A model generated the notes under the pieces. It was not told where the DNA came from. It made no database searches and worked only from the letters and a program-made list of their open reading frames with translations. From Mesorhizobium sp. AR10 (GTDB taxonomy: Bacteria > Pseudomonadota > Alphaproteobacteria > Rhizobiales > Rhizobiaceae), in the NCBI RefSeq assembly GCF_024746795.1, contig NZ_CP080524.1, positions 2,148,001 to 2,212,000 of the forward strand: a stretch of DNA of 64,000 nucleotides. The letters run 5' to 3'. Shown here piece by piece: positions 1 through 64,000 of the stretch. How positions within the stretch are numbered: the stretch's first letter is position 1; each line of letters starts with the position of its first letter. The translations under genes and the position numbers were made by a program.

Positions 1-1215
1 TTCGGCTACCAGCAGATCGATCTGCTCGTTCTCATGCGGGGAGTAGACGGCAATCTGATGTGCCGCTCGGCGCGTGGCAGCCCTGCTCCTAACCTCCGCA
101 ACATGCTTCCCGGCGCGATGCGCCGCGTAAGAGCCCAGCCAATTTCCGACTTTCTGGCGACGCCATTCACGAAATTCGCCAAGCTCTTCGCTGCTCCAGT
201 CAAGGCTCGAACGGTCGGTGGAAATGAGATCGCGCTCGAACTCGTCCAGCCAGTCGGCTTCGACGGCTCCGTACATGTAGCGCTGAAACACCTCCTTCCC
301 TTTGGCACCGAAGAAGAAAGGCCTGTCCTGAGCGCTCTTTCCATGAGCGAAAACGCCAATCCCCGCTTCATCGGCCGCCCACTCGGCAGAACCGACGAAC
401 CCCACCCAATATTTGACCTCTCCGGCTGCAAGCCTTTCTGTGGAGTAGCCCTCCGCAGGAATGCGGAGTTCAAATGCCGGAATCGCACGGTTCTTGTCGA
501 TCGGTTGCCCGTTAATCGTCACCGCGAAGTCCTCCCGGTTGAGAACGACCGTGAACTTGCTAGCAAGGGCGATCTCCATCGCTTCGGTCGCGAGATCCTG
601 ATTTGACGTCAAGCGTCGCATCTTGATCAGCGTCCCTGTCTTCTTCTCAGATCCGCGAACCCGATCGACGAAAGCAACGACATCTGCTGGGGTGTCAGCT
701 GAAAGCGATACCGACAGGTCCTCGTCTTCAAGGGTGAATTTGGGTGGATAAGCACCGCCCTGCTGGCCTGCGGCTATTAGATCGTCAAGGTCCAGTGTGA
801 ACCAACTAATCTTGCCGTCTGCACAGGAAATCACGTCAACTGATCGTGCGATGCCGAAAGGCGCGAGCTTGCCGATGCCCTTGCGGCCCATGGGACCGCG
901 CCCGCCCGGAGACTTCATCTTTGGTCCCGTGCGCTTCGGCTTTCCTATTACTAGGTAGCGCGTGCGGATAGCCCCGAAGTTCATTCCGAATCCATCATCG
1001 GCAACAGCAAGAAACCTTTCTTCGGAAGTCGCACCGCTGGCGGATGTAGTGATATAGACATGCTCCGCGTCTGCATCCCAGCAGTTCGCGACGATCTCGG
1101 CGAGAACACTCCCGGGTTTATTTTGATAGAGGCGAATTCCAAGATGCTCGATTACGTTGTGATCGAACTCGAGTACGGGCGGATTTACCGCCTCCGAAAT
1201 TTTCTCTTCGCTCAT
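1..1215 (-). CDS. GHKL/Hsp90-type ATPase domain protein (partial, C-terminus beyond window)
   Basis: The frame is open for 405 codons from an ATG at 1215 to the window edge with no stop, so the C-terminus is missing. A GGGGGAAG ribosome site directly precedes the ATG. The N-terminus shows a Bergerat ATP-binding fold: E40 and N44 with D47 (N-box, EIVANCWDADA), the G1 box DDGFGM at 73-78 and the G2 box GRKGIGK at 110-116. This marks a GHKL ATPase of the Hsp90/MutL/topoisomerase VI/histidine kinase superfamily. No phosphoacceptor, sensor or transducer domain is visible in the part present. Stand-alone GHKL proteins of this kind are often found in accessory islands beside nucleases, which fits the neighbourhood, but its partner is unknown. 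ATP binding is well supported; the biological role is not. Confidence 0.8.
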   Translation of the reverse strand, partial: MSEEKISEAVNPPVLEFDHNVIEHLGIRLYQNKPGSVLAEIVANCWDADAEHVYITTSASGATSEERFLAVADDGFGMNFGAIRTRYLVIGKPKRTGPKMKSPGGRGPMGRKGIGKLAPFGIARSVDVISCADGKISWFTLDLDDLIAAGQQGGAYPPKFTLEDEDLSVSLSADTPADVVAFVDRVRGSEKKTGTLIKMRRLTSNQDLATEAMEIALASKFTVVLNREDFAVTINGQPIDKNRAIPAFELRIPAEGYSTERLAAGEVKYWVGFVGSAEWAADEAGIGVFAHGKSAQDRPFFFGAKGKEVFQRYMYGAVEADWLDEFERDLISTDRSSLDWSSEELGEFREWRRQKVGNWLGSYAAHRAGKHVAEVRSRAATRRAAHQIAVYSPHENEQIDLLVAE

Positions 1216-1294
1216 CTTCCCCCCGTCGGCCACCGTCCTCGTTGTAGCACTCTTTTGCGAAGTTCCTACCACTCTGAGGAGGATTGACTGCCGT

Positions 1295-1800
1295 TTATTC
1301 CCAGCCGATCTCGACCGCCAGATACTCCCTCATGACGATCCGCACGAGCATCCCGGCCGTCTGCATGACTGCATAGCGGTACACTCCTTTCTGCACGATG
1401 ACCCAATCTTCGTCGAGATCCTCGCCTGTGATTGTTCGCGTCATCATCCGGCTGCCCACCTCGGGGCACCTGCCGTTCGGCCACGAGACGTCTTCGAAAA
1501 CCTGGTCATTCAGAAAGGTCAGCGGAACGATCCATCTTCAACATCTGCTCCCTGATCTCGTAGTAAGCATGGCCGCGAGAGATTTTCACGACTACGTTCT
1601 TGATGCGCCGTTTTCTGGCATCCATGTGATAGTTTCTTCTCCGAAGAGGTTCGTGTCGACCTGCTTGGATTTCTCGATCCGGCTGCGAAGACCTGGATTG
1701 GCTTCGAAAGTCCATGCCACCCGCTCTATGACCTGCGCGGCCGGATCGGTGGAGCCTGCCAGCACAGCCCCGAGGAAGGTTCCCCCATTTCATCGTCCTC
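1295..1800 (-). pseudogene. Decayed HNH-endonuclease-like gene, several frameshifts
   Basis: No single frame is open, but consecutive pieces in different minus-strand frames read as one protein. From upstream: a fragment beginning GAVLAGSTDPAAQVIERV (about 1765 down to 1620), then RIKNVVVKISRGHAYYE (about 1615 to 1530), then a fragment ending VRIVMREYLAVEIGWE with its stop at 1295. Frame changes fall near 1620 and near 1530, and probably another near 1780. The order and phrasing resemble the C-terminal half of HNH-type proteins with a conserved K-x(2)-RG-x(3)-E segment, recalled from memory. The N-terminal zinc or HNH motif is not recognisable, so the gene is both truncated and shifted. Confidence 0.45.
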
Positions 1801-2363
1801 GATGCATCCTATTCGCCCCGAAATGGGCAGCTATCGGTCACCGCGTCATCGTTGAGTAGAGTTCCATGGCATTTTTTCCACAGGGGTGCGTCGAAACTGG
1901 TCCGATCTTTTGTGCTTCCGTAGTGCTTCCGCGCGGAAAGCATGACGACACACGCCAAAATCCAAATCGGAGAGTTTTGGACTAAGCCGCGTGCTTCCGA
2001 TAGCAAAAGAATGCCTCTTCGATAGTGGGTCTCGTGATGTAGCGGTCTTCCGACTCGAACCCCCAGATATGCGCGTCGGTCGAGTTTGCACCACCGCGAA
2101 CCCCGGCTCGCCAACATCTTTGAAGAGCAGGCGCAATTCGGCTGAAGGCGCCAGACAGAAAGGGTCGAAATGTAGTTCCGTCCACCAGCAGCGGGCTGGC
2201 GCTTGGCGCGATCGTGGGCGCACCTCCTATCTCGTCCAATTCGACCGAAAAGGGAACTGGCACAAGACTGGTTCCTTGCTGAAGACGTCGTTGACCTTGG
2301 CTTTGACGACTGATGACATCGGCATGCGCATCCGACAACGCGCTCCGGGCGCTGGAGCCTGCA
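1801..2363. other. Gene-poor stretch of the island, no recognisable gene
   Basis: Several reading frames of 100-140 codons are open on both strands here, but none has a ribosome site, a known motif or a consistent protein-like composition. It may hold further decayed coding sequence from the same mobile DNA. Confidence 0.4.
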
Positions 2364-3026
2364 TCAAGGCGTTTTTGCAGGAAACGCGTTTGCGGTGAGC
2401 TCAAGCAGGCGGTGCGCGTTGCCCAGCAGCTGAATGGTCGCGACTATGCTCGCATCCTGCGGGAAAGGCACTACGCTGTCTGCCGTCCAGTTCTCCTCGC
2501 TACCGGCTGCTTGTCTAATCAGGAGGATATCGAGGCTCGCAAAGCCGGGCCTTGCCGCTCGATCTTCCCAGCCCTTGATCTGAACGGGGAGTTTCGCGTC
2601 GACATCACCATCTTCGTTCTTGGCGTCCCAAACGACAGCCTGGTCCGTCATGTTCGAGGGTTTGGTTTTGGACGCGACCGCAATGTCCTTCACGAAGATC
2701 GCCCGCCTATTCCAGTTCACTATTCTGATAACAAGCGTGTTTTTGTCTTTCAAATGTTCGATGACGTCGAGGGTTGGATCTTCGTCGCCGATCACGAATC
2801 TCGTTTGCTTTTTGGCCTCGCGCCACTGTCCTATCAAATAGGGCAAGCTTGCCGCTGCTGCGACGAATGCTGCCCAGCCGGACAAAGCTCCAACCCAATC
2901 TCGGCCCCGGTCCCAGGTCAGATTGTATTCAAGGCTTGCGATCAGCCAAGTTTGGCTTGTGATCGCCAAAGTCACAGCAACTCCAATTGCGACCCCAATC
3001 AACAACCAGCAGACGCGCATCAGCAT
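2364..3026 (-). CDS. Hypothetical membrane protein with two N-terminal TM segments
   Basis: A 220-residue frame starts at the ATG at 3026, with GGGGG seven bases upstream; an in-frame TTG at 3068 is possible but has no ribosome site. Residues about 4-25 and 45-67 are hydrophobic helices, followed by a soluble region of about 150 residues with no motif I recognise. The arrangement (two membrane helices, then a cytoplasmic beta-rich tail) is common among orphan proteins of genomic islands. It stands alone between decayed DNA and the tRNA gene. The function is unknown; the coherent hydrophobic profile and ribosome site make a real gene likely. Confidence 0.6.
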   Translation of the reverse strand: MLMRVCWLLIGVAIGVAVTLAITSQTWLIASLEYNLTWDRGRDWVGALSGWAAFVAAAASLPYLIGQWREAKKQTRFVIGDEDPTLDVIEHLKDKNTLVIRIVNWNRRAIFVKDIAVASKTKPSNMTDQAVVWDAKNEDGDVDAKLPVQIKGWEDRAARPGFASLDILLIRQAAGSEENWTADSVVPFPQDASIVATIQLLGNAHRLLELTANAFPAKTP

Positions 3027-3082
3027 CGTGTCCCCCTTCGGAAAGTGCGGCAGCATAACATGTCGCAAGGCATGGTACCCGC

Positions 3083-3310
3083 ATGAGCGAAGAGGCGATT
3101 AAGCAATTCATCGAAGACGCGCGCGCGGTGTCGATCGAGGCGGCCGCAAAGGATTTACAGAACAGCGCTACACAGAAAGGCCAGATTCACCCCAGCCTAG
3201 TAGTCGCTCATCGCCTTTGCCAGAATTGTGATCTCGATGGGTCAAAGATATCGTCTTATGATGGGAATGGCGCCCCGGCCGGATGTCTCATGCCGTCGCA
3301 TGCTGCCTAA
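3083..3310 (+). CDS. Short hypothetical ORF, possibly a gene remnant
   Basis: The first 35 residues are helical and protein-like (MSEEAIKQFIEDARAVSIEA), but the rest is not, and there is no clear ribosome site. It may be the broken 5' end of a gene truncated beside the tRNA. No family recognised. Confidence 0.2.
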   Translation: MSEEAIKQFIEDARAVSIEAAAKDLQNSATQKGQIHPSLVVAHRLCQNCDLDGSKISSYDGNGAPAGCLMPSHAA

Positions 3311-3390
3311 ATCAATAGCATCCTGCATGATGGGCTCTTTGGCGGGTAAGTTCTGAAATTCACTATAAGTTGTTGATTTTTTTGATGATA

Positions 3391-3480
3391 TGGCGGAGAG
3401 AGCGGGATTCGAACCCGCGTTACGGTCTCCCGTAAACACACTTTCCAGGCGTGCGCCTTCAACCACTCGGCCACCTCTCC
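3391..3480 (-). tRNA. tRNA-Ser (anticodon GGA)
   Basis: On the minus strand the 90-base sequence folds as a class II tRNA. The acceptor stem GGAGAGG pairs with TCTCTCC, followed by discriminator G and an encoded CCA at 3391-3393. The anticodon loop is CTGGAAA with anticodon GGA, there is a long serine-type variable arm, and the T-loop is GGTTCGAATCC. Transcription runs leftward, so the 3' end faces the accessory DNA at 1-3.4 kb, the usual geometry for integration at a tRNA 3' end. Confidence 0.95.
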
Positions 3481-3842
3481 GTCGTTGCATTTCGCGCCGG
3501 CCGGTTTCGCCGCGCGGGTTGGGGAGATGCATCTCCCTTTGGGAATTCCGGTCCGAAAACTCCGCACCGCGGGTGCCGTCAACCAGCGGACACCCTTTCC
3601 CCACGCCGTCAAAGCAACAGGCGCGGGGCTCATCTAGTCGATCCGGCGCCGAATGCCAAGTCATAACGGCATTCTATTCGTGTTGCCGGGAATCGCTTCT
3701 TTGGCCATGCCGATGCGGCGACCCTTTTGACGTGATCATGGCCGAATGATGTGCACAGGCAGGGTCGCAAAACCTGCCGTGCTTGACTTCGCCGCCGGCC
3801 GCCTGTCGAGTGACGGCAAGGCTTTGGGGCATCGTCCGGAAC
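3481..3842. other. Intergenic region upstream of tRNA-Ser
   Basis: It must contain the leftward tRNA promoter. I see no convincing gene. A small hairpin (GGCAGG pairing with CCTGCC, about 3759-3779) lies near the right end; its role is unclear. Confidence 0.4.
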
Positions 3843-4545
3843 ATGACATCGACCAATACACAGCCGGCCGGGCGGCCGGACAGCGGCTTGTCCTATCTGC
3901 CGCTGGCTTGGCTCGCCGTCGTCATGGCCTGGTCGGTCTACGGCCTGATTTCGGCATGGCGGCTGATCGGCGACCACAGCCTGCCGGGGAGCGTCTTCTA
4001 TCTCGTCTATGGCGGCGTCGCGGCCAGCATCGTCACCATCCTGTGGGGACTTTACCTGCTCGGCCTGGCTTTCAACCGTTCGGCGCGGTTCCCGCGCCAT
4101 TTCACCATCTGGCAGGTCGCCACCATCCTATGGCTGCTGGCACGGCAAGCCTATGTGCTGGTCACGCCCGATTTCGTCTTTTCGCCACAGGGGCTGGCCG
4201 TTACCGCTGCTGAAATCGCCCTCGGCGTGCTCTGCATCTATCTGTTGCGCCGGGGCTCGGGTTGCCGAGACGGTGTATGCCAATCCGGAAAGCGAAAGTC
4301 CGCCGGTGCTGGTCTCGATCATCGCCGCCCTGCTCGGTATCATCCTGGGTGCGGTGATCGGCGCCTGTGCAGGGTTTTTCGCCGGTTCGGTGATTGCGGA
4401 CGCCACCGACATGAGCTGCTTCGAGGGCGCCTGCGGCTATTTTGCCCTGTTCATCGGGCTGGCCGGCCTGGTCGTCGGGGCGATTGCCGGTGGCCTGTTC
4501 GCCGTCTGGCGCGTCAACCGGCGAAAAAGGAAACCGGCGGCTTAG
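3843..4545 (+). pseudogene. DUF2569-like multi-pass membrane protein, frameshifted near 4250
   Basis: From the ATG at 3843, about 137 residues form four hydrophobic helices (LAWLAVVMAWSVYGLISAW and following) resembling small DUF2569-type membrane proteins. Near 4250, after CIYLLRR, this frame turns into arginine-rich shadow sequence and runs with no stop to 4985. Coherent membrane sequence resumes in the adjacent frame (ARVAETVYANPESES, then two glycine-rich helices) and stops at 4545. The simplest reading is one gene of about 235 codons with a single-base indel. The alternative, a second gene starting at the GTG at 4273, leaves the first without a sensible C-terminus. No catalytic residues are visible; function unknown. 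Confidence 0.55.
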
Positions 4546-4647
4546 GTTCAAATTCGCGTGTCACGATTGCGGTCAAAGCACGCAAAGACTATCTCTCGGT
4601 ACAGACTTTGGCAGGTCTAGGGGGAAATCCTCGGGGGAGGGGTCTGG

Positions 4648-4971
4648 ATGTTACGTTTCATCTTTCGTCTTGCGGCGGCGGTGGCACTTTCGGTTTCCGT
4701 CATCATGGCGGTGCTGGATGCGACGCGGTCGGTGGCAGCGTCGGCGCTGGTAATGACCCCGCTCAACACCAGCTGGCTCGCCGTCTCGCCGGACACGCGA
4801 AGCGCCTTCGAAAGCTATATCCGCGACAACATCAATCCGCTGCTGTGGGATGGGGTGATCGCCTGGGTGCTCAATCAGCCCGGCTTTGCGGTGTTCGCGG
4901 TGCTTGCCTTCCTGCTTTACGCGATCGGCTACAGGCGGCAGCGGCCTGCCGGACGGTTCGCGCCAACCTGA
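4648..4971 (+). CDS. Small membrane protein, two TM segments
   Basis: This 107-residue protein starts at the ATG at 4648, with a strong GGGAGGGG ribosome site. It has an N-terminal hydrophobic helix (about 5-25), a periplasmic-like loop of about 55 residues, and a C-terminal helix (about 80-96) ending in a basic tail. It lies 58 bases before msrA on the same strand and may be co-transcribed with it. I see no motif that gives a function. Confidence 0.75.
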   Translation: MLRFIFRLAAAVALSVSVIMAVLDATRSVAASALVMTPLNTSWLAVSPDTRSAFESYIRDNINPLLWDGVIAWVLNQPGFAVFAVLAFLLYAIGYRRQRPAGRFAPT

Positions 4972-5029
4972 CGATTTTTCGTTGATGGCCTTCCTGCGTC
5001 CCCGAACTTGATCAAAAGGGAGACCGCGC

Positions 5030-5694
5030 ATGTTCTTTCTCAGCGATACACTGAACAAGAAGCTCAATTTGCCGAAGCCCTCCGAGGCGTTGCCGGGCCG
5101 CGCCCGGCGATCCCGACGGCATCCAAACACTTTGTTTCGAAACGGCCGCTCAAGGGGCCTTATCCCAAGGGGCTGGAGACGGCGATGTTCGGGCTCGGCT
5201 GCTTCTGGGGCGCGGAGCGGCTGTTCTGGCAGCTCGAAGCTGTCTGGGTCACCGCTGTCGGCCTTGCCGGCGGCGTCACCCCCAACCCCACCTACCAGGA
5301 AACCTGCACCGGCCTCACAGGCCACGCAGAGGTCGTGCGTGTCGTCCACGATCCGAAGATCGTGTCCTATGGGGAGCTTCTGAAGCTGTCTTGGGAAAGC
5401 CACGACCCGACACAAGGCATGCGCCAGGGCAACGATGTCGGCACCACCTACCGCTCGACGATCTACACGCTCAGTGAGGGGCAATATCGGGCGGCGATTG
5501 CGTCACGCGACGCTTACGAAGCCTCCTTGCGTGGCGCCGGCCGTGGCAAGATCACCACCGAGATCGCGGCAGCACCCGAATTCTACTTCGCCGAGGAAGA
5601 TCACCAGCAGTATCTGGCGAAGAACCCCCATGGCTATTGCAATTTGAAGGGCACCGGCGCGGCCTGTGCCATCCCCGCGGCTGCCTCCGCCTGA
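5030..5694 (+). pseudogene. msrA: Peptide methionine sulfoxide reductase MsrA, apparent frameshift near 5100
   Basis: MsrA reduces methionine-S-sulfoxide in oxidised proteins. The core is intact in one frame: GCFWG with the catalytic Cys at about 5199-5213, the segment [12 protein letters not shown], and the C-terminal GYC that can supply a resolving Cys. The natural start is the ATG at 5030, with AAAGGGAG upstream, giving the typical N-terminus [20 protein letters not shown]. That frame loses sense at about 5100 and the catalytic domain continues in the next frame, so one base appears to be missing in a GC-rich run. A TTG at 5008 lies in the catalytic frame but would give an atypical N-terminus and has no ribosome site. 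This is either a real lesion or a sequence error. Confidence 0.8.
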
Positions 5695-5752
5695 GTTCAC
5701 GCCGCGTCATGTTTGGAGGGCTCATGTGGCGCGTTCCAACTCCTTGTTTGGG

Positions 5753-5800
5753 TGCATATTATTACCCCAAAACCGCTGTTCACTTTGGTGCGAACATGCA
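5753..5800. repeat. Degenerate copy of the intergenic palindrome family
   Basis: TGCAT at one end and ATGCA at the other flank a core CCCAAAACCGCTGTTCACTTT. It matches the better copy at 20623-20670 in order and spacing. It lies in the 314-base gap between msrA and the BMP gene. Confidence 0.55.
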
Positions 5801-6008
5801 TTTGGCGAAAGTAATGAGTTGTGGCGCCGCGTCCCGGCGGCACGCTTTTCCAAAGGGTCAAAATTCCGCGTGAATTTTGTTTCGGGCCGTGCCAGATTGG
5901 CCCGGAGCGGGAGGGGAGTGCACTCCTGGCTGACGTCGCATGCCTGCCGGTGAACCGGGCAGACAGGCGGTGCATAACGGAAAAAGTAACCGACAGGGTG
6001 TGGATCAC

Positions 6009-6998
6009 ATGAAACGTATCGTTCTCGGCCTTCTGGCCGCAACTGCAATGGTTCTTCCGGCTTTCGCCGCGGACATTCAGCCCGCCATTCTCTATGATCT
6101 GGGCGGCAAGTTCGACAAATCCTTCAACGAGGCGTCCTATAACGGCGCTGAAAAGTTCAAGACCGAAACCGGCATCGCCTATGTCGAATTCGAGGTGAGC
6201 AACGCCACCCAGCGCGAACAGGCGCTGCGCCGTTTCGCCGAGGATGGCCGCAATCCGATCGTCATGGCAGGCTTTTCCTGGGCGGACGCGCTGGACAAGA
6301 TCGCCGTGGAGTTTCCCGACACCAAATTCGCCATCATCGACATGGTCGTCGACAAGCCCAATGTCCGCTCCGTCGTCTACAAGGAGCAGGAAGGGTCATA
6401 CCTCGTCGGCGTGATGGCGGCGTTGGCTTCCAAATCCAAGAAGGTTGGCTTCATCGGCGGCATGGATATTCCGCTGATCCGCAAATTCGGCTGTGGCTAT
6501 GTTGGCGGCGCCAAGTCGGCCGGCGCGACCGATGTCATCCAGAACATGACCGGCGATACGCCGGCGGCCTGGAACGATCCGGCCAAGGGTGGCGAGATCG
6601 CCAAGACGCAGATCGACCAGGGCGCCGACGTGGTCTACGCGGCAGCCGGCGGCACCGGTGTCGGCGTGCTTCAGGCAGCGGCCGACGCAGGCAAGCTGGG
6701 CATCGGCGTCGATTCCAACCAGAACGGCCTGCAGCCCGGCAAGGTGCTGACCTCCATGGTCAAGCGCGTCGACGTTGCCGTCTACAACACGTTCATGGAC
6801 GCCAAGAACGACAAGTTCACCGGCGGCATCAACGATCTCGGCCTCAAGGAAGGCGGTGTCGACTACGCCATGGACGACAACAACAAGGCGCTTGTTGACG
6901 ACGCCATGAAGGCAGCCGTCGAAAAGGCCAAGGCCGACATCATCGCGGGCACCGTGAAGGTGCACGACTACATGTCGGACAACGCCTGCCCGTATTGA
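6009..6998 (+). CDS. BMP-family nucleoside-type ABC transporter substrate-binding protein
   Basis: A 329-residue periplasmic binding protein. The signal peptide is residues 1 to about 20 (MKRIVLGLLAATAMVLPAFA), followed by a BMP/PnrA-like fold: LYDLGGKFDKSFNEASYNGA near the N-terminus, then GFSWADALD, DTKFAIIDMVVD, KVGFIGGMD and GADVVYAAAGGTG. This family delivers purine or pyrimidine nucleosides to membrane permeases, and the ABC genes plus salvage enzymes from 7909 support that role. It is separated from its transporter genes by two genes on the opposite strand and has its own terminator at 7020, so it is probably a separate, highly expressed transcript. The start at 6009 is set by the signal peptide. 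Confidence 0.9.
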   Translation: MKRIVLGLLAATAMVLPAFAADIQPAILYDLGGKFDKSFNEASYNGAEKFKTETGIAYVEFEVSNATQREQALRRFAEDGRNPIVMAGFSWADALDKIAVEFPDTKFAIIDMVVDKPNVRSVVYKEQEGSYLVGVMAALASKSKKVGFIGGMDIPLIRKFGCGYVGGAKSAGATDVIQNMTGDTPAAWNDPAKGGEIAKTQIDQGADVVYAAAGGTGVGVLQAAADAGKLGIGVDSNQNGLQPGKVLTSMVKRVDVAVYNTFMDAKNDKFTGGINDLGLKEGGVDYAMDDNNKALVDDAMKAAVEKAKADIIAGTVKVHDYMSDNACPY

Positions 6999-7019
6999 TC
7001 GACGCTAGCCAAAATTTCG

Positions 7020-7050
7020 AACCGCCGGGTGAAAACCCGGCGGTTTTGTT
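7020..7050 (+). terminator. Rho-independent terminator of the BMP gene
   Basis: The 11-bp stem AACCGCCGGGT / ACCCGGCGGTT (7020-7030 and 7035-7045) closes a GAAA tetraloop and is followed by TTTTGTTTT. It begins 22 bases after the stop codon. Confidence 0.9.
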
Positions 7051-7064
7051 TTGGGATAGCGGAG

Positions 7065-7469
7065 CTAAAACTTCCCCGCGAGATAACCGAGCGCAAAGGC
7101 TGCAATCAGCCCGATGGCGATGATGGTTCCGCGCCGGCCACCGGGCGCGTGCAGGCCGACGCCGTAAGGTGGCTGGTCGAGGCTGCGGATTACTGCCGGG
7201 GGTCTCACATCGCTGCTGTCGAGGCCGGCCATCCGCATCTGCGGCAATTCGGCGATGCGCTGGGTGATCAGCTCCCAGCGATTGTCGGGCTGCACGCCCG
7301 CTGGTCCGGCGCGATCGAAGACATGCATGCGCTCGGCAAGCTGGACGACGGCGTCGCGGAAGTCGGAGTCGATCTCCAGGTCGCGCTCGGCACGCTCGCG
7401 GTCCCTGTCGTTCATCAGACCGAGCACATAGTCGCCGGCCCGCGCGATGCGATCACTTTCACTGGCCAT
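7065..7469 (-). CDS. RskA-like anti-sigma factor, single C-terminal TM
   Basis: A 134-residue protein. The N-terminal segment AGDYVLGLMNDRDRERAERD, followed by a D-x-D-F-R-x-A-V stretch, matches the N-terminal sigma-binding domain of RskA/zinc-free anti-sigma factors. One transmembrane helix lies at the extreme C-terminus (about 115-133, IIAIGLIAAFALGYLAGKF). GGAGGGG precedes the ATG at 7469; a GTG one codon upstream is also possible. No sigma factor gene is adjacent, so its partner is unknown and the assignment rests on the short N-terminal match. It is probably co-transcribed with slyX, 22 bases upstream. Confidence 0.55.
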   Translation of the reverse strand: MASESDRIARAGDYVLGLMNDRDRERAERDLEIDSDFRDAVVQLAERMHVFDRAGPAGVQPDNRWELITQRIAELPQMRMAGLDSSDVRPPAVIRSLDQPPYGVGLHAPGGRRGTIIAIGLIAAFALGYLAGKF

Positions 7470-7491
7470 CACTTGCTCCCCTCCGGCCGTC

Positions 7492-7701
7492 TTACCAATG
7501 TGGCGGCTTGGTCACCGGCACGTCGGATGCTGCCTGGTCCTCCAGCGCCAGGAACCGGTCGGCGAGTGCATCGAGCTTGCGCTGCATGCGCTCGATCACT
7601 TTCCATTGTTCGGCGATCTGGCCCGACAGTTCCTCGATGGTCTTCTCCTGCTCGGTGGCGCGGATTTCCAGCGTCGTCAGCCGGTCGGCAGGCATGATCA
7701 T
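7492..7701 (-). CDS. slyX: SlyX family protein
   Basis: A 69-residue protein that is almost entirely one predicted coiled coil (RLTTLEIRATEQEKTIEELS onward), ending in the family's characteristic KPPHW. SlyX is small, cytoplasmic and of unknown function despite its conservation in proteobacteria. The start ATG at 7701 has GAGG about 10 bases upstream; a second ATG at 7695 is possible. It is the first gene of a short leftward unit with the anti-sigma-like gene. Confidence 0.85.
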   Translation of the reverse strand: MIMPADRLTTLEIRATEQEKTIEELSGQIAEQWKVIERMQRKLDALADRFLALEDQAASDVPVTKPPHW

Positions 7702-7908
7702 CTTGAATCCTCGGTCTTGCGCAGTTCAAGGCGATGCGCTTTTCGGATTCGCCATATTAGCGAATGTGAAGATCCCCGCCATGTTCGAAATTGACAAGCG
7801 CGCAGGGATTTGTCGAGAGTGAACACTGCTTCGGCCAATTGGCAGGGGCAGAGCATCATGCTAGGCGTTTTGACCAAGCGATAAAAAAATAAGAGTGGGA
7901 CAGGCTGC

Positions 7909-9441
7909 ATGGCGCAAGCCGCAATCGAGCTTATCGGCATCAACAAGAGTTTTGGCGCCGTGCGCGCCAACCGCGACATCAATCTGGAAATTGCCCGCGG
8001 CACCATCCACGGCATTGTTGGCGAGAACGGCGCCGGCAAGTCGACGCTGATGTCGATCCTCTATGGCTTCTACCAGGCCGACAGCGGCGAAATTCACGTC
8101 GGCGGCAAGCCGGCGTCGATCAAGACACCCAACGACGCGATCGCGCTCGGCATTGGCATGGTGCACCAGCATTTCATGCTGGTCGACAATTTCTCGGTGC
8201 TGGAAAACATCATTCTCGGCGCCGAAAGCGATGCGCTGCTGAAGAAGAGCATCGCCAAGGCGCGGTCCGAACTGGAGCGTCTCGAGCGCGAATACGGGCT
8301 CGAGGTCGATCCCGATGCGATCATCGAGGAGTTGCCGGTTGGCCTGCAGCAGCGCGTCGAAATCCTCAAGGCACTCTATCGCGGCGCCGAGATCCTGATC
8401 CTCGACGAGCCGACGGGCGTGCTCACGCCGGCCGAGGCCGACCATCTGTTCCGCATCCTCAAGCAGTTGAAGGAGCAGGGCAAGACGGTGGTGCTGATCA
8501 CCCACAAGCTGCGCGAGATCATGGCCATCACCGACACCGTCTCGGTCATGCGCCAGGGCACGATGGTGGCGACGCGGGAAACCAGGAAGACCACCGTCGA
8601 GGAACTGGCCGAGCTGATGGTCGGCCGGCGTGTGTTGCTGAGAGTGGAAAAGGGCGAGGCGGAAGCCGGCGGCGTCAAGCTCGCGGTCAAGAACCTGACG
8701 GTGAAGGATTCACGCGGCGTCACCATGGTCGACGACATCTCCTTTGACATACGTGCCGGCGAGATCGTCGGTATTGCCGGCGTTGCCGGCAACGGCCAAT
8801 CCGAACTGCTCGAGGCGATTTCCGGGATCAGACGCGCCGTTTCAGGCTCGGTCATGCTCGACGGCAAGCCGATCGACCTGACCGGCGCTGCCGATCCGGG
8901 TGAACTGCGCGACCGCGGCCTTGCCCATGTGCCGGAGGACCGTCACCATGTCGGGCTGGTGCTGGCCTTCGAGGAGAACGAGAATTCGATCCTCGGCTAT
9001 CACGACGACGAGCGCTATCTGAAGGGGCCGTTCCTCAACATCGACGCCATCCGCGACGATGCCAAGGAAAAGATCACCAAATACGACATTCGCCCGGCGG
9101 ACTGCCGGCTCAAGACCGCCAATTTTTCCGGTGGCAACCAGCAGAAGATCGTGCTGGCGCGGGAAATGGAACAGGATCCGGGCGTGCTGATCGTCGGCCA
9201 GCCGACGCGCGGCGTCGATGTCGGCGCCATCGAATTCATCCACAAGCGCCTCATCGCCATGCGGGATCAGGGCAAGGCCGTGCTGGTGGTGTCTGTCGAA
9301 CTGGACGAGATACGCTCGCTCTCCGACCGCATCCTGGTGATGTTTGCCGGCCGCATCGTCGGCGAGCGTGGCGCGGAGGCGACCGAAGGCGAATTGGGCC
9401 TGCTGATGGCCGGCGTCGAGCATCAGGAGGCCGCACAATGA
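7909..9441 (+). CDS. Nucleoside ABC transporter ATP-binding protein, two ABC domains
   Basis: A 510-residue tandem ATPase of the sugar/nucleoside importer type. Domain 1 has Walker A GENGAGKST at 38-46 and Walker B LILDEPTGVLTP. Domain 2 has the usual degenerate Walker A (GVAGNGQSE), a good signature (NFSGGNQQK) and a modified Walker B (LIVGQPTRGVD). In this class only one of the two sites is fully canonical. It overlaps the next permease by four bases (ATGA), and the following genes encode two permeases and nucleoside enzymes. It should energise uptake of nucleosides captured by the BMP protein at 6009. The specificity is inferred from context. Confidence 0.92.
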   Translation: MAQAAIELIGINKSFGAVRANRDINLEIARGTIHGIVGENGAGKSTLMSILYGFYQADSGEIHVGGKPASIKTPNDAIALGIGMVHQHFMLVDNFSVLENIILGAESDALLKKSIAKARSELERLEREYGLEVDPDAIIEELPVGLQQRVEILKALYRGAEILILDEPTGVLTPAEADHLFRILKQLKEQGKTVVLITHKLREIMAITDTVSVMRQGTMVATRETRKTTVEELAELMVGRRVLLRVEKGEAEAGGVKLAVKNLTVKDSRGVTMVDDISFDIRAGEIVGIAGVAGNGQSELLEAISGIRRAVSGSVMLDGKPIDLTGAADPGELRDRGLAHVPEDRHHVGLVLAFEENENSILGYHDDERYLKGPFLNIDAIRDDAKEKITKYDIRPADCRLKTANFSGGNQQKIVLAREMEQDPGVLIVGQPTRGVDVGAIEFIHKRLIAMRDQGKAVLVVSVELDEIRSLSDRILVMFAGRIVGERGAEATEGELGLLMAGVEHQEAAQ

Positions 9442-10577
9442 GCACGCCTTATGCCAAGCTGCCGGGCTGGGCCGACTACGGGCTGATCCCTGTGATCAAC
9501 CTGTTCGTTGCCTTCGTCGTTGCCGGCTTCGTCGTCATCCTGGTTGGGGAAAATCCGTTCCGTGCCGCCGTCATCCTGGTCGAAGGCGCCTTCGGCAGGG
9601 GGCAAGGCATCGCGTTTACGCTTTTCTACGCCACCACTTTCATCTTCAGCGGGCTTTCGGTGGCGGTTGCGGCGCATTGCGGCCTGTTCAACATCGGTGG
9701 CGAAGGTCAGGGCTATATTGCCGGTCTCGGCATCGGCATCGTCTGCCTGGCCTTCGACAGCGTGCTGCCGTGGTGGCTCACCTTCCCGCTGGCGATCATC
9801 GCCGCCGCGGCGATGGGCGCGCTGTGGGCGCTGATCCCGGCCTACCTGCAGGCCAAGCGCGGTTCGCACATCGTCATCACCACCATCATGTTCAATTTCA
9901 TCGCCGCCAGCGTCATGGTCTATGCGCTGGTGGGCATGCTGAAGCCGGCCGGCTCGATGGCGCCGCAGACGCGCACCTTCCTCGACGGCGCGCAGTTGCC
10001 GAAGCTCAACTGGGTCATCGAACTGTTCGGCGCCAAGATACGCTCGGCGCCGCTGAACGTCTCCTTCCTGCTGGCTCTGGTCATGGCCTATCTGGTCTGG
10101 CTGCTGATCTGGCGCACCAAGCTCGGCTACGAGATGCGCACCTACGGGCACAGCCCGAAAGCGGCACGCTACGCCGGCATTTCGGAAACCCGCATCATCA
10201 TTATCGCCATGATGATTTCGGGCGCGCTGGCCGGCATGATGGCGCTCAATCCGACGATGGGGGACCAGCACAATGTCGCGCTCGATTTCGTCTCCGGCGC
10301 CGGTTTCGTCGGTATCGCGGTGGCGCTGATGGGGCGCCTGCATCCGGTCGGCATCGTGCTGGCGGCGATCCTGTTCGGCATGCTCTACCAGGGCGGTGCC
10401 GAACTCGCCTTCGAGATGCCGGCCATCAGCCGCGACATGATCGTCATCATCCAGGGACTGGTCATCCTGTTCGCCGGCGCGCTCGAGCACATGTTCCGGC
10501 CCTATATCCAGGCATTGTTCGCTTCCATCAGCCCGAGAACAGTCGGCATGGAAGCGGCCAAGGGGAAGGGTGCCTGA
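9438..10577 (+). CDS. Nucleoside ABC transporter permease 1
   Basis: A 379-residue, multi-helix permease of the BPD_transp_2 family, with the conserved cytoplasmic region GLFNIGGEGQGYIAGLG typical of BMP-linked nucleoside permeases. The start ATG overlaps the stop of the ATPase gene, and two bases separate its stop from the next start, indicating translational coupling. It forms a heterodimeric membrane channel with the following permease. Confidence 0.9.
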   Translation: MSTPYAKLPGWADYGLIPVINLFVAFVVAGFVVILVGENPFRAAVILVEGAFGRGQGIAFTLFYATTFIFSGLSVAVAAHCGLFNIGGEGQGYIAGLGIGIVCLAFDSVLPWWLTFPLAIIAAAAMGALWALIPAYLQAKRGSHIVITTIMFNFIAASVMVYALVGMLKPAGSMAPQTRTFLDGAQLPKLNWVIELFGAKIRSAPLNVSFLLALVMAYLVWLLIWRTKLGYEMRTYGHSPKAARYAGISETRIIIIAMMISGALAGMMALNPTMGDQHNVALDFVSGAGFVGIAVALMGRLHPVGIVLAAILFGMLYQGGAELAFEMPAISRDMIVIIQGLVILFAGALEHMFRPYIQALFASISPRTVGMEAAKGKGA

Positions 10578-10578
10578 G

Positions 10579-11550
10579 ATGGATCTCTTCAACGCTGTCA
10601 TCCAGATACTCGACTCGACCATCCGCCTGTCGGTGCCGCTGCTGCTTGCCTGTCTGGCCGGACTCTATTCGGAGCGCGCTGGCATTTTTGACATCGGGCT
10701 CGAGGGCAAGATGCTGGTCGGCGCGTTCGCGGGTGCCGCCGCCGCCTCGGTCTTCCATTCCGCCTATATCGGCCTCGGCATGGCCGTCCTGATCTCGGTA
10801 GCCTTCGCGCTGATCCACGGCTTTGCCTCGATCACCCATCGCGGCAACCAGATCGTCTCCGGCGTGGCGATCAATTTCATTGCTGCCGGATCGACCATCA
10901 TGCTGGGCCAGCACTGGTTCCAGCAAGGCGGGCGCACCCCGGCTTTGGCGCCGAACGAGCGGTTCGAGGCGATCACCTTGCCCGGCGCCGATGCCGTCAA
11001 GGACGTGCCCATCCTCGGTCAGATCTATTCGGTGCTGCTGTCCGGCCACTCGGTGCTGGTCTATCTCGCCTTCCTGATGGTGCCGTTCACCTGGTGGGTG
11101 CTGTTTCGCACGCGCTTCGGTTTGCGCCTGCGCGCGGTCGGCGAGAACCCGGCCGCCGTCGATACGGCCGGCATCTCGGTCGCCTGGCTGCGCTACCGGG
11201 CGCTGATTTGCACCGGCGTGCTCACCGGTGTTGCCGGCGCCTACCTGTCGATGGCGCAGAATGGCGGCTTCGTGAAGGACATGACCGCCGGCAAGGGCTA
11301 TATCGCGCTGGCGGCGCTGATCTTCGCCAAGTGGAAGCCGGTCAACGCCATGTTCGCCTGCCTGTTGTTCGGCTTCCTCGATGCGCTGGCGATCCGCCTG
11401 CAAGGCACGCCGCTGCCGCTGATCGGCAAGGTGCCGGTACAATTCATGCAGGCACTGCCCTATATCCTTACCGTCATCCTGCTTGCCGGCTTCATCGGCA
11501 AGGCCATCCCGCCGCGCGCCGGCGGCGTGCCCTACGTCAAGGAACGCTGA
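10579..11550 (+). CDS. Nucleoside ABC transporter permease 2
   Basis: A 323-residue hydrophobic permease with the matching motif ERAGIFDIGLEGKMLVGAF. The ATG at 10579, with AAGGGGAAGGG upstream, is preferred over the in-frame GTG at 10570. Four bases separate its end from cdd, so uptake and deamination genes share one operon. Confidence 0.9.
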   Translation: MDLFNAVIQILDSTIRLSVPLLLACLAGLYSERAGIFDIGLEGKMLVGAFAGAAAASVFHSAYIGLGMAVLISVAFALIHGFASITHRGNQIVSGVAINFIAAGSTIMLGQHWFQQGGRTPALAPNERFEAITLPGADAVKDVPILGQIYSVLLSGHSVLVYLAFLMVPFTWWVLFRTRFGLRLRAVGENPAAVDTAGISVAWLRYRALICTGVLTGVAGAYLSMAQNGGFVKDMTAGKGYIALAALIFAKWKPVNAMFACLLFGFLDALAIRLQGTPLPLIGKVPVQFMQALPYILTVILLAGFIGKAIPPRAGGVPYVKER

Positions 11551-11554
11551 TTTA

Positions 11555-11947
11555 ATGGCTCATGATTTGTTCCAAGCGGCGCAAGCCGCCATGGCCAAGG
11601 CCTATGCGCCCTATTCGAAATTCCCGGTCGGGGCTGCGTTGCGTACCGAGGACGGCCGGGTCTTTGCCGGCGCCAATGTCGAGAACGCATCCTTTCCGGA
11701 AGGCTGGTGCGCCGAAACCACGGCGCTCGGCAACTACATCATGGGCGGCGGCGGCAAGATCACCGAGGTCGCGGTGATCGCCGAGCGCATGGCGAAATGC
11801 TCGCCCTGCGGCGGCTGCCGGCAACGGCTGGCCGAGTTCTGCCAGCCTGATACGAAGCTATACCTGTGCGACAATGCCGGCGTGGTCGAGACTGTCACCA
11901 TGGCTGACTTGCTGCCATACGGTTTCAAAGGTGACATATTGAAATGA
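11555..11947 (+). CDS. cdd: Cytidine deaminase
   Basis: A 130-residue homotetrameric-type cytidine deaminase, converting cytidine and deoxycytidine to uridine and deoxyuridine. The zinc site is complete: C52-A-E54 after ENASFPEGW, and P84-C85-G-G-C88. The substrate-binding FPVGAAL lies near residue 23. Length and motifs match the short, single-domain class. It lies between the permease and the purine nucleoside phosphorylase genes, and its product uridine would feed phosphorolysis and Upp. Confidence 0.95.
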   Translation: MAHDLFQAAQAAMAKAYAPYSKFPVGAALRTEDGRVFAGANVENASFPEGWCAETTALGNYIMGGGGKITEVAVIAERMAKCSPCGGCRQRLAEFCQPDTKLYLCDNAGVVETVTMADLLPYGFKGDILK

Positions 11948-11960
11948 AGAGCTGGCTGAA

Positions 11961-12779
11961 ATGAAGGAAGCGCTGGATCATCTCGTTGAACGGCTCGACG
12001 GGCTGGCGCCGACCACCGCGCTGGTGTTGGGCTCGGGCCTTGGTGGGCTTGTCGACCGGGTCGAGGATGCGGTCCGCATTTCCTATGCGGATTTGCCCGG
12101 CTTTCCCAGAAGCGGCGTTACAGGCCACGCCGGCGAAGTGGTGGCGGGGCTTTTCGCCGGCACGCCAGTGCTGATGCTGTCCGGCCGTGCTCACTATTAC
12201 GAGCATGGCGTTGCTGCGGCGATGCGGCCGGCGCTGGAAGTGCTGGCAGGCATCGGCATCACCAAGCTGATCCTCACCAATGCCGCCGGTTCGGTCGACC
12301 CGGACATGGGTCCCGGCTCGGTGATGCTGATCACCGACCACATCAATTTCTCAGGGTCCAATCCACTGATCGGCGAGCCGAGCGACCGCCGTTTCGTCGG
12401 CCTGACCGAAGCCTATGACGCCGGCATTCGCTCGGCGATCGAGAAGGCAGCGAAGGCGACCAGCACTAAGCTGCACAAGGGTGTCTACATGTGGTTTTCC
12501 GGGCCGTGCTTCGAGACACCGGCCGAAATCCGCATGGCGCGCATCATGGGCGCCAATGCGGTAGGCATGTCGACCGTGCCGGAGGTTATTCTCGCCCGCT
12601 TCCTCGGCCTGCGTGTCGCTGCCTGTTCGGTCGTCACCAACCTCGCGGCAGGGATGACCGGAGCGGAGCTTTCGCACCAGGAAACCAAGGACATGGCGCC
12701 GATCGGCGGCGCGCGGCTGGCGACGATCCTCCAGCGTGTGTTCCAGGACGGGCTGCCGGAGAGCAAGGTCCCGGCCTGA
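11961..12779 (+). CDS. Purine nucleoside phosphorylase (PNP-I, trimeric class)
   Basis: A 272-residue enzyme that splits purine nucleosides with phosphate to the free base and (deoxy)ribose-1-phosphate. Diagnostic segments: LVLGSGLGGLVD near residue 21 (phosphate loop), SGRAHYYEHG, LILTNAAGSVDPDMGPG, a GPCFETPAEIRM stretch, and a C-terminal VVTNLAAGM. The length fits the trimeric PunA/XapA/DeoD2 type rather than the hexameric DeoD. The ATG has no strong ribosome site but follows cdd by 13 bases. Its stop overlaps the start of deoA (TGATG). Confidence 0.92.
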   Translation: MKEALDHLVERLDGLAPTTALVLGSGLGGLVDRVEDAVRISYADLPGFPRSGVTGHAGEVVAGLFAGTPVLMLSGRAHYYEHGVAAAMRPALEVLAGIGITKLILTNAAGSVDPDMGPGSVMLITDHINFSGSNPLIGEPSDRRFVGLTEAYDAGIRSAIEKAAKATSTKLHKGVYMWFSGPCFETPAEIRMARIMGANAVGMSTVPEVILARFLGLRVAACSVVTNLAAGMTGAELSHQETKDMAPIGGARLATILQRVFQDGLPESKVPA

Positions 12780-14098
12780 TGCTTCCTCAGGAAATCATCC
12801 GCCGTAAGCGCGACGGCCAGAAGCTGTCGACGCAGGAGATCGCCGGCTTCATCGAGGGCCTGACCTCAGGCATCGTCTCGGACGGCCAGATCGGCGCCTT
12901 CGCCATGGCGGTCTTCTTCAACGGCATGAGCCGCGACGAGGCTGTGGCGCTGACGCTTGCCATGCGCGATACCGGCGATGTGCTCGACTGGTCGGACCTG
13001 CCCGGCCCGGTCACTGACAAGCACTCGACAGGCGGCGTCGGCGACAATGTCTCGCTGATGCTGGCGCCGATCGTCGCCGCCTGCGGCGCCTATGTGCCGA
13101 TGATATCAGGTCGGGGTCTCGGCCATACCGGCGGCACGCTGGACAAGATGGATGCGATCCCCGGCTATATCAGCCAGCCGGATATTGCGCGCTTTCGCAA
13201 GACGGTGCTCGAAACCGGATGCGCCATCATCGGCCAGACCGCCGATCTGGCGCCTGCCGACCGCAGGCTCTATGCGATCCGCGATGTGACGGGAACCGTC
13301 GAATCGGTACCGCTGATCACCGCCTCGATCCTGTCGAAGAAGCTCGCCGCCGGCCTGCAGTCGCTGGTGCTCGACGTCAAGGTCGGCAATGGCGCTTTCA
13401 TGGAGAAATCGCGCGACGCAACGGCACTGGCGAACAGCCTGGTGGAAGTCGCCAACGGTGCCGGCCTGAAGGCCTCGGCGTTGGTAACCGGCATGAACGA
13501 GCCGCTGGCGTCGGCTGCCGGCAACGCGGTCGAGGTGCACAATGCGGTCGACTTCCTCACCGGCCGTTACCGCGACCGGCGGCTGGAGGATGTGACGCTG
13601 GCTCTGGCCGCCGAGATGCTGCAATCCGCCGGGCTGGTGTCGTCCAATCAGGACGGCATGCGGCGCGCCGCCGAGACGCTTGCCGGTGGCCGCGCGGCCG
13701 CCATGTTTGCGCGCATGGTGGCGGCACTTGGCGGTCCCGCCGACTTCGTCGAGAAGCCGGAAAAATACCTGCCGAAGGCGGCGGTGGAGTTTGCCGTGAA
13801 GGCGCCCGAAAACGGCTTTGTCACCGGTATCGCCACCCGCGACATCGGGCTCGCGGTCGTCGGGCTTGGTGGCGGGCGGACGAGGCCTGACGACAGGATC
13901 GACCATGCGGTCGGCATCACCAGGCTGTTGCCGGTTGGTGCGGAGGTGCGGGCCGGCGAGGCGCTGGCCCTGGTCCATGCCCGCACCCTGGCGGATGCAG
14001 AGGCGGCCGCTGCCGCCGTGCTTTCGGCCTATGCGATCGGCGCCTCGAAGCCGCCAGCGGACAAGAGTGTGATCCGGCGGATCCTGCCGCGCGGTTAA
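12779..14098 (+). CDS. deoA: Thymidine phosphorylase
   Basis: A 439-residue pyrimidine nucleoside phosphorylase, converting thymidine or deoxyuridine to the base and deoxyribose-1-phosphate. It has the family signature GRGLGHTGGTLDK at about residues 110-122, the phosphate-binding KHSTGGVGD, and the C-terminal PYNP_C domain. The frame is open for another 96 codons upstream, but that is shadow sequence inside the phosphorylase gene; the coupled ATG at 12779 gives the standard N-terminus MLPQEIIRRKRDG. It is the last gene of the rightward uptake/salvage operon. No deoC or deoB is in the window. Confidence 0.95.
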   Translation: MLPQEIIRRKRDGQKLSTQEIAGFIEGLTSGIVSDGQIGAFAMAVFFNGMSRDEAVALTLAMRDTGDVLDWSDLPGPVTDKHSTGGVGDNVSLMLAPIVAACGAYVPMISGRGLGHTGGTLDKMDAIPGYISQPDIARFRKTVLETGCAIIGQTADLAPADRRLYAIRDVTGTVESVPLITASILSKKLAAGLQSLVLDVKVGNGAFMEKSRDATALANSLVEVANGAGLKASALVTGMNEPLASAAGNAVEVHNAVDFLTGRYRDRRLEDVTLALAAEMLQSAGLVSSNQDGMRRAAETLAGGRAAAMFARMVAALGGPADFVEKPEKYLPKAAVEFAVKAPENGFVTGIATRDIGLAVVGLGGGRTRPDDRIDHAVGITRLLPVGAEVRAGEALALVHARTLADAEAAAAAVLSAYAIGASKPPADKSVIRRILPRG

Positions 14099-14119
14099 CA
14101 GGAGCCGGAAAGGTTCTTT

Positions 14120-14683
14120 CTACTGGACGAGCAGCAGCGTGCCGTTCTCGACCTGGTATTTTTGAAGCCGCTGCAGAAAGCTCATGCCGATCAGGTTGGC
14201 GCGCAGCGCCTTGTCGTCGAGCACGACGGCCTGGACGTCCTCGACCGTGATCTTGCCGATCTGCAGACGATCGATGGTCACCACGGCCGCCTTGATCGCG
14301 CCGTTGGCGGTGTTGACCTCGTGGCGGAAATCCGACTGGTTCAGCGAGAGGCCGATCCTGCGTGCCGTCGACGTGTTGATGGCGACCAGCGTGGCGCCGG
14401 TGTCGATCAGGCCGTCGACCTGACGGCCGTTGAGCTTGAGCGAAGTCGTGAAGTGCCCGCGCTCGTCGGCTGCAACCAGAACCTTGCGGCCGAGCGGCTG
14501 CGCCATCGGTGGCTTGTCGGGGACCGCGACCAGCTGAAGTTCGGCTTGCGTCTCAGTCGCAGGCTTGGCCCCAATTGCCGATTGCAGCAGGCCGTCGAAC
14601 ATTTGCGGATTCGACTGATAGGCGATCGGGATCAGTACCGATGTTCCGGCAATCACGCAAAAGACGAGAACTGTGCGCAGCAT
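14120..14683 (-). CDS. Membrane-anchored retropepsin-like aspartic protease (TIGR02281 type)
   Basis: A 187-residue protein with an N-terminal signal anchor (about 1-23) and a single retropepsin-like domain. The catalytic motif is DTGA at 94-97, followed by INTSTARRIGL. Family members are clan AA proteases of alpha- and gammaproteobacteria with poorly known substrates; the catalytic domain should lie in the periplasm. It converges on deoA with a 21-base gap and is unrelated to nucleoside metabolism by sequence. Confidence 0.85.
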   Translation of the reverse strand: MLRTVLVFCVIAGTSVLIPIAYQSNPQMFDGLLQSAIGAKPATETQAELQLVAVPDKPPMAQPLGRKVLVAADERGHFTTSLKLNGRQVDGLIDTGATLVAINTSTARRIGLSLNQSDFRHEVNTANGAIKAAVVTIDRLQIGKITVEDVQAVVLDDKALRANLIGMSFLQRLQKYQVENGTLLLVQ

Positions 14684-14790
14684 GGGTCGGCCTTCGTGAG
14701 CGCAGACCCTAATCCCGACATGGTGTTTGCCGCTTTAACGCGCGCCGAAACCGCGCCTTTGCGTAAACGACCGGTAAACGGCCGTCACGA

Positions 14791-15420
14791 TTATTTTGTC
14801 CCATACATGCGGTCGCCGGCATCGCCGAGGCCGGGCATGATGTAGCCTTTCTCGTTGAGCTGGCGGTCGATGGAGGCGGTGAAGACGGGAACATCCGGAT
14901 GCGCCTTGGTGAAGCGCTCGATGCCCTCGGGTGCCGCCAACAGGCACAGGAAGCGGATGTTGGTGGCGCCGCGCCCTTTCAGCTTGTCGATCGCCGCGAT
15001 CGCCGAATTGGCGGTGGCCAGCATCGGATCGACGACGATCACCAGCCGGTCGGCAAGATCGCTCGGCGCCTTGAAGAAATACTCGACCGCTTCCAGCGTT
15101 TCATGGTCGCGGTAGAGGCCGATATGGGCGACGCGCGCCGCCGGCACCAGATCGAGCAGGCCTTCGAGCAAGCCGTTGCCGGCGCGCAGCACCGAGGCAA
15201 AGACCAGCTTCTTGCCTTCCAGCGTCGGTGCCTCCATGGTTTCGATCGGCGTTTCGATCGTCGTCGTCGTCAGTTCGAGGTTGCGGGTAACCTCGTAGCC
15301 AAGCAGCAGCGAGATCTCGCGCAGCAACCGCCGGAAGCCGGCGGTCGAGGTTTCCTTTTTGCGCATGATGGTCAGCTTGTGCTGGACAAGCGGGTGGTCG
15401 ACGACTGTGACGCCCTGCAT
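14791..15420 (-). CDS. upp: Uracil phosphoribosyltransferase
   Basis: A 209-residue enzyme making UMP from uracil and PRPP. It has the PRPP loop ([18 protein letters not shown]) and the C-terminal uracil site [13 protein letters not shown]. It recovers the uracil released by the phosphorylases encoded nearby. It lies 100 bases downstream of add on the same strand and is likely co-transcribed with it, divergent from ubiE. Confidence 0.95.
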
Positions 15421-15520
15421 GGGTGTTCTCCTGAAATTCCGGCTGCTCGAACGACCCTAGCGACAATGCGCCGGCCAAGGAACCGCCTCGCAGCGCCGGC
15501 CACAGTTTTGTCGGGAGAAA

Positions 15521-16495
15521 TCAGCGCGCGGCGCCGTTGAGGCGGGCGAGAAGCGCGGTTTTGGTCTTCCTGTCGACGAAGGCGGCTTCGATGGCGGTTC
15601 TGGTGACGGCGGCCAGCGCCTTGTCGTCCATCGCAAAATGCTCGGCGGCGATGTCGTATTCGCGCTTCAGCGAGGTCCAGAAATAGGGCGGGTCGTCGGA
15701 GTTGAGCGTCACCTTGCAGCCGGCTGCTTTCAATGCCGGAAAGGGGTGATCGGCGAAACTGTCGAATACCCCAAGCGCGATGTTGGAGCCGGGGCAGCAT
15801 TCGAGCACGATGCCCTCGTCGGCGATGCGCCGCACAAGGTCGGGGTTCTCGATGGCGCGCACGCCGTGGCCGATGCGGGAAGGACGGATATGGTCGAGTG
15901 CCGCCTTGACGCTCTCCCAGCCCATCAGTTCGCCGGCATGGATGGTGATGCCGAGGCCAGCCTCGCGGGCGATCTCGAAGGCCCTGACATAGTCCTCGAA
16001 GTCGCCCATGCGCTCGTCGCCGGCAACGCCGAAGCCGGTCACCAGCGGGTGCCCGCAGCGGGCTGCGAAGCGCGCCGCCTGCTCGATCGATTCGACGCCG
16101 ACATGGCGCACGCCGGTGACGATCATGCGTCCCTCGATGCCGGTCTTGGCCTTGGCCCGCGCCATGCCCTCGCCGAGTGCGTCGGTATAGGCCTTGGGCG
16201 ACAGGCCGGCCTTCTTGGCGTGGTCGGGCGAGGTGAAGACCTCGGAATAGATGGCGCCGTCGCGGGCGAGACTGGTCAAATAGTGATCGGCCAACCGCGC
16301 ATAGTCCTCTTCGGAGCGGAACAGGTCGGAGGAGAAATCATAGGCGGCGAGGAAGGACGTGAAATCGTGCCAGACGAATGAGCCGTTCTGAATATAGGGC
16401 GAGGTGTCCTTGCCGTATTTCTGCGCCTGGCGGATGACGAGTTCGGGCGCCGCTGCCCCTTCGATGTGGCAGTGCAGTTCCGCTTTCAAGGCCAT
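15521..16495 (-). CDS. add: Adenosine deaminase
   Basis: A 324-residue amidohydrolase converting adenosine to inosine. Metal and catalytic residues are visible: H8-C-H10 (ELHCHIEGA), HAGE in the middle, GHG after SRI, and the C-terminal NSDDPPYF. Inosine is a substrate for the purine nucleoside phosphorylase at 11961. The start ATG at 16495 gives the family's usual short N-terminus. Some homologues act on adenine or N6-modified purines, so nucleoside specificity is inferred from length and neighbours. Confidence 0.88.
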
Positions 16496-16642
16496 TCAAT
16501 CATCCCGTCAGGTCGGTCCAGGTCGTGGCCCCATAGGCATGGTTCCACGACCGGGAAGCGCGGCCGAACACCGCGCCTTAAACAATAGCGCCCGCACCAT
16601 CGATCGGCTATGGTCCCGCCGGTTTTATGACGGATCAAAATA

Positions 16643-17419
16643 ATGTCAGTTGAAAGAACCACAGCCGCGGGCGGCATGGAAACCTCCTATGGTTTCAAGC
16701 ATGTAGGGGCAGGCGACAAGCAGTCCCTGGTCAACGACGTTTTCCACAAGGTGGCGAACCGCTACGATCTGATGAATGATCTGATGTCGGCTGGCCTGCA
16801 TCGGCTCTGGAAGGACGCCATGGTCACATGGCTCAATCCGCCGAAGCGACCGGGCTGGAAGGTTCTCGACGTTGCCGGCGGCACCGGCGACGTGGCCTTC
16901 CGCATCGTCGAGAAGAGCCATGGCAATGCCCATGCCACCGTTCTCGACATCAACGGCTCGATGCTCGCCGTTGGCCGCGACCGGGCCGAGAAAAAAGGCC
17001 TGTCGGCAAACACCGATTTCGTCGAGGCCAATGCCGAGGAGCTGCCATTCGCAGATGCCACGTTCGACGCCTACACCATCGCTTTCGGCATTCGCAACGT
17101 GCCGCGCATCGATGTGGCGCTCTCAGAAGCCTATCGCGTGCTGAAACCCGGCGGGCGGTTCCTCTGCCTTGAGTTTTCCGAGGTCGACATGCCGTTGCTC
17201 GACAAGCTCTATGAAGCATGGTCGTTCAACGCCATCCCCAGGATCGGCAAGGCGGTCACCGGCGACGGCGAGCCCTATTCCTATCTGGTCGAATCGATCC
17301 GCAAATTTCCCAACCAGGTGAATTTTGCTTCCATGATCACCCGCGCGGGCTTCGATCGCGCCTCTTTCCGCAACTATTCGGCCGGCATCGCCGCTCTTCA
17401 TTCGGGCTGGAAGCTTTGA
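16643..17419 (+). CDS. ubiE: Ubiquinone/menaquinone C-methyltransferase UbiE
   Basis: A 258-residue SAM-dependent methyltransferase that C-methylates the benzoquinol ring during ubiquinone synthesis. It has the SAM motif [13 protein letters not shown] at about residues 74-86, the UbiE signature [18 protein letters not shown], and the second signature AFGIRNVPR. Its divergent start lies 147 bases from add. The next gene is ubiB, an arrangement common in alphaproteobacteria. Confidence 0.95.
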
Positions 17420-17489
17420 GGCTGGCCCATATTTTTCATACTCGATGTGCCCAGCGCCGGTCTCGGAAATCGGCGGAGCAAGTGCGGCC

Positions 17490-19064
17490 ATGAGCAATTT
17501 CGGCGCTGCTTTTCGGCTCGCACGGGCCGGCTGGGTGCTGGTCCGCGAGGGCGTCATCGCCGCCTTGCCGGGCGACGAACTTTCCGGCCTGCCGAAATTC
17601 GGCTGGCGCGTGGCCCGGATGTTCACCCGCCGCCGCGCGCTTGCCTATGAGCGTGGCGACCGGCTGGCCAAGGCGGTTGTCCGGCTCGGCCCGTCCTACG
17701 TCAAGCTCGGCCAGTTCCTGGCGACGCGGCCCGATGTCGTCGGCAACGACATGGCGCTCGACCTCGCCATGCTGCAAGACAAGATGCATACGTTTCCGCA
17801 GGCCGAGGCCGTGGCTGCGATCGAAGCCTCGCTCGGGCGCAAGGTCGGCGAGCTCTACGTCGGGTTCGGTGATGCCGTCGCCGCCGCCTCGATCGCCCAG
17901 GTCCACACCGCCGAAACCCTGCAGAACGGTGTCGCCACCCGGGTGGCGGTGAAGGTCATCCGGCCGGGTGTGCGTCGCCGCTTCTTCCACGATCTCGAAA
18001 GCTATTTCCTCGCCGCCCGCCTGCAGGAGAAGTACATCCCGTCGTCGCGCCGCCTGCGGCCGGTCGAGGTGACCGAGACGCTCGCCCAGACCACCAAGAT
18101 CGAGATGGATTTGCGGCTCGAAGCAGCAGCGCTTTCCGAACTCGGCGAGAACACCAAGGACGATCTCGGCTTTCGGGTGCCGTCGGTCGACTGGGAGCGT
18201 ACCGGCCGCGACGTGCTGACCATGGAGTGGGTCGACGGCGTCAAGATGAACGACATTGCCGGACTTGCAGCCGCCGGCCACGATCTCAAGGCGATCGCCG
18301 CCAACCTCATCCAGTCGTTTCTGCGCCACACGCTGCGCGACGGCTTCTTCCATGCCGACATGCATCCGGGAAACCTGTTCGTCGAGGCCGACGGCACCAT
18401 CGTCGCCGTCGATCTCGGCATTGCCGGCCGGCTCGGCAAGAAGGAGCGCCGGTTCCTCGCCGAGATTCTCTACGGCTTCATCACCCGCGACTATCTGCGC
18501 GTCGCCGAAGTGCATTTCGAGGCCGGCTATGTGCCGCGCCAGCACAATGTCGCGGCGTTTGCGCAGGCGATCCGCGCCATCGGCGAGCCCATCCATGGCC
18601 AGCCGGCCGAGACCATCTCGATGGCCAAGCTGCTGACGCTTCTGTTCGAGGTCACGGAACTCTTCGACATGGCGACGCGGCCGGAATTGATCCTGCTGCA
18701 GAAGACCATGGTCGTGGTCGAAGGCGTCGCCCGCACGCTCGACCCGGCCTTCAACATGTGGAAGACGGCCGAGCCGGTGGTCGGCGACTGGATCGCCGGC
18801 AATCTCGGCCCGCGCGGCCTGCTGGTCGATGTGCGCGACGGCGCCAAGGCGATGCTGGCGCTGGTTCGCCAGGCGCCGGAGCTTGCCGCCCGTACCGAGC
18901 GGCTGTCGCGCGAGATCGACCTGATGGCCGAGCACGGGCTGCGCTTCGACGAGACAACCGCACGTGCGATCGGCAAGGCCGAGGCGCGCTACACCCGCTC
19001 GGGACGGCTGGCGCTGTGGGTGATCGCGCTGACGCTGCTCTATATCGCCTGGCGAATTTTCTGA
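17490..19064 (+). CDS. ubiB: Ubiquinone biosynthesis regulatory kinase-like protein UbiB
   Basis: A 524-residue ABC1/ADCK/UbiB atypical kinase. It shows the KxGQ motif (YVKLGQFLATRPD), an A-rich nucleotide loop (AAASIAQVHTA), HADMHPGNLFV and the metal-binding VDLGIAGRLG, with C-terminal membrane-spanning sequence (LALWVIALTLLYIAW). UbiB supports aerobic ubiquinone synthesis and lipid handling at the inner membrane. The ATG at 17490 gives the usual N-terminus MSNFGAAFRLARAG; an upstream in-frame ATG at 17445 is possible but adds atypical residues. Confidence 0.92.
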   Translation: MSNFGAAFRLARAGWVLVREGVIAALPGDELSGLPKFGWRVARMFTRRRALAYERGDRLAKAVVRLGPSYVKLGQFLATRPDVVGNDMALDLAMLQDKMHTFPQAEAVAAIEASLGRKVGELYVGFGDAVAAASIAQVHTAETLQNGVATRVAVKVIRPGVRRRFFHDLESYFLAARLQEKYIPSSRRLRPVEVTETLAQTTKIEMDLRLEAAALSELGENTKDDLGFRVPSVDWERTGRDVLTMEWVDGVKMNDIAGLAAAGHDLKAIAANLIQSFLRHTLRDGFFHADMHPGNLFVEADGTIVAVDLGIAGRLGKKERRFLAEILYGFITRDYLRVAEVHFEAGYVPRQHNVAAFAQAIRAIGEPIHGQPAETISMAKLLTLLFEVTELFDMATRPELILLQKTMVVVEGVARTLDPAFNMWKTAEPVVGDWIAGNLGPRGLLVDVRDGAKAMLALVRQAPELAARTERLSREIDLMAEHGLRFDETTARAIGKAEARYTRSGRLALWVIALTLLYIAWRIF

Positions 19065-19079
19065 TTTCTTGCCTTGAAT

Positions 19080-19130
19080 TGATTGCATTGCTATCATTGC
19101 ACTCGGCAATGTCGGACGAAGTGCAATCAT
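19080..19130 (+). promoter_or_regulatory. Repeated TGCWATCA-type sites before coaBC, candidate RHH operator
   Basis: TGATTGCA (19080-19087) is the exact inverted repeat of TGCAATCA (19122-19129), which ends one base before the ATG. Between them TGCTATCA (19089-19096) differs from TGCAATCA by one base, and ATCATTGCAC (19093-19102) inverts against GTGCAATCAT (19121-19130) in 9 of 10 positions. Such clustered half-sites suit a ribbon-helix-helix protein, and the downstream gene encodes one. Confidence 0.5.
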
Positions 19131-20603
19131 ATGGCAAGCATCACCATTCGCAATCTCGATGACGAGGTCAAGGATCTGCTGCGCCAACTGGCGGCAGAGA
19201 ACGACCGCTCGATGGAAGAGCAGGCGAGGGTGATGATCCGCGCCGCGGTCGAAGGCCAGCTTGGCCCGGTTGGCCGCATCGACCAGATCGAGAAAACGCT
19301 GCGCGAACTGTCGAGCTCACGCGATCCGGCGATGCAAATTGCCCCCGTATCGAGCAAGGTCTCGCCGCACGGCACACTCTCCGGCAAGCGCATCCTGCTG
19401 ATCATCGGCGGTGGTATCGCCGCCTACAAGGCGTTGGACCTGATCCGCCGGCTGCGCGAGCGGGGCGCTGCGGTGCGGGTGGTGATGACCGCTGCTGCGC
19501 AGGAATTCGTCACCACGCTGTCGGTCGGTGCGCTTTCCGCTGACCATGTCTTCACCGAATTGTTCGACCGCAATGACGAGCACGATGTCGGTCACATCCG
19601 CCTATCGCGCGAGGCCGACCTGCTGGTGGTGGCGCCGGCGACTGCCGACCTGATGGCGAAGCTTGCCAACGGCCATGCCAATGACCTGGCCTCCACCGTG
19701 CTCATCGCCACCGACAAGCCGGTTTTGATGGCGCCGGCGATGAACCCCAGAATGTGGGCTCATCCGGCGACCCGGCGCAACCGCGCGACGCTGGCCAAGG
19801 ACGGCATCGCATTCATCGGCCCAGCCAAGGGCGAAATGGCCGAGAGCAACGAGGTGGGCGATGGCCGGATGGCCGAGCCGCTGGAGATCACGGCGGCAAT
19901 CGAGGCACTGTTCGATACCAAGCCGAAGCCCCTTTCGGGCAGGAGGATCATCGTCACCTCGGGGCCGACACATGAGCCGATCGACCCGGTGCGCTACATC
20001 GCCAACCGTTCATCCGGCAAGCAGGGCCATGCCATCGCGGCGGCACTGGCAAGGCTTGGCGCCGATGTGCGCCTTGTCTCCGGCCCGGTCAATATTGCCG
20101 ATCCGGCCGGTGTGACCACACTGCATGTCGAAACCGCGGCCGAGATGAAGGAGGCAGTCGAACGATTGCTGCCAGCGGATGCCGGGGTGTTCGTCGCGGC
20201 TGTCGCCGACTGGCGCACCGCCAATTCCGCCGGCGAGAAGATCAAGAAGGTGGCGGGCGAGGGGCCGCCGGCGCTGCAGATGGTCGAGAATCCCGACATT
20301 CTCGCCGGCGTCGGTCATCACAGGATGCGGCCCGGCCTGGTCGTCGGCTTCGCTGCCGAGACGCAGGACCTTGTCGGCAACGCCGAAGCCAAGCTCAGGA
20401 AGAAGGGCGCCGACTTCATCGTCGCCAACGATGTGTCGCATGACAGCGGCGTCGGGTCGTCGGGCGTGATGGGCGGCGACCGCAACCGGGTGCGGATCGT
20501 GTCGAAGACCGGCGTCGGGGAATGGCCGGAGATGAGCAAGGACGAGGTGGCGGCGCGCCTTGCCGCCTTGATCGCCGAGCGCCTCAAGACTGTGGTGGTC
20601 TGA
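19131..20603 (+). CDS. coaBC: RHH-domain/CoaBC fusion: phosphopantothenoylcysteine synthetase/decarboxylase
   Basis: This 490-residue bifunctional enzyme makes phosphopantothenoylcysteine and decarboxylates it to 4'-phosphopantetheine for coenzyme A. Residues about 84-265 are the flavin-dependent CoaC half (GGGIAAYKALDLIRRL, active-site HIRLSREAD and PAMNPRMW). The C-terminal half is CoaB (TSGPTHEPIDPVRYI, SSGKQG). Unusually, residues 1-42 are a FitA-like ribbon-helix-helix antitoxin domain (MASITIRNLDDEVKDLLRQL) joined by a linker of about 40 residues. The frame is continuous, and no ribosome site or start suggests CoaBC begins separately near residue 84. Ordinary CoaBC is about 400 residues, so the extension is extra. 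The gene could bind its own promoter through the repeats at 19080-19130. Confidence 0.9.
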   Translation: MASITIRNLDDEVKDLLRQLAAENDRSMEEQARVMIRAAVEGQLGPVGRIDQIEKTLRELSSSRDPAMQIAPVSSKVSPHGTLSGKRILLIIGGGIAAYKALDLIRRLRERGAAVRVVMTAAAQEFVTTLSVGALSADHVFTELFDRNDEHDVGHIRLSREADLLVVAPATADLMAKLANGHANDLASTVLIATDKPVLMAPAMNPRMWAHPATRRNRATLAKDGIAFIGPAKGEMAESNEVGDGRMAEPLEITAAIEALFDTKPKPLSGRRIIVTSGPTHEPIDPVRYIANRSSGKQGHAIAAALARLGADVRLVSGPVNIADPAGVTTLHVETAAEMKEAVERLLPADAGVFVAAVADWRTANSAGEKIKKVAGEGPPALQMVENPDILAGVGHHRMRPGLVVGFAAETQDLVGNAEAKLRKKGADFIVANDVSHDSGVGSSGVMGGDRNRVRIVSKTGVGEWPEMSKDEVAARLAALIAERLKTVVV

Positions 20604-20622
20604 CTTTTAAGCCTTTGTTTTT

Positions 20623-20670
20623 ATGCATGTCGTTATCCCAAAACCGCTACCCACTTTTGGGCGACATGCA
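20623..20670. repeat. Intergenic palindrome, long hairpin between convergent genes
   Basis: Outer arms TGCATGTCG (20624-20632) and CGACATGCA (20662-20670) enclose CCCAAAA (20637-20643) pairing with TTTTGGG (20655-20661). It fills most of the gap between coaBC and the MFS gene and may end transcription from both sides. Related copies are at 5753, about 25052 and 46101. Confidence 0.75.
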
Positions 20671-20672
20671 CA

Positions 20673-22109
20673 CTAGCCTGTCGCTTCCTGCGGCCGGGCA
20701 GCCGGTGCTGATATCCTCAAGGCCGCGAGGCACCCGACAAGGGCGAGCGGCACGAAGGCGAGGAACAGCCAGGTAGCGACGTTGGCCGCCGCCTCGCGAT
20801 TCAGGCCTTCGGAAAAGCCGCTGGCATTGGCAACGATGCCGGTCAGTGCTGCACCCACTGCATAGCCGATGCGCTGCATCGTCGGCACGGCAGCCGACGC
20901 GATGGTCTGCTCGCCGGTCCTCGCCGATGCGACGATGGCGCGCGTGACGAAGGGCCAGGCGATTCCGAAGCCGCCACCCTGCAGCAGCGCGCACAACAGG
21001 ATCAGCGGAATTGAACCCATGGGCACCGTGTAGGCAAAGCCGGCGATGCCAGTCGCGATCATCACCGCGCCACCGACAATGATCAGCCGCTCGCGCTGCG
21101 GCGGTGCGTTGGCGACGAGAATGGACAGGGTCGACCAGGCGATCGCTTCAGCGGCGATGATGTAGCCGGTGGTCAGGATCGGAATGTCGTGCAGGCTGGT
21201 CAGGATCAGCGGTCCGTAGACTCCAAAGGAGCAGGTCGCCACTGAAAGGGCGGCAACCAAGGTCATGCCGGCACCGACCGGCGAGCGCCATGAGAACAGC
21301 TGCGACGGAAACAGCCGCGAGCGCGGCTTCAGGGCGTCGATGTAGACGAACAGCGCAAGGCCGATCAGGCCGAGAGTCAGCAGCAGGGACGAGCGCAGCA
21401 AGGCAATGTCGACGCCCGCCGTGGCGATCAGCAGCACGCTGACGGCGAGACAGCCGAGCGCGGCAAAGGGGAAGAGTGGTGCAGTGCCGATGATTGCCTG
21501 CGGCCTGGTCGCCTCTGATGTGTCGAGCACGATGAAGCTCGCCAGCGCCATGGCTGTGCCGCCCAGCGTGAAGATGCCGAAGGCCCAGCGCCAGGACAGC
21601 AATTCGGTCATGATCGCGCCGAGCAGCGGTCCGCTGAAGGCGGCAACACCCCAGATCGCCGACATGACGCCGAAAAGCTGTGGCCAGATGGCGCGAGGGA
21701 ACAGCCGCTCGACCGAGACGAAAGCCAACGACACCAGCGCGCCGCCGCCGAACCCTTCGATCAGGCGGCCGGTGAGAAACAGGGGCATGGATGGTGCCGT
21801 GGCGCAGATCAGCGCACCGGTCGCGTAGAGCAGGGCTGCGACGACCATGTTGGTGCGCAGCGCGACATAGCTCACCAGTCGACCGGCCGCGGCGCCGGCG
21901 ACGATGGCGCCAAGCTCGTAGATCGCCAGCGACCAACCGACCAGTTGCACGCCGGCGAGGTCGCCAACCATGGCCGGCATGACCGTCGCCACCATCGTTT
22001 CGTTGGTGGCGTGAAGCAGGATGCCGAGGCTGATGAAGCAGAAGCGCGCCAGGTCGCCGCTCGCCCACAATGCGCGCCAGTCGACCCTGTTTGTGCTGAT
22101 CTCTGTCAT
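20673..22109 (-). CDS. MFS transporter, multidrug-type (14-TM-like)
   Basis: A 478-residue hydrophobic protein of the DHA major facilitator type. Motifs include ATVMPAMVGDL in the first helix region, GRLIEGFGGGALVSLAFVSVERLFP (motif B-like with its conserved Arg) and GPLLGAIMTELLSWRWAFGI (antiporter motif C-like). The ATG at 22109 is preceded by GGGGGACAGG; an upstream in-frame start adds non-conserved residues. The substrate cannot be read from sequence. Its promoter (22197-22227) has MerR-family architecture, suggesting induction by a drug, oxidant or metal. Confidence 0.85.
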   Translation of the reverse strand: MTEISTNRVDWRALWASGDLARFCFISLGILLHATNETMVATVMPAMVGDLAGVQLVGWSLAIYELGAIVAGAAAGRLVSYVALRTNMVVAALLYATGALICATAPSMPLFLTGRLIEGFGGGALVSLAFVSVERLFPRAIWPQLFGVMSAIWGVAAFSGPLLGAIMTELLSWRWAFGIFTLGGTAMALASFIVLDTSEATRPQAIIGTAPLFPFAALGCLAVSVLLIATAGVDIALLRSSLLLTLGLIGLALFVYIDALKPRSRLFPSQLFSWRSPVGAGMTLVAALSVATCSFGVYGPLILTSLHDIPILTTGYIIAAEAIAWSTLSILVANAPPQRERLIIVGGAVMIATGIAGFAYTVPMGSIPLILLCALLQGGGFGIAWPFVTRAIVASARTGEQTIASAAVPTMQRIGYAVGAALTGIVANASGFSEGLNREAAANVATWLFLAFVPLALVGCLAALRISAPAARPQEATG

Positions 22110-22147
22110 CCTGTCCCCCGACTTCTCATGTGCCGATTCCAAGTTTT

Positions 22148-22185
22148 GGAGCGCTCATTGCGTCCAAATGGACACATGGCGCTCC
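22148..22185. repeat. Palindromic repeat in the MFS leader
   Basis: Outer GGAGCGC / GCGCTCC arms enclose CGTCC-AAAT-GGAC. It resembles the GCGTCC palindrome at 24517-24562 and lies within the probable 5' leader of the MFS transcript. Confidence 0.5.
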
Positions 22186-22196
22186 ATCGGGATTGG

Positions 22197-22227
22197 CTTG
22201 TAAAACCTCAACCGCGGTTGAGCTCAA
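22197..22227 (-). promoter_or_regulatory. MerR/SoxR-type promoter with palindromic 19-bp spacer
   Basis: Read leftward: a -35 TTGAGC (22227-22222), a 19-base spacer, and a -10 TACAAG (22202-22197). The spacer region contains the perfect 16-bp palindrome CTCAACCGCGGTTGAG (22207-22222). An overlong 19-bp spacer with a central dyad is the hallmark of promoters activated by MerR-family proteins. The site lies about 90 bases before the MFS start. No MerR gene is in the window. Confidence 0.65.
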
Positions 22228-22255
22228 GCGCTTTTTTTTACGGATATGGAGAGGA

Positions 22256-22738
22256 TCAATTCGCCGAGCTGCGCAGCTGGAACTGGCTGACGCCGATGGC
22301 GATGTTGACGCCTGTCTGCGTCTGCAGGCTGAGCGGCTGCAGCGTGAAGGCCTGCGAGGAGCCGCCGACCAGCAGATTGGCGCCGGCGCCGACCGCCGCC
22401 GTCACCTCGGCGCTGGCACCGACATAGTCACCGGCCAGCGCGCCCGGCGCATAGATGTTTTTCAGCGGCGTCAGCACCAGCCACTGCATGACGGTCTGTT
22501 TGGTCGTGCCTATATCGAGGCCGTATTTGTTGACGGCGCCGAAATAGGCTTCCGGCGCAAAGCTCTTGTCGGCTGGGGTGAAGGTGCAGCTCAGATCCTT
22601 GCTTGATCCGAAGATGAAGCCGGTGCCACCGCCGATGGCGCAATCGAGCGTACCGAGTTCGATGCCCTGATCCTGCGCGTGAGCCTGTCCCGCAAAGGCG
22701 GTAGCGATCATGGCGGCGGCGATGATGGTCTTATGCAA
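22256..22738 (-). CDS. DUF992 secreted protein, copy 1
   Basis: A 160-residue protein with a signal peptide (about 1-21, ending GQAHA) and a DUF992 domain: GTLDCAIGGGTGFIFGSSKD, TADKSFAPEAYFG-like central segment, and the closing ANLLVGGSSQAFTLQPLSLQ. Function unknown; probably periplasmic, with one conserved Cys pair (LDC and LSC). The best start is the TTG at 22738, seven bases after GGGGGG. An ATG at 22759 exists but abuts a terminator hairpin and lacks a ribosome site. It is a paralogue of the next gene upstream. Confidence 0.85.
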   Translation of the reverse strand: MHKTIIAAAMIATAFAGQAHAQDQGIELGTLDCAIGGGTGFIFGSSKDLSCTFTPADKSFAPEAYFGAVNKYGLDIGTTKQTVMQWLVLTPLKNIYAPGALAGDYVGASAEVTAAVGAGANLLVGGSSQAFTLQPLSLQTQTGVNIAIGVSQFQLRSSAN

Positions 22739-22750
22739 GGCGATCCCCCC

Positions 22751-22792
22751 AAAAATCATGCGGCGCGGAAACAGTATCCGGTTCCGCGCCGC
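22751..22792 (-). terminator. Terminator or attenuator between the two DUF992 genes
   Basis: An 11-bp stem GCGGCGCGGAA / TTCCGCGCCGC (22760-22770 and 22782-22792), read leftward, is followed by ATGATTTTT. It would end or reduce read-through from copy 2 into copy 1. Confidence 0.7.
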
Positions 22793-22813
22793 GCGTAGAG
22801 AGACCTTAGGTCT

Positions 22814-23287
22814 TTATTTGAACGAGTGGATCAGCTCCAGCGACGTCACGGCGACTGCCAGGTTGACGCCGGTCTGCGCCTGCACGCTCAAGGGCTGCAG
22901 CGAGAAGGCGCTGTCCAATCCGCCAACCAGAAGGTTGGCGCCGCCACCGGTCACGACGGTGGCCTCGGCGTTGACGCCATAGTAGCTGCCCGCAAGATCG
23001 CCGGCATCGTGGTTGCGGGTTGCGGCGAAGACAGCCCATATCAGTTCGCCTTGGTGGGTCTTGCCGACATCGACGCCGAGCTTGGAAATCATCCCGGTAT
23101 AAGCTTCGGACGGACCGCCATGGTGGGGACGGAAGGTGCAGGAGACACCCTTGTTGGAAACGACGACATAGCCGGTGCCGCCATCGATGGTGCAATCGAG
23201 CACGCCGAGTTCAAGCTTGCCGGCGCTGGCAGGGGCGGCGAGAACCGTGGTGGCGAGGGCGGCGGCACAGGCGAGGTTCTTGATCAT
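22814..23287 (-). CDS. DUF992 secreted protein, copy 2
   Basis: A 157-residue paralogue of copy 1 with signal peptide 1 to about 22 (MIKNLACAAALATTVLAAPASA) and the same landmarks: GVLDCTIDGGTGYVVVSNKG, VSCTF, and GGANLLVGGLDSAFSLQPLS. The two genes are head-to-tail with a 75-base gap, so they arose by tandem duplication, old enough that the proteins differ widely outside the landmarks. Function unknown; likely a periplasmic protein with a disulfide. Confidence 0.88.
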   Translation of the reverse strand: MIKNLACAAALATTVLAAPASAGKLELGVLDCTIDGGTGYVVVSNKGVSCTFRPHHGGPSEAYTGMISKLGVDVGKTHQGELIWAVFAATRNHDAGDLAGSYYGVNAEATVVTGGGANLLVGGLDSAFSLQPLSVQAQTGVNLAVAVTSLELIHSFK

Positions 23288-23590
23288 GGGGTGGTCCTTT
23301 CACAAATTGCTTTCAACAACGGTTGAATGGCCCGGAGCGTTCCGCTGAAAACTAGGCGCGAACATGGCAAAGGGTTAACGCATTGCCTTTGACGGTTAAC
23401 GTGGGGTGGTGAAGGCCGTCGTTGTTTTAGCGCAATCGCTCAGTGGCGCCACGCCGACCGGACCTTGTCCAAGGGGCCCTGGTCCGGCAGTTCGATCAGC
23501 ACCGTGCCATGGAAATGCAAAGATTGCGATTTCCCTGCGGCTCTGCCGCGGGAATGGGCTACATCCGCAATGGCTGACCCCGGCAGGGTG
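23288..23590. other. Intergenic region before DUF992 copy 2
   Basis: It should hold the leftward DUF992 promoter. A GC-rich inverted repeat (CCCTGCGGC / GCCGCGGG near 23545-23565) lies close to the end of the TPR gene but has no T-run. I see no gene; a 78-codon rightward frame at 23406 has no coding features. Confidence 0.4.
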
Positions 23591-24442
23591 TCAGCTGGCG
23601 CTGCCCGAGGTGCGTGAGAGGCCGTCCTTAGCCGGCTGGTAGGTTGGGTCGAGATGGACCGCTTCGCGGTAGGCCTTCGACGCCTTGACCTTGTCGCCGC
23701 GCCGCTCGTAGATCAACGCCTGGTTGGACCAGGCCTCGGCGTTCTTACCGTCGAGCTTGATGGCCATGTTGAAGTCGGCGAAGGCGTTGTCCTCGTCGTT
23801 CATCGCCAGATAGGAGAGGCCGCGGCCGTTGTAGGGTTCGGCGGCGTCCGGCGCCAGCGAGATGGCGGTCGAGAAATCCTCGATGGCGAAGGCGTGCTGG
23901 CCCTGGCTCTGATAGATCAGGCCGCGATTGTGGTAGGCGCGCGCATCGGTCGTGTCGAGTTGGATTGCCTTCTGGAAATCGTTGAAGGCTTCCTGGGTCC
24001 GTCCGGCCTTGCGGTAGAGATTGCCGCGGCCGATATAGGCGGCATCATAGTTCGAATTGATCTGGATCGAGCGGTTGTAGTCGGCAAGCGCGGCTTGCTG
24101 GTTGCCGAGGAAGCGCTGGATGAGGGCACGGTTCGAATAGGCCTGATAGAAGTTCGGATTGAGCTGGATGGCTGTGTTGAAGTCCTTCAGTGCCGCCTGA
24201 TACTGGCCGCCGCGACCATAGGCAGAGCCGCGCACATTGTAGCCTTCCGGATCCTGCGGATTGCGCTGAATCACGTCCGACAGCGAGGAGATGTTCTCGC
24301 TCGACCCTTGCGCCTTGTCGATGTTGTTGAATTCGCCGGTCGGGGCTGTCTGGCAGCCGGCAAGCGCCAACCCGGAAAGAAGGGCTGCCGTCAGGGCGAA
24401 ACCACACAATGCGGTTTTGCGCTCCACGGAAATTACGTTCAT
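23591..24442 (-). CDS. TPR-repeat lipoprotein
   Basis: A 283-residue lipoprotein with an N-terminal signal and lipobox LAGC (Cys30), then about six tandem tetratricopeptide repeats from residue 60 on (recurring phrases such as AYSNRALIQRFLGNQQAALA and AYHNRGLIYQSQGQHAFAIE). After processing it would be anchored to the inner or outer membrane and act as a protein-binding scaffold, as in NlpI-like proteins. It is transcribed alone, downstream of rpsU but separated from it by a terminator. The partner is unknown. Confidence 0.88.
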   Translation of the reverse strand: MNVISVERKTALCGFALTAALLSGLALAGCQTAPTGEFNNIDKAQGSSENISSLSDVIQRNPQDPEGYNVRGSAYGRGGQYQAALKDFNTAIQLNPNFYQAYSNRALIQRFLGNQQAALADYNRSIQINSNYDAAYIGRGNLYRKAGRTQEAFNDFQKAIQLDTTDARAYHNRGLIYQSQGQHAFAIEDFSTAISLAPDAAEPYNGRGLSYLAMNDEDNAFADFNMAIKLDGKNAEAWSNQALIYERRGDKVKASKAYREAVHLDPTYQPAKDGLSRTSGSAS

Positions 24443-24516
24443 CTCTGCTCTGTCCTCACTGCCGCCGCGCCGTCAGGTCCGTTCCCCCTTCGAACCGGGT
24501 CGAAGTTGTCGCAATG

Positions 24517-24562
24517 TTTAGAGCGTACTTTGTGCGTCCACGTGGACGCACGTTGCCCTAAA
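24517..24562. repeat. GCGTCCACGTGGACGC intergenic palindrome
   Basis: A perfect 20-bp palindrome (24532-24551, centred on CACGTG) is nested within TTTAGAGC / GCCCTAAA-type outer arms. It lies between the TPR gene and the rpsU terminator and resembles the weaker copy at 22148. Confidence 0.6.
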
Positions 24563-24597
24563 CAAAAAGGTGGCGGCGATTCCGCATCGCGCCACCT
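24563..24597 (-). terminator. Rho-independent terminator of rpsU
   Basis: Read leftward, AGGTGGCG pairs with CGCCACCT around an inner ATCGC/GCGAT helix, followed by TTTTTG. It ends about 34 bases after the rpsU stop. Confidence 0.88.
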
Positions 24598-24630
24598 CTA
24601 GTATCCTTCGAAAAGGACGAAAAATTGGCG

Positions 24631-24915
24631 TTAGAACCGCGGCGGGCGCGGAGCACCACCTGCGCCGCCGGCGGCACCAGCCGCCACCGGGCGCGGTGTC
24701 ATCGGCAACAGGCCTTCGCGCTGGGCGCGCTTGCGGGCCAGCTTGCGGGCGCGACGCACGGCTTCCGCCTTTTCACGAGCGCGCTTCTCCGAGGGCTTCT
24801 CATAGTGTCCGCGCATCTTCATTTCGCGGAAAATGCCTTCGCGCTGCATCTTTTTCTTGAGCGCGCGAAGCGCCTGATCAACATTGTTGTCGCGGACGAG
24901 TACCTGCACGGGCAA
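24631..24915 (-). CDS. rpsU: 30S ribosomal protein S21
   Basis: A 94-residue basic protein of the small ribosomal subunit. It opens [20 protein letters not shown] with the S21 core [25 protein letters not shown]. Alphaproteobacterial S21 usually has a C-terminal extension; here it is an Ala/Gly/Pro-rich tail. S21 assists mRNA recruitment at initiation. It is monocistronic with its own terminator. Confidence 0.95.
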
Positions 24916-25087
24916 TCCTGTCTTTCGGGTTTGATATCAACAGGCAGGCGGCCATAGCCACTAGCCTCCGCGGCGGTTTACACCACGAATTGTGGCGGCT
25001 GATAGCAGAATCACGTCGCGCTGTCCACAGCCGAAATGAAGGGCGGCGGCCAAACCGCGGCTGGTTTCTACTTTTGGGCCCGATGCT

Positions 25088-25474
25088 CTATGCCGTGGCC
25101 AGGTGAAGCTGCTCGAAACCCTCGAAGAATTCGCCGTAGTCGCAGGTGATTTCCTCGCCCGCCGCGATGTCACGGGTCGCGGTGGCCCCGCCATAGTGCG
25201 AAAAATCCGTGTTCGGCCTGTCGGCATGGTTCATGAAGCGGCCATTGTCGACTTCATAGACCATGAAACCGGGCCGGTCGGGGCTTGGATAGGCATATCT
25301 GTCCAGCAATTCCTTGAGGTGCGGGTGTGCTGCCTCATATTTTTCCATCGGGATCAGCCGGTCGAAATCCGGGTCGAGGCGCCAGATCGACGCCCCTTTC
25401 CCGATCGGCTCGGCGGCGAACACGCCGACACCTTCGATTGCGCTCGCAGCGATATAGGTTCTGATCAGCATCAT
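25088..25474 (-). CDS. Stand-alone SET-domain protein
   Basis: A 128-residue protein made of a single SET domain. It has the catalytic-fold motifs GRFMNHADRPNTDF (NHxxxPN type) at about 75-88 and GEEITCDYGEF near the C-terminus. SET domains are usually lysine methyltransferases using SAM; small bacterial versions exist, with mostly unknown substrates. The start is the ATG at 25474 (a tandem ATG ATG); 38 more upstream codons are open but not conserved in style. The pre-SET and post-SET cysteine clusters are absent. Activity is inferred. Confidence 0.75.
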   Translation of the reverse strand: MMLIRTYIAASAIEGVGVFAAEPIGKGASIWRLDPDFDRLIPMEKYEAAHPHLKELLDRYAYPSPDRPGFMVYEVDNGRFMNHADRPNTDFSHYGGATATRDIAAGEEITCDYGEFFEGFEQLHLATA

Positions 25475-25584
25475 GGTTCCGGCCCGTCTTCGAACAGACA
25501 CGGAATCACCAAATCGAATTGAAAAAGCAAGGCCGGTTTGGTGACATTTGTCGCTTGCGAGCGTGTGTACCGATCGAAAATCCT

Positions 25585-26355
25585 TCACGTCCGGTTGATC
25601 GAGACGCCGCCGTCGGCAAACAGCGCCGATCCGGTGGTGAAGCTGGACGCATCCGACGCCAGAAAGAGCGCCGCGCGGGCGATCTCCTCTGGCCGCGCAA
25701 TGCGCTTCAGCGCATGCAGACCTTCGACGAAAGCCAGCACTTCAGGTCCGGCATCCGGCGCGTTGGTGATGCTTGCAGGCGTGTCCGTGCCGCCCGGCAT
25801 CAGCGCATTGACCCGCACGCCCTTCGGGCCATATTCGGCGGCAAGCACCTGCGTCAGTCCGATCAGCCCGGCCTTGCTTGCGGCATAGCTGGTCATGCCT
25901 GGCATGCCGACCGTGTTGCCGACAAACGTAGAGGTGAAGATCAGCGATCCGCCACCGCGATCGACCATCGCCGGCACCTGATACTTTGCGCCAAGGAAGG
26001 CGCTGGTCAGGTTGGTGTCGAGCGTCTCGCGCCAGCCCTTGAGCGACAGTTCCGAAATCGGCCCCATCGCGCCGACAGCGCCGACATTGTTGAAGGCGAT
26101 ATCGAGCCCGCCGAACCTGCCGACCGCCAACTCGACGAGGGCCTTTGCATAGGCTTCTTCGGTGACGTCGCCGGCAAGGGCGATGGCGGTGCCGTCGGCA
26201 TCCTCGATTTCGGCGACGAGGGCGTCAAGTTCGGCCTGGCGACGGGCAGCGACGATGATCTTGGCGCCCTGTTCGGCAAAGAGCTTTGCGGTGGCGCGGC
26301 CGATGCCGGAGCTAGCGCCGGTGACGATGGCGACCTTGTTGGCGAGTGCGAACAT
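25585..26355 (-). CDS. SDR family oxidoreductase
   Basis: A 256-residue classical short-chain dehydrogenase/reductase. It has the NAD(P) motif [12 protein letters not shown] in place of NNAG, and catalytic S (FTSTFVG), Y-x3-K (YAASK). AAGGA lies eight bases before the ATG at 26355; an ATG nine bases upstream is possible. Residue R after the second strand (AARR) suggests NADP preference. The substrate is unknown. It is transcribed divergently from soxB. Confidence 0.85.
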
Positions 26356-26591
26356 TTTCTGCATCCTTTTTTCGCGCCGACCTTGCCGGCAATTGGGATG
26401 TTGATCGCAGGCTGGGGCGGCGCGGGCCACCCGATACCTGCGAAGGATCCGGATGCGTCATTTTCGTCGCGGCACAAAACGGCAAGCGCCGTCGCAAACA
26501 GCGCAAGGGTGGCAGCGCTGTTTCGCTAGTGATACACCTCGCGCGCCGGGGCTTGAGTGGATGCCCGGCCGCAATCCGCGAGGCTAGAACG

Positions 26592-27845
26592 TTGAAAAAA
26601 TATTCGGTATTCGCCATCGCCCGCGAGGCCATGCGCGGCCACAAGGGCTGGGAGGAACAGTGGTCCTCGCCAGAGCCGAAGAAGGAATACGACGTCATCA
26701 TCGTCGGCGCCGGCGGCCATGGACTGGCGACTGCCTACTATCTCGCCACGGTGCACGGCATCACCAATGTCGCGGTCCTGGAAAAGGGCTGGCTCGGCGG
26801 CGGCAACACCGGCCGCAACACCACCATCATCCGCTCCAACTATCTCTATGACGAAAGCGCCGGCATTTACGACCACGCACTGAAGCTGTGGGACGGGCTG
26901 AGCCAGGAGCTCAACTACAACGTCATGTATTCGCCGCGCGGCGTCATGATGCTCGCCCACAATGTCCACGACATCCAGGTGCTGAAGCGCCACGTCCATG
27001 CCAACCGGCTGAACGGCATCGACAACGAATGGCTGACGCCGGAAGCGGCGAAGGAATTCTGCCCGCCGCTCAACATCTCCAGGGAGGCGCGCTATCCGGT
27101 GGTGGGTGCGGCCCTGCAGCGCCGCGGCGGCACCGCCCGTCACGATGCCGTTGCCTGGGGCTATGCGCGCGGCGCCTCGGCCCGCGGCGTCCACATCATC
27201 CAGAATTGCGAGGTCACCGGGGTCAAGCGGGCGCCGAATGGCGCGGTCGTGGGTGTCGACACGACGCGCGGCTTCATTGGCGCCAAGAAGGTCGGTGTCG
27301 TTGCCGCCGGCCATTCGTCGGTGATCATGAACATGGCCGGCGTGCGCATGCCGCTGGAAAGCTATCCGCTGCAGGCGCTGGTGTCGGAGCCGGTCAAGCC
27401 GGTATTCCCCTGCGTGGTGATGTCGAACACGGTGCACGCCTATATCTCGCAGTCCGACAAGGGCGAACTGGTCATCGGCGCCGGCACCGACCAGTACGTC
27501 TCCTATTCTCAGACCGGCGGCCTGCACATCCTCCAGCACACGCTCGACGCCATCTGCGAGATGTTCCCGATGTTCACGCGCATGAAGATGCTGCGTTCAT
27601 GGGGCGGCATTGTCGACGTGACGCCTGATCGCTCGCCGATCCTGGCCAAGACGCCGGTGGCCGGCCTGTACGTCAATTGCGGCTGGGGCACAGGCGGCTT
27701 CAAGGCGACGCCGGGCTCGGGCCATGTCTTTGCCCACACCATCGCCAACGACAATCCGCACGCCATCAACGCGCCCTTCACCATCGAGCGCTTCCGCACC
27801 GGCCGCCTGATCGACGAGGCAGCGGCGGCGGCGGTGGCGCACTGA
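26592..27845 (+). CDS. soxB: Sarcosine oxidase beta subunit
   Basis: A 417-residue FAD-linked subunit of heterotetrameric sarcosine oxidase, which demethylates sarcosine to glycine and passes the methyl group to tetrahydrofolate. The dinucleotide motif [17 protein letters not shown] follows the typical N-terminus [20 protein letters not shown]. The start must be the TTG at 26592, since the conserved N-terminus begins there; GAGG lies upstream. Its stop overlaps the next ATG (TGATG). Confidence 0.93.
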
Positions 27846-28267
27846 TGATGGCGCAGATGGCTGTCGCAATGCCGCTGGTGCTCGCTGGCGAGCAGGGGAT
27901 GTTTCATGTCCCGTCGGTCGAAGAGGTGCGCCTGCAGCCGATCAGCCGCGCCGAAAACGAGACCGGATGGCCGTTTTCCGTAGACGACGGGATGCTGGCT
28001 TGCGTTTGGAGCGGCGGCCAGAAAGTGGTCACCTTTCTGGAAAACAGACCGGCCGATCTCGAGGACGGCCAGACATTCCAGCCGCGCCACGTGATCGTGA
28101 CGACCGATCCAATGTTGCTCACTATCGGCAACATGGCCTATCGCGATCTTTTCCGCCCGGCGGCAAGCGTCGAGGAACGCATCCGGCAGGTCGCACCTTT
28201 CGTGACATTGGGCCAGAGGCTTTGCGATCAACCCGCCGGCGCCCGCGTCGGCCACGGCGAATTGTAG
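27845..28267 (+). CDS. Extra gene inside the sox operon, possibly DUF2511-like
   Basis: A 140-residue protein, translationally coupled to soxB and followed 11 bases later by soxD. It is not one of the four standard subunits. The segment TGWPFSVDDGMLACVWSGG followed by QKVVTF recalls the DUF2511/YebY pattern (W-P-F ... L-x-C), but the match is weak and from memory. There is no signal peptide or membrane helix. Its position suggests a role in sarcosine oxidase assembly or methyl-group handling; this is inference. Confidence 0.65.
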   Translation: MMAQMAVAMPLVLAGEQGMFHVPSVEEVRLQPISRAENETGWPFSVDDGMLACVWSGGQKVVTFLENRPADLEDGQTFQPRHVIVTTDPMLLTIGNMAYRDLFRPAASVEERIRQVAPFVTLGQRLCDQPAGARVGHGEL

Positions 28268-28278
28268 GAACGATCACC

Positions 28279-28575
28279 ATGCTTCTCATCCGCTGCCCCT
28301 ATTGCGAGGAAGAGCGCCCGGAACTCGAGTTCCGCAACGCCGGCGAGGCGCATATTGCGCGTTCGGCCAACATGGCCGGCGAGAGCGACGACGACTTCGA
28401 AAAGTTCTTCTTCATTCGCTCCAACCCCAAAGGCATCATCTATGAGCGCTGGCGGCACATGCATGGCTGCGCGCGTTTCTTCAACGCCGTGCGCGACACC
28501 ATCACCGACAAGTTCATCATGACCTACAAGGCCGGCGAGCCGAAGCCTGCGAAGCTGCCGGGAGTTGCCAAATGA
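28279..28575 (+). CDS. soxD: Sarcosine oxidase delta subunit
   Basis: A 98-residue zinc-binding small subunit of heterotetrameric sarcosine oxidase. It has the zinc ligands C6-P-Y-C9 near the N-terminus and HGC in HMHGCARFFN. TAGGA lies about nine bases before the ATG. Its end overlaps soxA by four bases (ATGA). Confidence 0.93.
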   Translation: MLLIRCPYCEEERPELEFRNAGEAHIARSANMAGESDDDFEKFFFIRSNPKGIIYERWRHMHGCARFFNAVRDTITDKFIMTYKAGEPKPAKLPGVAK

Positions 28576-31557
28576 GCGGCGCGTTCCGCATTCCCGGCGC
28601 CGGGCGCCTCAAGCAGGCCAAGACCGCCCGCTTCAGCTTCGACGGCCAGGCCTATGCCGGCGTCGAGGGCGACACGCTGGCCTCGGCGCTGCTTGCCAAC
28701 GGCGTCCATCTGGTCGGCCGTTCGTTCAAATATCACCGGCCGCGCGGTTTTCTGTCCGCCGGTGCCGAAGAGCCCAACGCGCTGGTCCAGGTCGAGCGCG
28801 ACGCAGCGCGCAAAACGCCAAACATCCGCGCCACCGTGCAGGAACTCTATGACGGGCTGACGGCACAGTCGCAGAACCGCTGGCCATCGCTGGCCTTCGA
28901 CGTCGGCGCGGTCAACGACATCGCCTCGCCCCTGTTCTCCGCCGGTTTCTACTACAAGACCTTCATGTGGCCGAAGGCGGCGTGGAAGACCCTCTACGAG
29001 CCCAAAATCCGCGCTGCAGCGGGTCTTGGCGTTGCGCCAGACAAGCCGGATCCCGACCACTACTCGGCGCGTTTTGCCCATTGCGATGTGCTGGTGCTGG
29101 GCGGCGGTGCGGCCGGCATCGCCGCCGCACTGGCCGCCGCCGAAACCGGCGCGCGTGTCATCCTTGCCGACGAACAGGCGGATTTCGGTGGCAGCCTGCG
29201 TTTCGAAAGTGGCGCGAAGATCGACGGCCAGGATGGTTATGCCTGGGCGCAGGCCGCTGTAGCCAAACTCAGCGCGATGGACAATGTCCGCGTGCTGCCG
29301 CGCACCACGGCCTTCGGCTATTACGCGCAGAACTTCGTTGGGCTGGTCGAGCGCGTCAGCGACCATCTGCAAAACCCCGGCCGCGATTTGCCGCGCGAGC
29401 GGCTATGGCAGGTCCGCGCCAGGCGCGTCGTCTTGGCGACAGGCGCCATCGAGCGCCACATGGTTTTTGCCGACAATGACCGGCCGGGCATCATGTTGGC
29501 ATCGGCGGCGCGCACCTATCTCAACCAATACGGCGTCGCCGTCGGCAGGAATGTCGGCGTCTATACGGCCAATGATTCCGCCTATGCGGCGGCGATCGAC
29601 CTGAAGAAGGCCGGCGTCAACGTGGCGGCCATCGTCGACCTGCGCGACAATCCGACCGGACCGGTGATTGACGAGGCGAGGGCGCTCGGCATCGAGGTCA
29701 ATTTCGGCCGCGCGGTGATCCGCGCTGGCGGCAAATTGCGCGTGTCGTCGATGACCGTGCAGCCGAAGAATGGCGGCGGCGAACGCACCATTCCGGTCGA
29801 CGCGATCTTGATGTCGGCCGGCTGGACGCCGTCGGTGCATCTTTTCTCGCAGTCGCGCGGCAAGGTCGCCTTCAACGACGAGACCAAGCGCTTCGTGCCC
29901 GGTACCTACGCGCAGGATTGCGTCTCGGTCGGCGCCTGCAACGGCACCGACGGGCTGTCGGCGACGATCGACGAGGCCTATGCGGCCGGCGTCAAGGCAG
30001 CGAGAGACGTGGGCGCCAAAGCCTCCAAGGGTACGAAGCCGAAGGTCGACGCCAGCGAAAGCTGGTCGCGCGGCATGCTGGGTGCAGCGCCCGGCGCCGG
30101 GCCGGATTCGACGGTAAAGGCCTTTGTTGATTTCCAGAACGATGTCACCGCCAAGGACATCCGCCAGGCCGTGCACGAGGGCATGCGCTCGATCGAGCAC
30201 GTCAAGCGCTTCACCACCAACGGCATGGCGACCGACCAGGGCAAGACCTCCAACATGCACGGCCTGGCGATTGCCGCCGAGACGCTGGGCAAGCCGATCC
30301 CTCAGGTCGGCCTGACGACGTTCCGGGCGCCCTACACGCCGGTGACGTTCGGCGCGATCATCGGCCACGCGCGGGGTCCGCTTTTCGATCCGACCCGCAA
30401 GACGGCGATCCATCCGTGGGCGGCGGCCCAAGGCGCGGTGTTCGAGGATGTCGGCCAGTGGAAGCGTGCCTGGTATTTCCCCAAGGGCGGCGAGGACATG
30501 CACGCTGCCGTCGACCGTGAGTGTGTGACCGTACGCAAGACCGCTGGCCTGTTCGACGCCTCGACGCTGGGCAAGATCGAAGTGGTCGGGCCGGATGCGG
30601 CGAAGTTCATGGAGCTGCTCTACACCAACCCATGGGAGAAGCTCGAGCCGGGCCGCTGCCGCTACGGCATCATGCTGCGCGAAGACGGTTTCATCTATGA
30701 CGATGGCGTCGTCGGCAGGCTGGCGCCCGACCGTTTCCATGTGACGACGACGACCGGCGGCGCGCCGCGCGTCATGAACCACATGGAGGACTATCTCCAG
30801 ACCGAGTTCCCGCATCTCAATGTCTGGCTGACCTCGATCACCGAGCAGTGGGCGGTCATCGCCGTGCAGGGACCGAAGTCGCGCGACATCATCGCGCCGC
30901 TGGTCGAAGGCATCGACATGTCGGACGAGGCGCTGCCGCATATGTCGGTGCGCGAAGGCAAGATCTGCGGCGTGCCGACACGGCTGTTTCGCATGTCGTT
31001 CACCGGTGAGCGCGGCTTCGAGGTCAACGTGCCGGCCGATTACGGCCAGGCGGTCTGGGAAGCACTGTGGGCCGAAGGCCAGAAGCATGGCGCTGCCGCC
31101 TATGGCACCGAGTCGATGCACGTGCTGCGCGCCGAAAAGGGCTACATCATCGTCGGCCAGGATACGGACGGCACGGTGACGCCGAACGACGCCGGTCTCG
31201 ACTGGGCGGTCGGCAAGAAGAAGACCGATTTCGTCGGTATCAGGGGCATGGCGCGCCCGGATCTGGTCGCCAAGGGCCGCAAGCAGCTGGTCGGCCTGAA
31301 GACCAAGGACCCGAAAGTGGTGCTGGAAGAGGGTGCGCAGATCGTTGAGGATCCGAAGCAGGCGATCCCGATGAAAATGATCGGCCACGTCACGTCGAGC
31401 TACTGGTCGGAAAACTGCGGGCGTTCGATCGCGCTGGCGCTGGTCGCCGGTGGCCGCGACCGGATGGGCGAGACGCTCTATGTGCCGATGCCGAACGGGG
31501 TGATCGAGGTTGAGGTCACCGGCATGGTGTTCTTCGACGAGACGGGAGGACGCCTCA

Positions 31558-31565
<8 letters not shown>
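28572..31565 (+). CDS. soxA: Sarcosine oxidase alpha subunit
   Basis: A 997-residue subunit. The order is an N-terminal ferredoxin-like domain (FDGQAYAGVEGDTLASALLA), a NAD(P)/FAD disulfide-reductase domain (VLGGGAAGIAAALAAAETGA, about residue 177) and a C-terminal GcvT-like folate-binding half (from about 620, with FDASTLGKIEVVGPDAAKFM). The folate domain receives the methyl group to form 5,10-methylene-tetrahydrofolate. The length is typical. It overlaps soxD and soxG, consistent with co-ordinated synthesis. Confidence 0.95.
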
Positions 31566-32429
<864 letters not shown>

Positions 32430-32474
32430 CGCTCCATCAGGTTCCTGCGGCCGGACTGAAACGGCCACGAAAAT

Positions 32475-32505
32475 GGGCGGTCAGGATATCCTGCCGCCCT
32501 TAATA
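32475..32505. terminator. Bidirectional terminator hairpin
   Basis: GGGCGG and CCGCCC flank the palindrome CAGGATATCCTG (32482-32493), giving a 12-bp stem with one bulged T, followed by TTAATATT. It lies between two convergent small genes. Confidence 0.75.
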
Positions 32506-32539
32506 TTGTGCCGTTCGGTGGTTGAGCCGATCGATCAGC

Positions 32540-32785
32540 TCAGAACGAACTGGGCACGATCCACGGGTTGATCTCGATGCCGAGCCGGGGGCCCTTGCTG
32601 TCGGCCGAGCCGGCCTTGGCGTCTGTCTTTTCGACCGAGCCGGTCGCGCTGCAATCGAGCTTCACATTGGTCCTGGTGTCGACGCAGGCTGCCGCTGGCG
32701 CCTGCTTGGCCGGCGTGTTCGTGCCAGCAAAAGCGGCGCCCGAGAATGCCAGTACGGCAGCGAGAGTGAGGATTGTCTTTTTCAT
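32540..32785 (-). CDS. Small secreted protein, DUF680-like
   Basis: An 81-residue protein with signal peptide 1 to about 20 (MKKTILTLAAVLAFSGAAFA) and a short mature part containing two Cys (AACVDTRTNVKLDCSATGS). It resembles the DUF680 group that is expanded in Mesorhizobium; the match is by signal region and size, so moderate. GGAGACAG precedes the start. Palindromes in its upstream region suggest control by the nearby TetR protein. Confidence 0.7.
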   Translation of the reverse strand: MKKTILTLAAVLAFSGAAFAGTNTPAKQAPAAACVDTRTNVKLDCSATGSVEKTDAKAGSADSKGPRLGIEINPWIVPSSF

Positions 32786-32818
32786 CGTCTGTCTCCGGGT
32801 TCAACGGTCAAATCTTTT

Positions 32819-32892
32819 CCGTACATGTACGGTCTGGTGTACATATACGCCCACCAATTGCAGGTTTCAAGTCAGAAATCGTACATGTACGG
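32819..32892. promoter_or_regulatory. Paired CGTACATGTACG palindromes, candidate TetR operators
   Basis: CCGTACATGTACGG (32819-32832) is a perfect 14-bp palindrome. CGTACATGTACG (32880-32891) repeats its 12-bp core, and a weaker GTGTACATATAC (32837-32848) lies between. They sit 34-107 bases upstream of the small secreted protein gene. The promoter region of the tetR gene itself contains TGTACGG near 33692. Confidence 0.6.
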
Positions 32893-33001
32893 AGAATTTT
32901 TTTGAACGGCTGAATTGTCGCGGACGCCATGCGCACAAGCATGATGATTGCCTCGGTTCGTCCAGGGGATCGCCGTCACAGATGCGGAAAAGAAAGGGGG
33001 C

Positions 33002-33646
33002 TCAGCAGTTGACCGGCGTCTCGGTCAGCGGCGGCACGTCCTGCGTCATCAGCGTGGCCAGCGTGAAATCGCACATCCGCTTCACGAAAGCCTGCGGGTC
33101 GCCGAAAGGATAGAAGGGAAAGGTGATCAGCAATGAGATCGTGCCATGGCCGACCGCCCATAGCATGGTGGCGATGGCGCGCGGATCGCCCTTGAGCTTG
33201 CCGGCGGCGACGCAGGCCTCGACTCGGCTGATGAGCACTTTCATCGCCGGGTTGCCCTCTTCCATCTCTTCGTAGCTTCTGCCTTCCGGCAGCTTGGTCT
33301 TCTCGGTCATGAACACCGTACGGTATTCGTTGGGATTGCCGAGCCCGAAGGCGGCATACTCCGTCATGACAGCCTGCAGCGCCTCGATCGGATCGTCCGC
33401 CGGATGAGCCTCGATCCGCTTGGCCAAGGTCTCGAACGCATCCTCGGCCAGTGCGAACAGGATATCCTGCTTGTCGGCGAAATAGGAATAGACCGACATT
33501 GGCGCATAGCCGACGCGCTTGGCCAGCTTGCGGATGGTGAGGCCTTCATAGCCTTCTTCCTGCACAAGCTTGTGCGCTGCTTCGACAAGTTCGGAGCGCA
33601 GTTCGGCTTTTTGCTTCTCGCGGCGGTTCTGGACGCTCAGCGGCAA
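33002..33646 (-). CDS. TetR family transcriptional regulator
   Basis: A 214-residue regulator with an N-terminal TetR helix-turn-helix (about residues 15-60, including LTIRKLAKRVGYAPMSVYSY and FADKQDILFAL) and a ligand-binding C-terminal domain of the WHG/TetR_C_13 type. It is transcribed leftward toward the small secreted gene at 32540, with the palindrome-bearing gap between them. The ligand is unknown. Likely targets are itself and that gene. Confidence 0.88.
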   Translation of the reverse strand: MPLSVQNRREKQKAELRSELVEAAHKLVQEEGYEGLTIRKLAKRVGYAPMSVYSYFADKQDILFALAEDAFETLAKRIEAHPADDPIEALQAVMTEYAAFGLGNPNEYRTVFMTEKTKLPEGRSYEEMEEGNPAMKVLISRVEACVAAGKLKGDPRAIATMLWAVGHGTISLLITFPFYPFGDPQAFVKRMCDFTLATLMTQDVPPLTETPVNC

Positions 33647-33879
33647 TTTCTCTGCCTTGGTTGTTGGTGTCTGGCTAAATCATATACGCTGTACGGAATC
33701 GGACAAGGGTGGCCTCAAAATCGACTTCACCGGGCTGCGAATGTCCGCGTCCCTTCGCGAACATTTGGCTCCGACGTTGGTTGCGCGTGTTACTGCGACA
33801 GAAGTTCTGCAACATCGAACTGTTACAAATGGAGCCTAGTCGGCTCCGCTGCAATATTTTCCTGTTTTGGGAGGCCGAT

Positions 33880-34587
33880 ATGGCCGTGACTGAACTTTTG
33901 TCCGGCGAGCCGGATTCAAATACACTTTCTCTGGGTGCAAGACTTGCACTCAGGCGGGTCATCATGGTGGCATGGTTGGCAATCATACTTGGCTTCACCA
34001 TGGAAGCGTTGATCCTGACTGTCAGGTTTGCGGCAGGTTCACACCCGGCCACGACCCAGGTTCTGATCGAATTGGCGCAAGGCGTGACGTGGTCGTTCTT
34101 CGTCTGCGCCGGCGTCAGCCTCGGCACGGCGATCGCCAAGGTGCGAGCCTCGCTTGGCGGCTTGATTGCCGCGATCTCGGCGCCGCTGGCCATGGGCATC
34201 GCCAAGGGCACGCAAAAGGTCATGGTGAGCGCGCTCGATGCAGCCGCAAAGCCCGCGATCCTGTCGCTCACCACCCTGGGGGTGCTGCGGGCAATCGAAT
34301 ATGGCCTGCTCGGCTGGATGTTGGCCTCGCTGGCGTCGAAGGAGAAACCCCGCCCGTTGCATTTCGTGCTGGCAGGCGCTTTGGTCGGCGCGGTGTTTGG
34401 CGGCGGGATCACGGCGCTGACGATCGAGACTGCCGCTGCTAAGGATATTGCGCTGGCATTGCCACAGGCTATCACAACGGGCCTCAACGAGATCGTGTTT
34501 CCGATCGGTTGCGCGCTGGTTGTCTACATCGCCCTGCAGGTCAGCCGGCACATGAAGTTCATCGCTACCGACACCGCCAAACCATGA
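33880..34587 (+). CDS. Multi-pass membrane protein, tandem copy A
   Basis: A 235-residue protein with about six hydrophobic helices: one near 25-45 (MVAWLAIILGFTMEALILTV), others at about 60-80, 88-105, 120-145, 155-185 and 200-225. GGGAGG lies five bases before the ATG. It shares long identical stretches with copy B (for example GSHPATTQVLIELAQGVTWS). No channel, transport or enzyme motif is recognised. A glycine-rich, small-residue composition suggests tight helix packing. Function unknown. Confidence 0.8.
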   Translation: MAVTELLSGEPDSNTLSLGARLALRRVIMVAWLAIILGFTMEALILTVRFAAGSHPATTQVLIELAQGVTWSFFVCAGVSLGTAIAKVRASLGGLIAAISAPLAMGIAKGTQKVMVSALDAAAKPAILSLTTLGVLRAIEYGLLGWMLASLASKEKPRPLHFVLAGALVGAVFGGGITALTIETAAAKDIALALPQAITTGLNEIVFPIGCALVVYIALQVSRHMKFIATDTAKP

Positions 34588-34853
34588 TCGGCCTGCATGC
34601 TGTTCATCGCCCAGCCGGCGTCACCTCCGCGTAGGCTCGCTCGCCGGTCGGGCAACAGAACCGATCCGATCACGCACAAGGTGTCGCAAAGATCAGCTTG
34701 AGGTTTCCGGGTATGCCGTTTCTGGGTTGTCTTGCCCGTTTTGTCTGACGCAAAGTGTTACCGGGGCACAAACAGGCAGCATTGGACGGTTACAGACGAA
34801 GGCTATTTTGATACCCTGCAAAAAATTCTGTTTTTGGGGAGGTCGATACGACC

Positions 34854-35555
34854 ATGGCCGAGCTTTCGTCCAGTACGCCAGACGTGGATCCACTTTCTCA
34901 TGGCGCCAGGCTGGCGCTCAAGCGGGTGGTCATGGTTGCATGGTTGGCGATCGCACTCGGCTTCGCCATGGAAGCCCTTATTCTGGCCGGCAGACTTGCA
35001 GCAGGTTCTCACCCGGCCACCACCCAGGTCCTGATCGAATTGGCGCAGGGCGTGACGTGGTCGTTCTTCGTCTGCGCCGGCGTCAGCCTCGGCACAGCGA
35101 TCGCCAAGGTGCGACCCTCGCTCGGCGGCCTGATCGCCGCAATCTCGGCACCGCTGGCGATGGTCATCGCCAAGGGGTCGCAAAAGGTCATGGTAAGTGC
35201 TCTTGATGCGGCAACAAAACCGGCCACCCTCTCCCTCACCACGCTGGGCCTGCTGCGGGCGATCGAATATTGTCTGCTCGGCTGGGTACTGGCCTCGCTG
35301 GCGTCGAAGGACGAGCCCCGTTTGCTACATTTCGCGCTGACAGGCGCCTTGACGGGCGCGGTGTTCGGCGGCGGTATCACGATACTGACGATCGAGACGG
35401 CCGCCGCGAACGGCGTCGCCCTTGAATTGCCGCGGGCGATCACAACCGGCCTCAACGAGATCGTGTTCCCGATCGGTTGCTCGGTGGTCGTCTACATCGC
35501 CCTGCAGGTCGGCCGGCACATGAAGCTCATCACTACCGACGCCGCCAGACGATGA
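34854..35555 (+). CDS. Multi-pass membrane protein, tandem copy B
   Basis: A 233-residue paralogue of the gene 974 bases upstream, colinear over its whole length with most differences near the termini and between helices. GGGGAGG lies upstream of the ATG at 34854. Both frames are intact, so both copies are probably expressed. The 5' flank keeps the paired GTTAC elements. Function unknown. Confidence 0.8.
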   Translation: MAELSSSTPDVDPLSHGARLALKRVVMVAWLAIALGFAMEALILAGRLAAGSHPATTQVLIELAQGVTWSFFVCAGVSLGTAIAKVRPSLGGLIAAISAPLAMVIAKGSQKVMVSALDAATKPATLSLTTLGLLRAIEYCLLGWVLASLASKDEPRLLHFALTGALTGAVFGGGITILTIETAAANGVALELPRAITTGLNEIVFPIGCSVVVYIALQVGRHMKLITTDAARR

Positions 35556-35639
35556 TTGGCCTGCATTCTGTTTCTCGCCCAGCCGGCGTCACCTACGCGT
35601 AGGCTCGCTCGCCGGTCTGGAAACAGAACCGATCACGCT

Positions 35640-36416
35640 TCAGATCGCGCCGACGCCGCCGTCCACCGCCAGCGCGTGGCCGGTCATGAAGGAATTGGCG
35701 GGGTCGGCGGCAAACAGCATGGCAGTGACGATCTCGTCCACTTCGCCGACCCGCTTCATGGGCACGCCGCGCGTCAGTTCGGCCAGCGCCTCGGCTTCCG
35801 GTGCGCCGGAGATGCGCACAAAGCCGTCGACCATCGCCGTTCTTGTGTGAGCCGGGCAGATGGCGTTGATGCGAACGCCCTTGGTGGCGTATTCGGCCGC
35901 CGCCGATTTGGTCAGCCCGACGACGCCATGCTTGGCGGCGGCATAGACCGAGAGTTTTGGCGCGCCGACCAACCCGGCAACCGAGGCGATGTTGACGATG
36001 GCGCCGCCTTTGCCGGTTGCCTTGAACTGCCGCTCCAACTGCGGGATCTGGTGCTTCATCGCATAGAAGACGCCAAGCAGGTCGATCTCCAGGACGCGGC
36101 GTGCTTCATCCGACGCCACTTGCGGCAGGCGCGCGAAGCTCTGCACGATGCCGGCATTGTTGACGGCGACATCCAGCCGGCCGAATGTGCTGACGGCCAG
36201 CGCAACCAGTGCTTCCGACACCGCTTCATCGGCGATGTTGCCGGCCAGGACAGCCGTTTGCGCGCCCAGCGTGGCCGCGAGGCTTTCCAGCGCCGCATGG
36301 TCGATGTCGGAAAGGATCAGCCGCGCGCCTTCGGCGGCAAAGCCCTTGGCGGCGCCGCGACCGAGGCCGCCGGCAGCACCGGAGATCAGCACCGTAGCTC
36401 CGTCAAAACGGCCCAT
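35640..36416 (-). CDS. SDR family oxidoreductase
   Basis: A 258-residue classical SDR with cofactor motif SGAAGGLGRGAAKG, NNAG, and catalytic residues S (ASVAG region) and YAAAK. D37-like acid after the second strand (LSDID) suggests NAD use. AAGGAGG precedes the ATG at 36416. That ATG overlaps the stop of the phosphotransferase gene, so this is the last gene of a four-gene leftward operon. Confidence 0.88.
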   Translation of the reverse strand: MGRFDGATVLISGAAGGLGRGAAKGFAAEGARLILSDIDHAALESLAATLGAQTAVLAGNIADEAVSEALVALAVSTFGRLDVAVNNAGIVQSFARLPQVASDEARRVLEIDLLGVFYAMKHQIPQLERQFKATGKGGAIVNIASVAGLVGAPKLSVYAAAKHGVVGLTKSAAAEYATKGVRINAICPAHTRTAMVDGFVRISGAPEAEALAELTRGVPMKRVGEVDEIVTAMLFAADPANSFMTGHALAVDGGVGAI

Positions 36417-37471
36417 CACGCCTCCTTGTCGATCAGTTTCACCGCGAGGCCGGCGAGCAGCTTCACAGCTTCGCCATAGGTTTTTGCCTTTTCCGGATTG
36501 GAAGCGTTGCCGTCCAGAGCGCGCCTGTAGACGCCCTGGCAGATCGCCGCCAGCCGGAAGAAGGAGAAGGCGAGGAAGAAGTTCCAGTTGCCGATGCCGT
36601 CCAGCCCGCGCCGCCAGCAATAGGCGGCGACATAGTCTTGCTCGGAAGGCAGGCCGAGGGCGGCGCGGTCGATGCCGCCGAGGCCGCGAAACCCCGAAGC
36701 GTGCGGCAGCCGCCACTGCATGCATTGATAGGCGATGTCGGCGAAGGGGTGGCCAAGCGTCGACAGTTCCCAGTCGAGCACCGCCAGAACCTGCGGCCGG
36801 TCTGACGCGAAGATCATGTTGTCCAGCCGGTAGTCGCCGTGCACCAGCGAGACGAGGCCGTCATCGGCCGGCATATGCGTCTCCAGCCAGGCAATCAGCC
36901 GGTCCATGTCGGCCACCGCGTCGGTTTCGGCGGCGCGGTACTGGCCGGTCCAGCGCGTCAGCTGCCGCTCGAAGTAACTGCCCGGCCTGCCGAAATCGCC
37001 GAGCCCCGCCGCTTCGACATCGACATCGTGCAGTGCGGCGAGCGTGCCGTTCATGGCATCGTAGATGGCGGCGCGTTCGTCATTGCCTGACGCCTCCGGC
37101 AGCGCCGGATCCCAGAAGATGCGACCATCGATGAAATCCATTACGTAGAACATGCGTCCGATCGGCGACTCTTCACTGGTAAGGTGCAGCATGGCTGGCA
37201 CCGGCACGGCAGTCGTGGACAGCGCCCTCATCACCCTGAATTCGCGGTCGACCTGATGCGCCGACTTCAGCAACTGGCCCGGCGGCTTGGCGCGCAGCAC
37301 ATAATTGCCGCTTGCCGCCACCAGCAAATAGGTCGGGTTCGACTGTCCGGATTTGAATTTTTCGATGGAGCGAAGCCCGGAAAAACCAGGGATCTCCGCC
37401 TCGAGGTAGGGCGCAAGGGCTGCTTGGTCGAGCGCAAGCGCCGACGTGTCGAGCGCGTTCGCGTCGCTCAT
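36416..37471 (-). CDS. APH-family phosphotransferase (ACAD10/11-like kinase)
   Basis: A 351-residue aminoglycoside-phosphotransferase-fold protein. It has the Brenner-type catalytic loop LVHGDYRLDNMIF and the metal-binding VLDWELSTLGHPFAD. This branch is found with acyl-CoA dehydrogenases, where ACAD10/11-type kinases phosphorylate 4-hydroxyacyl-CoAs so they can be dehydrated. The neighbouring acyl-CoA dehydrogenase, MaoC hydratase and SDRs fit that chemistry. It is coupled at both ends to its neighbours (ATGA/TGATG). Confidence 0.85.
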   Translation of the reverse strand: MSDANALDTSALALDQAALAPYLEAEIPGFSGLRSIEKFKSGQSNPTYLLVAASGNYVLRAKPPGQLLKSAHQVDREFRVMRALSTTAVPVPAMLHLTSEESPIGRMFYVMDFIDGRIFWDPALPEASGNDERAAIYDAMNGTLAALHDVDVEAAGLGDFGRPGSYFERQLTRWTGQYRAAETDAVADMDRLIAWLETHMPADDGLVSLVHGDYRLDNMIFASDRPQVLAVLDWELSTLGHPFADIAYQCMQWRLPHASGFRGLGGIDRAALGLPSEQDYVAAYCWRRGLDGIGNWNFFLAFSFFRLAAICQGVYRRALDGNASNPEKAKTYGEAVKLLAGLAVKLIDKEA

Positions 37472-37995
37472 GCGGTCTCTGGCTGGCGCTCGATCAGCGT
37501 CAGCGTCAGCCAGCGCGCGGTCAGCGCCGGCTTCTTCGAGCCCTCGATCTCGATGGTCACGTCATGCGCCGTCTGCACCCAGCCCGACGGCCTGACCTTG
37601 ACGTCGGCCAGCACGAAGCGGGTGCGGATGCGCGCGCCGGTCTTCACCGGCGCCATGAAGCGCAGCGAATCGAAGCCGTGGTTGACGCCCATCTTGCTGT
37701 TCTCAAGCGGCGGCATGGTCTCGAAGGTCATCGCCGACAGCAGCGAAAGCGACAGGAAGCCGTGGGCGATGGTGCCGCCAAACGGCGTCTCGCGCATGGC
37801 GCGCTCCGGATCGCAATGGATGAACTGGTGGTCGTCGGTGGCGTCGGCGAACTGGTCGATCATGCGCTGCGTAACCGCCCGCCATGGCGAGACGCCAACT
37901 TCCTTGCCGACGCTGGCCAGAAGCACATCGAGACTGATCGGTTCCAAGCTGATGTCCTCCACTTCACACACCGGCTCTTCGGCCGGACTTGTCAT
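37468..37995 (-). CDS. MaoC-like dehydratase
   Basis: A 175-residue hot-dog-fold enzyme with the hydratase 2 motif: D and H in FADATDDHQFIHCDPERA, followed by TPFGGTIAHGFLSLSL. It should hydrate or dehydrate an acyl-CoA. The ATG at 37995 overlaps the stop of the upstream SDR (ATGA), and its stop overlaps the kinase start. Confidence 0.88.
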   Translation of the reverse strand: MTSPAEEPVCEVEDISLEPISLDVLLASVGKEVGVSPWRAVTQRMIDQFADATDDHQFIHCDPERAMRETPFGGTIAHGFLSLSLLSAMTFETMPPLENSKMGVNHGFDSLRFMAPVKTGARIRTRFVLADVKVRPSGWVQTAHDVTIEIEGSKKPALTARWLTLTLIERQPETA

Positions 37996-38807
37996 TCCTT
38001 GAACAGCGTCAGCCCATGCTGCACGGACTGCCCGCCGTCGATCGGCAGGATGGCACCGGTGACATAGCTGCCTGCACGGCTGCACAAATAGAGGGTTGCG
38101 CCGGCAATGTCATCCGGTGCGCCGATGCGGCCGATTGGAACATGGCCGCCGACATGTTTGGCCTGTTCCTCGCTGCCGGTGGCGAAAGCGGTCATCCGGC
38201 TCTGGAAAGGGCCGGGGGCAAAGGCGTTGACGGTGATGCGGCGGCTGGCGAACTCGATTGCCAGCGTGCGCGTTAGATGGTGAACCGCAGCCTTGGAGGC
38301 GGTGTATGAATAGGCGTCGTCGGCCAATGGCTGGGTGCCCATCACCGAACCCAGATTGATCACACGGGCCGGATCGGCATCGCTGGCGGCGGCATCGAGC
38401 AGCGGCAGGAGCTCGCGCGTCAAATGGAAGACGGCGGTGACGTTGACGCCGAACACTTTCGCCCAGGCAGGATAGGGGAACGTCTCCAGCGGCGCGCCCC
38501 AGGAAACGCCCGCATTGTTGACCAGGATGTGCAACCGTTCGGTCCGCGCCCTCACCTCGGCGACGAGGGCGGCGATACCGGCCTCGCTGGAGACGTCGCC
38601 GGCAAAGCCTTCCGCCCGGCCAGATGCGCCAAGACCGTTCAATTCGTCGGCGACCTTGACGCAGTCGTCGCCCTTGCGCGAGGCGATCATCACTGTGGCG
38701 CCGGCCCGGACCAGTGCGGTCGCCGCCATGCGGCCGATGCCGGTCGCCGCACCGGTGACCAGCGCGGTCTTGCCAGCCACCGAAAACAGCTCGTCCAGAT
38801 AGCTCAT
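37992..38807 (-). CDS. SDR family oxidoreductase, first gene of operon
   Basis: A 271-residue SDR with TGAATGIG, NNAGVSWGAP and catalytic YTASK. R-K after the second strand (ASRKGDD) suggests NADP preference. It probably handles a hydroxyacyl-CoA or ketoacyl intermediate of the same pathway. The promoter would lie in the 126-base gap shared divergently with the acyl-CoA dehydrogenase gene. Confidence 0.88.
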   Translation of the reverse strand: MSYLDELFSVAGKTALVTGAATGIGRMAATALVRAGATVMIASRKGDDCVKVADELNGLGASGRAEGFAGDVSSEAGIAALVAEVRARTERLHILVNNAGVSWGAPLETFPYPAWAKVFGVNVTAVFHLTRELLPLLDAAASDADPARVINLGSVMGTQPLADDAYSYTASKAAVHHLTRTLAIEFASRRITVNAFAPGPFQSRMTAFATGSEEQAKHVGGHVPIGRIGAPDDIAGATLYLCSRAGSYVTGAILPIDGGQSVQHGLTLFKE

Positions 38808-38933
38808 CGCACTTTCTCCGCGCCTTTGGCCTCACCGTCCAGGCGAAATGGTTCGCGTTGACAAGGCTACCCGAAGTACGGTCATCCTTGCCACGGGTAA
38901 AGTGCCCGCGCGTGCGTGAAAGGGTGGAGAGCC

Positions 38934-40175
38934 ATGGCGGAGATGAATCTCGGCATGACCGAGCGGCTGAAGCCGATCCATGCACGCGTCACGGCGATGG
39001 TGCGCGGCGAGATCATGCCGCTCGGCGAGAAATTCCTGGCCGAAATCGGCAAGGGCGGCGACCGTTGGGTCTATACGGCGCGCCAGACCGAGATTCTCGA
39101 AGGGCTGAAGAAGACCGCGAAAGAGCGCGGCCTGTGGAATTTCTGGCTGACCGGCTCCGAGCGTGGCTACGGCCTTTCCACCGTCGAATACGCCTACCTC
39201 GCCGAAGAGATGGGCAAGGCGCATCTCGGCGCCGAGACCTTCAACTGCTCTGCCCCGGACACCGGCAACATGGAGGTGCTGGAACGCTACGGTTCGGCCG
39301 AACACAAGAAAGAATGGCTAGAGCCGTTGCTCGACGGACAGATCCGTTCGGCCTATCTGATGACCGAGCCGGATGTCGCCTCTTCCGACGCCACCAACAT
39401 TGCCATGCGCTGCGAGCGGCAGGGTGACCACTATGTGCTCAACGGCGAGAAATGGTGGGCATCGGGCGCCGGCGATCCGCGCTGCGCCATCTATATCGTC
39501 ATGGTCAGGACAGGTGGTGACGGAGAACCGCAGCACCGCCGGCATTCGATGATCCTGGTGCCTTCCGACAGCAAAGGCGTGACGAAGCTGCGGGCCATGC
39601 AGGTCTATGGCGACGACGACGCGCCACATGGCCATATGCATCTCCGATTCGACAATGTTCGGATACCGGCGGGAAACCTGATCCTCGGCGAGGGCAGGGG
39701 CTTCGAGATCGCGCAAGGGAGGCTCGGGCCTGGCCGTATCCATCATTGTATGCGCGCCATCGGCCAGGCCGAGATGGCGCTGGAGATGCTGTGCCAACGC
39801 TCCGTCCGCCGCGAGGCCTTTGGCCAGCCTCTCGCCAAACTCGGCGCCAATTTCGACATCATCGCCGAATGCCGCATGGAGATCGAGATGGCCAGGCTGC
39901 TCTGCCTCAAGGCGGCGTGGATGATCGACCAGGGCGATGCGCGCGCCGCCGCCCCCTGGATCAGCCAGATCAAGGTGATTGCGCCGCGTGTCGCGCTCAA
40001 GGTGACCGACGAGGCGGTGCAGATGTTCGGTGCGCAAGGCATCAGCCAGGATACGCCGCTGGCGCGCTCGTGGACGCATCTGCGGACGCTGCGGTTGGCC
40101 GATGGGCCGGATGCTGTGCATCGCCGGCAAGTGGCGCGGACCGAGCTTAAGAAATACACGCAGGAAAAAGTCTGA
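38934..40175 (+). CDS. Acyl-CoA dehydrogenase (ACAD10/11-type)
   Basis: A 413-residue FAD enzyme of the acyl-CoA dehydrogenase family. It has the FAD-binding stretch YLMTEPDVASSDATNI and the C-terminal region QMFGAQGISQDTPLAR. Opposite strand neighbours (kinase, MaoC, SDRs) form the rest of an acyl-CoA degradation set. GGAG lies five bases before the ATG; an upstream GTG at 38916 is weaker. The length is slightly longer than the typical 380. Confidence 0.9.
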   Translation: MAEMNLGMTERLKPIHARVTAMVRGEIMPLGEKFLAEIGKGGDRWVYTARQTEILEGLKKTAKERGLWNFWLTGSERGYGLSTVEYAYLAEEMGKAHLGAETFNCSAPDTGNMEVLERYGSAEHKKEWLEPLLDGQIRSAYLMTEPDVASSDATNIAMRCERQGDHYVLNGEKWWASGAGDPRCAIYIVMVRTGGDGEPQHRRHSMILVPSDSKGVTKLRAMQVYGDDDAPHGHMHLRFDNVRIPAGNLILGEGRGFEIAQGRLGPGRIHHCMRAIGQAEMALEMLCQRSVRREAFGQPLAKLGANFDIIAECRMEIEMARLLCLKAAWMIDQGDARAAAPWISQIKVIAPRVALKVTDEAVQMFGAQGISQDTPLARSWTHLRTLRLADGPDAVHRRQVARTELKKYTQEKV

Positions 40176-40230
40176 GCGACGGCGCTCGCCAGTCGTCGGC
40201 ACCGATAATTTGAACCACGGAGTTTTTCCT

Positions 40231-41268
40231 ATGGCTGTCCCATCCGAGATGAAGGCGTTGCTGCTGGTCGGCGACGGCTATACCAAGACCCCGAATAGCA
40301 GCGTGCTGGAGGCGATGGAGCCCTATCTCCAGCCAGGCGTGATCGCAGTGCCGACGCCCGGCCCGACGCAGGTGCTGATCAAGGTCAGCCTCTCCTCGAT
40401 CAATCCGTCCGATATCGCCTTCATCAAGGGCCAGTATGGTCAGCCGCGCGCCAAGGGCCAGCCGGCCGGTTTCGAGGGTGTTGGCACCGTCGTCGCCAGC
40501 GGTGACGAGCCCTACCCAAAAAACCTGATCGGCAAACGCGTCGCCTTTGCCACCGGTGTGTCGACCTGGGGTTCGTGGGCTGAATACGCCGTCGCCGAGG
40601 CGGTGGTCTGCATTCCGCTTCTCGATACGGTTCGCGACGAGGATGGTGCGGCGATGATCGTCAACCCGCTTACCGCTCTCGCCATGTTCGATATCGTCAA
40701 GCAGGAAGGCGAGAAGGCCTTCATCATGACCGCCGGCGCCAGCCAGCTTTGCAAGCTGATCATTGGTCTCGCAAAGGAAGAGGGGTTCCGGCCGATCGTC
40801 ACGGTGCGTCGCGACGATCAGATCCCGTTGCTGAAGGAACTCGGCGCCGCCCATGTCCTCAACGAAAAGGCAGCGGATTTCAAGGCGACGCTGCGCGAGG
40901 TGGTCAAGGCCGAGCAGCCGCGCATCTTCCTCGATGCGGTAACCGGGCCGCTGGCCTCTGTCATCTTCGACGTCATGCCGAAGCGTTCGCGCTGGATCAT
41001 CTACGGGCGGCTCGATCCCGACACCACAATCATCCGCGAGCCCGGCCAGCTGATCTTCCAGCACAAGCATATTGAGGGTTTCTGGCTGAGCGAGTGGATG
41101 CGCCAGTTCCGCGATCGCCGCGGTCCGGCGATCCTGGAGGCGCAGAAGCGTTTTTCGGACGGCCGCTGGTCGACCGACGTGACGGCGATTGTGCCGCTGG
41201 CCGAAGCGATGACGAAGGTTCCAGCGGAACTGGCCAAGCCCAACGGCAAGGTGTTCATCAAGCCGTAG
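40231..41268 (+). CDS. Zinc-type alcohol dehydrogenase-like / quinone reductase (MDR superfamily)
   Basis: A 345-residue medium-chain dehydrogenase/reductase. It has the GroES-like N-terminal domain (INPSDIAFIKGQYG, GFEGVGTVV) and a Rossmann domain with MTAGASQLCKLIIGLAKEEG. Catalytic-zinc Cys and His residues of true alcohol dehydrogenases are absent, so it is closer to quinone oxidoreductase/enoyl reductase members that use NADPH. It follows the acyl-CoA dehydrogenase by 55 bases and is probably co-transcribed. Confidence 0.82.
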   Translation: MAVPSEMKALLLVGDGYTKTPNSSVLEAMEPYLQPGVIAVPTPGPTQVLIKVSLSSINPSDIAFIKGQYGQPRAKGQPAGFEGVGTVVASGDEPYPKNLIGKRVAFATGVSTWGSWAEYAVAEAVVCIPLLDTVRDEDGAAMIVNPLTALAMFDIVKQEGEKAFIMTAGASQLCKLIIGLAKEEGFRPIVTVRRDDQIPLLKELGAAHVLNEKAADFKATLREVVKAEQPRIFLDAVTGPLASVIFDVMPKRSRWIIYGRLDPDTTIIREPGQLIFQHKHIEGFWLSEWMRQFRDRRGPAILEAQKRFSDGRWSTDVTAIVPLAEAMTKVPAELAKPNGKVFIKP

Positions 41269-41277
41269 ACCTTCCCT

Positions 41278-41608
41278 CCTCCCCGTTTGCGGCAGGGCAA
41301 TCGCATATGGCAGCGCCAGCCCCCTCTCCGGCCGCTGCGCGGCCACCTCTCCCCCATTCCATGGGGGCGAGGAACACCAACCGCCGAGGTGGCGGCCTTG
41401 GAAAGCCTGGGTTCCTCGCCCCCACAACGTGGGGGAGAGGTGGCTCGGCGAAGCCGAGACGGAGAGGGGGAGCGCCATATGCGATTGCCCTGCCATTCAC
41501 GGGGAGAAGGTGCCCGAAGGGCGGATGGGGGGTGGCGCTAACTTATGAGAAGCCGGCGCTGCCCCTCACCTGCCTGCCGGCATCCTCTCCCCGTAAACGG
41601 GGCGAGGA
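41278..41608. repeat. RIME-like large palindromic element plus hairpin
   Basis: CAGGGCAATCGCATATGGC (41293-41311) is the exact inverse of 41474-41492, and imperfect outer arms extend to about 41278 and 41507. The interior is GC-rich with further nested repeats. A second hairpin follows (CTCCCCGT / ACGGGGCGAG, about 41584-41608). The element fills the whole 347-base gap between convergent genes and encodes no protein. Confidence 0.8.
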
Positions 41609-41615
41609 AAGCTAA

Positions 41616-44600
41616 TCACTCCGCCGGCTCGACATTGGTGTAGGCGGCTTCCTCGAGCTCGCGCTTCAGCCGCGCTTCCTCGTGTGTCTTCGGCGTGACG
41701 AAGCGGCCGAGCAAGAGATAGGCGACCGGGGTCAGGAACAGGGTCGAGACGGTGGCGAGCCCGAGCCCGCCGACGATGACCCAGCCGAGCGCGATGCGCG
41801 CCTCCGCACCTGCGCCGCTTGCCAGAACCAGCGGCACGCCGCCGAGCACGGTGCAGATCATCGTCATCATCACCGGCCGCAAGCGGATGATCGAGGCCTG
41901 TTCGATCGCCTCGCGCACGCCAAAACCGCGGTCACGCAGCTGATTGGCGAATTCGACGATCAGGATGCCGTTCTTGGCCATGACGCCGACCAGAAGCACC
42001 AGGCCGATCTGGCTGTAGGCGTTGAGGCTGGTACCGCTGAGCAAAAGGGCAAAGATCGCGCAGGCAAGGCCGAGTGGCACCGTCGCCATGATGATGACGG
42101 CGCTGACGAAGCTCTCGAACTGGGCAGCCAGCACCAGGAGAATGATGACCAGAGCGAAACCGAAGATGGTGATCATGGCACTGTTGGTCTCCCCCAGCGT
42201 CGCCGCCTCGGCCAGCGGCAGCATGCGGCTGCCTGGCGGCAGAAGCGGCGTTGCGATTTCCTCTGCGCGGGTCAGTGCGTCGCCGAGGGCGAAATCGCCG
42301 CCGAGGTTGGAGGTGATGGCTACCGATGGCTGCTGCTGCTCGCGGGTCAGAGATGGCGGCACGGCGCGCTCGGTCAGCGTAGCGATGGTCGACATCGGTA
42401 CGAAGCGGCCGTCGGCGGTCTTCAAAAAGATGTTCTCCAGATCGGTCGGATCGTTGATCGGGTTGGTGGTCGAGACGAGCTTCACTCCGTAGCTGCGATC
42501 AGCGATATAGACGTCGACGACGTCGTTGCCGTCAAGCATGGCCTGCATGGTGTTGGCTAGCCCGGTAATATCCATGCCGAGATCGGACGCGCGCTCGCGG
42601 TCGATCGCGACGGCCAGTTGCGGCTGCGTTGGATCTACGGAGAGCCGCGGCAACTGGAAGCGCGGATCCTTCTGCATCTCGGCAATGATCTTCACCGCCG
42701 CACCGCCGAGCGCCTTGCGGTCGTTGCCGACCAGCGCGAACTGCAGGCCGTTGCCAGCGCCGCGGATGCCGAGGCTGTTGGGCTGTACCGGGAAGACGCG
42801 CACGCTCGGTACCTGTTTGGTGAGCTGGCTGATCTCGGCCATGATCTGCTGCTGGCTGCGGCTGCGCTCGTTCCACGGCGCCAGCGTCATCACCATGAAG
42901 CCGCTGTTGTAGGAGCCGTTCTGGCCGGCGTTCTCGAACGTGCTGCGGATCTCGCCGGAATCGCGCAGCGGCTGGATCAGTTTCTCGATCTTCTGCATCT
43001 GCTGCGTCGTGTAGTCGAGGCTGACGCCTTGCGGCGCGTTGATGCGCAGGAGCACGACGGCGCGGTCTTCGGTCGGCGTCAGTTCCTGGCGTATGGTGCC
43101 GAACAGCGTGAAGGCGGTGGCCGCAAACAACACCGCGACCAGAAGCGCGATCCATGGCGCGTCGAGGCAGATGTGCAGGCAGCGCCGGTAGAGTGCATTG
43201 AGCGCACCGCCGATGCGGGCGCCGACGCCGCTGCCGCTTTCGTGATGGAGTGATGCGTCTGACAGCATGCGTGAAGCCAGCATTGGGCAGAGGGTCAGCG
43301 CCACCACGCAGGACAAAAGCACCGACATTGCGAGCACGAAACCGAATTCGCGGAACAGGCCGCCGGTCTGGCCGGGCAGGAAGGAGATCGGCACGAAGAC
43401 GGCGACCAGAGTCAGCGTCGTGGCGATGACGGCGAAGAACACTTCCTTGGCGCCGAGCACGGCGGCCGCGCGGGGTCCCATGCCTTCGTTACGTCGTCGC
43501 ACGATGTTCTCCAGCACGACGATCGCGTCGTCGACGACGAGACCGGTGGCCAGCACCATGGCGAGCAGCGTCAGGATGTTGATCGAGAAGCCGGCGAGAT
43601 AAATCGCGGCGATCGTCCCGATCATGGCGACCGGCATCGAAAGCGCCGGAATGAGCGTCGCGCGCCAGTCGAGGAGAAAAATGTAGATGACGATCAGCAC
43701 GATGGAAACGGAAAGGCCGAGCGCGATTTCGACTTCATGCACGGCGCCGTTGACGAAGACCGCATCGTCGCTGGTGATCTTGATCGACATGCCCTTGGGC
43801 AGGTTTTCCTGCAGCTTGGCGATTGTGGCCGTCACACCGGTGGAAATATCCAGTGTGTTCGATTCCGCCTGGCGAATGATGCCGAGGCCGATGCCGGTCT
43901 TGCCGTCCGAACGCAGCGTTGTCTGGCCGATGTCGGGGCCGAGCGTGACGGTGGCGACGTCGCGGATGCGCGTCGTGCCGCCGATGATGATGTTTTCGAA
44001 CTCGTCGGGCGTGGTCACGTCCGCCGTCGTGCGCACGATCAGGTCCTGATTGGTCGTGGTGATCGAGCCTGCCGGCGAATCGAAGGCGACCGAGGCAAGC
44101 GCTGCCCTGAGATCGGCGACGGTAAAGCCCAGGCTGGCAAGTTTGGTCTGGTTGACGTCGATGCGGAAGATCTTGTCGCGGTCGCCTGAGACCTGGACGT
44201 CGGCAACACCGGGGACGGCGGCAAGTTCGTCCTCGATCTGATCCTGGACAATCACCGTCATGTCCTGCACCGACATGGTGTCGGAGGTGACGGCCAGCCG
44301 CATCACCGGCTCGGAATTGGCGTCGGCCTTGACGATGCGTGGTGCGTCCGCCGTGTCCGGCATCTGGTTGGCGATGCGGCCGACGGCGTCGCGCACATCG
44401 GAGGCGGCGACGTTGAGGTCGACTCCGTCATTGAACTCGATGGTGACGCGGCTCGAGCCGAAGGACGAGGTGGACGAGATCGACTTGACGCCGGAGACGC
44501 GGGCGACCGCGCCCTCTATCGTGTCGGTCAGTTCTCGGTCGACAGTTTCGGCCGCGGCGCCCTCGAAGGCCGTGGAAACGGTGATGACAGGACGGTCGAC

Positions 44601-44747
44601 ATCCGGCAGTTCGCGGATCTCGACGCCGTAGAAGGCGGCAAGGCCGGCGACCGCGATCAGCGTGTTCAGGACGAAGGCCATCACCGGCCTGCGGATGAAC
44701 AGCGCGGTGAAGCCGGTGTCGCTGGCGGTGTTGACGGTGGCGGTCAT
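41616..44747 (-). CDS. RND efflux transporter, inner-membrane pump
   Basis: A 1043-residue proton-driven pump of the AcrB/MexB-like HAE1 family. It has twelve membrane helices in two halves and large periplasmic loops. The essential helix-4 acidic pair is present in VLATGLVVDDAIVVLENI, and the second half has FGFALVIILLVLAAQFESFV. The start ATG at 44747 overlaps the stop of the membrane fusion protein gene (ATGA); further upstream codons are shadow. No outer-membrane channel gene is present, so it must use one encoded elsewhere. The substrate is unknown. Confidence 0.93.
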   Translation of the reverse strand: MTATVNTASDTGFTALFIRRPVMAFVLNTLIAVAGLAAFYGVEIRELPDVDRPVITVSTAFEGAAAETVDRELTDTIEGAVARVSGVKSISSTSSFGSSRVTIEFNDGVDLNVAASDVRDAVGRIANQMPDTADAPRIVKADANSEPVMRLAVTSDTMSVQDMTVIVQDQIEDELAAVPGVADVQVSGDRDKIFRIDVNQTKLASLGFTVADLRAALASVAFDSPAGSITTTNQDLIVRTTADVTTPDEFENIIIGGTTRIRDVATVTLGPDIGQTTLRSDGKTGIGLGIIRQAESNTLDISTGVTATIAKLQENLPKGMSIKITSDDAVFVNGAVHEVEIALGLSVSIVLIVIYIFLLDWRATLIPALSMPVAMIGTIAAIYLAGFSINILTLLAMVLATGLVVDDAIVVLENIVRRRNEGMGPRAAAVLGAKEVFFAVIATTLTLVAVFVPISFLPGQTGGLFREFGFVLAMSVLLSCVVALTLCPMLASRMLSDASLHHESGSGVGARIGGALNALYRRCLHICLDAPWIALLVAVLFAATAFTLFGTIRQELTPTEDRAVVLLRINAPQGVSLDYTTQQMQKIEKLIQPLRDSGEIRSTFENAGQNGSYNSGFMVMTLAPWNERSRSQQQIMAEISQLTKQVPSVRVFPVQPNSLGIRGAGNGLQFALVGNDRKALGGAAVKIIAEMQKDPRFQLPRLSVDPTQPQLAVAIDRERASDLGMDITGLANTMQAMLDGNDVVDVYIADRSYGVKLVSTTNPINDPTDLENIFLKTADGRFVPMSTIATLTERAVPPSLTREQQQPSVAITSNLGGDFALGDALTRAEEIATPLLPPGSRMLPLAEAATLGETNSAMITIFGFALVIILLVLAAQFESFVSAVIIMATVPLGLACAIFALLLSGTSLNAYSQIGLVLLVGVMAKNGILIVEFANQLRDRGFGVREAIEQASIIRLRPVMMTMICTVLGGVPLVLASGAGAEARIALGWVIVGGLGLATVSTLFLTPVAYLLLGRFVTPKTHEEARLKRELEEAAYTNVEPAE

Positions 44748-45907
44748 GAGCCGGCGGCTTCGGCGGCGCGCTGTTCTTCGCCGGCGATGCGGACCTCGCC
44801 GCCCTCGCTGACGCTCTGGGTGCCCTCGGTCACCACCATGTCGCCGCTGTCGATCGGGGCATCGATCAGCACGGTCTCGGTGTTGCGCTGGATAATGCGC
44901 ACGGCAACTCGCCTGGCCTTGCCGTCCTCTATCTGCCAGATATAGGCGCCGTCCGAGCCCCACAGGATCGCCAGAGGACTGACGGCCGGATAGGTATCGC
45001 CGGGGAATTTCATGCTGATCTGGAAGGACATGCCGGCCCGCAGCGAATCGGCCGGATTGGCGATCTTTGCCTTGACCAGCAGGGTGCGGCTCTTTTCGTC
45101 GATATGGTTGTCGATGGCCGAAATCGTCCCCGTGTAAGCATTGTTTGGATTGGCGATCGGCGTCGCCGACAATTGCGCCCCGACCTTTACGGCGGCGGCG
45201 AAACGCTCAGGCACCAGGAAATCGACCAGTATGCTGGAGCGGTCATCGAGAGTGGCGATCGCCGACTCATTGGTCACATAGTTGCCGGCGGCGATCGGCA
45301 GGATGCCGACGGTGCCGGCGATCGGCGCGGCGATCGAGCGCCGCTGCAGGGCAAGTTCGGCATCGCGAAGTACCAGTTTGGCGACCGCCAGCACGACTTC
45401 GGCATCGGCGACGGCGACCGGTGTCGCGGCGTTGGAAGCCTGCAGCGATCTCACCCGGTCGAGCTTGTTCTGCGAGTCCTGTACAACGAGCTTGGCACGA
45501 TCCTGCGCGATCACCTCGGTCTCGGAATCGAGGGTAGCGATGATTTGCCCCTTTTCGACACGGGTGCCGGATTCGACCAGGAATTCGACGAGCCGGCCGG
45601 AACTGTAGGGATTGACCGTCACCGAGGCATTGGCGCGGCCGGTGCCGATTGCCTGCAGACGGTCGTTGATGGTGGCTGTACCGGCCGGCAAGGCGACGAC
45701 ATTTGCCGGTTGCCCGGCTGCGTTGCGGCCGCTTGCCTGCTTTGTCGTGCCGATCGCGCTTGTCTGTGTTTCAGGCGTGGAGGCATAGGCCCAGTCGATG
45801 CCCCAGCGGGCCAGCACCTCCGGCGCACCGGGGAAGAAGCGAACCCAGGCGGCAGCAGCCGCCACCAGGATCACCAGCGCAAAAACGATCTGTTTCCAGG
45901 CGGCCAT
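44744..45907 (-). CDS. RND efflux membrane fusion protein
   Basis: A 387-residue periplasmic adaptor with an N-terminal membrane anchor (about 8-25), a biotinyl-lipoyl-like segment split around a coiled-coil hairpin (SGRLVEFLVESGTRVEKGQI and RRSIAAPIAGTVGILPIAAG) and beta-barrel C-terminal parts. It links the pump to an outer-membrane channel. CGGAG precedes the ATG at 45907; upstream residues are not needed for the anchor. Confidence 0.9.
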   Translation of the reverse strand: MAAWKQIVFALVILVAAAAAWVRFFPGAPEVLARWGIDWAYASTPETQTSAIGTTKQASGRNAAGQPANVVALPAGTATINDRLQAIGTGRANASVTVNPYSSGRLVEFLVESGTRVEKGQIIATLDSETEVIAQDRAKLVVQDSQNKLDRVRSLQASNAATPVAVADAEVVLAVAKLVLRDAELALQRRSIAAPIAGTVGILPIAAGNYVTNESAIATLDDRSSILVDFLVPERFAAAVKVGAQLSATPIANPNNAYTGTISAIDNHIDEKSRTLLVKAKIANPADSLRAGMSFQISMKFPGDTYPAVSPLAILWGSDGAYIWQIEDGKARRVAVRIIQRNTETVLIDAPIDSGDMVVTEGTQSVSEGGEVRIAGEEQRAAEAAGS

Positions 45908-46100
45908 CGGCACTCCGGTTGGCAAACTACCGGTTTCCCCAAGCAAAAAACACGCAGCGACGCACCCGGTATGTGCGAAGCCACGGCAATATCATGGCTT
46001 TATGGCAATTCTGCCGCTCTCATGCACATTAAATCTATGTAAGGTTGGGTAAGGCGTAGTTGAACGCCACCGCCCTTTTTTCTTTTTGCTTGAGCAACGG

Positions 46101-46138
46101 ATTTTCCCAAACCGGTTTCCACTTTTGGGTCCGATGCG
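46101..46138. repeat. Partial copy of the intergenic palindrome family
   Basis: Core CCCAAACCGGTTTCCACTTT and GGGTCCGATGCGC match the 20623 copy on one side; the outer arm is lost. It abuts the stop codon of the RpiR gene. Confidence 0.55.
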
Positions 46139-46966
46139 CTAGCGCAAGCTTTCCAGTTCACGGATGCGTTTGGCGCTGTCGGCCTCGAGCTGTCTCGTGA
46201 CGGCGCCGATCAGTGTTTCGGCAACGACGAAAAGGGCTGCCGAAGAGTCCCAGGCCGAGGGCACGGCGGTGCGTCCGGCGATGACATGGCGGGCGAAGCG
46301 GGCGATCGGCGACAGCCACTGGTCGGTGAACAGCACGATCTGCACGCCGCGCTGGTGTGCAGTCTCGGCAAAACGGGCAAGGCTGTCCTGGTAGCGTCTG
46401 ATGTCGAAGATCACCAGCACGTCGCGCTTGCCCATGTCGATCAATCGGTCGCGCCAGATGCTTTCCTGTCCGGCGAGGTGGAAGACGTTGGGCTGGACGA
46501 TGGCGAGGTGCGCGGCCATGTAGCGCGCCAGCGGATCGGTGAAACGGCCGCCGATCAGGAACGTCTTGCCCCGCCGGTCGGCAAGCCGGGCCGCGATGTC
46601 GGCAAGCTGCTTGTCGGACAGGTGCCTGAACGTCTCGCGCATGTTGTCGAGCGTCGCCTCCAGCATCGGCGACACAGTACCGCCGCCCGGCGACGGCGGA
46701 TTGAGCGTGCGCGATGCCGGCGACTGCAATTGCGCCGCCAGTTCGTCCTGCAGTGCCGATTGAAACTCAGGATAGTTCTGAAATCCGATCCGGGCGACGA
46801 AACGCAGGATCGTCGGCGAGGACACACCAGCTGCAGCCGAGAATTCGGCGACCGTCTTCAGGCCGATCAGCGGGTAGTTGGCGATCAGCGTCTGGGCTGC
46901 GCGGCGCTCGCCTGCCGGCATCGTGCCGATACGGTCCGAGATCAGTTCGGCAATGCTGGAAACCAT
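46139..46966 (-). CDS. MurR/RpiR family regulator with SIS domain
   Basis: A 275-residue regulator. The N-terminal HTH_6 domain (about 1-75) includes SAAAGVSSPTILRFVARIGF. A SIS sugar-phosphate-type ligand domain follows (about 115-250; KTFLIGGRFTDPLARYMAAH). The ATG at 46966, after GGGGGAA, is preferred over an upstream TTG. It is transcribed divergently from the amidohydrolase at 47102 and likely controls that operon through the dyad at 47004-47022. The ligand need not be a sugar phosphate; several members respond to other metabolites. Confidence 0.88.
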   Translation of the reverse strand: MVSSIAELISDRIGTMPAGERRAAQTLIANYPLIGLKTVAEFSAAAGVSSPTILRFVARIGFQNYPEFQSALQDELAAQLQSPASRTLNPPSPGGGTVSPMLEATLDNMRETFRHLSDKQLADIAARLADRRGKTFLIGGRFTDPLARYMAAHLAIVQPNVFHLAGQESIWRDRLIDMGKRDVLVIFDIRRYQDSLARFAETAHQRGVQIVLFTDQWLSPIARFARHVIAGRTAVPSAWDSSAALFVVAETLIGAVTRQLEADSAKRIRELESLR

Positions 46967-47003
46967 CTTTTCCCCCACCCCTGGCTGTCTTGCCGAAATC
47001 GCA

Positions 47004-47022
47004 TTTGACAAAATCGGTCAAA
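47004..47022. promoter_or_regulatory. TTTGAC-N7-GTCAAA dyad, candidate RpiR operator
   Basis: A perfect 6-bp inverted repeat with a 7-base spacer lies in the divergent gap, 38 bases from the RpiR start and 80 from the amidohydrolase. Its left arm includes TTGACA, so the site may overlap a -35 element reading right. Confidence 0.5.
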
Positions 47023-47101
47023 CTGTATGAAATCATCCATAGGGACGCAATGAGGCAAAATACGTAACATACGATACAGCGCTCCCCGGGGACGGCAGAC
47101 A

Positions 47102-47920
47102 ATGGAGACAGCACGGCCCGCCAGCCTTGCATCGTCAGATTCCGTGGGGGTGACGAACCCCGGGGGATCGAGCCCATTTGTGTTGACCTGCGACCACGCC
47201 TCCAACTTCCTGCCGCCGGAATTCGCAACGCTCGGTCTGCCCGCCGAGGCCCTTTCGCGCCACATTGCCTGGGATCCCGGCGCGTTGCCGGTCGCCCGCC
47301 GTATGGCCGAAGCGCTCGATGCGGCGCTGGTCGAGACCCGCATCTCGCGCCTTGTCATCGACTGCAACCGTCCACTCGACGCGCCCGATCTGGTGCCGCC
47401 GGTCAGCGAAACCACTGTCATACCGGGCAATGCCGGCCTGTCGGAAAAGCAGCGCGCCGCGCGCATTGCTTTGTCGTGGCAGCCCTTCCACGACACGATC
47501 GCAAATATCGTCGATGCGCGGCTGGGCCGCGGTCAGGAAACGCGGCTGGTTTCGGTCCATTCCTTCACGCCGGTCTACAAGGGCAAGATCCGGCCCTGGC
47601 ACATCGGCATCATTCATGATGAAGATCGCCGGCTGGCGTCACCGCTGATCGCTGCGCTACGGCGGCTCGCCGGCGTCACTGTCGGCGTCAACGAACCCTA
47701 TTCGCCGGCCGACCGCGTCTACTTCACGCTGGAACGCCATGCACGCTCGCGCGGCCTGCCTTGCGCGATGATCGAAATCCGCAATGATGAAATCTCCGGC
47801 GAAACCGGGCAGCGGAAATGGGCGGATCTGCTCACGGGCATTTTTTCTGATCTGGAGCCAGAGGAGGCCAAGAGCCCCAGATCAAGCGTAGTCGGAAAGT
47901 CAGTTCAATCGGCCAGCTAA
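47102..47920 (+). CDS. N-formylglutamate amidohydrolase-family hydrolase
   Basis: A 272-residue zinc-dependent hydrolase of the N-formylglutamate deformylase (HutG-like) family. It has the metal/substrate segments VLTCDHASNFLP near residue 27, LVSVHSFTPVY in the middle and MIEIRNDEI toward the end. Classical members cleave N-formyl-L-glutamate. Here no hut genes are near; it precedes an amine-type permease and a glutamine-synthetase-like ligase, so it may instead cleave a gamma-glutamyl amide. The family assignment is firm, the substrate is inferred. Confidence 0.85.
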   Translation: METARPASLASSDSVGVTNPGGSSPFVLTCDHASNFLPPEFATLGLPAEALSRHIAWDPGALPVARRMAEALDAALVETRISRLVIDCNRPLDAPDLVPPVSETTVIPGNAGLSEKQRAARIALSWQPFHDTIANIVDARLGRGQETRLVSVHSFTPVYKGKIRPWHIGIIHDEDRRLASPLIAALRRLAGVTVGVNEPYSPADRVYFTLERHARSRGLPCAMIEIRNDEISGETGQRKWADLLTGIFSDLEPEEAKSPRSSVVGKSVQSAS

Positions 47921-47940
47921 GAACCAAAAGGGGACACCAA

Positions 47941-49497
47941 ATGGCAGCACCGGGCTATACTGAAGTTGACAAGGCGGAGGACGTAAAGCACCTCCACAGC
48001 ATGGGCTATGCCCAGGAACTGGAGCGGCGCCTCAGCCGCTTTTCGAACTTCGCCGTTTCATTCTCGATCATCTGCATCCTGTCCGGCGGCATCAATTCGC
48101 TGGCACAGGCAACCTCCGGCGCCGGCGGCATCGGCATCGGCATCGGCTGGCTGGTCGGCTGTTTCGTGTCGTTGACCTTCGCGGTGGCCATGTCGCAGAT
48201 CAGCTCGGCCTATCCGACCGCGGGCGGCCTCTATCACTGGGGTTCGATACTCGGCAACCGCGGCACCGGCTGGGTGACGGCATGGCTCAACCTGCTCGGC
48301 CTGATCACCGTGCTCGGCGCCATCAATGTCGGCACCTGGACGTTCTTCATCGGCGCCTTCGGGCCAACGCTCGGTATTGAAGGCACGCTGACCAACCAGA
48401 TGATCTTCCTGATCATCATCACCGGCGCCCAGGCGCTCATCAACCATCTGGGCATCAAGCTGACGGCGAAGCTGACCGACTTCTCGGGCTACCTCATCTT
48501 CTTCGGTTCGATCCTCATCGCCATCGTCTGCCTCGCCTCTGCAGAGACCTGGGATTTCAGCCGTCTCTTCACGTTCAAGAACTACTCCGGCGAAGCCGGC
48601 GCAAGCGTGTGGCCGTCCGTCTCGAATGCCTGGGTATTCGCACTCGGCCTCTTGCTGCCGATCTACACGATCACCGGCTATGACGCCTCGGCGCACACCT
48701 CCGAGGAAACCATCAAGGCAGCCTCCTCGGTACCGCGCGCGATGGTCATGTCGGTAATCTGGTCGGCCGTCTTCGGCTATTTGTTCCTCGCCGCCTTCAT
48801 CCTGATGATCCCGAACATGGACGATGCGGCCAAGCAGGGCTGGAACGTGTTCTTCTGGGCTTTCGACCAGCGCGTCAGCCCCGGCATCAAGGAGTTCATC
48901 TATCTTGTCGTGTTCGTCGCTCAGCTGCTTTGCGGCCTCGCGACCGTCACCTCCGCTTCGCGCATGATCTTCGCCTTCTCGCGTGACGGCGGCCTGCCGG
49001 GTTCGTCGGCGCTGGCCAAGGTCAGCCCGACCTATCGCACGCCAGTGGCGGCGATCTGGACGGCATGCATCCTGTCGGTGCTGTTCGTCTGGGGTTCGAC
49101 GCTGGTTTCGGTTGCCGGCACCTCGGCCTACACCATCGTGGTGTCCTGCACCGTCATCTTCCTGTTCCTGTCCTTCACCGTGCCGATCGTGCTCGGCATG
49201 CTGGCCTGGGGAACGCCGAAGTGGGACAAGATGGGCCCATGGAACATGGGGCGCGGCATCTTCATGCTGTTTGCCGTGCTGTCGATCATATCGATGATCC
49301 TGATCTTCATCATCGGCATCCAGCCCCCGAACGACTGGGCGCTCTACATCACCGTCGGCTTCTTCATCCTGACGGCTGTCGTCTGGTTCGGCTTCGAGCG
49401 GAATCGCTTCCAGGGGCCGCCGTTGGGCGACATCATCGCGGCGCGCCAGGCAGCCATCAAGGCGGCGGAGCAGGCCGTCGGCGAAACCGGCCACTGA
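47941..49497 (+). CDS. APC superfamily amino acid/amine permease
   Basis: A 518-residue permease with 12 predicted helices. The first segments are SNFAVSFSIICILSGGINSL and SSAYPTAGGLYHWGSILG, characteristic of the amino acid/choline/GABA (ACT) branch of the APC superfamily. A GYDASAHTSEET motif near residue 248 supports this branch. It is 20 bases after the amidohydrolase gene and ahead of the ligase. The likely substrate is an amine, amino alcohol or GABA-like compound. Confidence 0.88.
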   Translation: MAAPGYTEVDKAEDVKHLHSMGYAQELERRLSRFSNFAVSFSIICILSGGINSLAQATSGAGGIGIGIGWLVGCFVSLTFAVAMSQISSAYPTAGGLYHWGSILGNRGTGWVTAWLNLLGLITVLGAINVGTWTFFIGAFGPTLGIEGTLTNQMIFLIIITGAQALINHLGIKLTAKLTDFSGYLIFFGSILIAIVCLASAETWDFSRLFTFKNYSGEAGASVWPSVSNAWVFALGLLLPIYTITGYDASAHTSEETIKAASSVPRAMVMSVIWSAVFGYLFLAAFILMIPNMDDAAKQGWNVFFWAFDQRVSPGIKEFIYLVVFVAQLLCGLATVTSASRMIFAFSRDGGLPGSSALAKVSPTYRTPVAAIWTACILSVLFVWGSTLVSVAGTSAYTIVVSCTVIFLFLSFTVPIVLGMLAWGTPKWDKMGPWNMGRGIFMLFAVLSIISMILIFIIGIQPPNDWALYITVGFFILTAVVWFGFERNRFQGPPLGDIIAARQAAIKAAEQAVGETGH

Positions 49498-49512
49498 CAT
49501 CAACCATCTTGG

Positions 49513-49550
49513 CCATGGCCGGCATCGTGCCGGCCATGGGTTCCGTTTAA
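49513..49550 (+). terminator. Strong hairpin after the permease
   Basis: A perfect 12-bp stem CCATGGCCGGCA / TGCCGGCCATGG (49513-49524, 49528-49539) closes a TCG loop and is followed by GTTCCGTTT. It may terminate or attenuate, or protect the upstream message, since the ligase gene follows only 37 bases later. Confidence 0.65.
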
Positions 49551-49586
49551 CTCATTCAAAAGACCAAGCGCTGGAGTGCCAAAAGA

Positions 49587-50957
49587 ATGGCCGGAAATTT
49601 CTCGTTCGATCAGTTGAAGAAAGCGGTCTCCAGCGGTGAGATCGACACGGTGCTGGCCTGCATCGTCGACTTGCAGGGCCGGCTCGCGGGAAAGCGATTC
49701 CTGGCACAGTATTTCGTCGATTCCGCCCATGACGAGACGCATGGCTGCAATTATCTGCTGGCCGCCGACATCGATATGGAACCAGTGCCCGGCTACAAGG
49801 CGGCGAGCTGGTCGAAGGGCTATGGCGACTTCGTCATGAAGCCGGATCTGGCGACGCTGCGGCGCATTCCATGGCTGGAAAAGACGGCATTGGTGATCTG
49901 CGACGTGCTCGACCACCACACCCATGACGACCTGCCGCATTCGCCGCGCGCCATCCTGCGGAAGCAGGTCAAGCGCCTGAAGGAGCGCGGCTACATCGGC
50001 TATTTCGCCTCCGAACTCGAATTCTATCTGTTCAACGAGAGCTACGATTCCGCCCGCAAGAAGCACTGGCAGGGCCTAGACACTGCTTCGCCCTATATCG
50101 GCGATTATCAGATCGGCATCACCACCAAGGAAGAAGGCGTCATGCGCCGGCTACGCAACGAGATGGATGCGGCCGGTATTCCGATCGAGAATTCCAAGGG
50201 CGAGTGGGGGCCGGGCCAGGAAGAGATCAATGTCCGCTATGCCGAGGCGCTCGACATGGCCGACCGCCACGTCATCCTGAAGAACGGCGCCAAGGAAATC
50301 GCCGAGTCCGAAGGCAAGGCGATCTCCTTCATGTCCAAGTACAATTACGGGCTCGCCGGCAATTCCAGCCACATCCACAATTCGCTGTGGAGCGCCGACG
50401 GCAAGACGCCGCTGTTCTTCGACAAGAAGGCTGACTGGACGCTGTCGACGCTCGGCCAGCAATGGGCGGCGGGGCAGCTCAAATATGCCAAGGAATTCAC
50501 CTGGTTCCTGGCGCCCTACATCAACTCCTACAAGCGCTTCCAGGCCGGCACGTTCGCGCCGACCAAGATCATGTGGAGCGAGGACAACCGCACTGCCGGC
50601 TTCCGCCTGTGCGGCGAGGGCACCAAGGGGATCCGCATGGAATGTCGCATTGGTGGCGCCGACCTCAATCCGTATCTCGCCTTCGCAGCACTGATCGCGG
50701 CCGGTCTTGCCGGCATCGACGAAAAGCTGGAATTGCAGAAGCCCTTCGTCGGCGACGCCTATCAGGCGTCGCGCCTGCCGGAGATCCCGAAGACGCTGCG
50801 CGATGCCACCGAAACGCTGGCGAAGTCGAAGATGCTCAAGCAGGCGCTCGGTGAGGACGTGCTCGAACACTATGTCCACACCGCCAAGTGGGAGCAGTTC
50901 GAATACGACCGCCGGATTACGGATTGGGAACTGCACAGGGGTTTTGAGCGCTACTAA
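49587..50957 (+). CDS. Glutamine synthetase-like gamma-glutamyl-amine ligase
   Basis: A 456-residue member of the glutamine synthetase superfamily, related to PuuA/GlnA4/GlnT enzymes that attach glutamate through its gamma carboxyl to an amine with ATP. Landmarks are ASELEFYLFN (metal), EINVRY, GNSSHIHNSLW (histidine loop) and RMECRIGGADLNPYLAFAA (C-terminal substrate loop). The adenylylation tyrosine region of GlnA-I is not evident. It lies between an amine permease and aldehyde/alcohol dehydrogenases, so biosynthetic glutamine formation is unlikely. Confidence 0.88.
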   Translation: MAGNFSFDQLKKAVSSGEIDTVLACIVDLQGRLAGKRFLAQYFVDSAHDETHGCNYLLAADIDMEPVPGYKAASWSKGYGDFVMKPDLATLRRIPWLEKTALVICDVLDHHTHDDLPHSPRAILRKQVKRLKERGYIGYFASELEFYLFNESYDSARKKHWQGLDTASPYIGDYQIGITTKEEGVMRRLRNEMDAAGIPIENSKGEWGPGQEEINVRYAEALDMADRHVILKNGAKEIAESEGKAISFMSKYNYGLAGNSSHIHNSLWSADGKTPLFFDKKADWTLSTLGQQWAAGQLKYAKEFTWFLAPYINSYKRFQAGTFAPTKIMWSEDNRTAGFRLCGEGTKGIRMECRIGGADLNPYLAFAALIAAGLAGIDEKLELQKPFVGDAYQASRLPEIPKTLRDATETLAKSKMLKQALGEDVLEHYVHTAKWEQFEYDRRITDWELHRGFERY

Positions 50958-51012
50958 AGCTGTAATTAGCGTTGACTGCACCTAACTAAAGCTGCAATCT
51001 GGCTAAGTTAGG
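50953..51012. promoter_or_regulatory. Direct and inverted repeats before the toxin-antitoxin pair
   Basis: ACTAAAGCTG-Y-AAT occurs at 50953-50966 and 50985-50998, spaced 32 bp (three helical turns). CCTAAC (50981-50986) inverts with GTTAGG (51007-51012). These are plausible sites for antitoxin self-repression. The first copy overlaps the end of the ligase gene. Confidence 0.45.
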
Positions 51013-51031
51013 ATTTCAGGGAGCGCGAAAA

Positions 51032-51442
51032 ATGGGAAAGTATTCGCCTTTGCGTTCGTATCTCATGTCGCAGGCCGCCGAGCGGATTCCGATGTCGTTC
51101 GGCGACATCGAGAAGCTGCTTGGCGAGAAGCTGCCTGCGTCCAAGCAGTACCCGGCCTGGTGGAGCAACAACCCCAGCAACAATCCGATGACGAAGGAAT
51201 GGCTGGCTGCGGGCTTCCAAACGGAGTCGGTCAACATTGCCGGCGAAAATCTGGTGTTTCGACGCGCCGTGGGGCATCCGGGCGGGTCGAAAGGTTTTGG
51301 TGAATCGGCGCAGGCCGAAATCAGCGGAACGCCATCGCGCCACCCGATCTTCGGCTGCATGAAGGGGACGCTTACGATCATTCCCGATGTCGATCTGACA
51401 GAGCCTGCCGATCCGGATTGGGACAAAGTCTATGAAGACTGA
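51032..51442 (+). CDS. Mosaic antitoxin: DUF7662-like N-terminus with VapB-type C-terminal tail
   Basis: A 136-residue protein. Residues 1-75 (MGKYSPLRSYLMSQ..., MSFGDIEKLLGEKLPASKQY, YPAWWSNN) match a small domain now called DUF7662, seen alone in many bacteria. The last 30 residues, HPIFGCMKGTLTIIPDVDL then TEPADPDW, are the toxin-binding tail common to VapB antitoxins that usually carry an AbrB domain. Joining the two suggests the DUF7662 part replaces AbrB as the DNA-binding or dimerisation module. The gene overlaps the PIN toxin by 11 bases. GGGAG lies upstream of the ATG. Confidence 0.8.
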   Translation: MGKYSPLRSYLMSQAAERIPMSFGDIEKLLGEKLPASKQYPAWWSNNPSNNPMTKEWLAAGFQTESVNIAGENLVFRRAVGHPGGSKGFGESAQAEISGTPSRHPIFGCMKGTLTIIPDVDLTEPADPDWDKVYED

Positions 51443-51848
51443 AAACCTTCTTCTGGATACGTGCGCGGTCATCTGGATATCGCAGGACGAGCCGATTGCC
51501 GATACGGCAATCAAGGCCATCGGCAAGGTTCCTCAGTCCGGCACGCTGAACGTGTCTGTCATGACGGCATGGGAAATGGGAATGCTGGTCTCCAAGGGTA
51601 GGTTGCCGTCGACAAAGACTCCCGAGCGCTGGTTCGATGAGTTCGTTCACGCGGCCGCCGTCGAAGTGGAAGGAGTTACTCCACGGATCCTCGCTGCTGC
51701 GTCCTATCTGCCTGGCACGGCGCACAACGATCCCATCGACAGGATTCTCATTGCCACTGCAAGAGAGCGCGATCTGACGATCATAACGCGAGACCGGGCC
51801 ATCCTGGCTTATGCCGCCCAGGGCCACGTTCGAGCCATCGCCTGCTGA
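51432..51848 (+). CDS. VapC-like PIN-domain toxin
   Basis: A 138-residue PIN ribonuclease of the type II VapC family. The acidic active-site residues are in place: D9 (LLLDTCAVIW), E in TAWEMGML and D residues in NDPIDRILIATARERDL and IITRDRAIL. It would cleave RNA, often initiator tRNA or rRNA, unless bound by the antitoxin encoded just upstream. The overlapping order antitoxin then toxin is standard. It lies 23 bases before the aldehyde dehydrogenase start, so read-through into the pathway is possible. Confidence 0.88.
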   Translation: MKTENLLLDTCAVIWISQDEPIADTAIKAIGKVPQSGTLNVSVMTAWEMGMLVSKGRLPSTKTPERWFDEFVHAAAVEVEGVTPRILAAASYLPGTAHNDPIDRILIATARERDLTIITRDRAILAYAAQGHVRAIAC

Positions 51849-51871
51849 GAAGAGACAACTGGAGACGTTAA

Positions 51872-53257
51872 TTGGAAACCGTGAAAATAAAATCGCCCAT
51901 CGATGGTTCGATCTATGCCGAGCGGCCGATCGCCACCGATCAGGCCATCAACGCGGCGGTCGAGCGCGCCAAGGCGGCGCAAGAGAAATGGGCGCAGACA
52001 CCGATCGTCGAACGCGGCAAATACATGCTTGCCATGCTGGAAGCGCTGGTTGCGATGACCGACGAGATCGTGCTGGAGATCGCCTGGCAGATGGGCCGTC
52101 CGGTGCGCTATGGCGGCGAGTTCGGCGGTGTCAGGGAACGCACCAATTACATGGTCGAGATCGCCGAGGCGGCGCTCAGATCCATGCCTGCGTCCAACCC
52201 GAAGGACGGCTTTCGCCGCTACGTGAAGAAGGATCCGCTTGGCGTCGTCATGGTGATCGCGCCGTGGAACTATCCCTATCTGACCGCCGTCAACACCATC
52301 GTGCCGGCGCTGATGGCCGGCAATGCCGTTGTCCTCAAACATGCGGCGCAGACGCTGTTGGTCGGCGAGCGCTTCCAGCAGGCGTTCGACAAGGTAGGCC
52401 TGCCCAAGGGCGTGTTCCAGAATGTCGTGCTCAACCATAGCCAGACCGAAAAGCTGCTCGGTTCAGGCAAGATCGACCATGTCAACTTCACCGGCTCGGT
52501 CGGCGGGGGGCGTGCCATCGAAAAGGCTGCGGCGGGCACCTTCTTGACGCTCGGCCTCGAACTCGGCGGCAAGGATCCGGCCTATGTCCTGCCCGACGCC
52601 AAGATGGACCACGCTGTTGCCAATCTGGTCGACGGCGCCTTCTTCAATTCGGGCCAGTGCTGCTGCGGCATCGAGCGCGTCTATGTCCACGAGAAGGTCT
52701 ATGACGAGTTCGTCGAAGGCTTCATCGCCGAGACGAAGAACTATGTCGTCGGCAACCCGCTCGACCAAGCGACGACGATGGGGCCGATGGCGCAGGCGCG
52801 CTTCGCCGACCTGATCCGTGAGCAGAAGGCCGAAGCGCTGCGCAAAGGTGCCAAGGCGCATATCAACATGAAGGTGGCCGACGACAAGCAAGGCTCGCCC
52901 TATCTGGCGCCGGAAGTGCTGACCCAGGTCGACCATCAGATGAGCGTCATGCGCGAGGAAAGTTTTGGCCCCATCGTCGGCATCATGAAGGTGCGCAACG
53001 ACGAGGAGGCGATCGCGCTGATGAACGACAGCCCCTATGGGCTGACGGCTTCGATCTGGACGCGCGACACCGACCATGCCGCCGCCATCGGCGACCGTGT
53101 CGAAACCGGCACTGTGTTCATGAACCGCTGCGACTATCTCGATCCGGCGCTGGTCTGGACCGGCGTCAAGGACACCGGCAAGGGGGCGGCACTGTCTGCC
53201 ATCGGCTACGACAATCTGACCCGGTCGAAGTCATACCATCTGCGTGAAACCATCTGA
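51872..53257 (+). CDS. Aldehyde dehydrogenase family protein
   Basis: A 461-residue NAD(P)-dependent aldehyde dehydrogenase. Catalytic Cys lies in NSGQCCCGIERV, the general base Glu in LGLELGGKDPAYV, and the Asn of PWNYPYLT is present. The start is a TTG at 51872, set by GGAG eight bases upstream and the conserved N-terminus. In context it should oxidise the aldehyde produced by the next gene's alcohol dehydrogenase. Its upstream neighbour is a toxin-antitoxin pair that interrupts an otherwise coherent catabolic set. Confidence 0.9.
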   Translation: METVKIKSPIDGSIYAERPIATDQAINAAVERAKAAQEKWAQTPIVERGKYMLAMLEALVAMTDEIVLEIAWQMGRPVRYGGEFGGVRERTNYMVEIAEAALRSMPASNPKDGFRRYVKKDPLGVVMVIAPWNYPYLTAVNTIVPALMAGNAVVLKHAAQTLLVGERFQQAFDKVGLPKGVFQNVVLNHSQTEKLLGSGKIDHVNFTGSVGGGRAIEKAAAGTFLTLGLELGGKDPAYVLPDAKMDHAVANLVDGAFFNSGQCCCGIERVYVHEKVYDEFVEGFIAETKNYVVGNPLDQATTMGPMAQARFADLIREQKAEALRKGAKAHINMKVADDKQGSPYLAPEVLTQVDHQMSVMREESFGPIVGIMKVRNDEEAIALMNDSPYGLTASIWTRDTDHAAAIGDRVETGTVFMNRCDYLDPALVWTGVKDTGKGAALSAIGYDNLTRSKSYHLRETI

Positions 53258-53274
53258 TTTTTCGAAAGACAAAA

Positions 53275-54447
53275 ATGTCCAAGCTCATCTCCAAATGGAA
53301 CTACCCCACCACCGTGCGTTTCGGCGCCGGGCGCATCAGGGAATTGCCTGAAGTGCTGGAGGCAACCGGCATCAAGCGGCCGCTGTTCGTCACCGATCCG
53401 GGGTTGGCCAAACTGCCGGTCGTCGCCTCGACCCTGAAGATCCTCGACGACGCCAAGGTTCCCTATGGCGTGTTTTCCGAGGTGAAGCCGAACCCGGTGG
53501 ATTCCAATCTGACCGCCGGCATCGCCGTGTTCAAGAAGGGCAAGCATGACGGCGTCATCGCCTTCGGCGGCGGCTCGGCGCTCGACCTCGGCAAGCTGAT
53601 CGCTTTCCAGGCCGGGCAGACCCGGCCGGTCTGGGATTTCGAGGACGTGGGCGATTGGTGGACGCGCGCCAACTCGGACGCGATCGCGCCGATCATCGCC
53701 GTGCCGACCACGGCCGGCACCGGCTCGGAAGTCGGCCGCGCCGGCGTCATCACCAATGAGGCGACGCACACCAAGAAGGTCATCTTCCATCCAAAGCTTT
53801 TGCCGGCGATCGTCATTGCCGATCCGGAACTTTCGGTCGGGATGCCAGGCTTCATCACCGCTGGCACCGGCATGGATGCGCTCGCCCATTGCCTCGAGGC
53901 CTATTGCGCGCCTGGCTATCATCCGATGGCCGACGGCATCGCGGTGGAAGGCGTGCGGCTGGTCTTTGAAAACCTGCCGAAAGCCTATGCCAATGGCAAG
54001 GATCTCGTCGCCCGCGCCCATATGATGAGCGCGGCCGCCATGGGGGCCGCGGCCTTCCAGAAGGGGTTGGGCGCCATCCATTCGCTGTCGCATCCGATCG
54101 GCGCGCTCTACGACACTCATCACGGCATGACCAATGCCGTTTTCATGCCCTATGTGCTGGCCTTCAACCGCGACGCCATCGAGGTGCGCATCGCAAGGCT
54201 CGCCGCCTATTGCGGCATCAAGGGTGGCTTCGATGGTTTTGCAAAGGCGGTCATCAAGCTGCGCAAGGAGCTGAAGGTGCCGCATGCGCTGCCGGGCCTG
54301 ATCAAGGGCCTCGACATGGACAGGAAGCGCAAGGGCCTGATCGCCGACATGGCGGTGGTCGATCCGACCGCCGGCGGCAACCCGGTCAAGCTGACCAAAA
54401 AGGCGGCGCTGACGCTGCTGGAAAACGCCATCGCTGGTACAGTGTGA
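53275..54447 (+). CDS. Iron-containing alcohol dehydrogenase
   Basis: A 390-residue group III (Fe) alcohol dehydrogenase. The NAD site includes GGGSALDLGK and TTAGTGSEVGRAG. The metal ligands are visible in GMDALAHCLEAYC (D, H), GAIHSLSHPIGALYD and THHGMTNAV (H). It follows the aldehyde dehydrogenase by 17 bases. The pair would convert an alcohol to a carboxylate in two steps. The presence of an alcohol oxidation step argues for an amino alcohol, not a polyamine, as the operon's substrate. Confidence 0.92.
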   Translation: MSKLISKWNYPTTVRFGAGRIRELPEVLEATGIKRPLFVTDPGLAKLPVVASTLKILDDAKVPYGVFSEVKPNPVDSNLTAGIAVFKKGKHDGVIAFGGGSALDLGKLIAFQAGQTRPVWDFEDVGDWWTRANSDAIAPIIAVPTTAGTGSEVGRAGVITNEATHTKKVIFHPKLLPAIVIADPELSVGMPGFITAGTGMDALAHCLEAYCAPGYHPMADGIAVEGVRLVFENLPKAYANGKDLVARAHMMSAAAMGAAAFQKGLGAIHSLSHPIGALYDTHHGMTNAVFMPYVLAFNRDAIEVRIARLAAYCGIKGGFDGFAKAVIKLRKELKVPHALPGLIKGLDMDRKRKGLIADMAVVDPTAGGNPVKLTKKAALTLLENAIAGTV

Positions 54448-54604
54448 AAGCGTTTTCCGAGGAAAAATCGATCCAAAAAAGAGATACAAAACAAGGGGGA
54501 GGGGATGAAGGGCAAGGCAGAAAGTCATTAGCCGGAAAAATAATCGCGAGGCGATTGCTACATCAAGTTAAAAAGAGTTTACTTTTTCGTACTGCGGGGT
54601 GCCG

Positions 54605-54633
54605 GTTTCATAAAGCTTTCATCTGGCTGTCAC
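54605..54633 (+). promoter_or_regulatory. Tandem Pho-box-like repeats upstream of the ABC importer
   Basis: Three 7-base direct repeats are spaced exactly 11 bp apart: GTTTCAT (54605-54611), CTTTCAT (54616-54622) and CTGTCAC (54627-54633), each separated by 4 bases. The PhoB consensus is tandem CTGTCAT-like heptamers with this periodicity. The site lies 57-86 bases before the substrate-binding protein start, a suitable position for activation. Confidence 0.6.
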
Positions 54634-54690
54634 ATGAAAACGATACCGGATCGCAGGCGTCCAACGGCGTCAGTTCAACGGAGAGAACAC

Positions 54691-55797
54691 ATGTTCAAAT
54701 TCACGGGGAAAATGCTTTCCCTATCGGCCGTCGCCCTCATGGCGACCTCTGCCATCTCGTCGGCCCAGTCCTTGGATGAACTGGTTGCCGCCGCCAAGGC
54801 GGAAGGCCAGCTCACCACCATCGCGCTGCCACATGACTGGTGCGGCTACGGCGACGTCATCGCCGGATTCAAGGCGAAGTATCCGGAAATCACCATCAAC
54901 GAGCTCAATCCCGATGCCGGCTCCGGCGACGAGATCGAGGCGATCAAAGCCAACAAGGACAACAAGGGCCCGCAGGCACCCGACGTTATCGACGTCGGCC
55001 TGTCCTTTGGCCCGACAGCCAAGGCCGATGGTCTGTTGATGCCTTACAAGGTGTCGACCTGGGACTCGATCCCGGACAGCGCCAAGGACGCCGATGGCGC
55101 CTGGTACGGTGACTACTACGGCGTTCTGTCGATGATGGTGAACAAGGATCTGGTCAAGGAATCGCCAACCGACTGGGCCGATCTTCTGAAGCCGGAATTT
55201 GCCAACTCGGTAGCCCTTGCCGGTGATCCGCGCGCCTCGAACCAGGCCATCCAGGCGGTTTACGCCGCCGGTCTGTCGTCGGGCGCCGCCGCTGGTGAAG
55301 CTGCCGGCACCGCTGGCCTCGACTTCTTCAAGAAGCTCAACGCCGCCGGCAATTTCGTTCCGGTCGTCGGCAAGCCCGCGACGCTCGCCCAGGGCCAGAC
55401 CCCTATCCTGATCAACTGGGATTACAATGCGCTCGCTGGTCGTGACACGCTGAAGGGCAACCCGCCCGTCGACGTCGTGGTGCCGAAGACCGGCGTTGTC
55501 GCCGGTGTCTACGTGCAGGCGATCAGCGCCTACGCGCCGCATCCGAACGCAGCCAAGCTCTGGATGGAGTACCTCTATTCCGACGAAGGCCAGATCGGCT
55601 GGCTGAAGGGCTATTGCCACCCGATCCGCTTCAACGATCTCGCCAAGAACGGCAAGATCCCGGCGGACGTGTTGGCCAAGCTGCCCCCGGCCGAATCCTA
55701 CGCCTCGGCAGTGTTCCCGACGCTCGACGAGCAGGGCAAGGCCAAGGAAGCCATCAGCAAGAACTGGGACGCCGTTGTCGGCGCCAACGTCAAGTAA
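54691..55797 (+). CDS. ABC transporter substrate-binding protein (family 1)
   Basis: A 368-residue periplasmic solute-binding protein with signal peptide 1 to about 25 (ending SAISSAQS). The fold is type II, related to iron, polyamine and 2-aminoethylphosphonate binders (GDEIEAIKANKDNKGPQAPD, GDYYGVLSMMVNKDLVKE, WMEYLYSDEGQIGWLKGYCH). GGAGAG precedes the ATG. It is the first gene of a four-gene importer (binding protein, two permeases, ATPase). The substrate cannot be read from sequence; Pho-like control and neighbours suggest a phosphorus- or amine-containing compound. Confidence 0.88.
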   Translation: MFKFTGKMLSLSAVALMATSAISSAQSLDELVAAAKAEGQLTTIALPHDWCGYGDVIAGFKAKYPEITINELNPDAGSGDEIEAIKANKDNKGPQAPDVIDVGLSFGPTAKADGLLMPYKVSTWDSIPDSAKDADGAWYGDYYGVLSMMVNKDLVKESPTDWADLLKPEFANSVALAGDPRASNQAIQAVYAAGLSSGAAAGEAAGTAGLDFFKKLNAAGNFVPVVGKPATLAQGQTPILINWDYNALAGRDTLKGNPPVDVVVPKTGVVAGVYVQAISAYAPHPNAAKLWMEYLYSDEGQIGWLKGYCHPIRFNDLAKNGKIPADVLAKLPPAESYASAVFPTLDEQGKAKEAISKNWDAVVGANVK

Positions 55798-55810
55798 GAC
55801 TTGAAATCGA

Positions 55811-55836
55811 TCCGGGCGGCTGCATGGCCGCCCGGA
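55811..55836 (+). other. Hairpin between binding-protein and permease genes
   Basis: A 10-bp stem TCCGGGCGGC / GCCGCCCGGA closes a TGCATG loop and has no T-run after it. Such hairpins commonly protect the upstream message, so that the binding protein is made in excess over the permeases. Confidence 0.65.
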
Positions 55837-55861
55837 CTCCCTCCAGGACGGTAGCCGGCGC

Positions 55862-56776
55862 ATGACCGATCTCTCGCTTTCCGATCAGGCAATTGCTGGG
55901 AAGACCGCGCCCCCAGGCGAGGCGCGCGCATTGCGACTGCCGACGCAATGGCTTGGCGTTGCGCCTTTCTTCATCTTCGCCATCATGTTCCTGATCCTGC
56001 CCACACTTTATCTGATGCTGGGCGCATTCCAGAACAATGATGGCGAGTTCACGCTGGAAAACATCGCCGCCTTGGCGCAGCCATCGATCGTTGCCGCCTA
56101 TTGGATATCGATCAAGGTCAGCCTTGCCTCGGCGCTAATCGGCGCGTTCGCCGGTCTGGCAATTGCCATCGCCATCGTGCGCGGCGGCCTGCCCGACTGG
56201 ATACGTTCAGCGACGTTGACATTTTCCGGCGTGGCCTCCAATTTCGCCGGCGTGCCGCTGGCCTTCGCCTTCCTCGCCACGCTCGGCAGGCTGGGCCTTG
56301 CCACAGTAATCCTGAACACCGTATTCGGTCTCAACATCTATGCGCACGGGTTCAACATCCTGTCCTTCTGGGGCCTGACGCTGACCTATGTCTATTTCCA
56401 GATCCCGCTGATGGTGGTCATCATCACGCCGGCGATCGACGGGTTGAAGAAGGAATGGGGCGAAGCGGCGGCGACGCTCGGCGCCACCACCGCGCAATAT
56501 TGGCGCATGGTGGTCATTCCGGTGATCTGGCCGAGTTTTCTCGGCACCGTCATCCTTTTGTTCGCCAATGCCTTCGGCGCCATCGCCACCGCCTATGCGC
56601 TGACCGGCTCGTCGCTCAACATCGTACCGATCCTGCTCTATGCGCAAATCCGCGGTGACGTGCTGCACAACCCGCATCTGGGCTATGCGATCGCCTTCGG
56701 CATGATCGTCATCACCGGCCTAGCCAATGTCTTCTACATCTGGTTCCGGACCCGTTCCGAGAGGTGGCTCAAATGA
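55862..56776 (+). CDS. ABC transporter permease 1
   Basis: A 304-residue PotB/ThiP-like permease with about six helices and the cytoplasmic EAA loop (DGLKKEWGEAAATLGATTAQYWRM). Its stop overlaps the second permease start (ATGA), so the two should be made in equal amounts. Confidence 0.9.
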   Translation: MTDLSLSDQAIAGKTAPPGEARALRLPTQWLGVAPFFIFAIMFLILPTLYLMLGAFQNNDGEFTLENIAALAQPSIVAAYWISIKVSLASALIGAFAGLAIAIAIVRGGLPDWIRSATLTFSGVASNFAGVPLAFAFLATLGRLGLATVILNTVFGLNIYAHGFNILSFWGLTLTYVYFQIPLMVVIITPAIDGLKKEWGEAAATLGATTAQYWRMVVIPVIWPSFLGTVILLFANAFGAIATAYALTGSSLNIVPILLYAQIRGDVLHNPHLGYAIAFGMIVITGLANVFYIWFRTRSERWLK

Positions 56777-57564
56777 AGTCCGGACGTTTCTGGGCCTGGG
56801 TCGTCTTCATCCTCGGCGCCGCCTATTTCTTCATTCCGCTGATCGCGACGGTGGAATTTTCCATGCGCATGCGCCGCGGCGTCTATTCCTTCGACGCCTA
56901 TCAGATCGTGCTCGGCGATCCGCGCTTCCAGGCGACCTTTGGCTATTCGGTTCTTGCTGCCGTCTTCACCATCATTCTCGGCGTCTTGATCGTGGTGCCG
57001 GCGGCGTATTGGATCCGGTTGCGACTGCCGCAGTTGCGGCCGATCGTCGAGTTCATCACGCTGTTGCCGTTGGTCATTCCAGCCATCGTCATCGTCTTCG
57101 GCTACATCAGGATGTACGGCTCGAATTCGCCTCTGCCCTTCCTGGCGAGTGACCGGGGTACCGACCTGCTGCTGGTGATCGGCTATGCGACATTGGCGCT
57201 GCCCTATATGTATCGCGCCGTCGACACCGGGCTTCGCACCATCGACGTGCGCACGCTGACGGAAGCAGCCCAAATCCTGGGCGCCGGCTGGGGTACGATC
57301 ATCACCCGCGTCATCCTGCCCAATGTGCTGATCGCGGTGCTGTCGGGCGCCTTTCTCACCTTCGCCATCGTCATTGGCGAGTTCACCATGGCCAGCCTGC
57401 TCAACCGGCCGGCCTTTGGCCCCTATCTGCAGAACATCGGTGCCAACCGCGCCTATGAGCCGGCGGCCCTTGCCATCATCGCCTTCGCCATCACCTGGGG
57501 CTGCATGTCGCTGATCCAGATCCTGTCCCGCTTCGCGCCGAGATCGGCGAACCGCCCGAACTGA
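56773..57564 (+). CDS. ABC transporter permease 2
   Basis: A 263-residue PotC-like permease with the EAA loop RTLTEAAQILGAGWGTIITRVILP. The coupled ATG at 56773 is preferred over an in-frame GTG at 56764. It pairs with permease 1 to form the channel. Confidence 0.9.
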   Translation: MKSGRFWAWVVFILGAAYFFIPLIATVEFSMRMRRGVYSFDAYQIVLGDPRFQATFGYSVLAAVFTIILGVLIVVPAAYWIRLRLPQLRPIVEFITLLPLVIPAIVIVFGYIRMYGSNSPLPFLASDRGTDLLLVIGYATLALPYMYRAVDTGLRTIDVRTLTEAAQILGAGWGTIITRVILPNVLIAVLSGAFLTFAIVIGEFTMASLLNRPAFGPYLQNIGANRAYEPAALAIIAFAITWGCMSLIQILSRFAPRSANRPN

Positions 57565-57579
57565 TCGAAAGAAAAAACC

Positions 57580-58644
57580 ATGGCCGAACCGTTCCTCTCC
57601 ATCCAGCACGTGCGAAAATCCTTCGGCGCCACCACCGTGGTCCAGGATTTCAACCTCGACGTGGAACCAGGCGAATTCGTCTCCTTCCTCGGACCATCGG
57701 GCTGCGGCAAGACGACGGTGCTGCGCATGGTCGCCGGCTTCGAGGAGCCGAGCGCCGGCAAGATCGTCGTGGCTGGCAAGGACATCACAAGGCTGAAGCC
57801 GAACCAGCGCAATGTCGGCATGGTGTTCCAGGCCTATGCGCTGTTCCCGAACCTGACGGTGGCGCAGAACATCGCCTTCGGGCTGAAGGTGGCGGGCATG
57901 CCCAAGGCTGATGCCGACAAGCGCGTTGCCGAGATGCTCGATATCATCAAGCTGCCGCAGATGGGCGACCGCTATCCCTACCAGCTGTCCGGCGGTCAAC
58001 AGCAGCGTATCGCGCTGGCGCGTGCTATCGCGCCGAAGCCGAAGCTTTTGCTGCTCGACGAACCGCTGTCGGCGCTCGACGCCAAGGTGCGCGTGTCGCT
58101 GCGCGAGGAAATCCGGTCGATCCAGAAGAAGCTCGGCATCACCACCATCTTCGTCACTCACGATCAGGAAGAGGCGCTGTCGATCTCCGACCGCATTGCC
58201 GTCATGTATGGCGGCAAGGCCGAGCAGGTCGGCACGCCGTTCGAGATCTACAACCGGCCGGCGACGAAGTTCGTCGCCAATTTCGTCGGCACGCTCAACG
58301 TGCTCGAAGGCACCGTCACCGATGCCGCTTCGGGCAGGGTGCGGGTCAACAGCGAGGAAGTCCTGCTCAAGGGCAAGCTCAACGGTTCCAAGTCCGGCGA
58401 CACGCTGTCGCTGGCGCTGCGGCCCGAAGCGATTTCGCTCGGCCGCCAGCCCGGCCGCGATTCCAGCCTTTCGGGTGAAATATCAGAGGTGCATTTCCTC
58501 GGCTCGGTGATCCGTGTTCGCGTCGGCATCGGCGGCAGCACGGTCTCGCTCGACACGTTCAACAGCCCGGCCACCCCGCCGCCTGCCGTCGGCGAAAAGG
58601 CCGAGATTTCGTTCTCCTCCGGCGATATGTTGGTGCTGCACTAA
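57580..58644 (+). CDS. ABC transporter ATP-binding protein with TOBE domain
   Basis: A 354-residue PotA/FbpC-type ATPase. It has Walker A GPSGCGKTT (about 38-46), the Q-loop in FQAYALFP, signature LSGGQQQR, Walker B LLLLDEPLSALD and the switch His in VTHDQEEAL. The C-terminal 110 residues are a TOBE/regulatory domain, which in this class can sense substrate. It ends the importer operon. Confidence 0.92.
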   Translation: MAEPFLSIQHVRKSFGATTVVQDFNLDVEPGEFVSFLGPSGCGKTTVLRMVAGFEEPSAGKIVVAGKDITRLKPNQRNVGMVFQAYALFPNLTVAQNIAFGLKVAGMPKADADKRVAEMLDIIKLPQMGDRYPYQLSGGQQQRIALARAIAPKPKLLLLDEPLSALDAKVRVSLREEIRSIQKKLGITTIFVTHDQEEALSISDRIAVMYGGKAEQVGTPFEIYNRPATKFVANFVGTLNVLEGTVTDAASGRVRVNSEEVLLKGKLNGSKSGDTLSLALRPEAISLGRQPGRDSSLSGEISEVHFLGSVIRVRVGIGGSTVSLDTFNSPATPPPAVGEKAEISFSSGDMLVLH

Positions 58645-58665
58645 AGGCAGCGGCAAAGACCTGCT

Positions 58666-59292
58666 TCAAGCCGGCGGGATGAAAGGCTGCGAGATCGCCT
58701 GAAAGACGGGCAAGGCCTCCATCCGCGCGGCGTGAGCCTCGAGCGCCGGAAAGCCGGTCAGCGGAACCAGGCCCGGATGTGCTTCGCCGAGGAAACGCAG
58801 CACGGCGGTAACCGCGACATCGGCATGGCCGATGCGGTCACCGAACCAGTAGGTCCCGGGCCTCACGGCGCGGTCCGCTTCCAATGCGGCCAGGACGCTC
58901 TCTATCTGCGTCCGGCAGCGGCCGACCCAAAGGTCGGAGACCTTCTCGTGCAAGCGCTTTTCGTAAAACAGGCTGACGCTCTTGTCGCCGAGCCCCGTGG
59001 CCAGGGCAGCGATCCTGAGCGCCTGATGGCGGGCGGGCTCGCTTGTCGGAAACATCCTTTGCTCGGCCAGGACAAGACTGTCGAGATAATCGAGCATCAA
59101 ATGGCTTTCCGTCAGCACCTCGCCGTCGTCCAGCACCAGTGTCGGCACACGGATCAGCGGGTTATAGGAACGGATCTTGTCGGCATCGCCGAAGGCGGAC
59201 CACGGTCGATGCTCGAAGGGCAGGCCGTACAAAGTCAGCGCTATGCCGACGCGGCGAACAAAAGGCGAGTCATATTGGCCGATGAGGATCAT
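58666..59292 (-). CDS. Glutathione S-transferase
   Basis: A 208-residue GST with a thioredoxin-fold N-terminal domain (MILIGQYDSPFVRRVGIALT; cis-Pro in RVPTLVLDDG, and the glutathione-binding E-S in LTESHLML) and an all-helical C-terminal domain. The Ser of YDSPFVRRV is a candidate catalytic residue. The start is the ATG at 59292. It converges on the ABC ATPase gene and is otherwise alone. Its physiological substrate is unknown. Confidence 0.88.
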   Translation of the reverse strand: MILIGQYDSPFVRRVGIALTLYGLPFEHRPWSAFGDADKIRSYNPLIRVPTLVLDDGEVLTESHLMLDYLDSLVLAEQRMFPTSEPARHQALRIAALATGLGDKSVSLFYEKRLHEKVSDLWVGRCRTQIESVLAALEADRAVRPGTYWFGDRIGHADVAVTAVLRFLGEAHPGLVPLTGFPALEAHAARMEALPVFQAISQPFIPPA

Positions 59293-59411
59293 GACCAAGG
59301 CTTATACGCCGGCAACCGGGTCAAAGCATACTGCCAGGCAGCCTGAGCATAGTGGACAATCAACAGCATCCCGCGGCTTTGCCGCTGCCAATAGTCCCGC
59401 TACGATAGGGT

Positions 59412-60962
59412 ATGGCCCTTTTCGAACTGACCCTTGTTCTCCTGCTGATCGCCGTTGCGCTGACGGCTTTGTCGCGGCGTATCCAGATTCCCTATCCAGC
59501 CTTGCTGGCATTGGCAGGCGCCGGTATCGCCTTCCTGCCCGGCGCGCCGACAATTGAGATCGACCCGGAACTGGCACTTGCCCTGTTCATCGCGCCGGTG
59601 CTTCTCGATGCCGCCTATGACACCTCATTGCGCGATCTCAATCGCTACCGACTGCCGCTTGCCTTGCTGGCATTCGGCGCTGTCATTTTCACCACCGTGA
59701 CTGTCGCGCTGGTCGGCTGGAAAATGGCGGGCCTGCCGATCGCCGCGGCTATTGCCCTTGGCGCGATCGTGGCGCCGCCCGACGCCGTCGCGGCCGCGGC
59801 GGTGCTCGGACAGTTCAAGGTGCCGCATCGCATCACCGCCATCCTGCAAGGCGAGAGCCTGCTCAACGACGCCACCGCGCTGCTGATCTACCGTTTCGCG
59901 GTTACGGCTGCACTCGGCCCAGTCCTTCTGCGCGACGCCGTGCCAACGATCTTGCTATCGACGGTCGGTAGCCTCGCTGCCGGTTATGTACTTGGCCGTC
60001 TCTCGTTGCTGATGCTCACTCGTATCGGGGATGCGGCGAGCAGTACAGTGGTGCAATTCGCCGGGACATTCGGGGTCTGGATCCTGGCCGACAGGCTGGG
60101 GCTTTCAGCCATCATCACGATCGTCGTCTATGCCATGACCATTGCGCGCACGGGACCGCGCCTCATGTCGGCCAGAAGGCGCGTCAGCACCTATTCGGTC
60201 TGGGAGTCGGCGGTGTTCGTGCTCAACGTGCTGGCCTTCGTGCTGATGGGCCTTCAGGCGCGCTCGATCGTCGAGCGGCTTGCCGGGCAGGGGCAAGCCG
60301 AAGCGTTCGTGTTTGCCGCAGCGGTTCTCGCCGTCGTCATCGTTTCGCGTCTTGTCTGGGTGCTGGGCTGCGGCGTGATCCTTCGATGGCTAGCCCGCTT
60401 CGGTGATGCGGAGCGCCAGGCGCAGGCTCCGTCCTTACGCGGCGGCGTGCTCATCGGCTGGTGCGGTATGCGCGGCCTGGTGACCCTTGTCGCGGCGTTT
60501 GCCTTGCCGCAGGACTTTCCCGGCCGCGACCCGATCGTGCTCGCCGCCTTCACAGTCGTCCTCGGCACGCTGGTGCTGCAGGGCATGAGCCTGAAGCCGC
60601 TGTTGCGCTGGCTTGATCTCGATCCGGACGAAACGATCGACCGTGAGGTTGCGCAGGCGCGCGTCGCCATCATGCAGGCGGCGCTGGATGTCTTGAGCCG
60701 CAAGACGTCGAATGCCGCAGCTGCGGTGCGCGAGCAATATACCGCCCAGCGCACGATCGCCGAAAATCCCGAGGATGCCGAGGCAGCGACCGAATACGAC
60801 CGGTTGCGTCTCTATGCCATCAAGAGCCAGCGTGATGCGCTGGAAGAACTACGCCGCGACGGAACGATCGGCGACGAAGCGTATCATCGCCTGGAGGAGG
60901 AAATCGACTGGTCGGAACTTGCCGCCTCTCCGGCCGGACGGTTCCAGCCGCTGACGACCTAG
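59412..60962 (+). CDS. CPA1-family Na+/H+ antiporter
   Basis: A 516-residue cation:proton antiporter with about 12 helices. It has the paired motif GESLLNDATALLIY containing the essential N-D of CPA1 proteins, and WCGMRGLVTLVAAFALP late in the membrane domain. A cytoplasmic C-terminal tail of about 100 residues is helical and charged. Transport of Na+ or K+ against protons is expected; the ion cannot be told from sequence. It is transcribed on its own. Confidence 0.9.
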   Translation: MALFELTLVLLLIAVALTALSRRIQIPYPALLALAGAGIAFLPGAPTIEIDPELALALFIAPVLLDAAYDTSLRDLNRYRLPLALLAFGAVIFTTVTVALVGWKMAGLPIAAAIALGAIVAPPDAVAAAAVLGQFKVPHRITAILQGESLLNDATALLIYRFAVTAALGPVLLRDAVPTILLSTVGSLAAGYVLGRLSLLMLTRIGDAASSTVVQFAGTFGVWILADRLGLSAIITIVVYAMTIARTGPRLMSARRRVSTYSVWESAVFVLNVLAFVLMGLQARSIVERLAGQGQAEAFVFAAAVLAVVIVSRLVWVLGCGVILRWLARFGDAERQAQAPSLRGGVLIGWCGMRGLVTLVAAFALPQDFPGRDPIVLAAFTVVLGTLVLQGMSLKPLLRWLDLDPDETIDREVAQARVAIMQAALDVLSRKTSNAAAAVREQYTAQRTIAENPEDAEAATEYDRLRLYAIKSQRDALEELRRDGTIGDEAYHRLEEEIDWSELAASPAGRFQPLTT

Positions 60963-61051
60963 CGGCTGGCCCAGTTCCGTCATTCGCCCGGCACATTGCA
61001 ACGCTATCGCCGAACCGCTACTGCCTTCACCGAAACTGAGCCGGATAAGCA

Positions 61052-61945
61052 ATGAAGCTGGTCAGCTACAACATCCAGTACGGGTTCGGCAGCGACGGCC
61101 GATACGATCTCGCGCGTTGTGCCAGAATCGTGGCCGGCGCCGATATCATCGCGTTGCAGGAAGTCGAACGGCACTGGCAGCGCAGCAATGAGGACGACCA
61201 GCCGGAACTTCTTTCCCGGCTGCTGCCCGGCTATCACTGGGTCTATGGTCCGGCCTTCGACATGGACGCCAGCGAACAGCGCGACGGTCTTGTCGTCAAC
61301 CGGCGCCGGCAGTTCGGCACCATGGTGCTGTCGAAGCTGCCGATCGTCTGGTCGCGCCTGCATACGCTGCCGCTGCGTAGGACGCTGCGTCCGCTCAACA
61401 CCCGCAATGCAGCACTCGAATGCATGATCCGTACGCCGGCCGGTCCGGTGCGGGTGCTGTCGCTGCATCTCGCCCATATAGCCGCCGAGGAGCGGCTGGA
61501 ACAGATCGACTATCTCTTAGGCCAGCATCGCCGGGCGCCGTCCGATGGCGGCCCATGGAGCGGCGCCGACGATGAGCCCGCCCGCAACTGGAGCAACGGC
61601 GAAGCCGAGCCGGAAAACCCGCTGGCGGCGATCTGGATGGGCGATTTCAACATGGAGCAGGGCAGCGCCGAATACCAACGCATCGTCGGCAGCACGCCCT
61701 ATCATCACGGCGCGGCCTATCTCGACGGTTTCGTCGATGCTGCTGCCGTTGCCTGCGAGCCGACGACGGATTTCCACACTCATGTGAAGACCATCGACGG
61801 CAGATTGACCAAGCGCCGGCTCGACCATTGCTTTGTCGGCGGCATGTTTGCCGGGCGCGTGCGCTCGGTCAGCGCCGACATCGGCGAAATCGCCTCGGAC
61901 CATTTTCCGCTGCGGGTCGACATCGACCTGGAAACGCCGGCATGA
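61052..61945 (+). CDS. Endonuclease/exonuclease/phosphatase-family hydrolase
   Basis: A 297-residue metal-dependent phosphohydrolase of the EEP fold. It has SYNIQ near the start, the metal-binding QEVE, GDFNM in the middle and the C-terminal SDHFPL. Members range from nucleases to phospholipid and inositol phosphatases, so the substrate is unknown. It overlaps the DMT gene by four bases (ATGA), suggesting a linked function. Confidence 0.85.
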   Translation: MKLVSYNIQYGFGSDGRYDLARCARIVAGADIIALQEVERHWQRSNEDDQPELLSRLLPGYHWVYGPAFDMDASEQRDGLVVNRRRQFGTMVLSKLPIVWSRLHTLPLRRTLRPLNTRNAALECMIRTPAGPVRVLSLHLAHIAAEERLEQIDYLLGQHRRAPSDGGPWSGADDEPARNWSNGEAEPENPLAAIWMGDFNMEQGSAEYQRIVGSTPYHHGAAYLDGFVDAAAVACEPTTDFHTHVKTIDGRLTKRRLDHCFVGGMFAGRVRSVSADIGEIASDHFPLRVDIDLETPA

Positions 61946-62787
61946 CGCTTTTTGTCTTCTTCGCAGTGCTAGCCGCCGCTGCCATGCACGCGATCTGGAA
62001 CGCGCTGGTCAAGGTCCATCTCGACCGTTTCCTGTCGATCACGCTGATGACGCTCGGCATGGGTGTTGCTGCACTGCTGGCCTTGCCGTTCGTCGAGGTA
62101 CCGAAAGCCGAGGTGTGGCCGTTCATCCTCGCTTCGGTGGTCTTCCACATGGGCTACAGGACGTTCCTGATCGGCGCCTACAAGGCCGGCGACTTCGCCC
62201 AGACCTATCCGCTGGCACGCGGCACCGCGCCACTGCTTGCCGCCCTCGGCGGCATGGTGGTGGTCAAGGAGGTGCCGGCGCCGCTCGCCATTCTCGGCAT
62301 TCTGCTGTTGTCGGCCGGCACGCTGGTGATGTCGTTTCGTGGCGGCGCGCATCTGGAAAAGCTCAACCTGCGCGCAGTCGGCTTTGCGCTGGGCACATCG
62401 ATCTTCATCGCCAGCTACACGCTGTCCGACGGCAGCGGCGCGCGGCTGGCCGCCACCGCAACAAGCTATGCCGCCTGGCTGTTCGTCTGCGATGCCGCGT
62501 GGGCGCTGGTGCTGTGCCTCGTCTTTCGCGGCCCTAAGGCGTTGCCGGTGCTGGCGCGCGACTGGAAGACGGGTCTGTTCACCGGCGTGCTCAGTGGCGC
62601 TGCCTACTGGATCGTGATGTGGGCGATGACCAAGGCGCCGATCGCATCGGTGGCGTCGCTGCGCGAAACATCGATCCTGTTCGCCATGATGATCTCGGTG
62701 TTCGCGCTGGGCGAAAGGATGACGGGCTGGCGCGGTGCCGCCGCGCTCAGCATCGTCGCCGGAGTCGTAGCGCTCAGGCTTGGCTAG
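61942..62787 (+). CDS. DMT-superfamily (EamA-like) transporter
   Basis: A 281-residue protein with about 10 helices in two repeated halves, the EamA/DMT organisation (AMHAIWNALVKVHLDR at the start, PLARGTAPLLAALGG, and SLRETSILFAMMISVFALGE in the second half). Such proteins export metabolites or amino acids. It is coupled to the upstream EEP gene. The substrate is unknown. Confidence 0.88.
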   Translation: MTLFVFFAVLAAAAMHAIWNALVKVHLDRFLSITLMTLGMGVAALLALPFVEVPKAEVWPFILASVVFHMGYRTFLIGAYKAGDFAQTYPLARGTAPLLAALGGMVVVKEVPAPLAILGILLLSAGTLVMSFRGGAHLEKLNLRAVGFALGTSIFIASYTLSDGSGARLAATATSYAAWLFVCDAAWALVLCLVFRGPKALPVLARDWKTGLFTGVLSGAAYWIVMWAMTKAPIASVASLRETSILFAMMISVFALGERMTGWRGAAALSIVAGVVALRLG

Positions 62788-62797
62788 CTGCCGAACT

Positions 62798-64000
62798 TCA
62801 GCCCAGCACAGTCATCACCTGGCCGCGCCTTTCCGGGCTGAAGCGGATGACGACGATGATGCAGACGGCGACCACGCCGGCAAAAAGCGCCAGCGCGTAG
62901 CTGTAACTGCCGCCGGCGCCTTCAGCGATGCCTGCCTGATAGGGGCCGCCATAGGAGGCGGCGAGATTGCCGGCCTGGTAGATGAAGCCGGGCAAGGTCG
63001 CACGCACCGCGCCAGGCGAAAGCTCGTTGAGGTGCACCGGGATAACGCCCCATGCGCCCTGGACCGCGACCTGCATGACGAAGGCGCCGATGGCGAGCAT
63101 GAAAGGTGTGGTGCTGTAGGCCCACAACGGAATCGACGGCAAGGCGATCAAGCAAGCCAAGGTGATCGCATTGACGCGACCGATCTTCTCGGAAAGCGCA
63201 CCGAACGCCAGGCCACCAACGATGGCGCCGATATTGGCAACGATGGTGATCCAGCTCACTGTCTGCGGGTCAAAGCCGTGCTGCTTCTTCAGAAAGGTTG
63301 GATAGAGATCCTGCGTGCCATGGCTGAAGAAATTGAAGAACATCATGAGCACGACAGCATAGAGGGCGACGCCCCAATGCTTTTGCAGCGTTTCGAGAAG
63401 CCCCGGCCTGGTTGCCTTCTGCGCGTCGACGAAGGCCGGTGATTCCGGCACATGCGAGCGGATGAACAGGACAATCAGTGCCGGCACGAAGCTGAGCAGG
63501 AACATGGCCCGCCAGCCGATCGTGTAGCCACCGATCGTGTGCTGGTAGAGCAGTCCATAGACCACCGCCGCCAAGAGGTAGCCGGCCGGATATCCGCATT
63601 GCAGGATACCCGAGACCATGCCGCGGGCGCTGGGCGGAATGGATTCCATGGCCAGTGAACTGCCAAGTCCCCATTCGCCGCCCATGGCGATGCCGAACAG
63701 GGCGCGCAGCGCGAGGAAGATGCCAAGATTGGGCGAGAAGGCGGCCAATGCGCCAATCACCGAGTAACTGACGATGTTGAGCATGAGGATCGGCTTGCGC
63801 CCGTATTTGTCGGCAAGCATGCCGAAGAAAAACGCGCCGATGAAGCGCGTCGCCAGCGTCAGGAACAGCGCCTTGGAGACAGCCGGGACATCAGCGTGGA
63901 ATTCAGTTGCAATATCCGTGAGCAGGAATGTCAGCAGGAAGAAATCAAAGGCGTCGAGGGTCCAGCCCAGAAATGACGCCAGTACGGTTTTCTTCTGCTG
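62798..64000 (-). CDS. MFS transporter, SHS (lactate/sialate)-like, partial 5' end missing
   Basis: A frame of 401 codons is open to the right edge, so the start lies beyond the window. The sequence has the MFS motif GMLADKYGRKPIL at the helix 2-3 loop, LFGIAMGGEWGLGSSLAMES, and a first helix WTLDAFDFFLLTFLLTDIA. This resembles the Jen1/NanT-type sialate:proton symporter (SHS) family of monocarboxylate and sialic acid carriers. It converges on the DMT gene. The substrate is likely an organic acid, by family. Confidence 0.87.
   Translation of the reverse strand, partial: QQKKTVLASFLGWTLDAFDFFLLTFLLTDIATEFHADVPAVSKALFLTLATRFIGAFFFGMLADKYGRKPILMLNIVSYSVIGALAAFSPNLGIFLALRALFGIAMGGEWGLGSSLAMESIPPSARGMVSGILQCGYPAGYLLAAVVYGLLYQHTIGGYTIGWRAMFLLSFVPALIVLFIRSHVPESPAFVDAQKATRPGLLETLQKHWGVALYAVVLMMFFNFFSHGTQDLYPTFLKKQHGFDPQTVSWITIVANIGAIVGGLAFGALSEKIGRVNAITLACLIALPSIPLWAYSTTPFMLAIGAFVMQVAVQGAWGVIPVHLNELSPGAVRATLPGFIYQAGNLAASYGGPYQAGIAEGAGGSYSYALALFAGVVAVCIIVVIRFSPERRGQVMTVLG

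What the first reader, a model, noticed from the sequence alone, without database searches (positions are those of the whole stretch)
19131..20603. Ribbon-helix-helix antitoxin domain fused to the coenzyme A enzyme CoaBC
The N-terminal 42 residues of this CoaBC are a FitA/VapB-like RHH DNA-binding domain, in frame and joined by a linker of about 40 residues. A biosynthetic enzyme carrying its own DNA-binding domain could sense pathway flux and repress its own gene. I know of no described case.
Basis: partly seen in the sequence, partly recalled or inferred. Interest (0 to 1): 0.75.

Follow-up and report, generated by a model that had tools for sequence, protein, structure and literature searches.

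The report
Coenzyme A enzyme with antitoxin repressor domain
In Mesorhizobium and many related bacteria, an enzyme that makes coenzyme A carries an antitoxin-type DNA-binding domain at its front end and has matching DNA sites at its own promoter, so it very probably turns down its own gene, and some versions arose when a toxin gene was lost and the antitoxin was welded to the enzyme.

Summary
Window 19131-20603 encodes one 490-aa protein: a FitA-like ribbon-helix-helix (RHH) domain (residues 2-40, 53 bits, Pfam cutoff 27), a ~40-residue linker and complete CoaBC (406 bits). It is the genome's only CoaBC. Of 145 genomes of the genus (Mesorhizobium) with a match, 103 are fused, 34 have an intact RHH-antitoxin/PIN-toxin pair between ubiB and coaBC, 8 have neither. 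Sixteen fused proteins (13 of 67 inspected in the genus, 3 of 42 elsewhere) keep the tail of such antitoxins, so fusion by loss of the toxin gene happened more than once. The RHH fusion also occurs in at least 18 other genera of the family and in Bradyrhizobium; two further lineages carry an HTH domain instead. The RHH is as constrained as the enzyme (dN/dS 0.06 and 0.10). In the window's lineage the promoter keeps two near-invariant sites, one over the -35/-10 spacer and -10, one abutting the ATG, with unconserved DNA between; the first occurs once in the genome. Best reading: CoaBC represses its own gene, like the RHH flavoenzyme PutA. DNA binding and effector sensing are untested. My full-text searches found no paper describing it.

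The parts
19131..20603 (+). RHH-CoaBC fusion gene, 490 aa plus stop; only CoaBC of the genome
19131..19256 (+). FitA-like ribbon-helix-helix domain, residues 1-42
   Evidence: Pfam PF22513 53 bits; dN/dS 0.060 on 35 loci; T5, R7, S27, E29, R33 invariant in the 17-row and the 42-row alignments
19257..19379 (+). linker, residues 43-83, fast-evolving, with a predicted helix 49-61
   Evidence: dN/dS 0.403; AlphaFold model, pLDDT under 50 here
19380..20603 (+). CoaBC enzyme part (CoaC flavoprotein residues 86-253, CoaB/DFP 268-456)
19080..19100 (+). operator-like site 1, TGATTGCATTGCTATCATTGC, over the -35/-10 spacer and the -10
   Evidence: 0-1 mismatch in 50 of 52 class A loci with Ser at residue 3; once in own genome with up to 3 mismatches
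19120..19129 (+). operator-like site 2, AGTGCAATCA, one base before the ATG; TGCAATCA is the inverted copy of TGATTGCA
   Evidence: TGCAATCA at -9 to -2: exact in 45, one mismatch in 7, absent in 2 of 54 class A loci
19068..19073 (+). -35-like CTTGCC
   Evidence: CTTGNN 18 bases before TATC[AG]T in 47, 17 bases in 2 of 54 loci; promoter scan finds the overlapping TTGCCT
19092..19097 (+). -10-like TATCAT
   Evidence: TATC[AG]T in 54 of 54 loci
17445..19064 (+). ubiB, upstream neighbour
   Evidence: TIGR01982 549 bits
16643..17419 (+). ubiE
   Evidence: NF001242 440 bits

Best explanation
The protein is an autogenous repressor as well as an enzyme. The RHH domains pair, as in antitoxins, and bind TGATTGCA-type half-sites at the coaBC promoter, one over the -35/-10 spacer and -10 and one at the start codon; the oligomeric CoaBC holds several RHH dimers together and so does the job the PIN toxin does in FitAB-type complexes. 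As CoaBC accumulates it shuts its own promoter. The versions with tail classes B, C and D arose from an antitoxin-toxin pair lying between ubiB and coaBC: the toxin gene was deleted and the antitoxin became the front end of CoaBC. Shown by sequence: domain, fusion, selection, site conservation, the toxin-antitoxin pair in relatives, retained antitoxin tails. Inferred: DNA binding, repression, multivalency, direction from toxin-antitoxin pair to fusion. Not tested: gating by CoA thioesters or FMN. The origin of the window's own version (class A) is unknown and may be old.
For: RHH at least as constrained as the enzyme on the same 35 loci (dN/dS 0.060 and 0.102). Phylogenetic footprint: site 1 has 0-1 mismatch in 50 of 52 loci, site 2 and the -35 CTTG are near invariant, most columns between are 35-60% conserved. 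Site 1 unique in own genome. Serine at RHH residue 3 goes with exact TGATTGCA/TGCAATCA upstream in 85 of 88 loci, against 5 of 38 for threonine and 0 of 11 for arginine; shuffled rate 0.0018. Named genomes: 42 of 49 RHH-fused loci have the half-site within 75 bases, 1 of 31 unfused within 150. Inverted repeats upstream of fused and toxin-antitoxin genes, not of the 8 loci without them. 34 of 34 toxin-antitoxin loci have a full open toxin, 0 of 67 fused loci have a hit to the three toxin types. Thirteen of 13 class B-D tails and 3 of 42 elsewhere (L127, L131, L136) clearly match free antitoxin tails (scores 76-171). HTH versions with inverted repeats just upstream of the start, clear in L164 and L171, weak in L163. 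M. smegmatis and M. tuberculosis CoaBC are dodecamers (passages of PMC7794376); the toxin stabilises FitA on DNA (passages of PMC3920265).
Against: No experiment. Controlled for phylogeny on the CoaBC tree, residue 3 and half-site agree in 6.5 and disagree in 1.0 of 10 pairs, median p 0.07: suggestive only. Class A tails do not clearly resemble any of 45 free antitoxin tails: scores 22-53, 42 of 54 not above 20 of their own shuffles, the other 12 above by 1-16 points, so origin of the window's version from a toxin-antitoxin pair is not shown. 3 of 88 Ser-3 loci and 7 of 49 named fused loci lack the exact half-site. Four free antitoxins with Thr-3 (L017, L019, L064, L079) also have it inside their own palindromes. 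The AlphaFold model is modest (mean pLDDT 65) and says nothing on oligomers.
Confidence: 0.82

Rival explanations
1. The fused domain is kept mainly as an antitoxin: it neutralises PIN toxins of the family (anti-addiction), and DNA binding is a by-product.
For: Tail classes B, C and D keep the C-terminal tail of free antitoxins; fused and toxin-antitoxin states alternate among close species, so protection when alleles are swapped would pay.
Against: Class A, 54 of 67 fused loci inspected in the genus, and 39 of 42 fused loci elsewhere have no clear toxin-binding tail, yet RHH and sites are conserved.
Confidence: 0.1
2. The RHH is a relic or an oligomerisation tag with no DNA role.
For: RHH domains dimerise (recalled); no binding test exists.
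Against: dN/dS 0.060, no higher than the enzyme's 0.102, and near-invariant promoter sites whose half-site is rare upstream of unfused coaBC (1 of 31).
Confidence: 0.04
3. CoaBC is really made from an internal start and the RHH reading frame acts as a separate regulator.
For: In-frame ATG, GTG or TTG codons exist in 51 of 67 fused loci, including ATG at residue 68 here and the old CoaBC Met in L090, L093, L095, L098 and L101.
Against: 16 of 67 loci have no possible start between RHH and CoaC; there is no stop between the two parts.
Confidence: 0.04

Closest known systems
Trifunctional PutA (RHH + proline dehydrogenase/P5C dehydrogenase)
   Same: N-terminal RHH on a flavoenzyme that is an autogenous transcriptional repressor (abstract of PMC5293562)
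   Different: Different enzyme and pathway; PutA switches by proline and membrane association; here the domain is FitA/VapB-type and relatives carry antitoxin-toxin pairs of that kind at the same spot
FitAB / RHH-type VapBC toxin-antitoxin systems
   Same: Same RHH family (PF22513), inverted-repeat sites at own promoter, multivalent complex expected
   Different: No toxin; the partner is a metabolic enzyme in the same chain
CoaBC (Dfp) of other bacteria
   Same: Complete bifunctional enzyme
   Different: CoaBC without this extension begins about residue 82-84 of this protein
BirA and NadR (recalled, not looked up)
   Same: Cofactor-pathway enzymes with a DNA-binding domain
   Different: HTH domains, known effectors; not linked to toxin-antitoxin systems

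Membership tests
FitA-like RHH DNA-binding proteins | Match to PF22513 above its curated cutoff | tested here: met
   53.0 bits, cutoff 27
FitA-like RHH DNA-binding proteins | Sequence-specific binding of promoter DNA | not testable with these tools
   only footprint and residue-site association
Type II toxin-antitoxin system | Antitoxin gene next to a toxin gene | tested here: not met
   0 of 67 fused loci hit any of three PIN toxins within 900 bases upstream of coaBC
CoaBC | Both enzyme domains, above equivalog cutoff | tested here: met
   406 bits, cutoff 219.7
CoaBC | Catalytic activity | not testable with these tools
   sole CoaBC copy in the genome
Autogenous repressor enzyme (PutA-like) | DNA-binding domain in the enzyme chain | tested here: met
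Autogenous repressor enzyme (PutA-like) | Conserved sites in the gene's own promoter | tested here: met
Autogenous repressor enzyme (PutA-like) | Repression in vivo and relief by a ligand | not testable with these tools
   needs experiment
PutA family | Proline dehydrogenase domain | tested here: not met
   no such domain in the Pfam scan

The most novel reading that the evidence does not exclude
CoaBC of the Hyphomicrobiales is a self-repressing enzyme whose DNA-binding domain has been acquired many times, repeatedly by welding the antitoxin of a toxin-antitoxin pair parked in its operon after loss of the toxin; the CoaBC dodecamer took over the toxin's role as the scaffold that makes the repressor bind, and CoA thioesters gate it. 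This would be a general route from a selfish module to a metabolic feedback regulator.
Probability: 0.35. Interest if true: 0.9.

Novelty: new variant of a known kind. Interest (0 to 1): 0.8.

Why it matters
How bacteria tune the middle steps of coenzyme A synthesis at the transcript level is little known (recalled). A single chain that is both enzyme and likely repressor gives a direct, testable loop. It also shows, with both states side by side in one genus, how a toxin-antitoxin pair can become a metabolic regulator by losing its toxin, and that two unrelated DNA-binding folds were joined to the same enzyme.

Tried and rejected
Rfam scan of 17000-22800: no family at gathering threshold, so no known riboswitch. 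Phage and plasmid collections: none of the rows listed (10 of 34 phage records, 30 of 133 plasmid records) matches from before residue 26. Residues 1-75 find antitoxin-like proteins on plasmids, most of the 25 listed of 128 annotated plasmid stabilization protein. Helical phasing of half-site spacings (9, 18, 22-23, 31-33, 40-43, single 52 and 67): random sets of distinct distances reach the score with P 0.009, but the period is not sharp (best about 11.5), so I do not rely on it. AlphaFold of the 490-aa chain: helices 11-23 and 28-40 as in an RHH, mean pLDDT 65; no fold search done. A search of solved structures with the L164 HTH gave a 21-residue resemblance to TAL repeats and two weak regulator hits: not used. 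An assembly artefact was considered and dropped.

Rows dropped before counts: G024 has no match. L025-L030 are outgroups. L163, L164 and L171 are HTH versions and L165, L172-L183, L185 and L186 have no RHH, so they are not in the RHH counts. L143 was missed by my pattern but is. The match tables were cut short by the tool (in one search only small second matches can be missing, all 145 CoaBC rows are shown), and keeps the best 80 of 577; numbers outside the genus are lower bounds. 36 of the 103 fused genus genomes were judged by match coverage only. The first tail control tested 2 of 54 class A tails and shuffled against 40 of 45 antitoxins; one search repeats it on all 109 fused tails against all 45. 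The first selection figures used different loci sets and unaligned codons; I now quote.

Full report
What is there. Window 19131-20603 (+) encodes 490 aa: FitA-like RHH residues 2-40 (53.0 bits, cutoff 27), linker, and complete CoaBC from residue 84 (406 bits, cutoff 219.7). Upstream lie ubiE and ubiB. It is the only CoaBC in the genome.

Distribution in the genus. Of 146 genomes 145 have a match: 103 cover the fused protein from residue 1 or 2, 42 begin at residue 73-82 (counted by me). I held loci for 67 of the 103 fused and for all 42 others. The 42 are 34 with a free RHH gene upstream of coaBC (23 with one, 11 with two) and 8 with none, one of which has a 3-kb insert. All 34 have a full-length open PIN toxin between the RHH gene and coaBC; none of the 67 fused loci has a hit to the three toxin types. 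Pfam calls the two toxins tested PIN (64 and 47 bits) and the three free antitoxins tested FitA-like RHH (54-63 bits). None of these 109 loci has a free RHH, no toxin and an unfused CoaBC. On the CoaBC tree the states are interleaved among close relatives; at least 25 changes between fused and toxin-antitoxin are needed on a quick protein tree that includes other genera. Recombination at the junction may add to this, so it is not a count of fusion events.

How fusions arose. Beyond residue 40 the fused proteins fall into tail classes. Of 67 fused loci, 54 are class A and 13 are classes B, C and D. All 13 match tails of free antitoxins (scores 78-171, own shuffled maxima 33-45), as do 3 of 42 fused loci elsewhere, L127, L131 and L136 (76-92, shuffled 38-43), in several cases to within a few residues of the antitoxin's end. 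Some keep the unfused CoaBC start (MTLSGKR or MTLSDKR) right after it, for example L101, L090 and L095. L097 and L098 hold pieces of two antitoxin tails. L101 also keeps a second free RHH gene upstream. The simplest path is deletion of the toxin gene between antitoxin and coaBC, at least three times (B, C, D). Class A tails score 22-53; 12 of 54 slightly exceed their own 20 shuffles, 42 do not, so their origin stays open. Of the 42 loci elsewhere 38 do not exceed their shuffles and L162 does so by 2 points.

Wider distribution. A model of the fused N-terminus against 394 family genomes, followed by fetching 40 loci, gave 37 RHH fusions (52-78 bits with my genus model); one more (L184) came from a second fetch of 20 loci. 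Together these are 38 genomes in 18 other genera. In a class-level sample of 142 genomes, 140 of them outside the order, 105 had any match and outside the order none ran from the RHH start into CoaC; one, G1043, began at model position 21 but across a stop. Among 80 named loci (best 80 of 577), 49 are RHH-fused: Mesorhizobium, Brucella (cytisi, thiophenivorans and one more), Phyllobacterium, Zhengella, Nitratireductor, Bartonella sp., Notoacmeibacter, Bradyrhizobium, Rhodopseudomonas, Afipia and MAGs without genus name. The 31 others are not, among them the Rhizobium, Agrobacterium, Sinorhizobium and Ensifer entries and three Mesorhizobium.

A second fold. L163 and L164 (one other genus of the family) and L171 (another family) carry a helix-turn-helix in place of the RHH. 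L171 passes the Pfam cutoff (29.4 bits, cutoff 23); L163 and L164 are below it (17.3 and 18.5 bits), with a weak HigA-antitoxin resemblance for L164 (18.6 bits, cutoff 47.7). Inverted repeats end 1 base before the start in L164 and L171 (reached by 0 of 200 shuffles each) and 7 bases before it in L163 (9 of 200, weak).

The sites. In the 52 class A loci with Ser-3 the 21 bases TGATTGCATTGCTATCATTGC are identical in 35 and one off in 15. In the 54 class A loci TATC[AG]T is present in 54, CTTGNN lies 18 bases before it in 47 and 17 bases in 2, and TGCAATCA at -9 to -2 is exact in 45 and one off in 7; 9 have a Shine-Dalgarno-like motif. Most columns between the sites are 35-60% conserved. The own genome has one copy of the 21-mer with up to 3 mismatches and none of the reversed control. 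The generic promoter scan finds the same -10 with an overlapping -35. Over 143 fused and toxin-antitoxin loci, Ser at residue 3 goes with the exact half-site in 85 of 88, Thr in 5 of 38, Arg in 0 of 11; controlled for the tree this is 6.5 for, 1.0 against, 2.5 without difference, median p 0.07. Named fused loci have the half-site in 42 of 49, unfused named ones in 1 of 31. Best inverted-repeat score in 75 upstream bases, mean: class A 8.2, B-D 10.4, toxin-antitoxin 12.0, other genera 8.5, other family 10.5, bare 4.8, base-shuffled 5.2-5.5.

Selection. On the same 35 class A loci (no length change in the N-terminus), codon-aligned: dN/dS RHH 0.060, linker 0.403, CoaBC 0.102. Synonymous distances are high (pS 0.39-0.53), so the ratios are rough; by pN/pS they are 0.095, 0.550 and 0.139.

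Mechanism. By analogy with FitAB, where the toxin stabilises the antitoxin on DNA (passages of PMC3920265) and a hetero-octamer seems required for DNA binding (passages of PMC3384007), a CoaBC oligomer could hold RHH dimers on the two sites. M. smegmatis and M. tuberculosis CoaBC are dodecamers, and CoA thioesters inhibit the M. tuberculosis enzyme (passages of PMC7794376), which makes them natural candidate effectors. This last part is conjecture.

Literature. Full-text searches for CoaBC with ribbon-helix-helix, antitoxin and fused with CoaBC, phosphopantothenoylcysteine with toxin-antitoxin and vapBC with coaBC gave no paper; CoaBC with transcriptional repressor and coenzyme A biosynthesis gave five, of which I saw the listing and the start of the abstracts. 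Searches on PutA with RHH or trigger enzyme and on domesticated antitoxins were read as listings of 20 papers each; none listed names this fusion in its title. The library lacks most subscription papers. A 2009 survey (12 of 30 passages of PMC2701414) suggests that solo antitoxin homologues may regulate other operons; the word pantothenate does not occur in it.

Noticed in passing
L163, L164 (G422, G466) and L171 (G593): CoaBC fused to a helix-turn-helix domain instead of an RHH, with an inverted repeat just before the start codon (clear in L164 and L171, weak in L163).
   Followed up: partly
L016, L018, L020, L021, L056, L057, L060, L062, L071, L075, L076: Eleven toxin-antitoxin loci with an extra RHH gene upstream of the antitoxin gene.
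   Followed up: partly
L089 (G096), between ubiB and coaBC: About 3 kb insert that, read by eye without a search, seems to hold an oppositely oriented regulator and several related small exported proteins in a row.
   Followed up: no
window 19101-19130 and class A loci: Start codon preceded directly by site 2 and mostly without a Shine-Dalgarno-like motif (9 of 54 have one), so the site may also affect translation.
   Followed up: no
L213, L245 (Bartonella sp.): Fused RHH-CoaBC without the exact half-site upstream; GATTTCA-like repeats are seen there instead.
   Followed up: no
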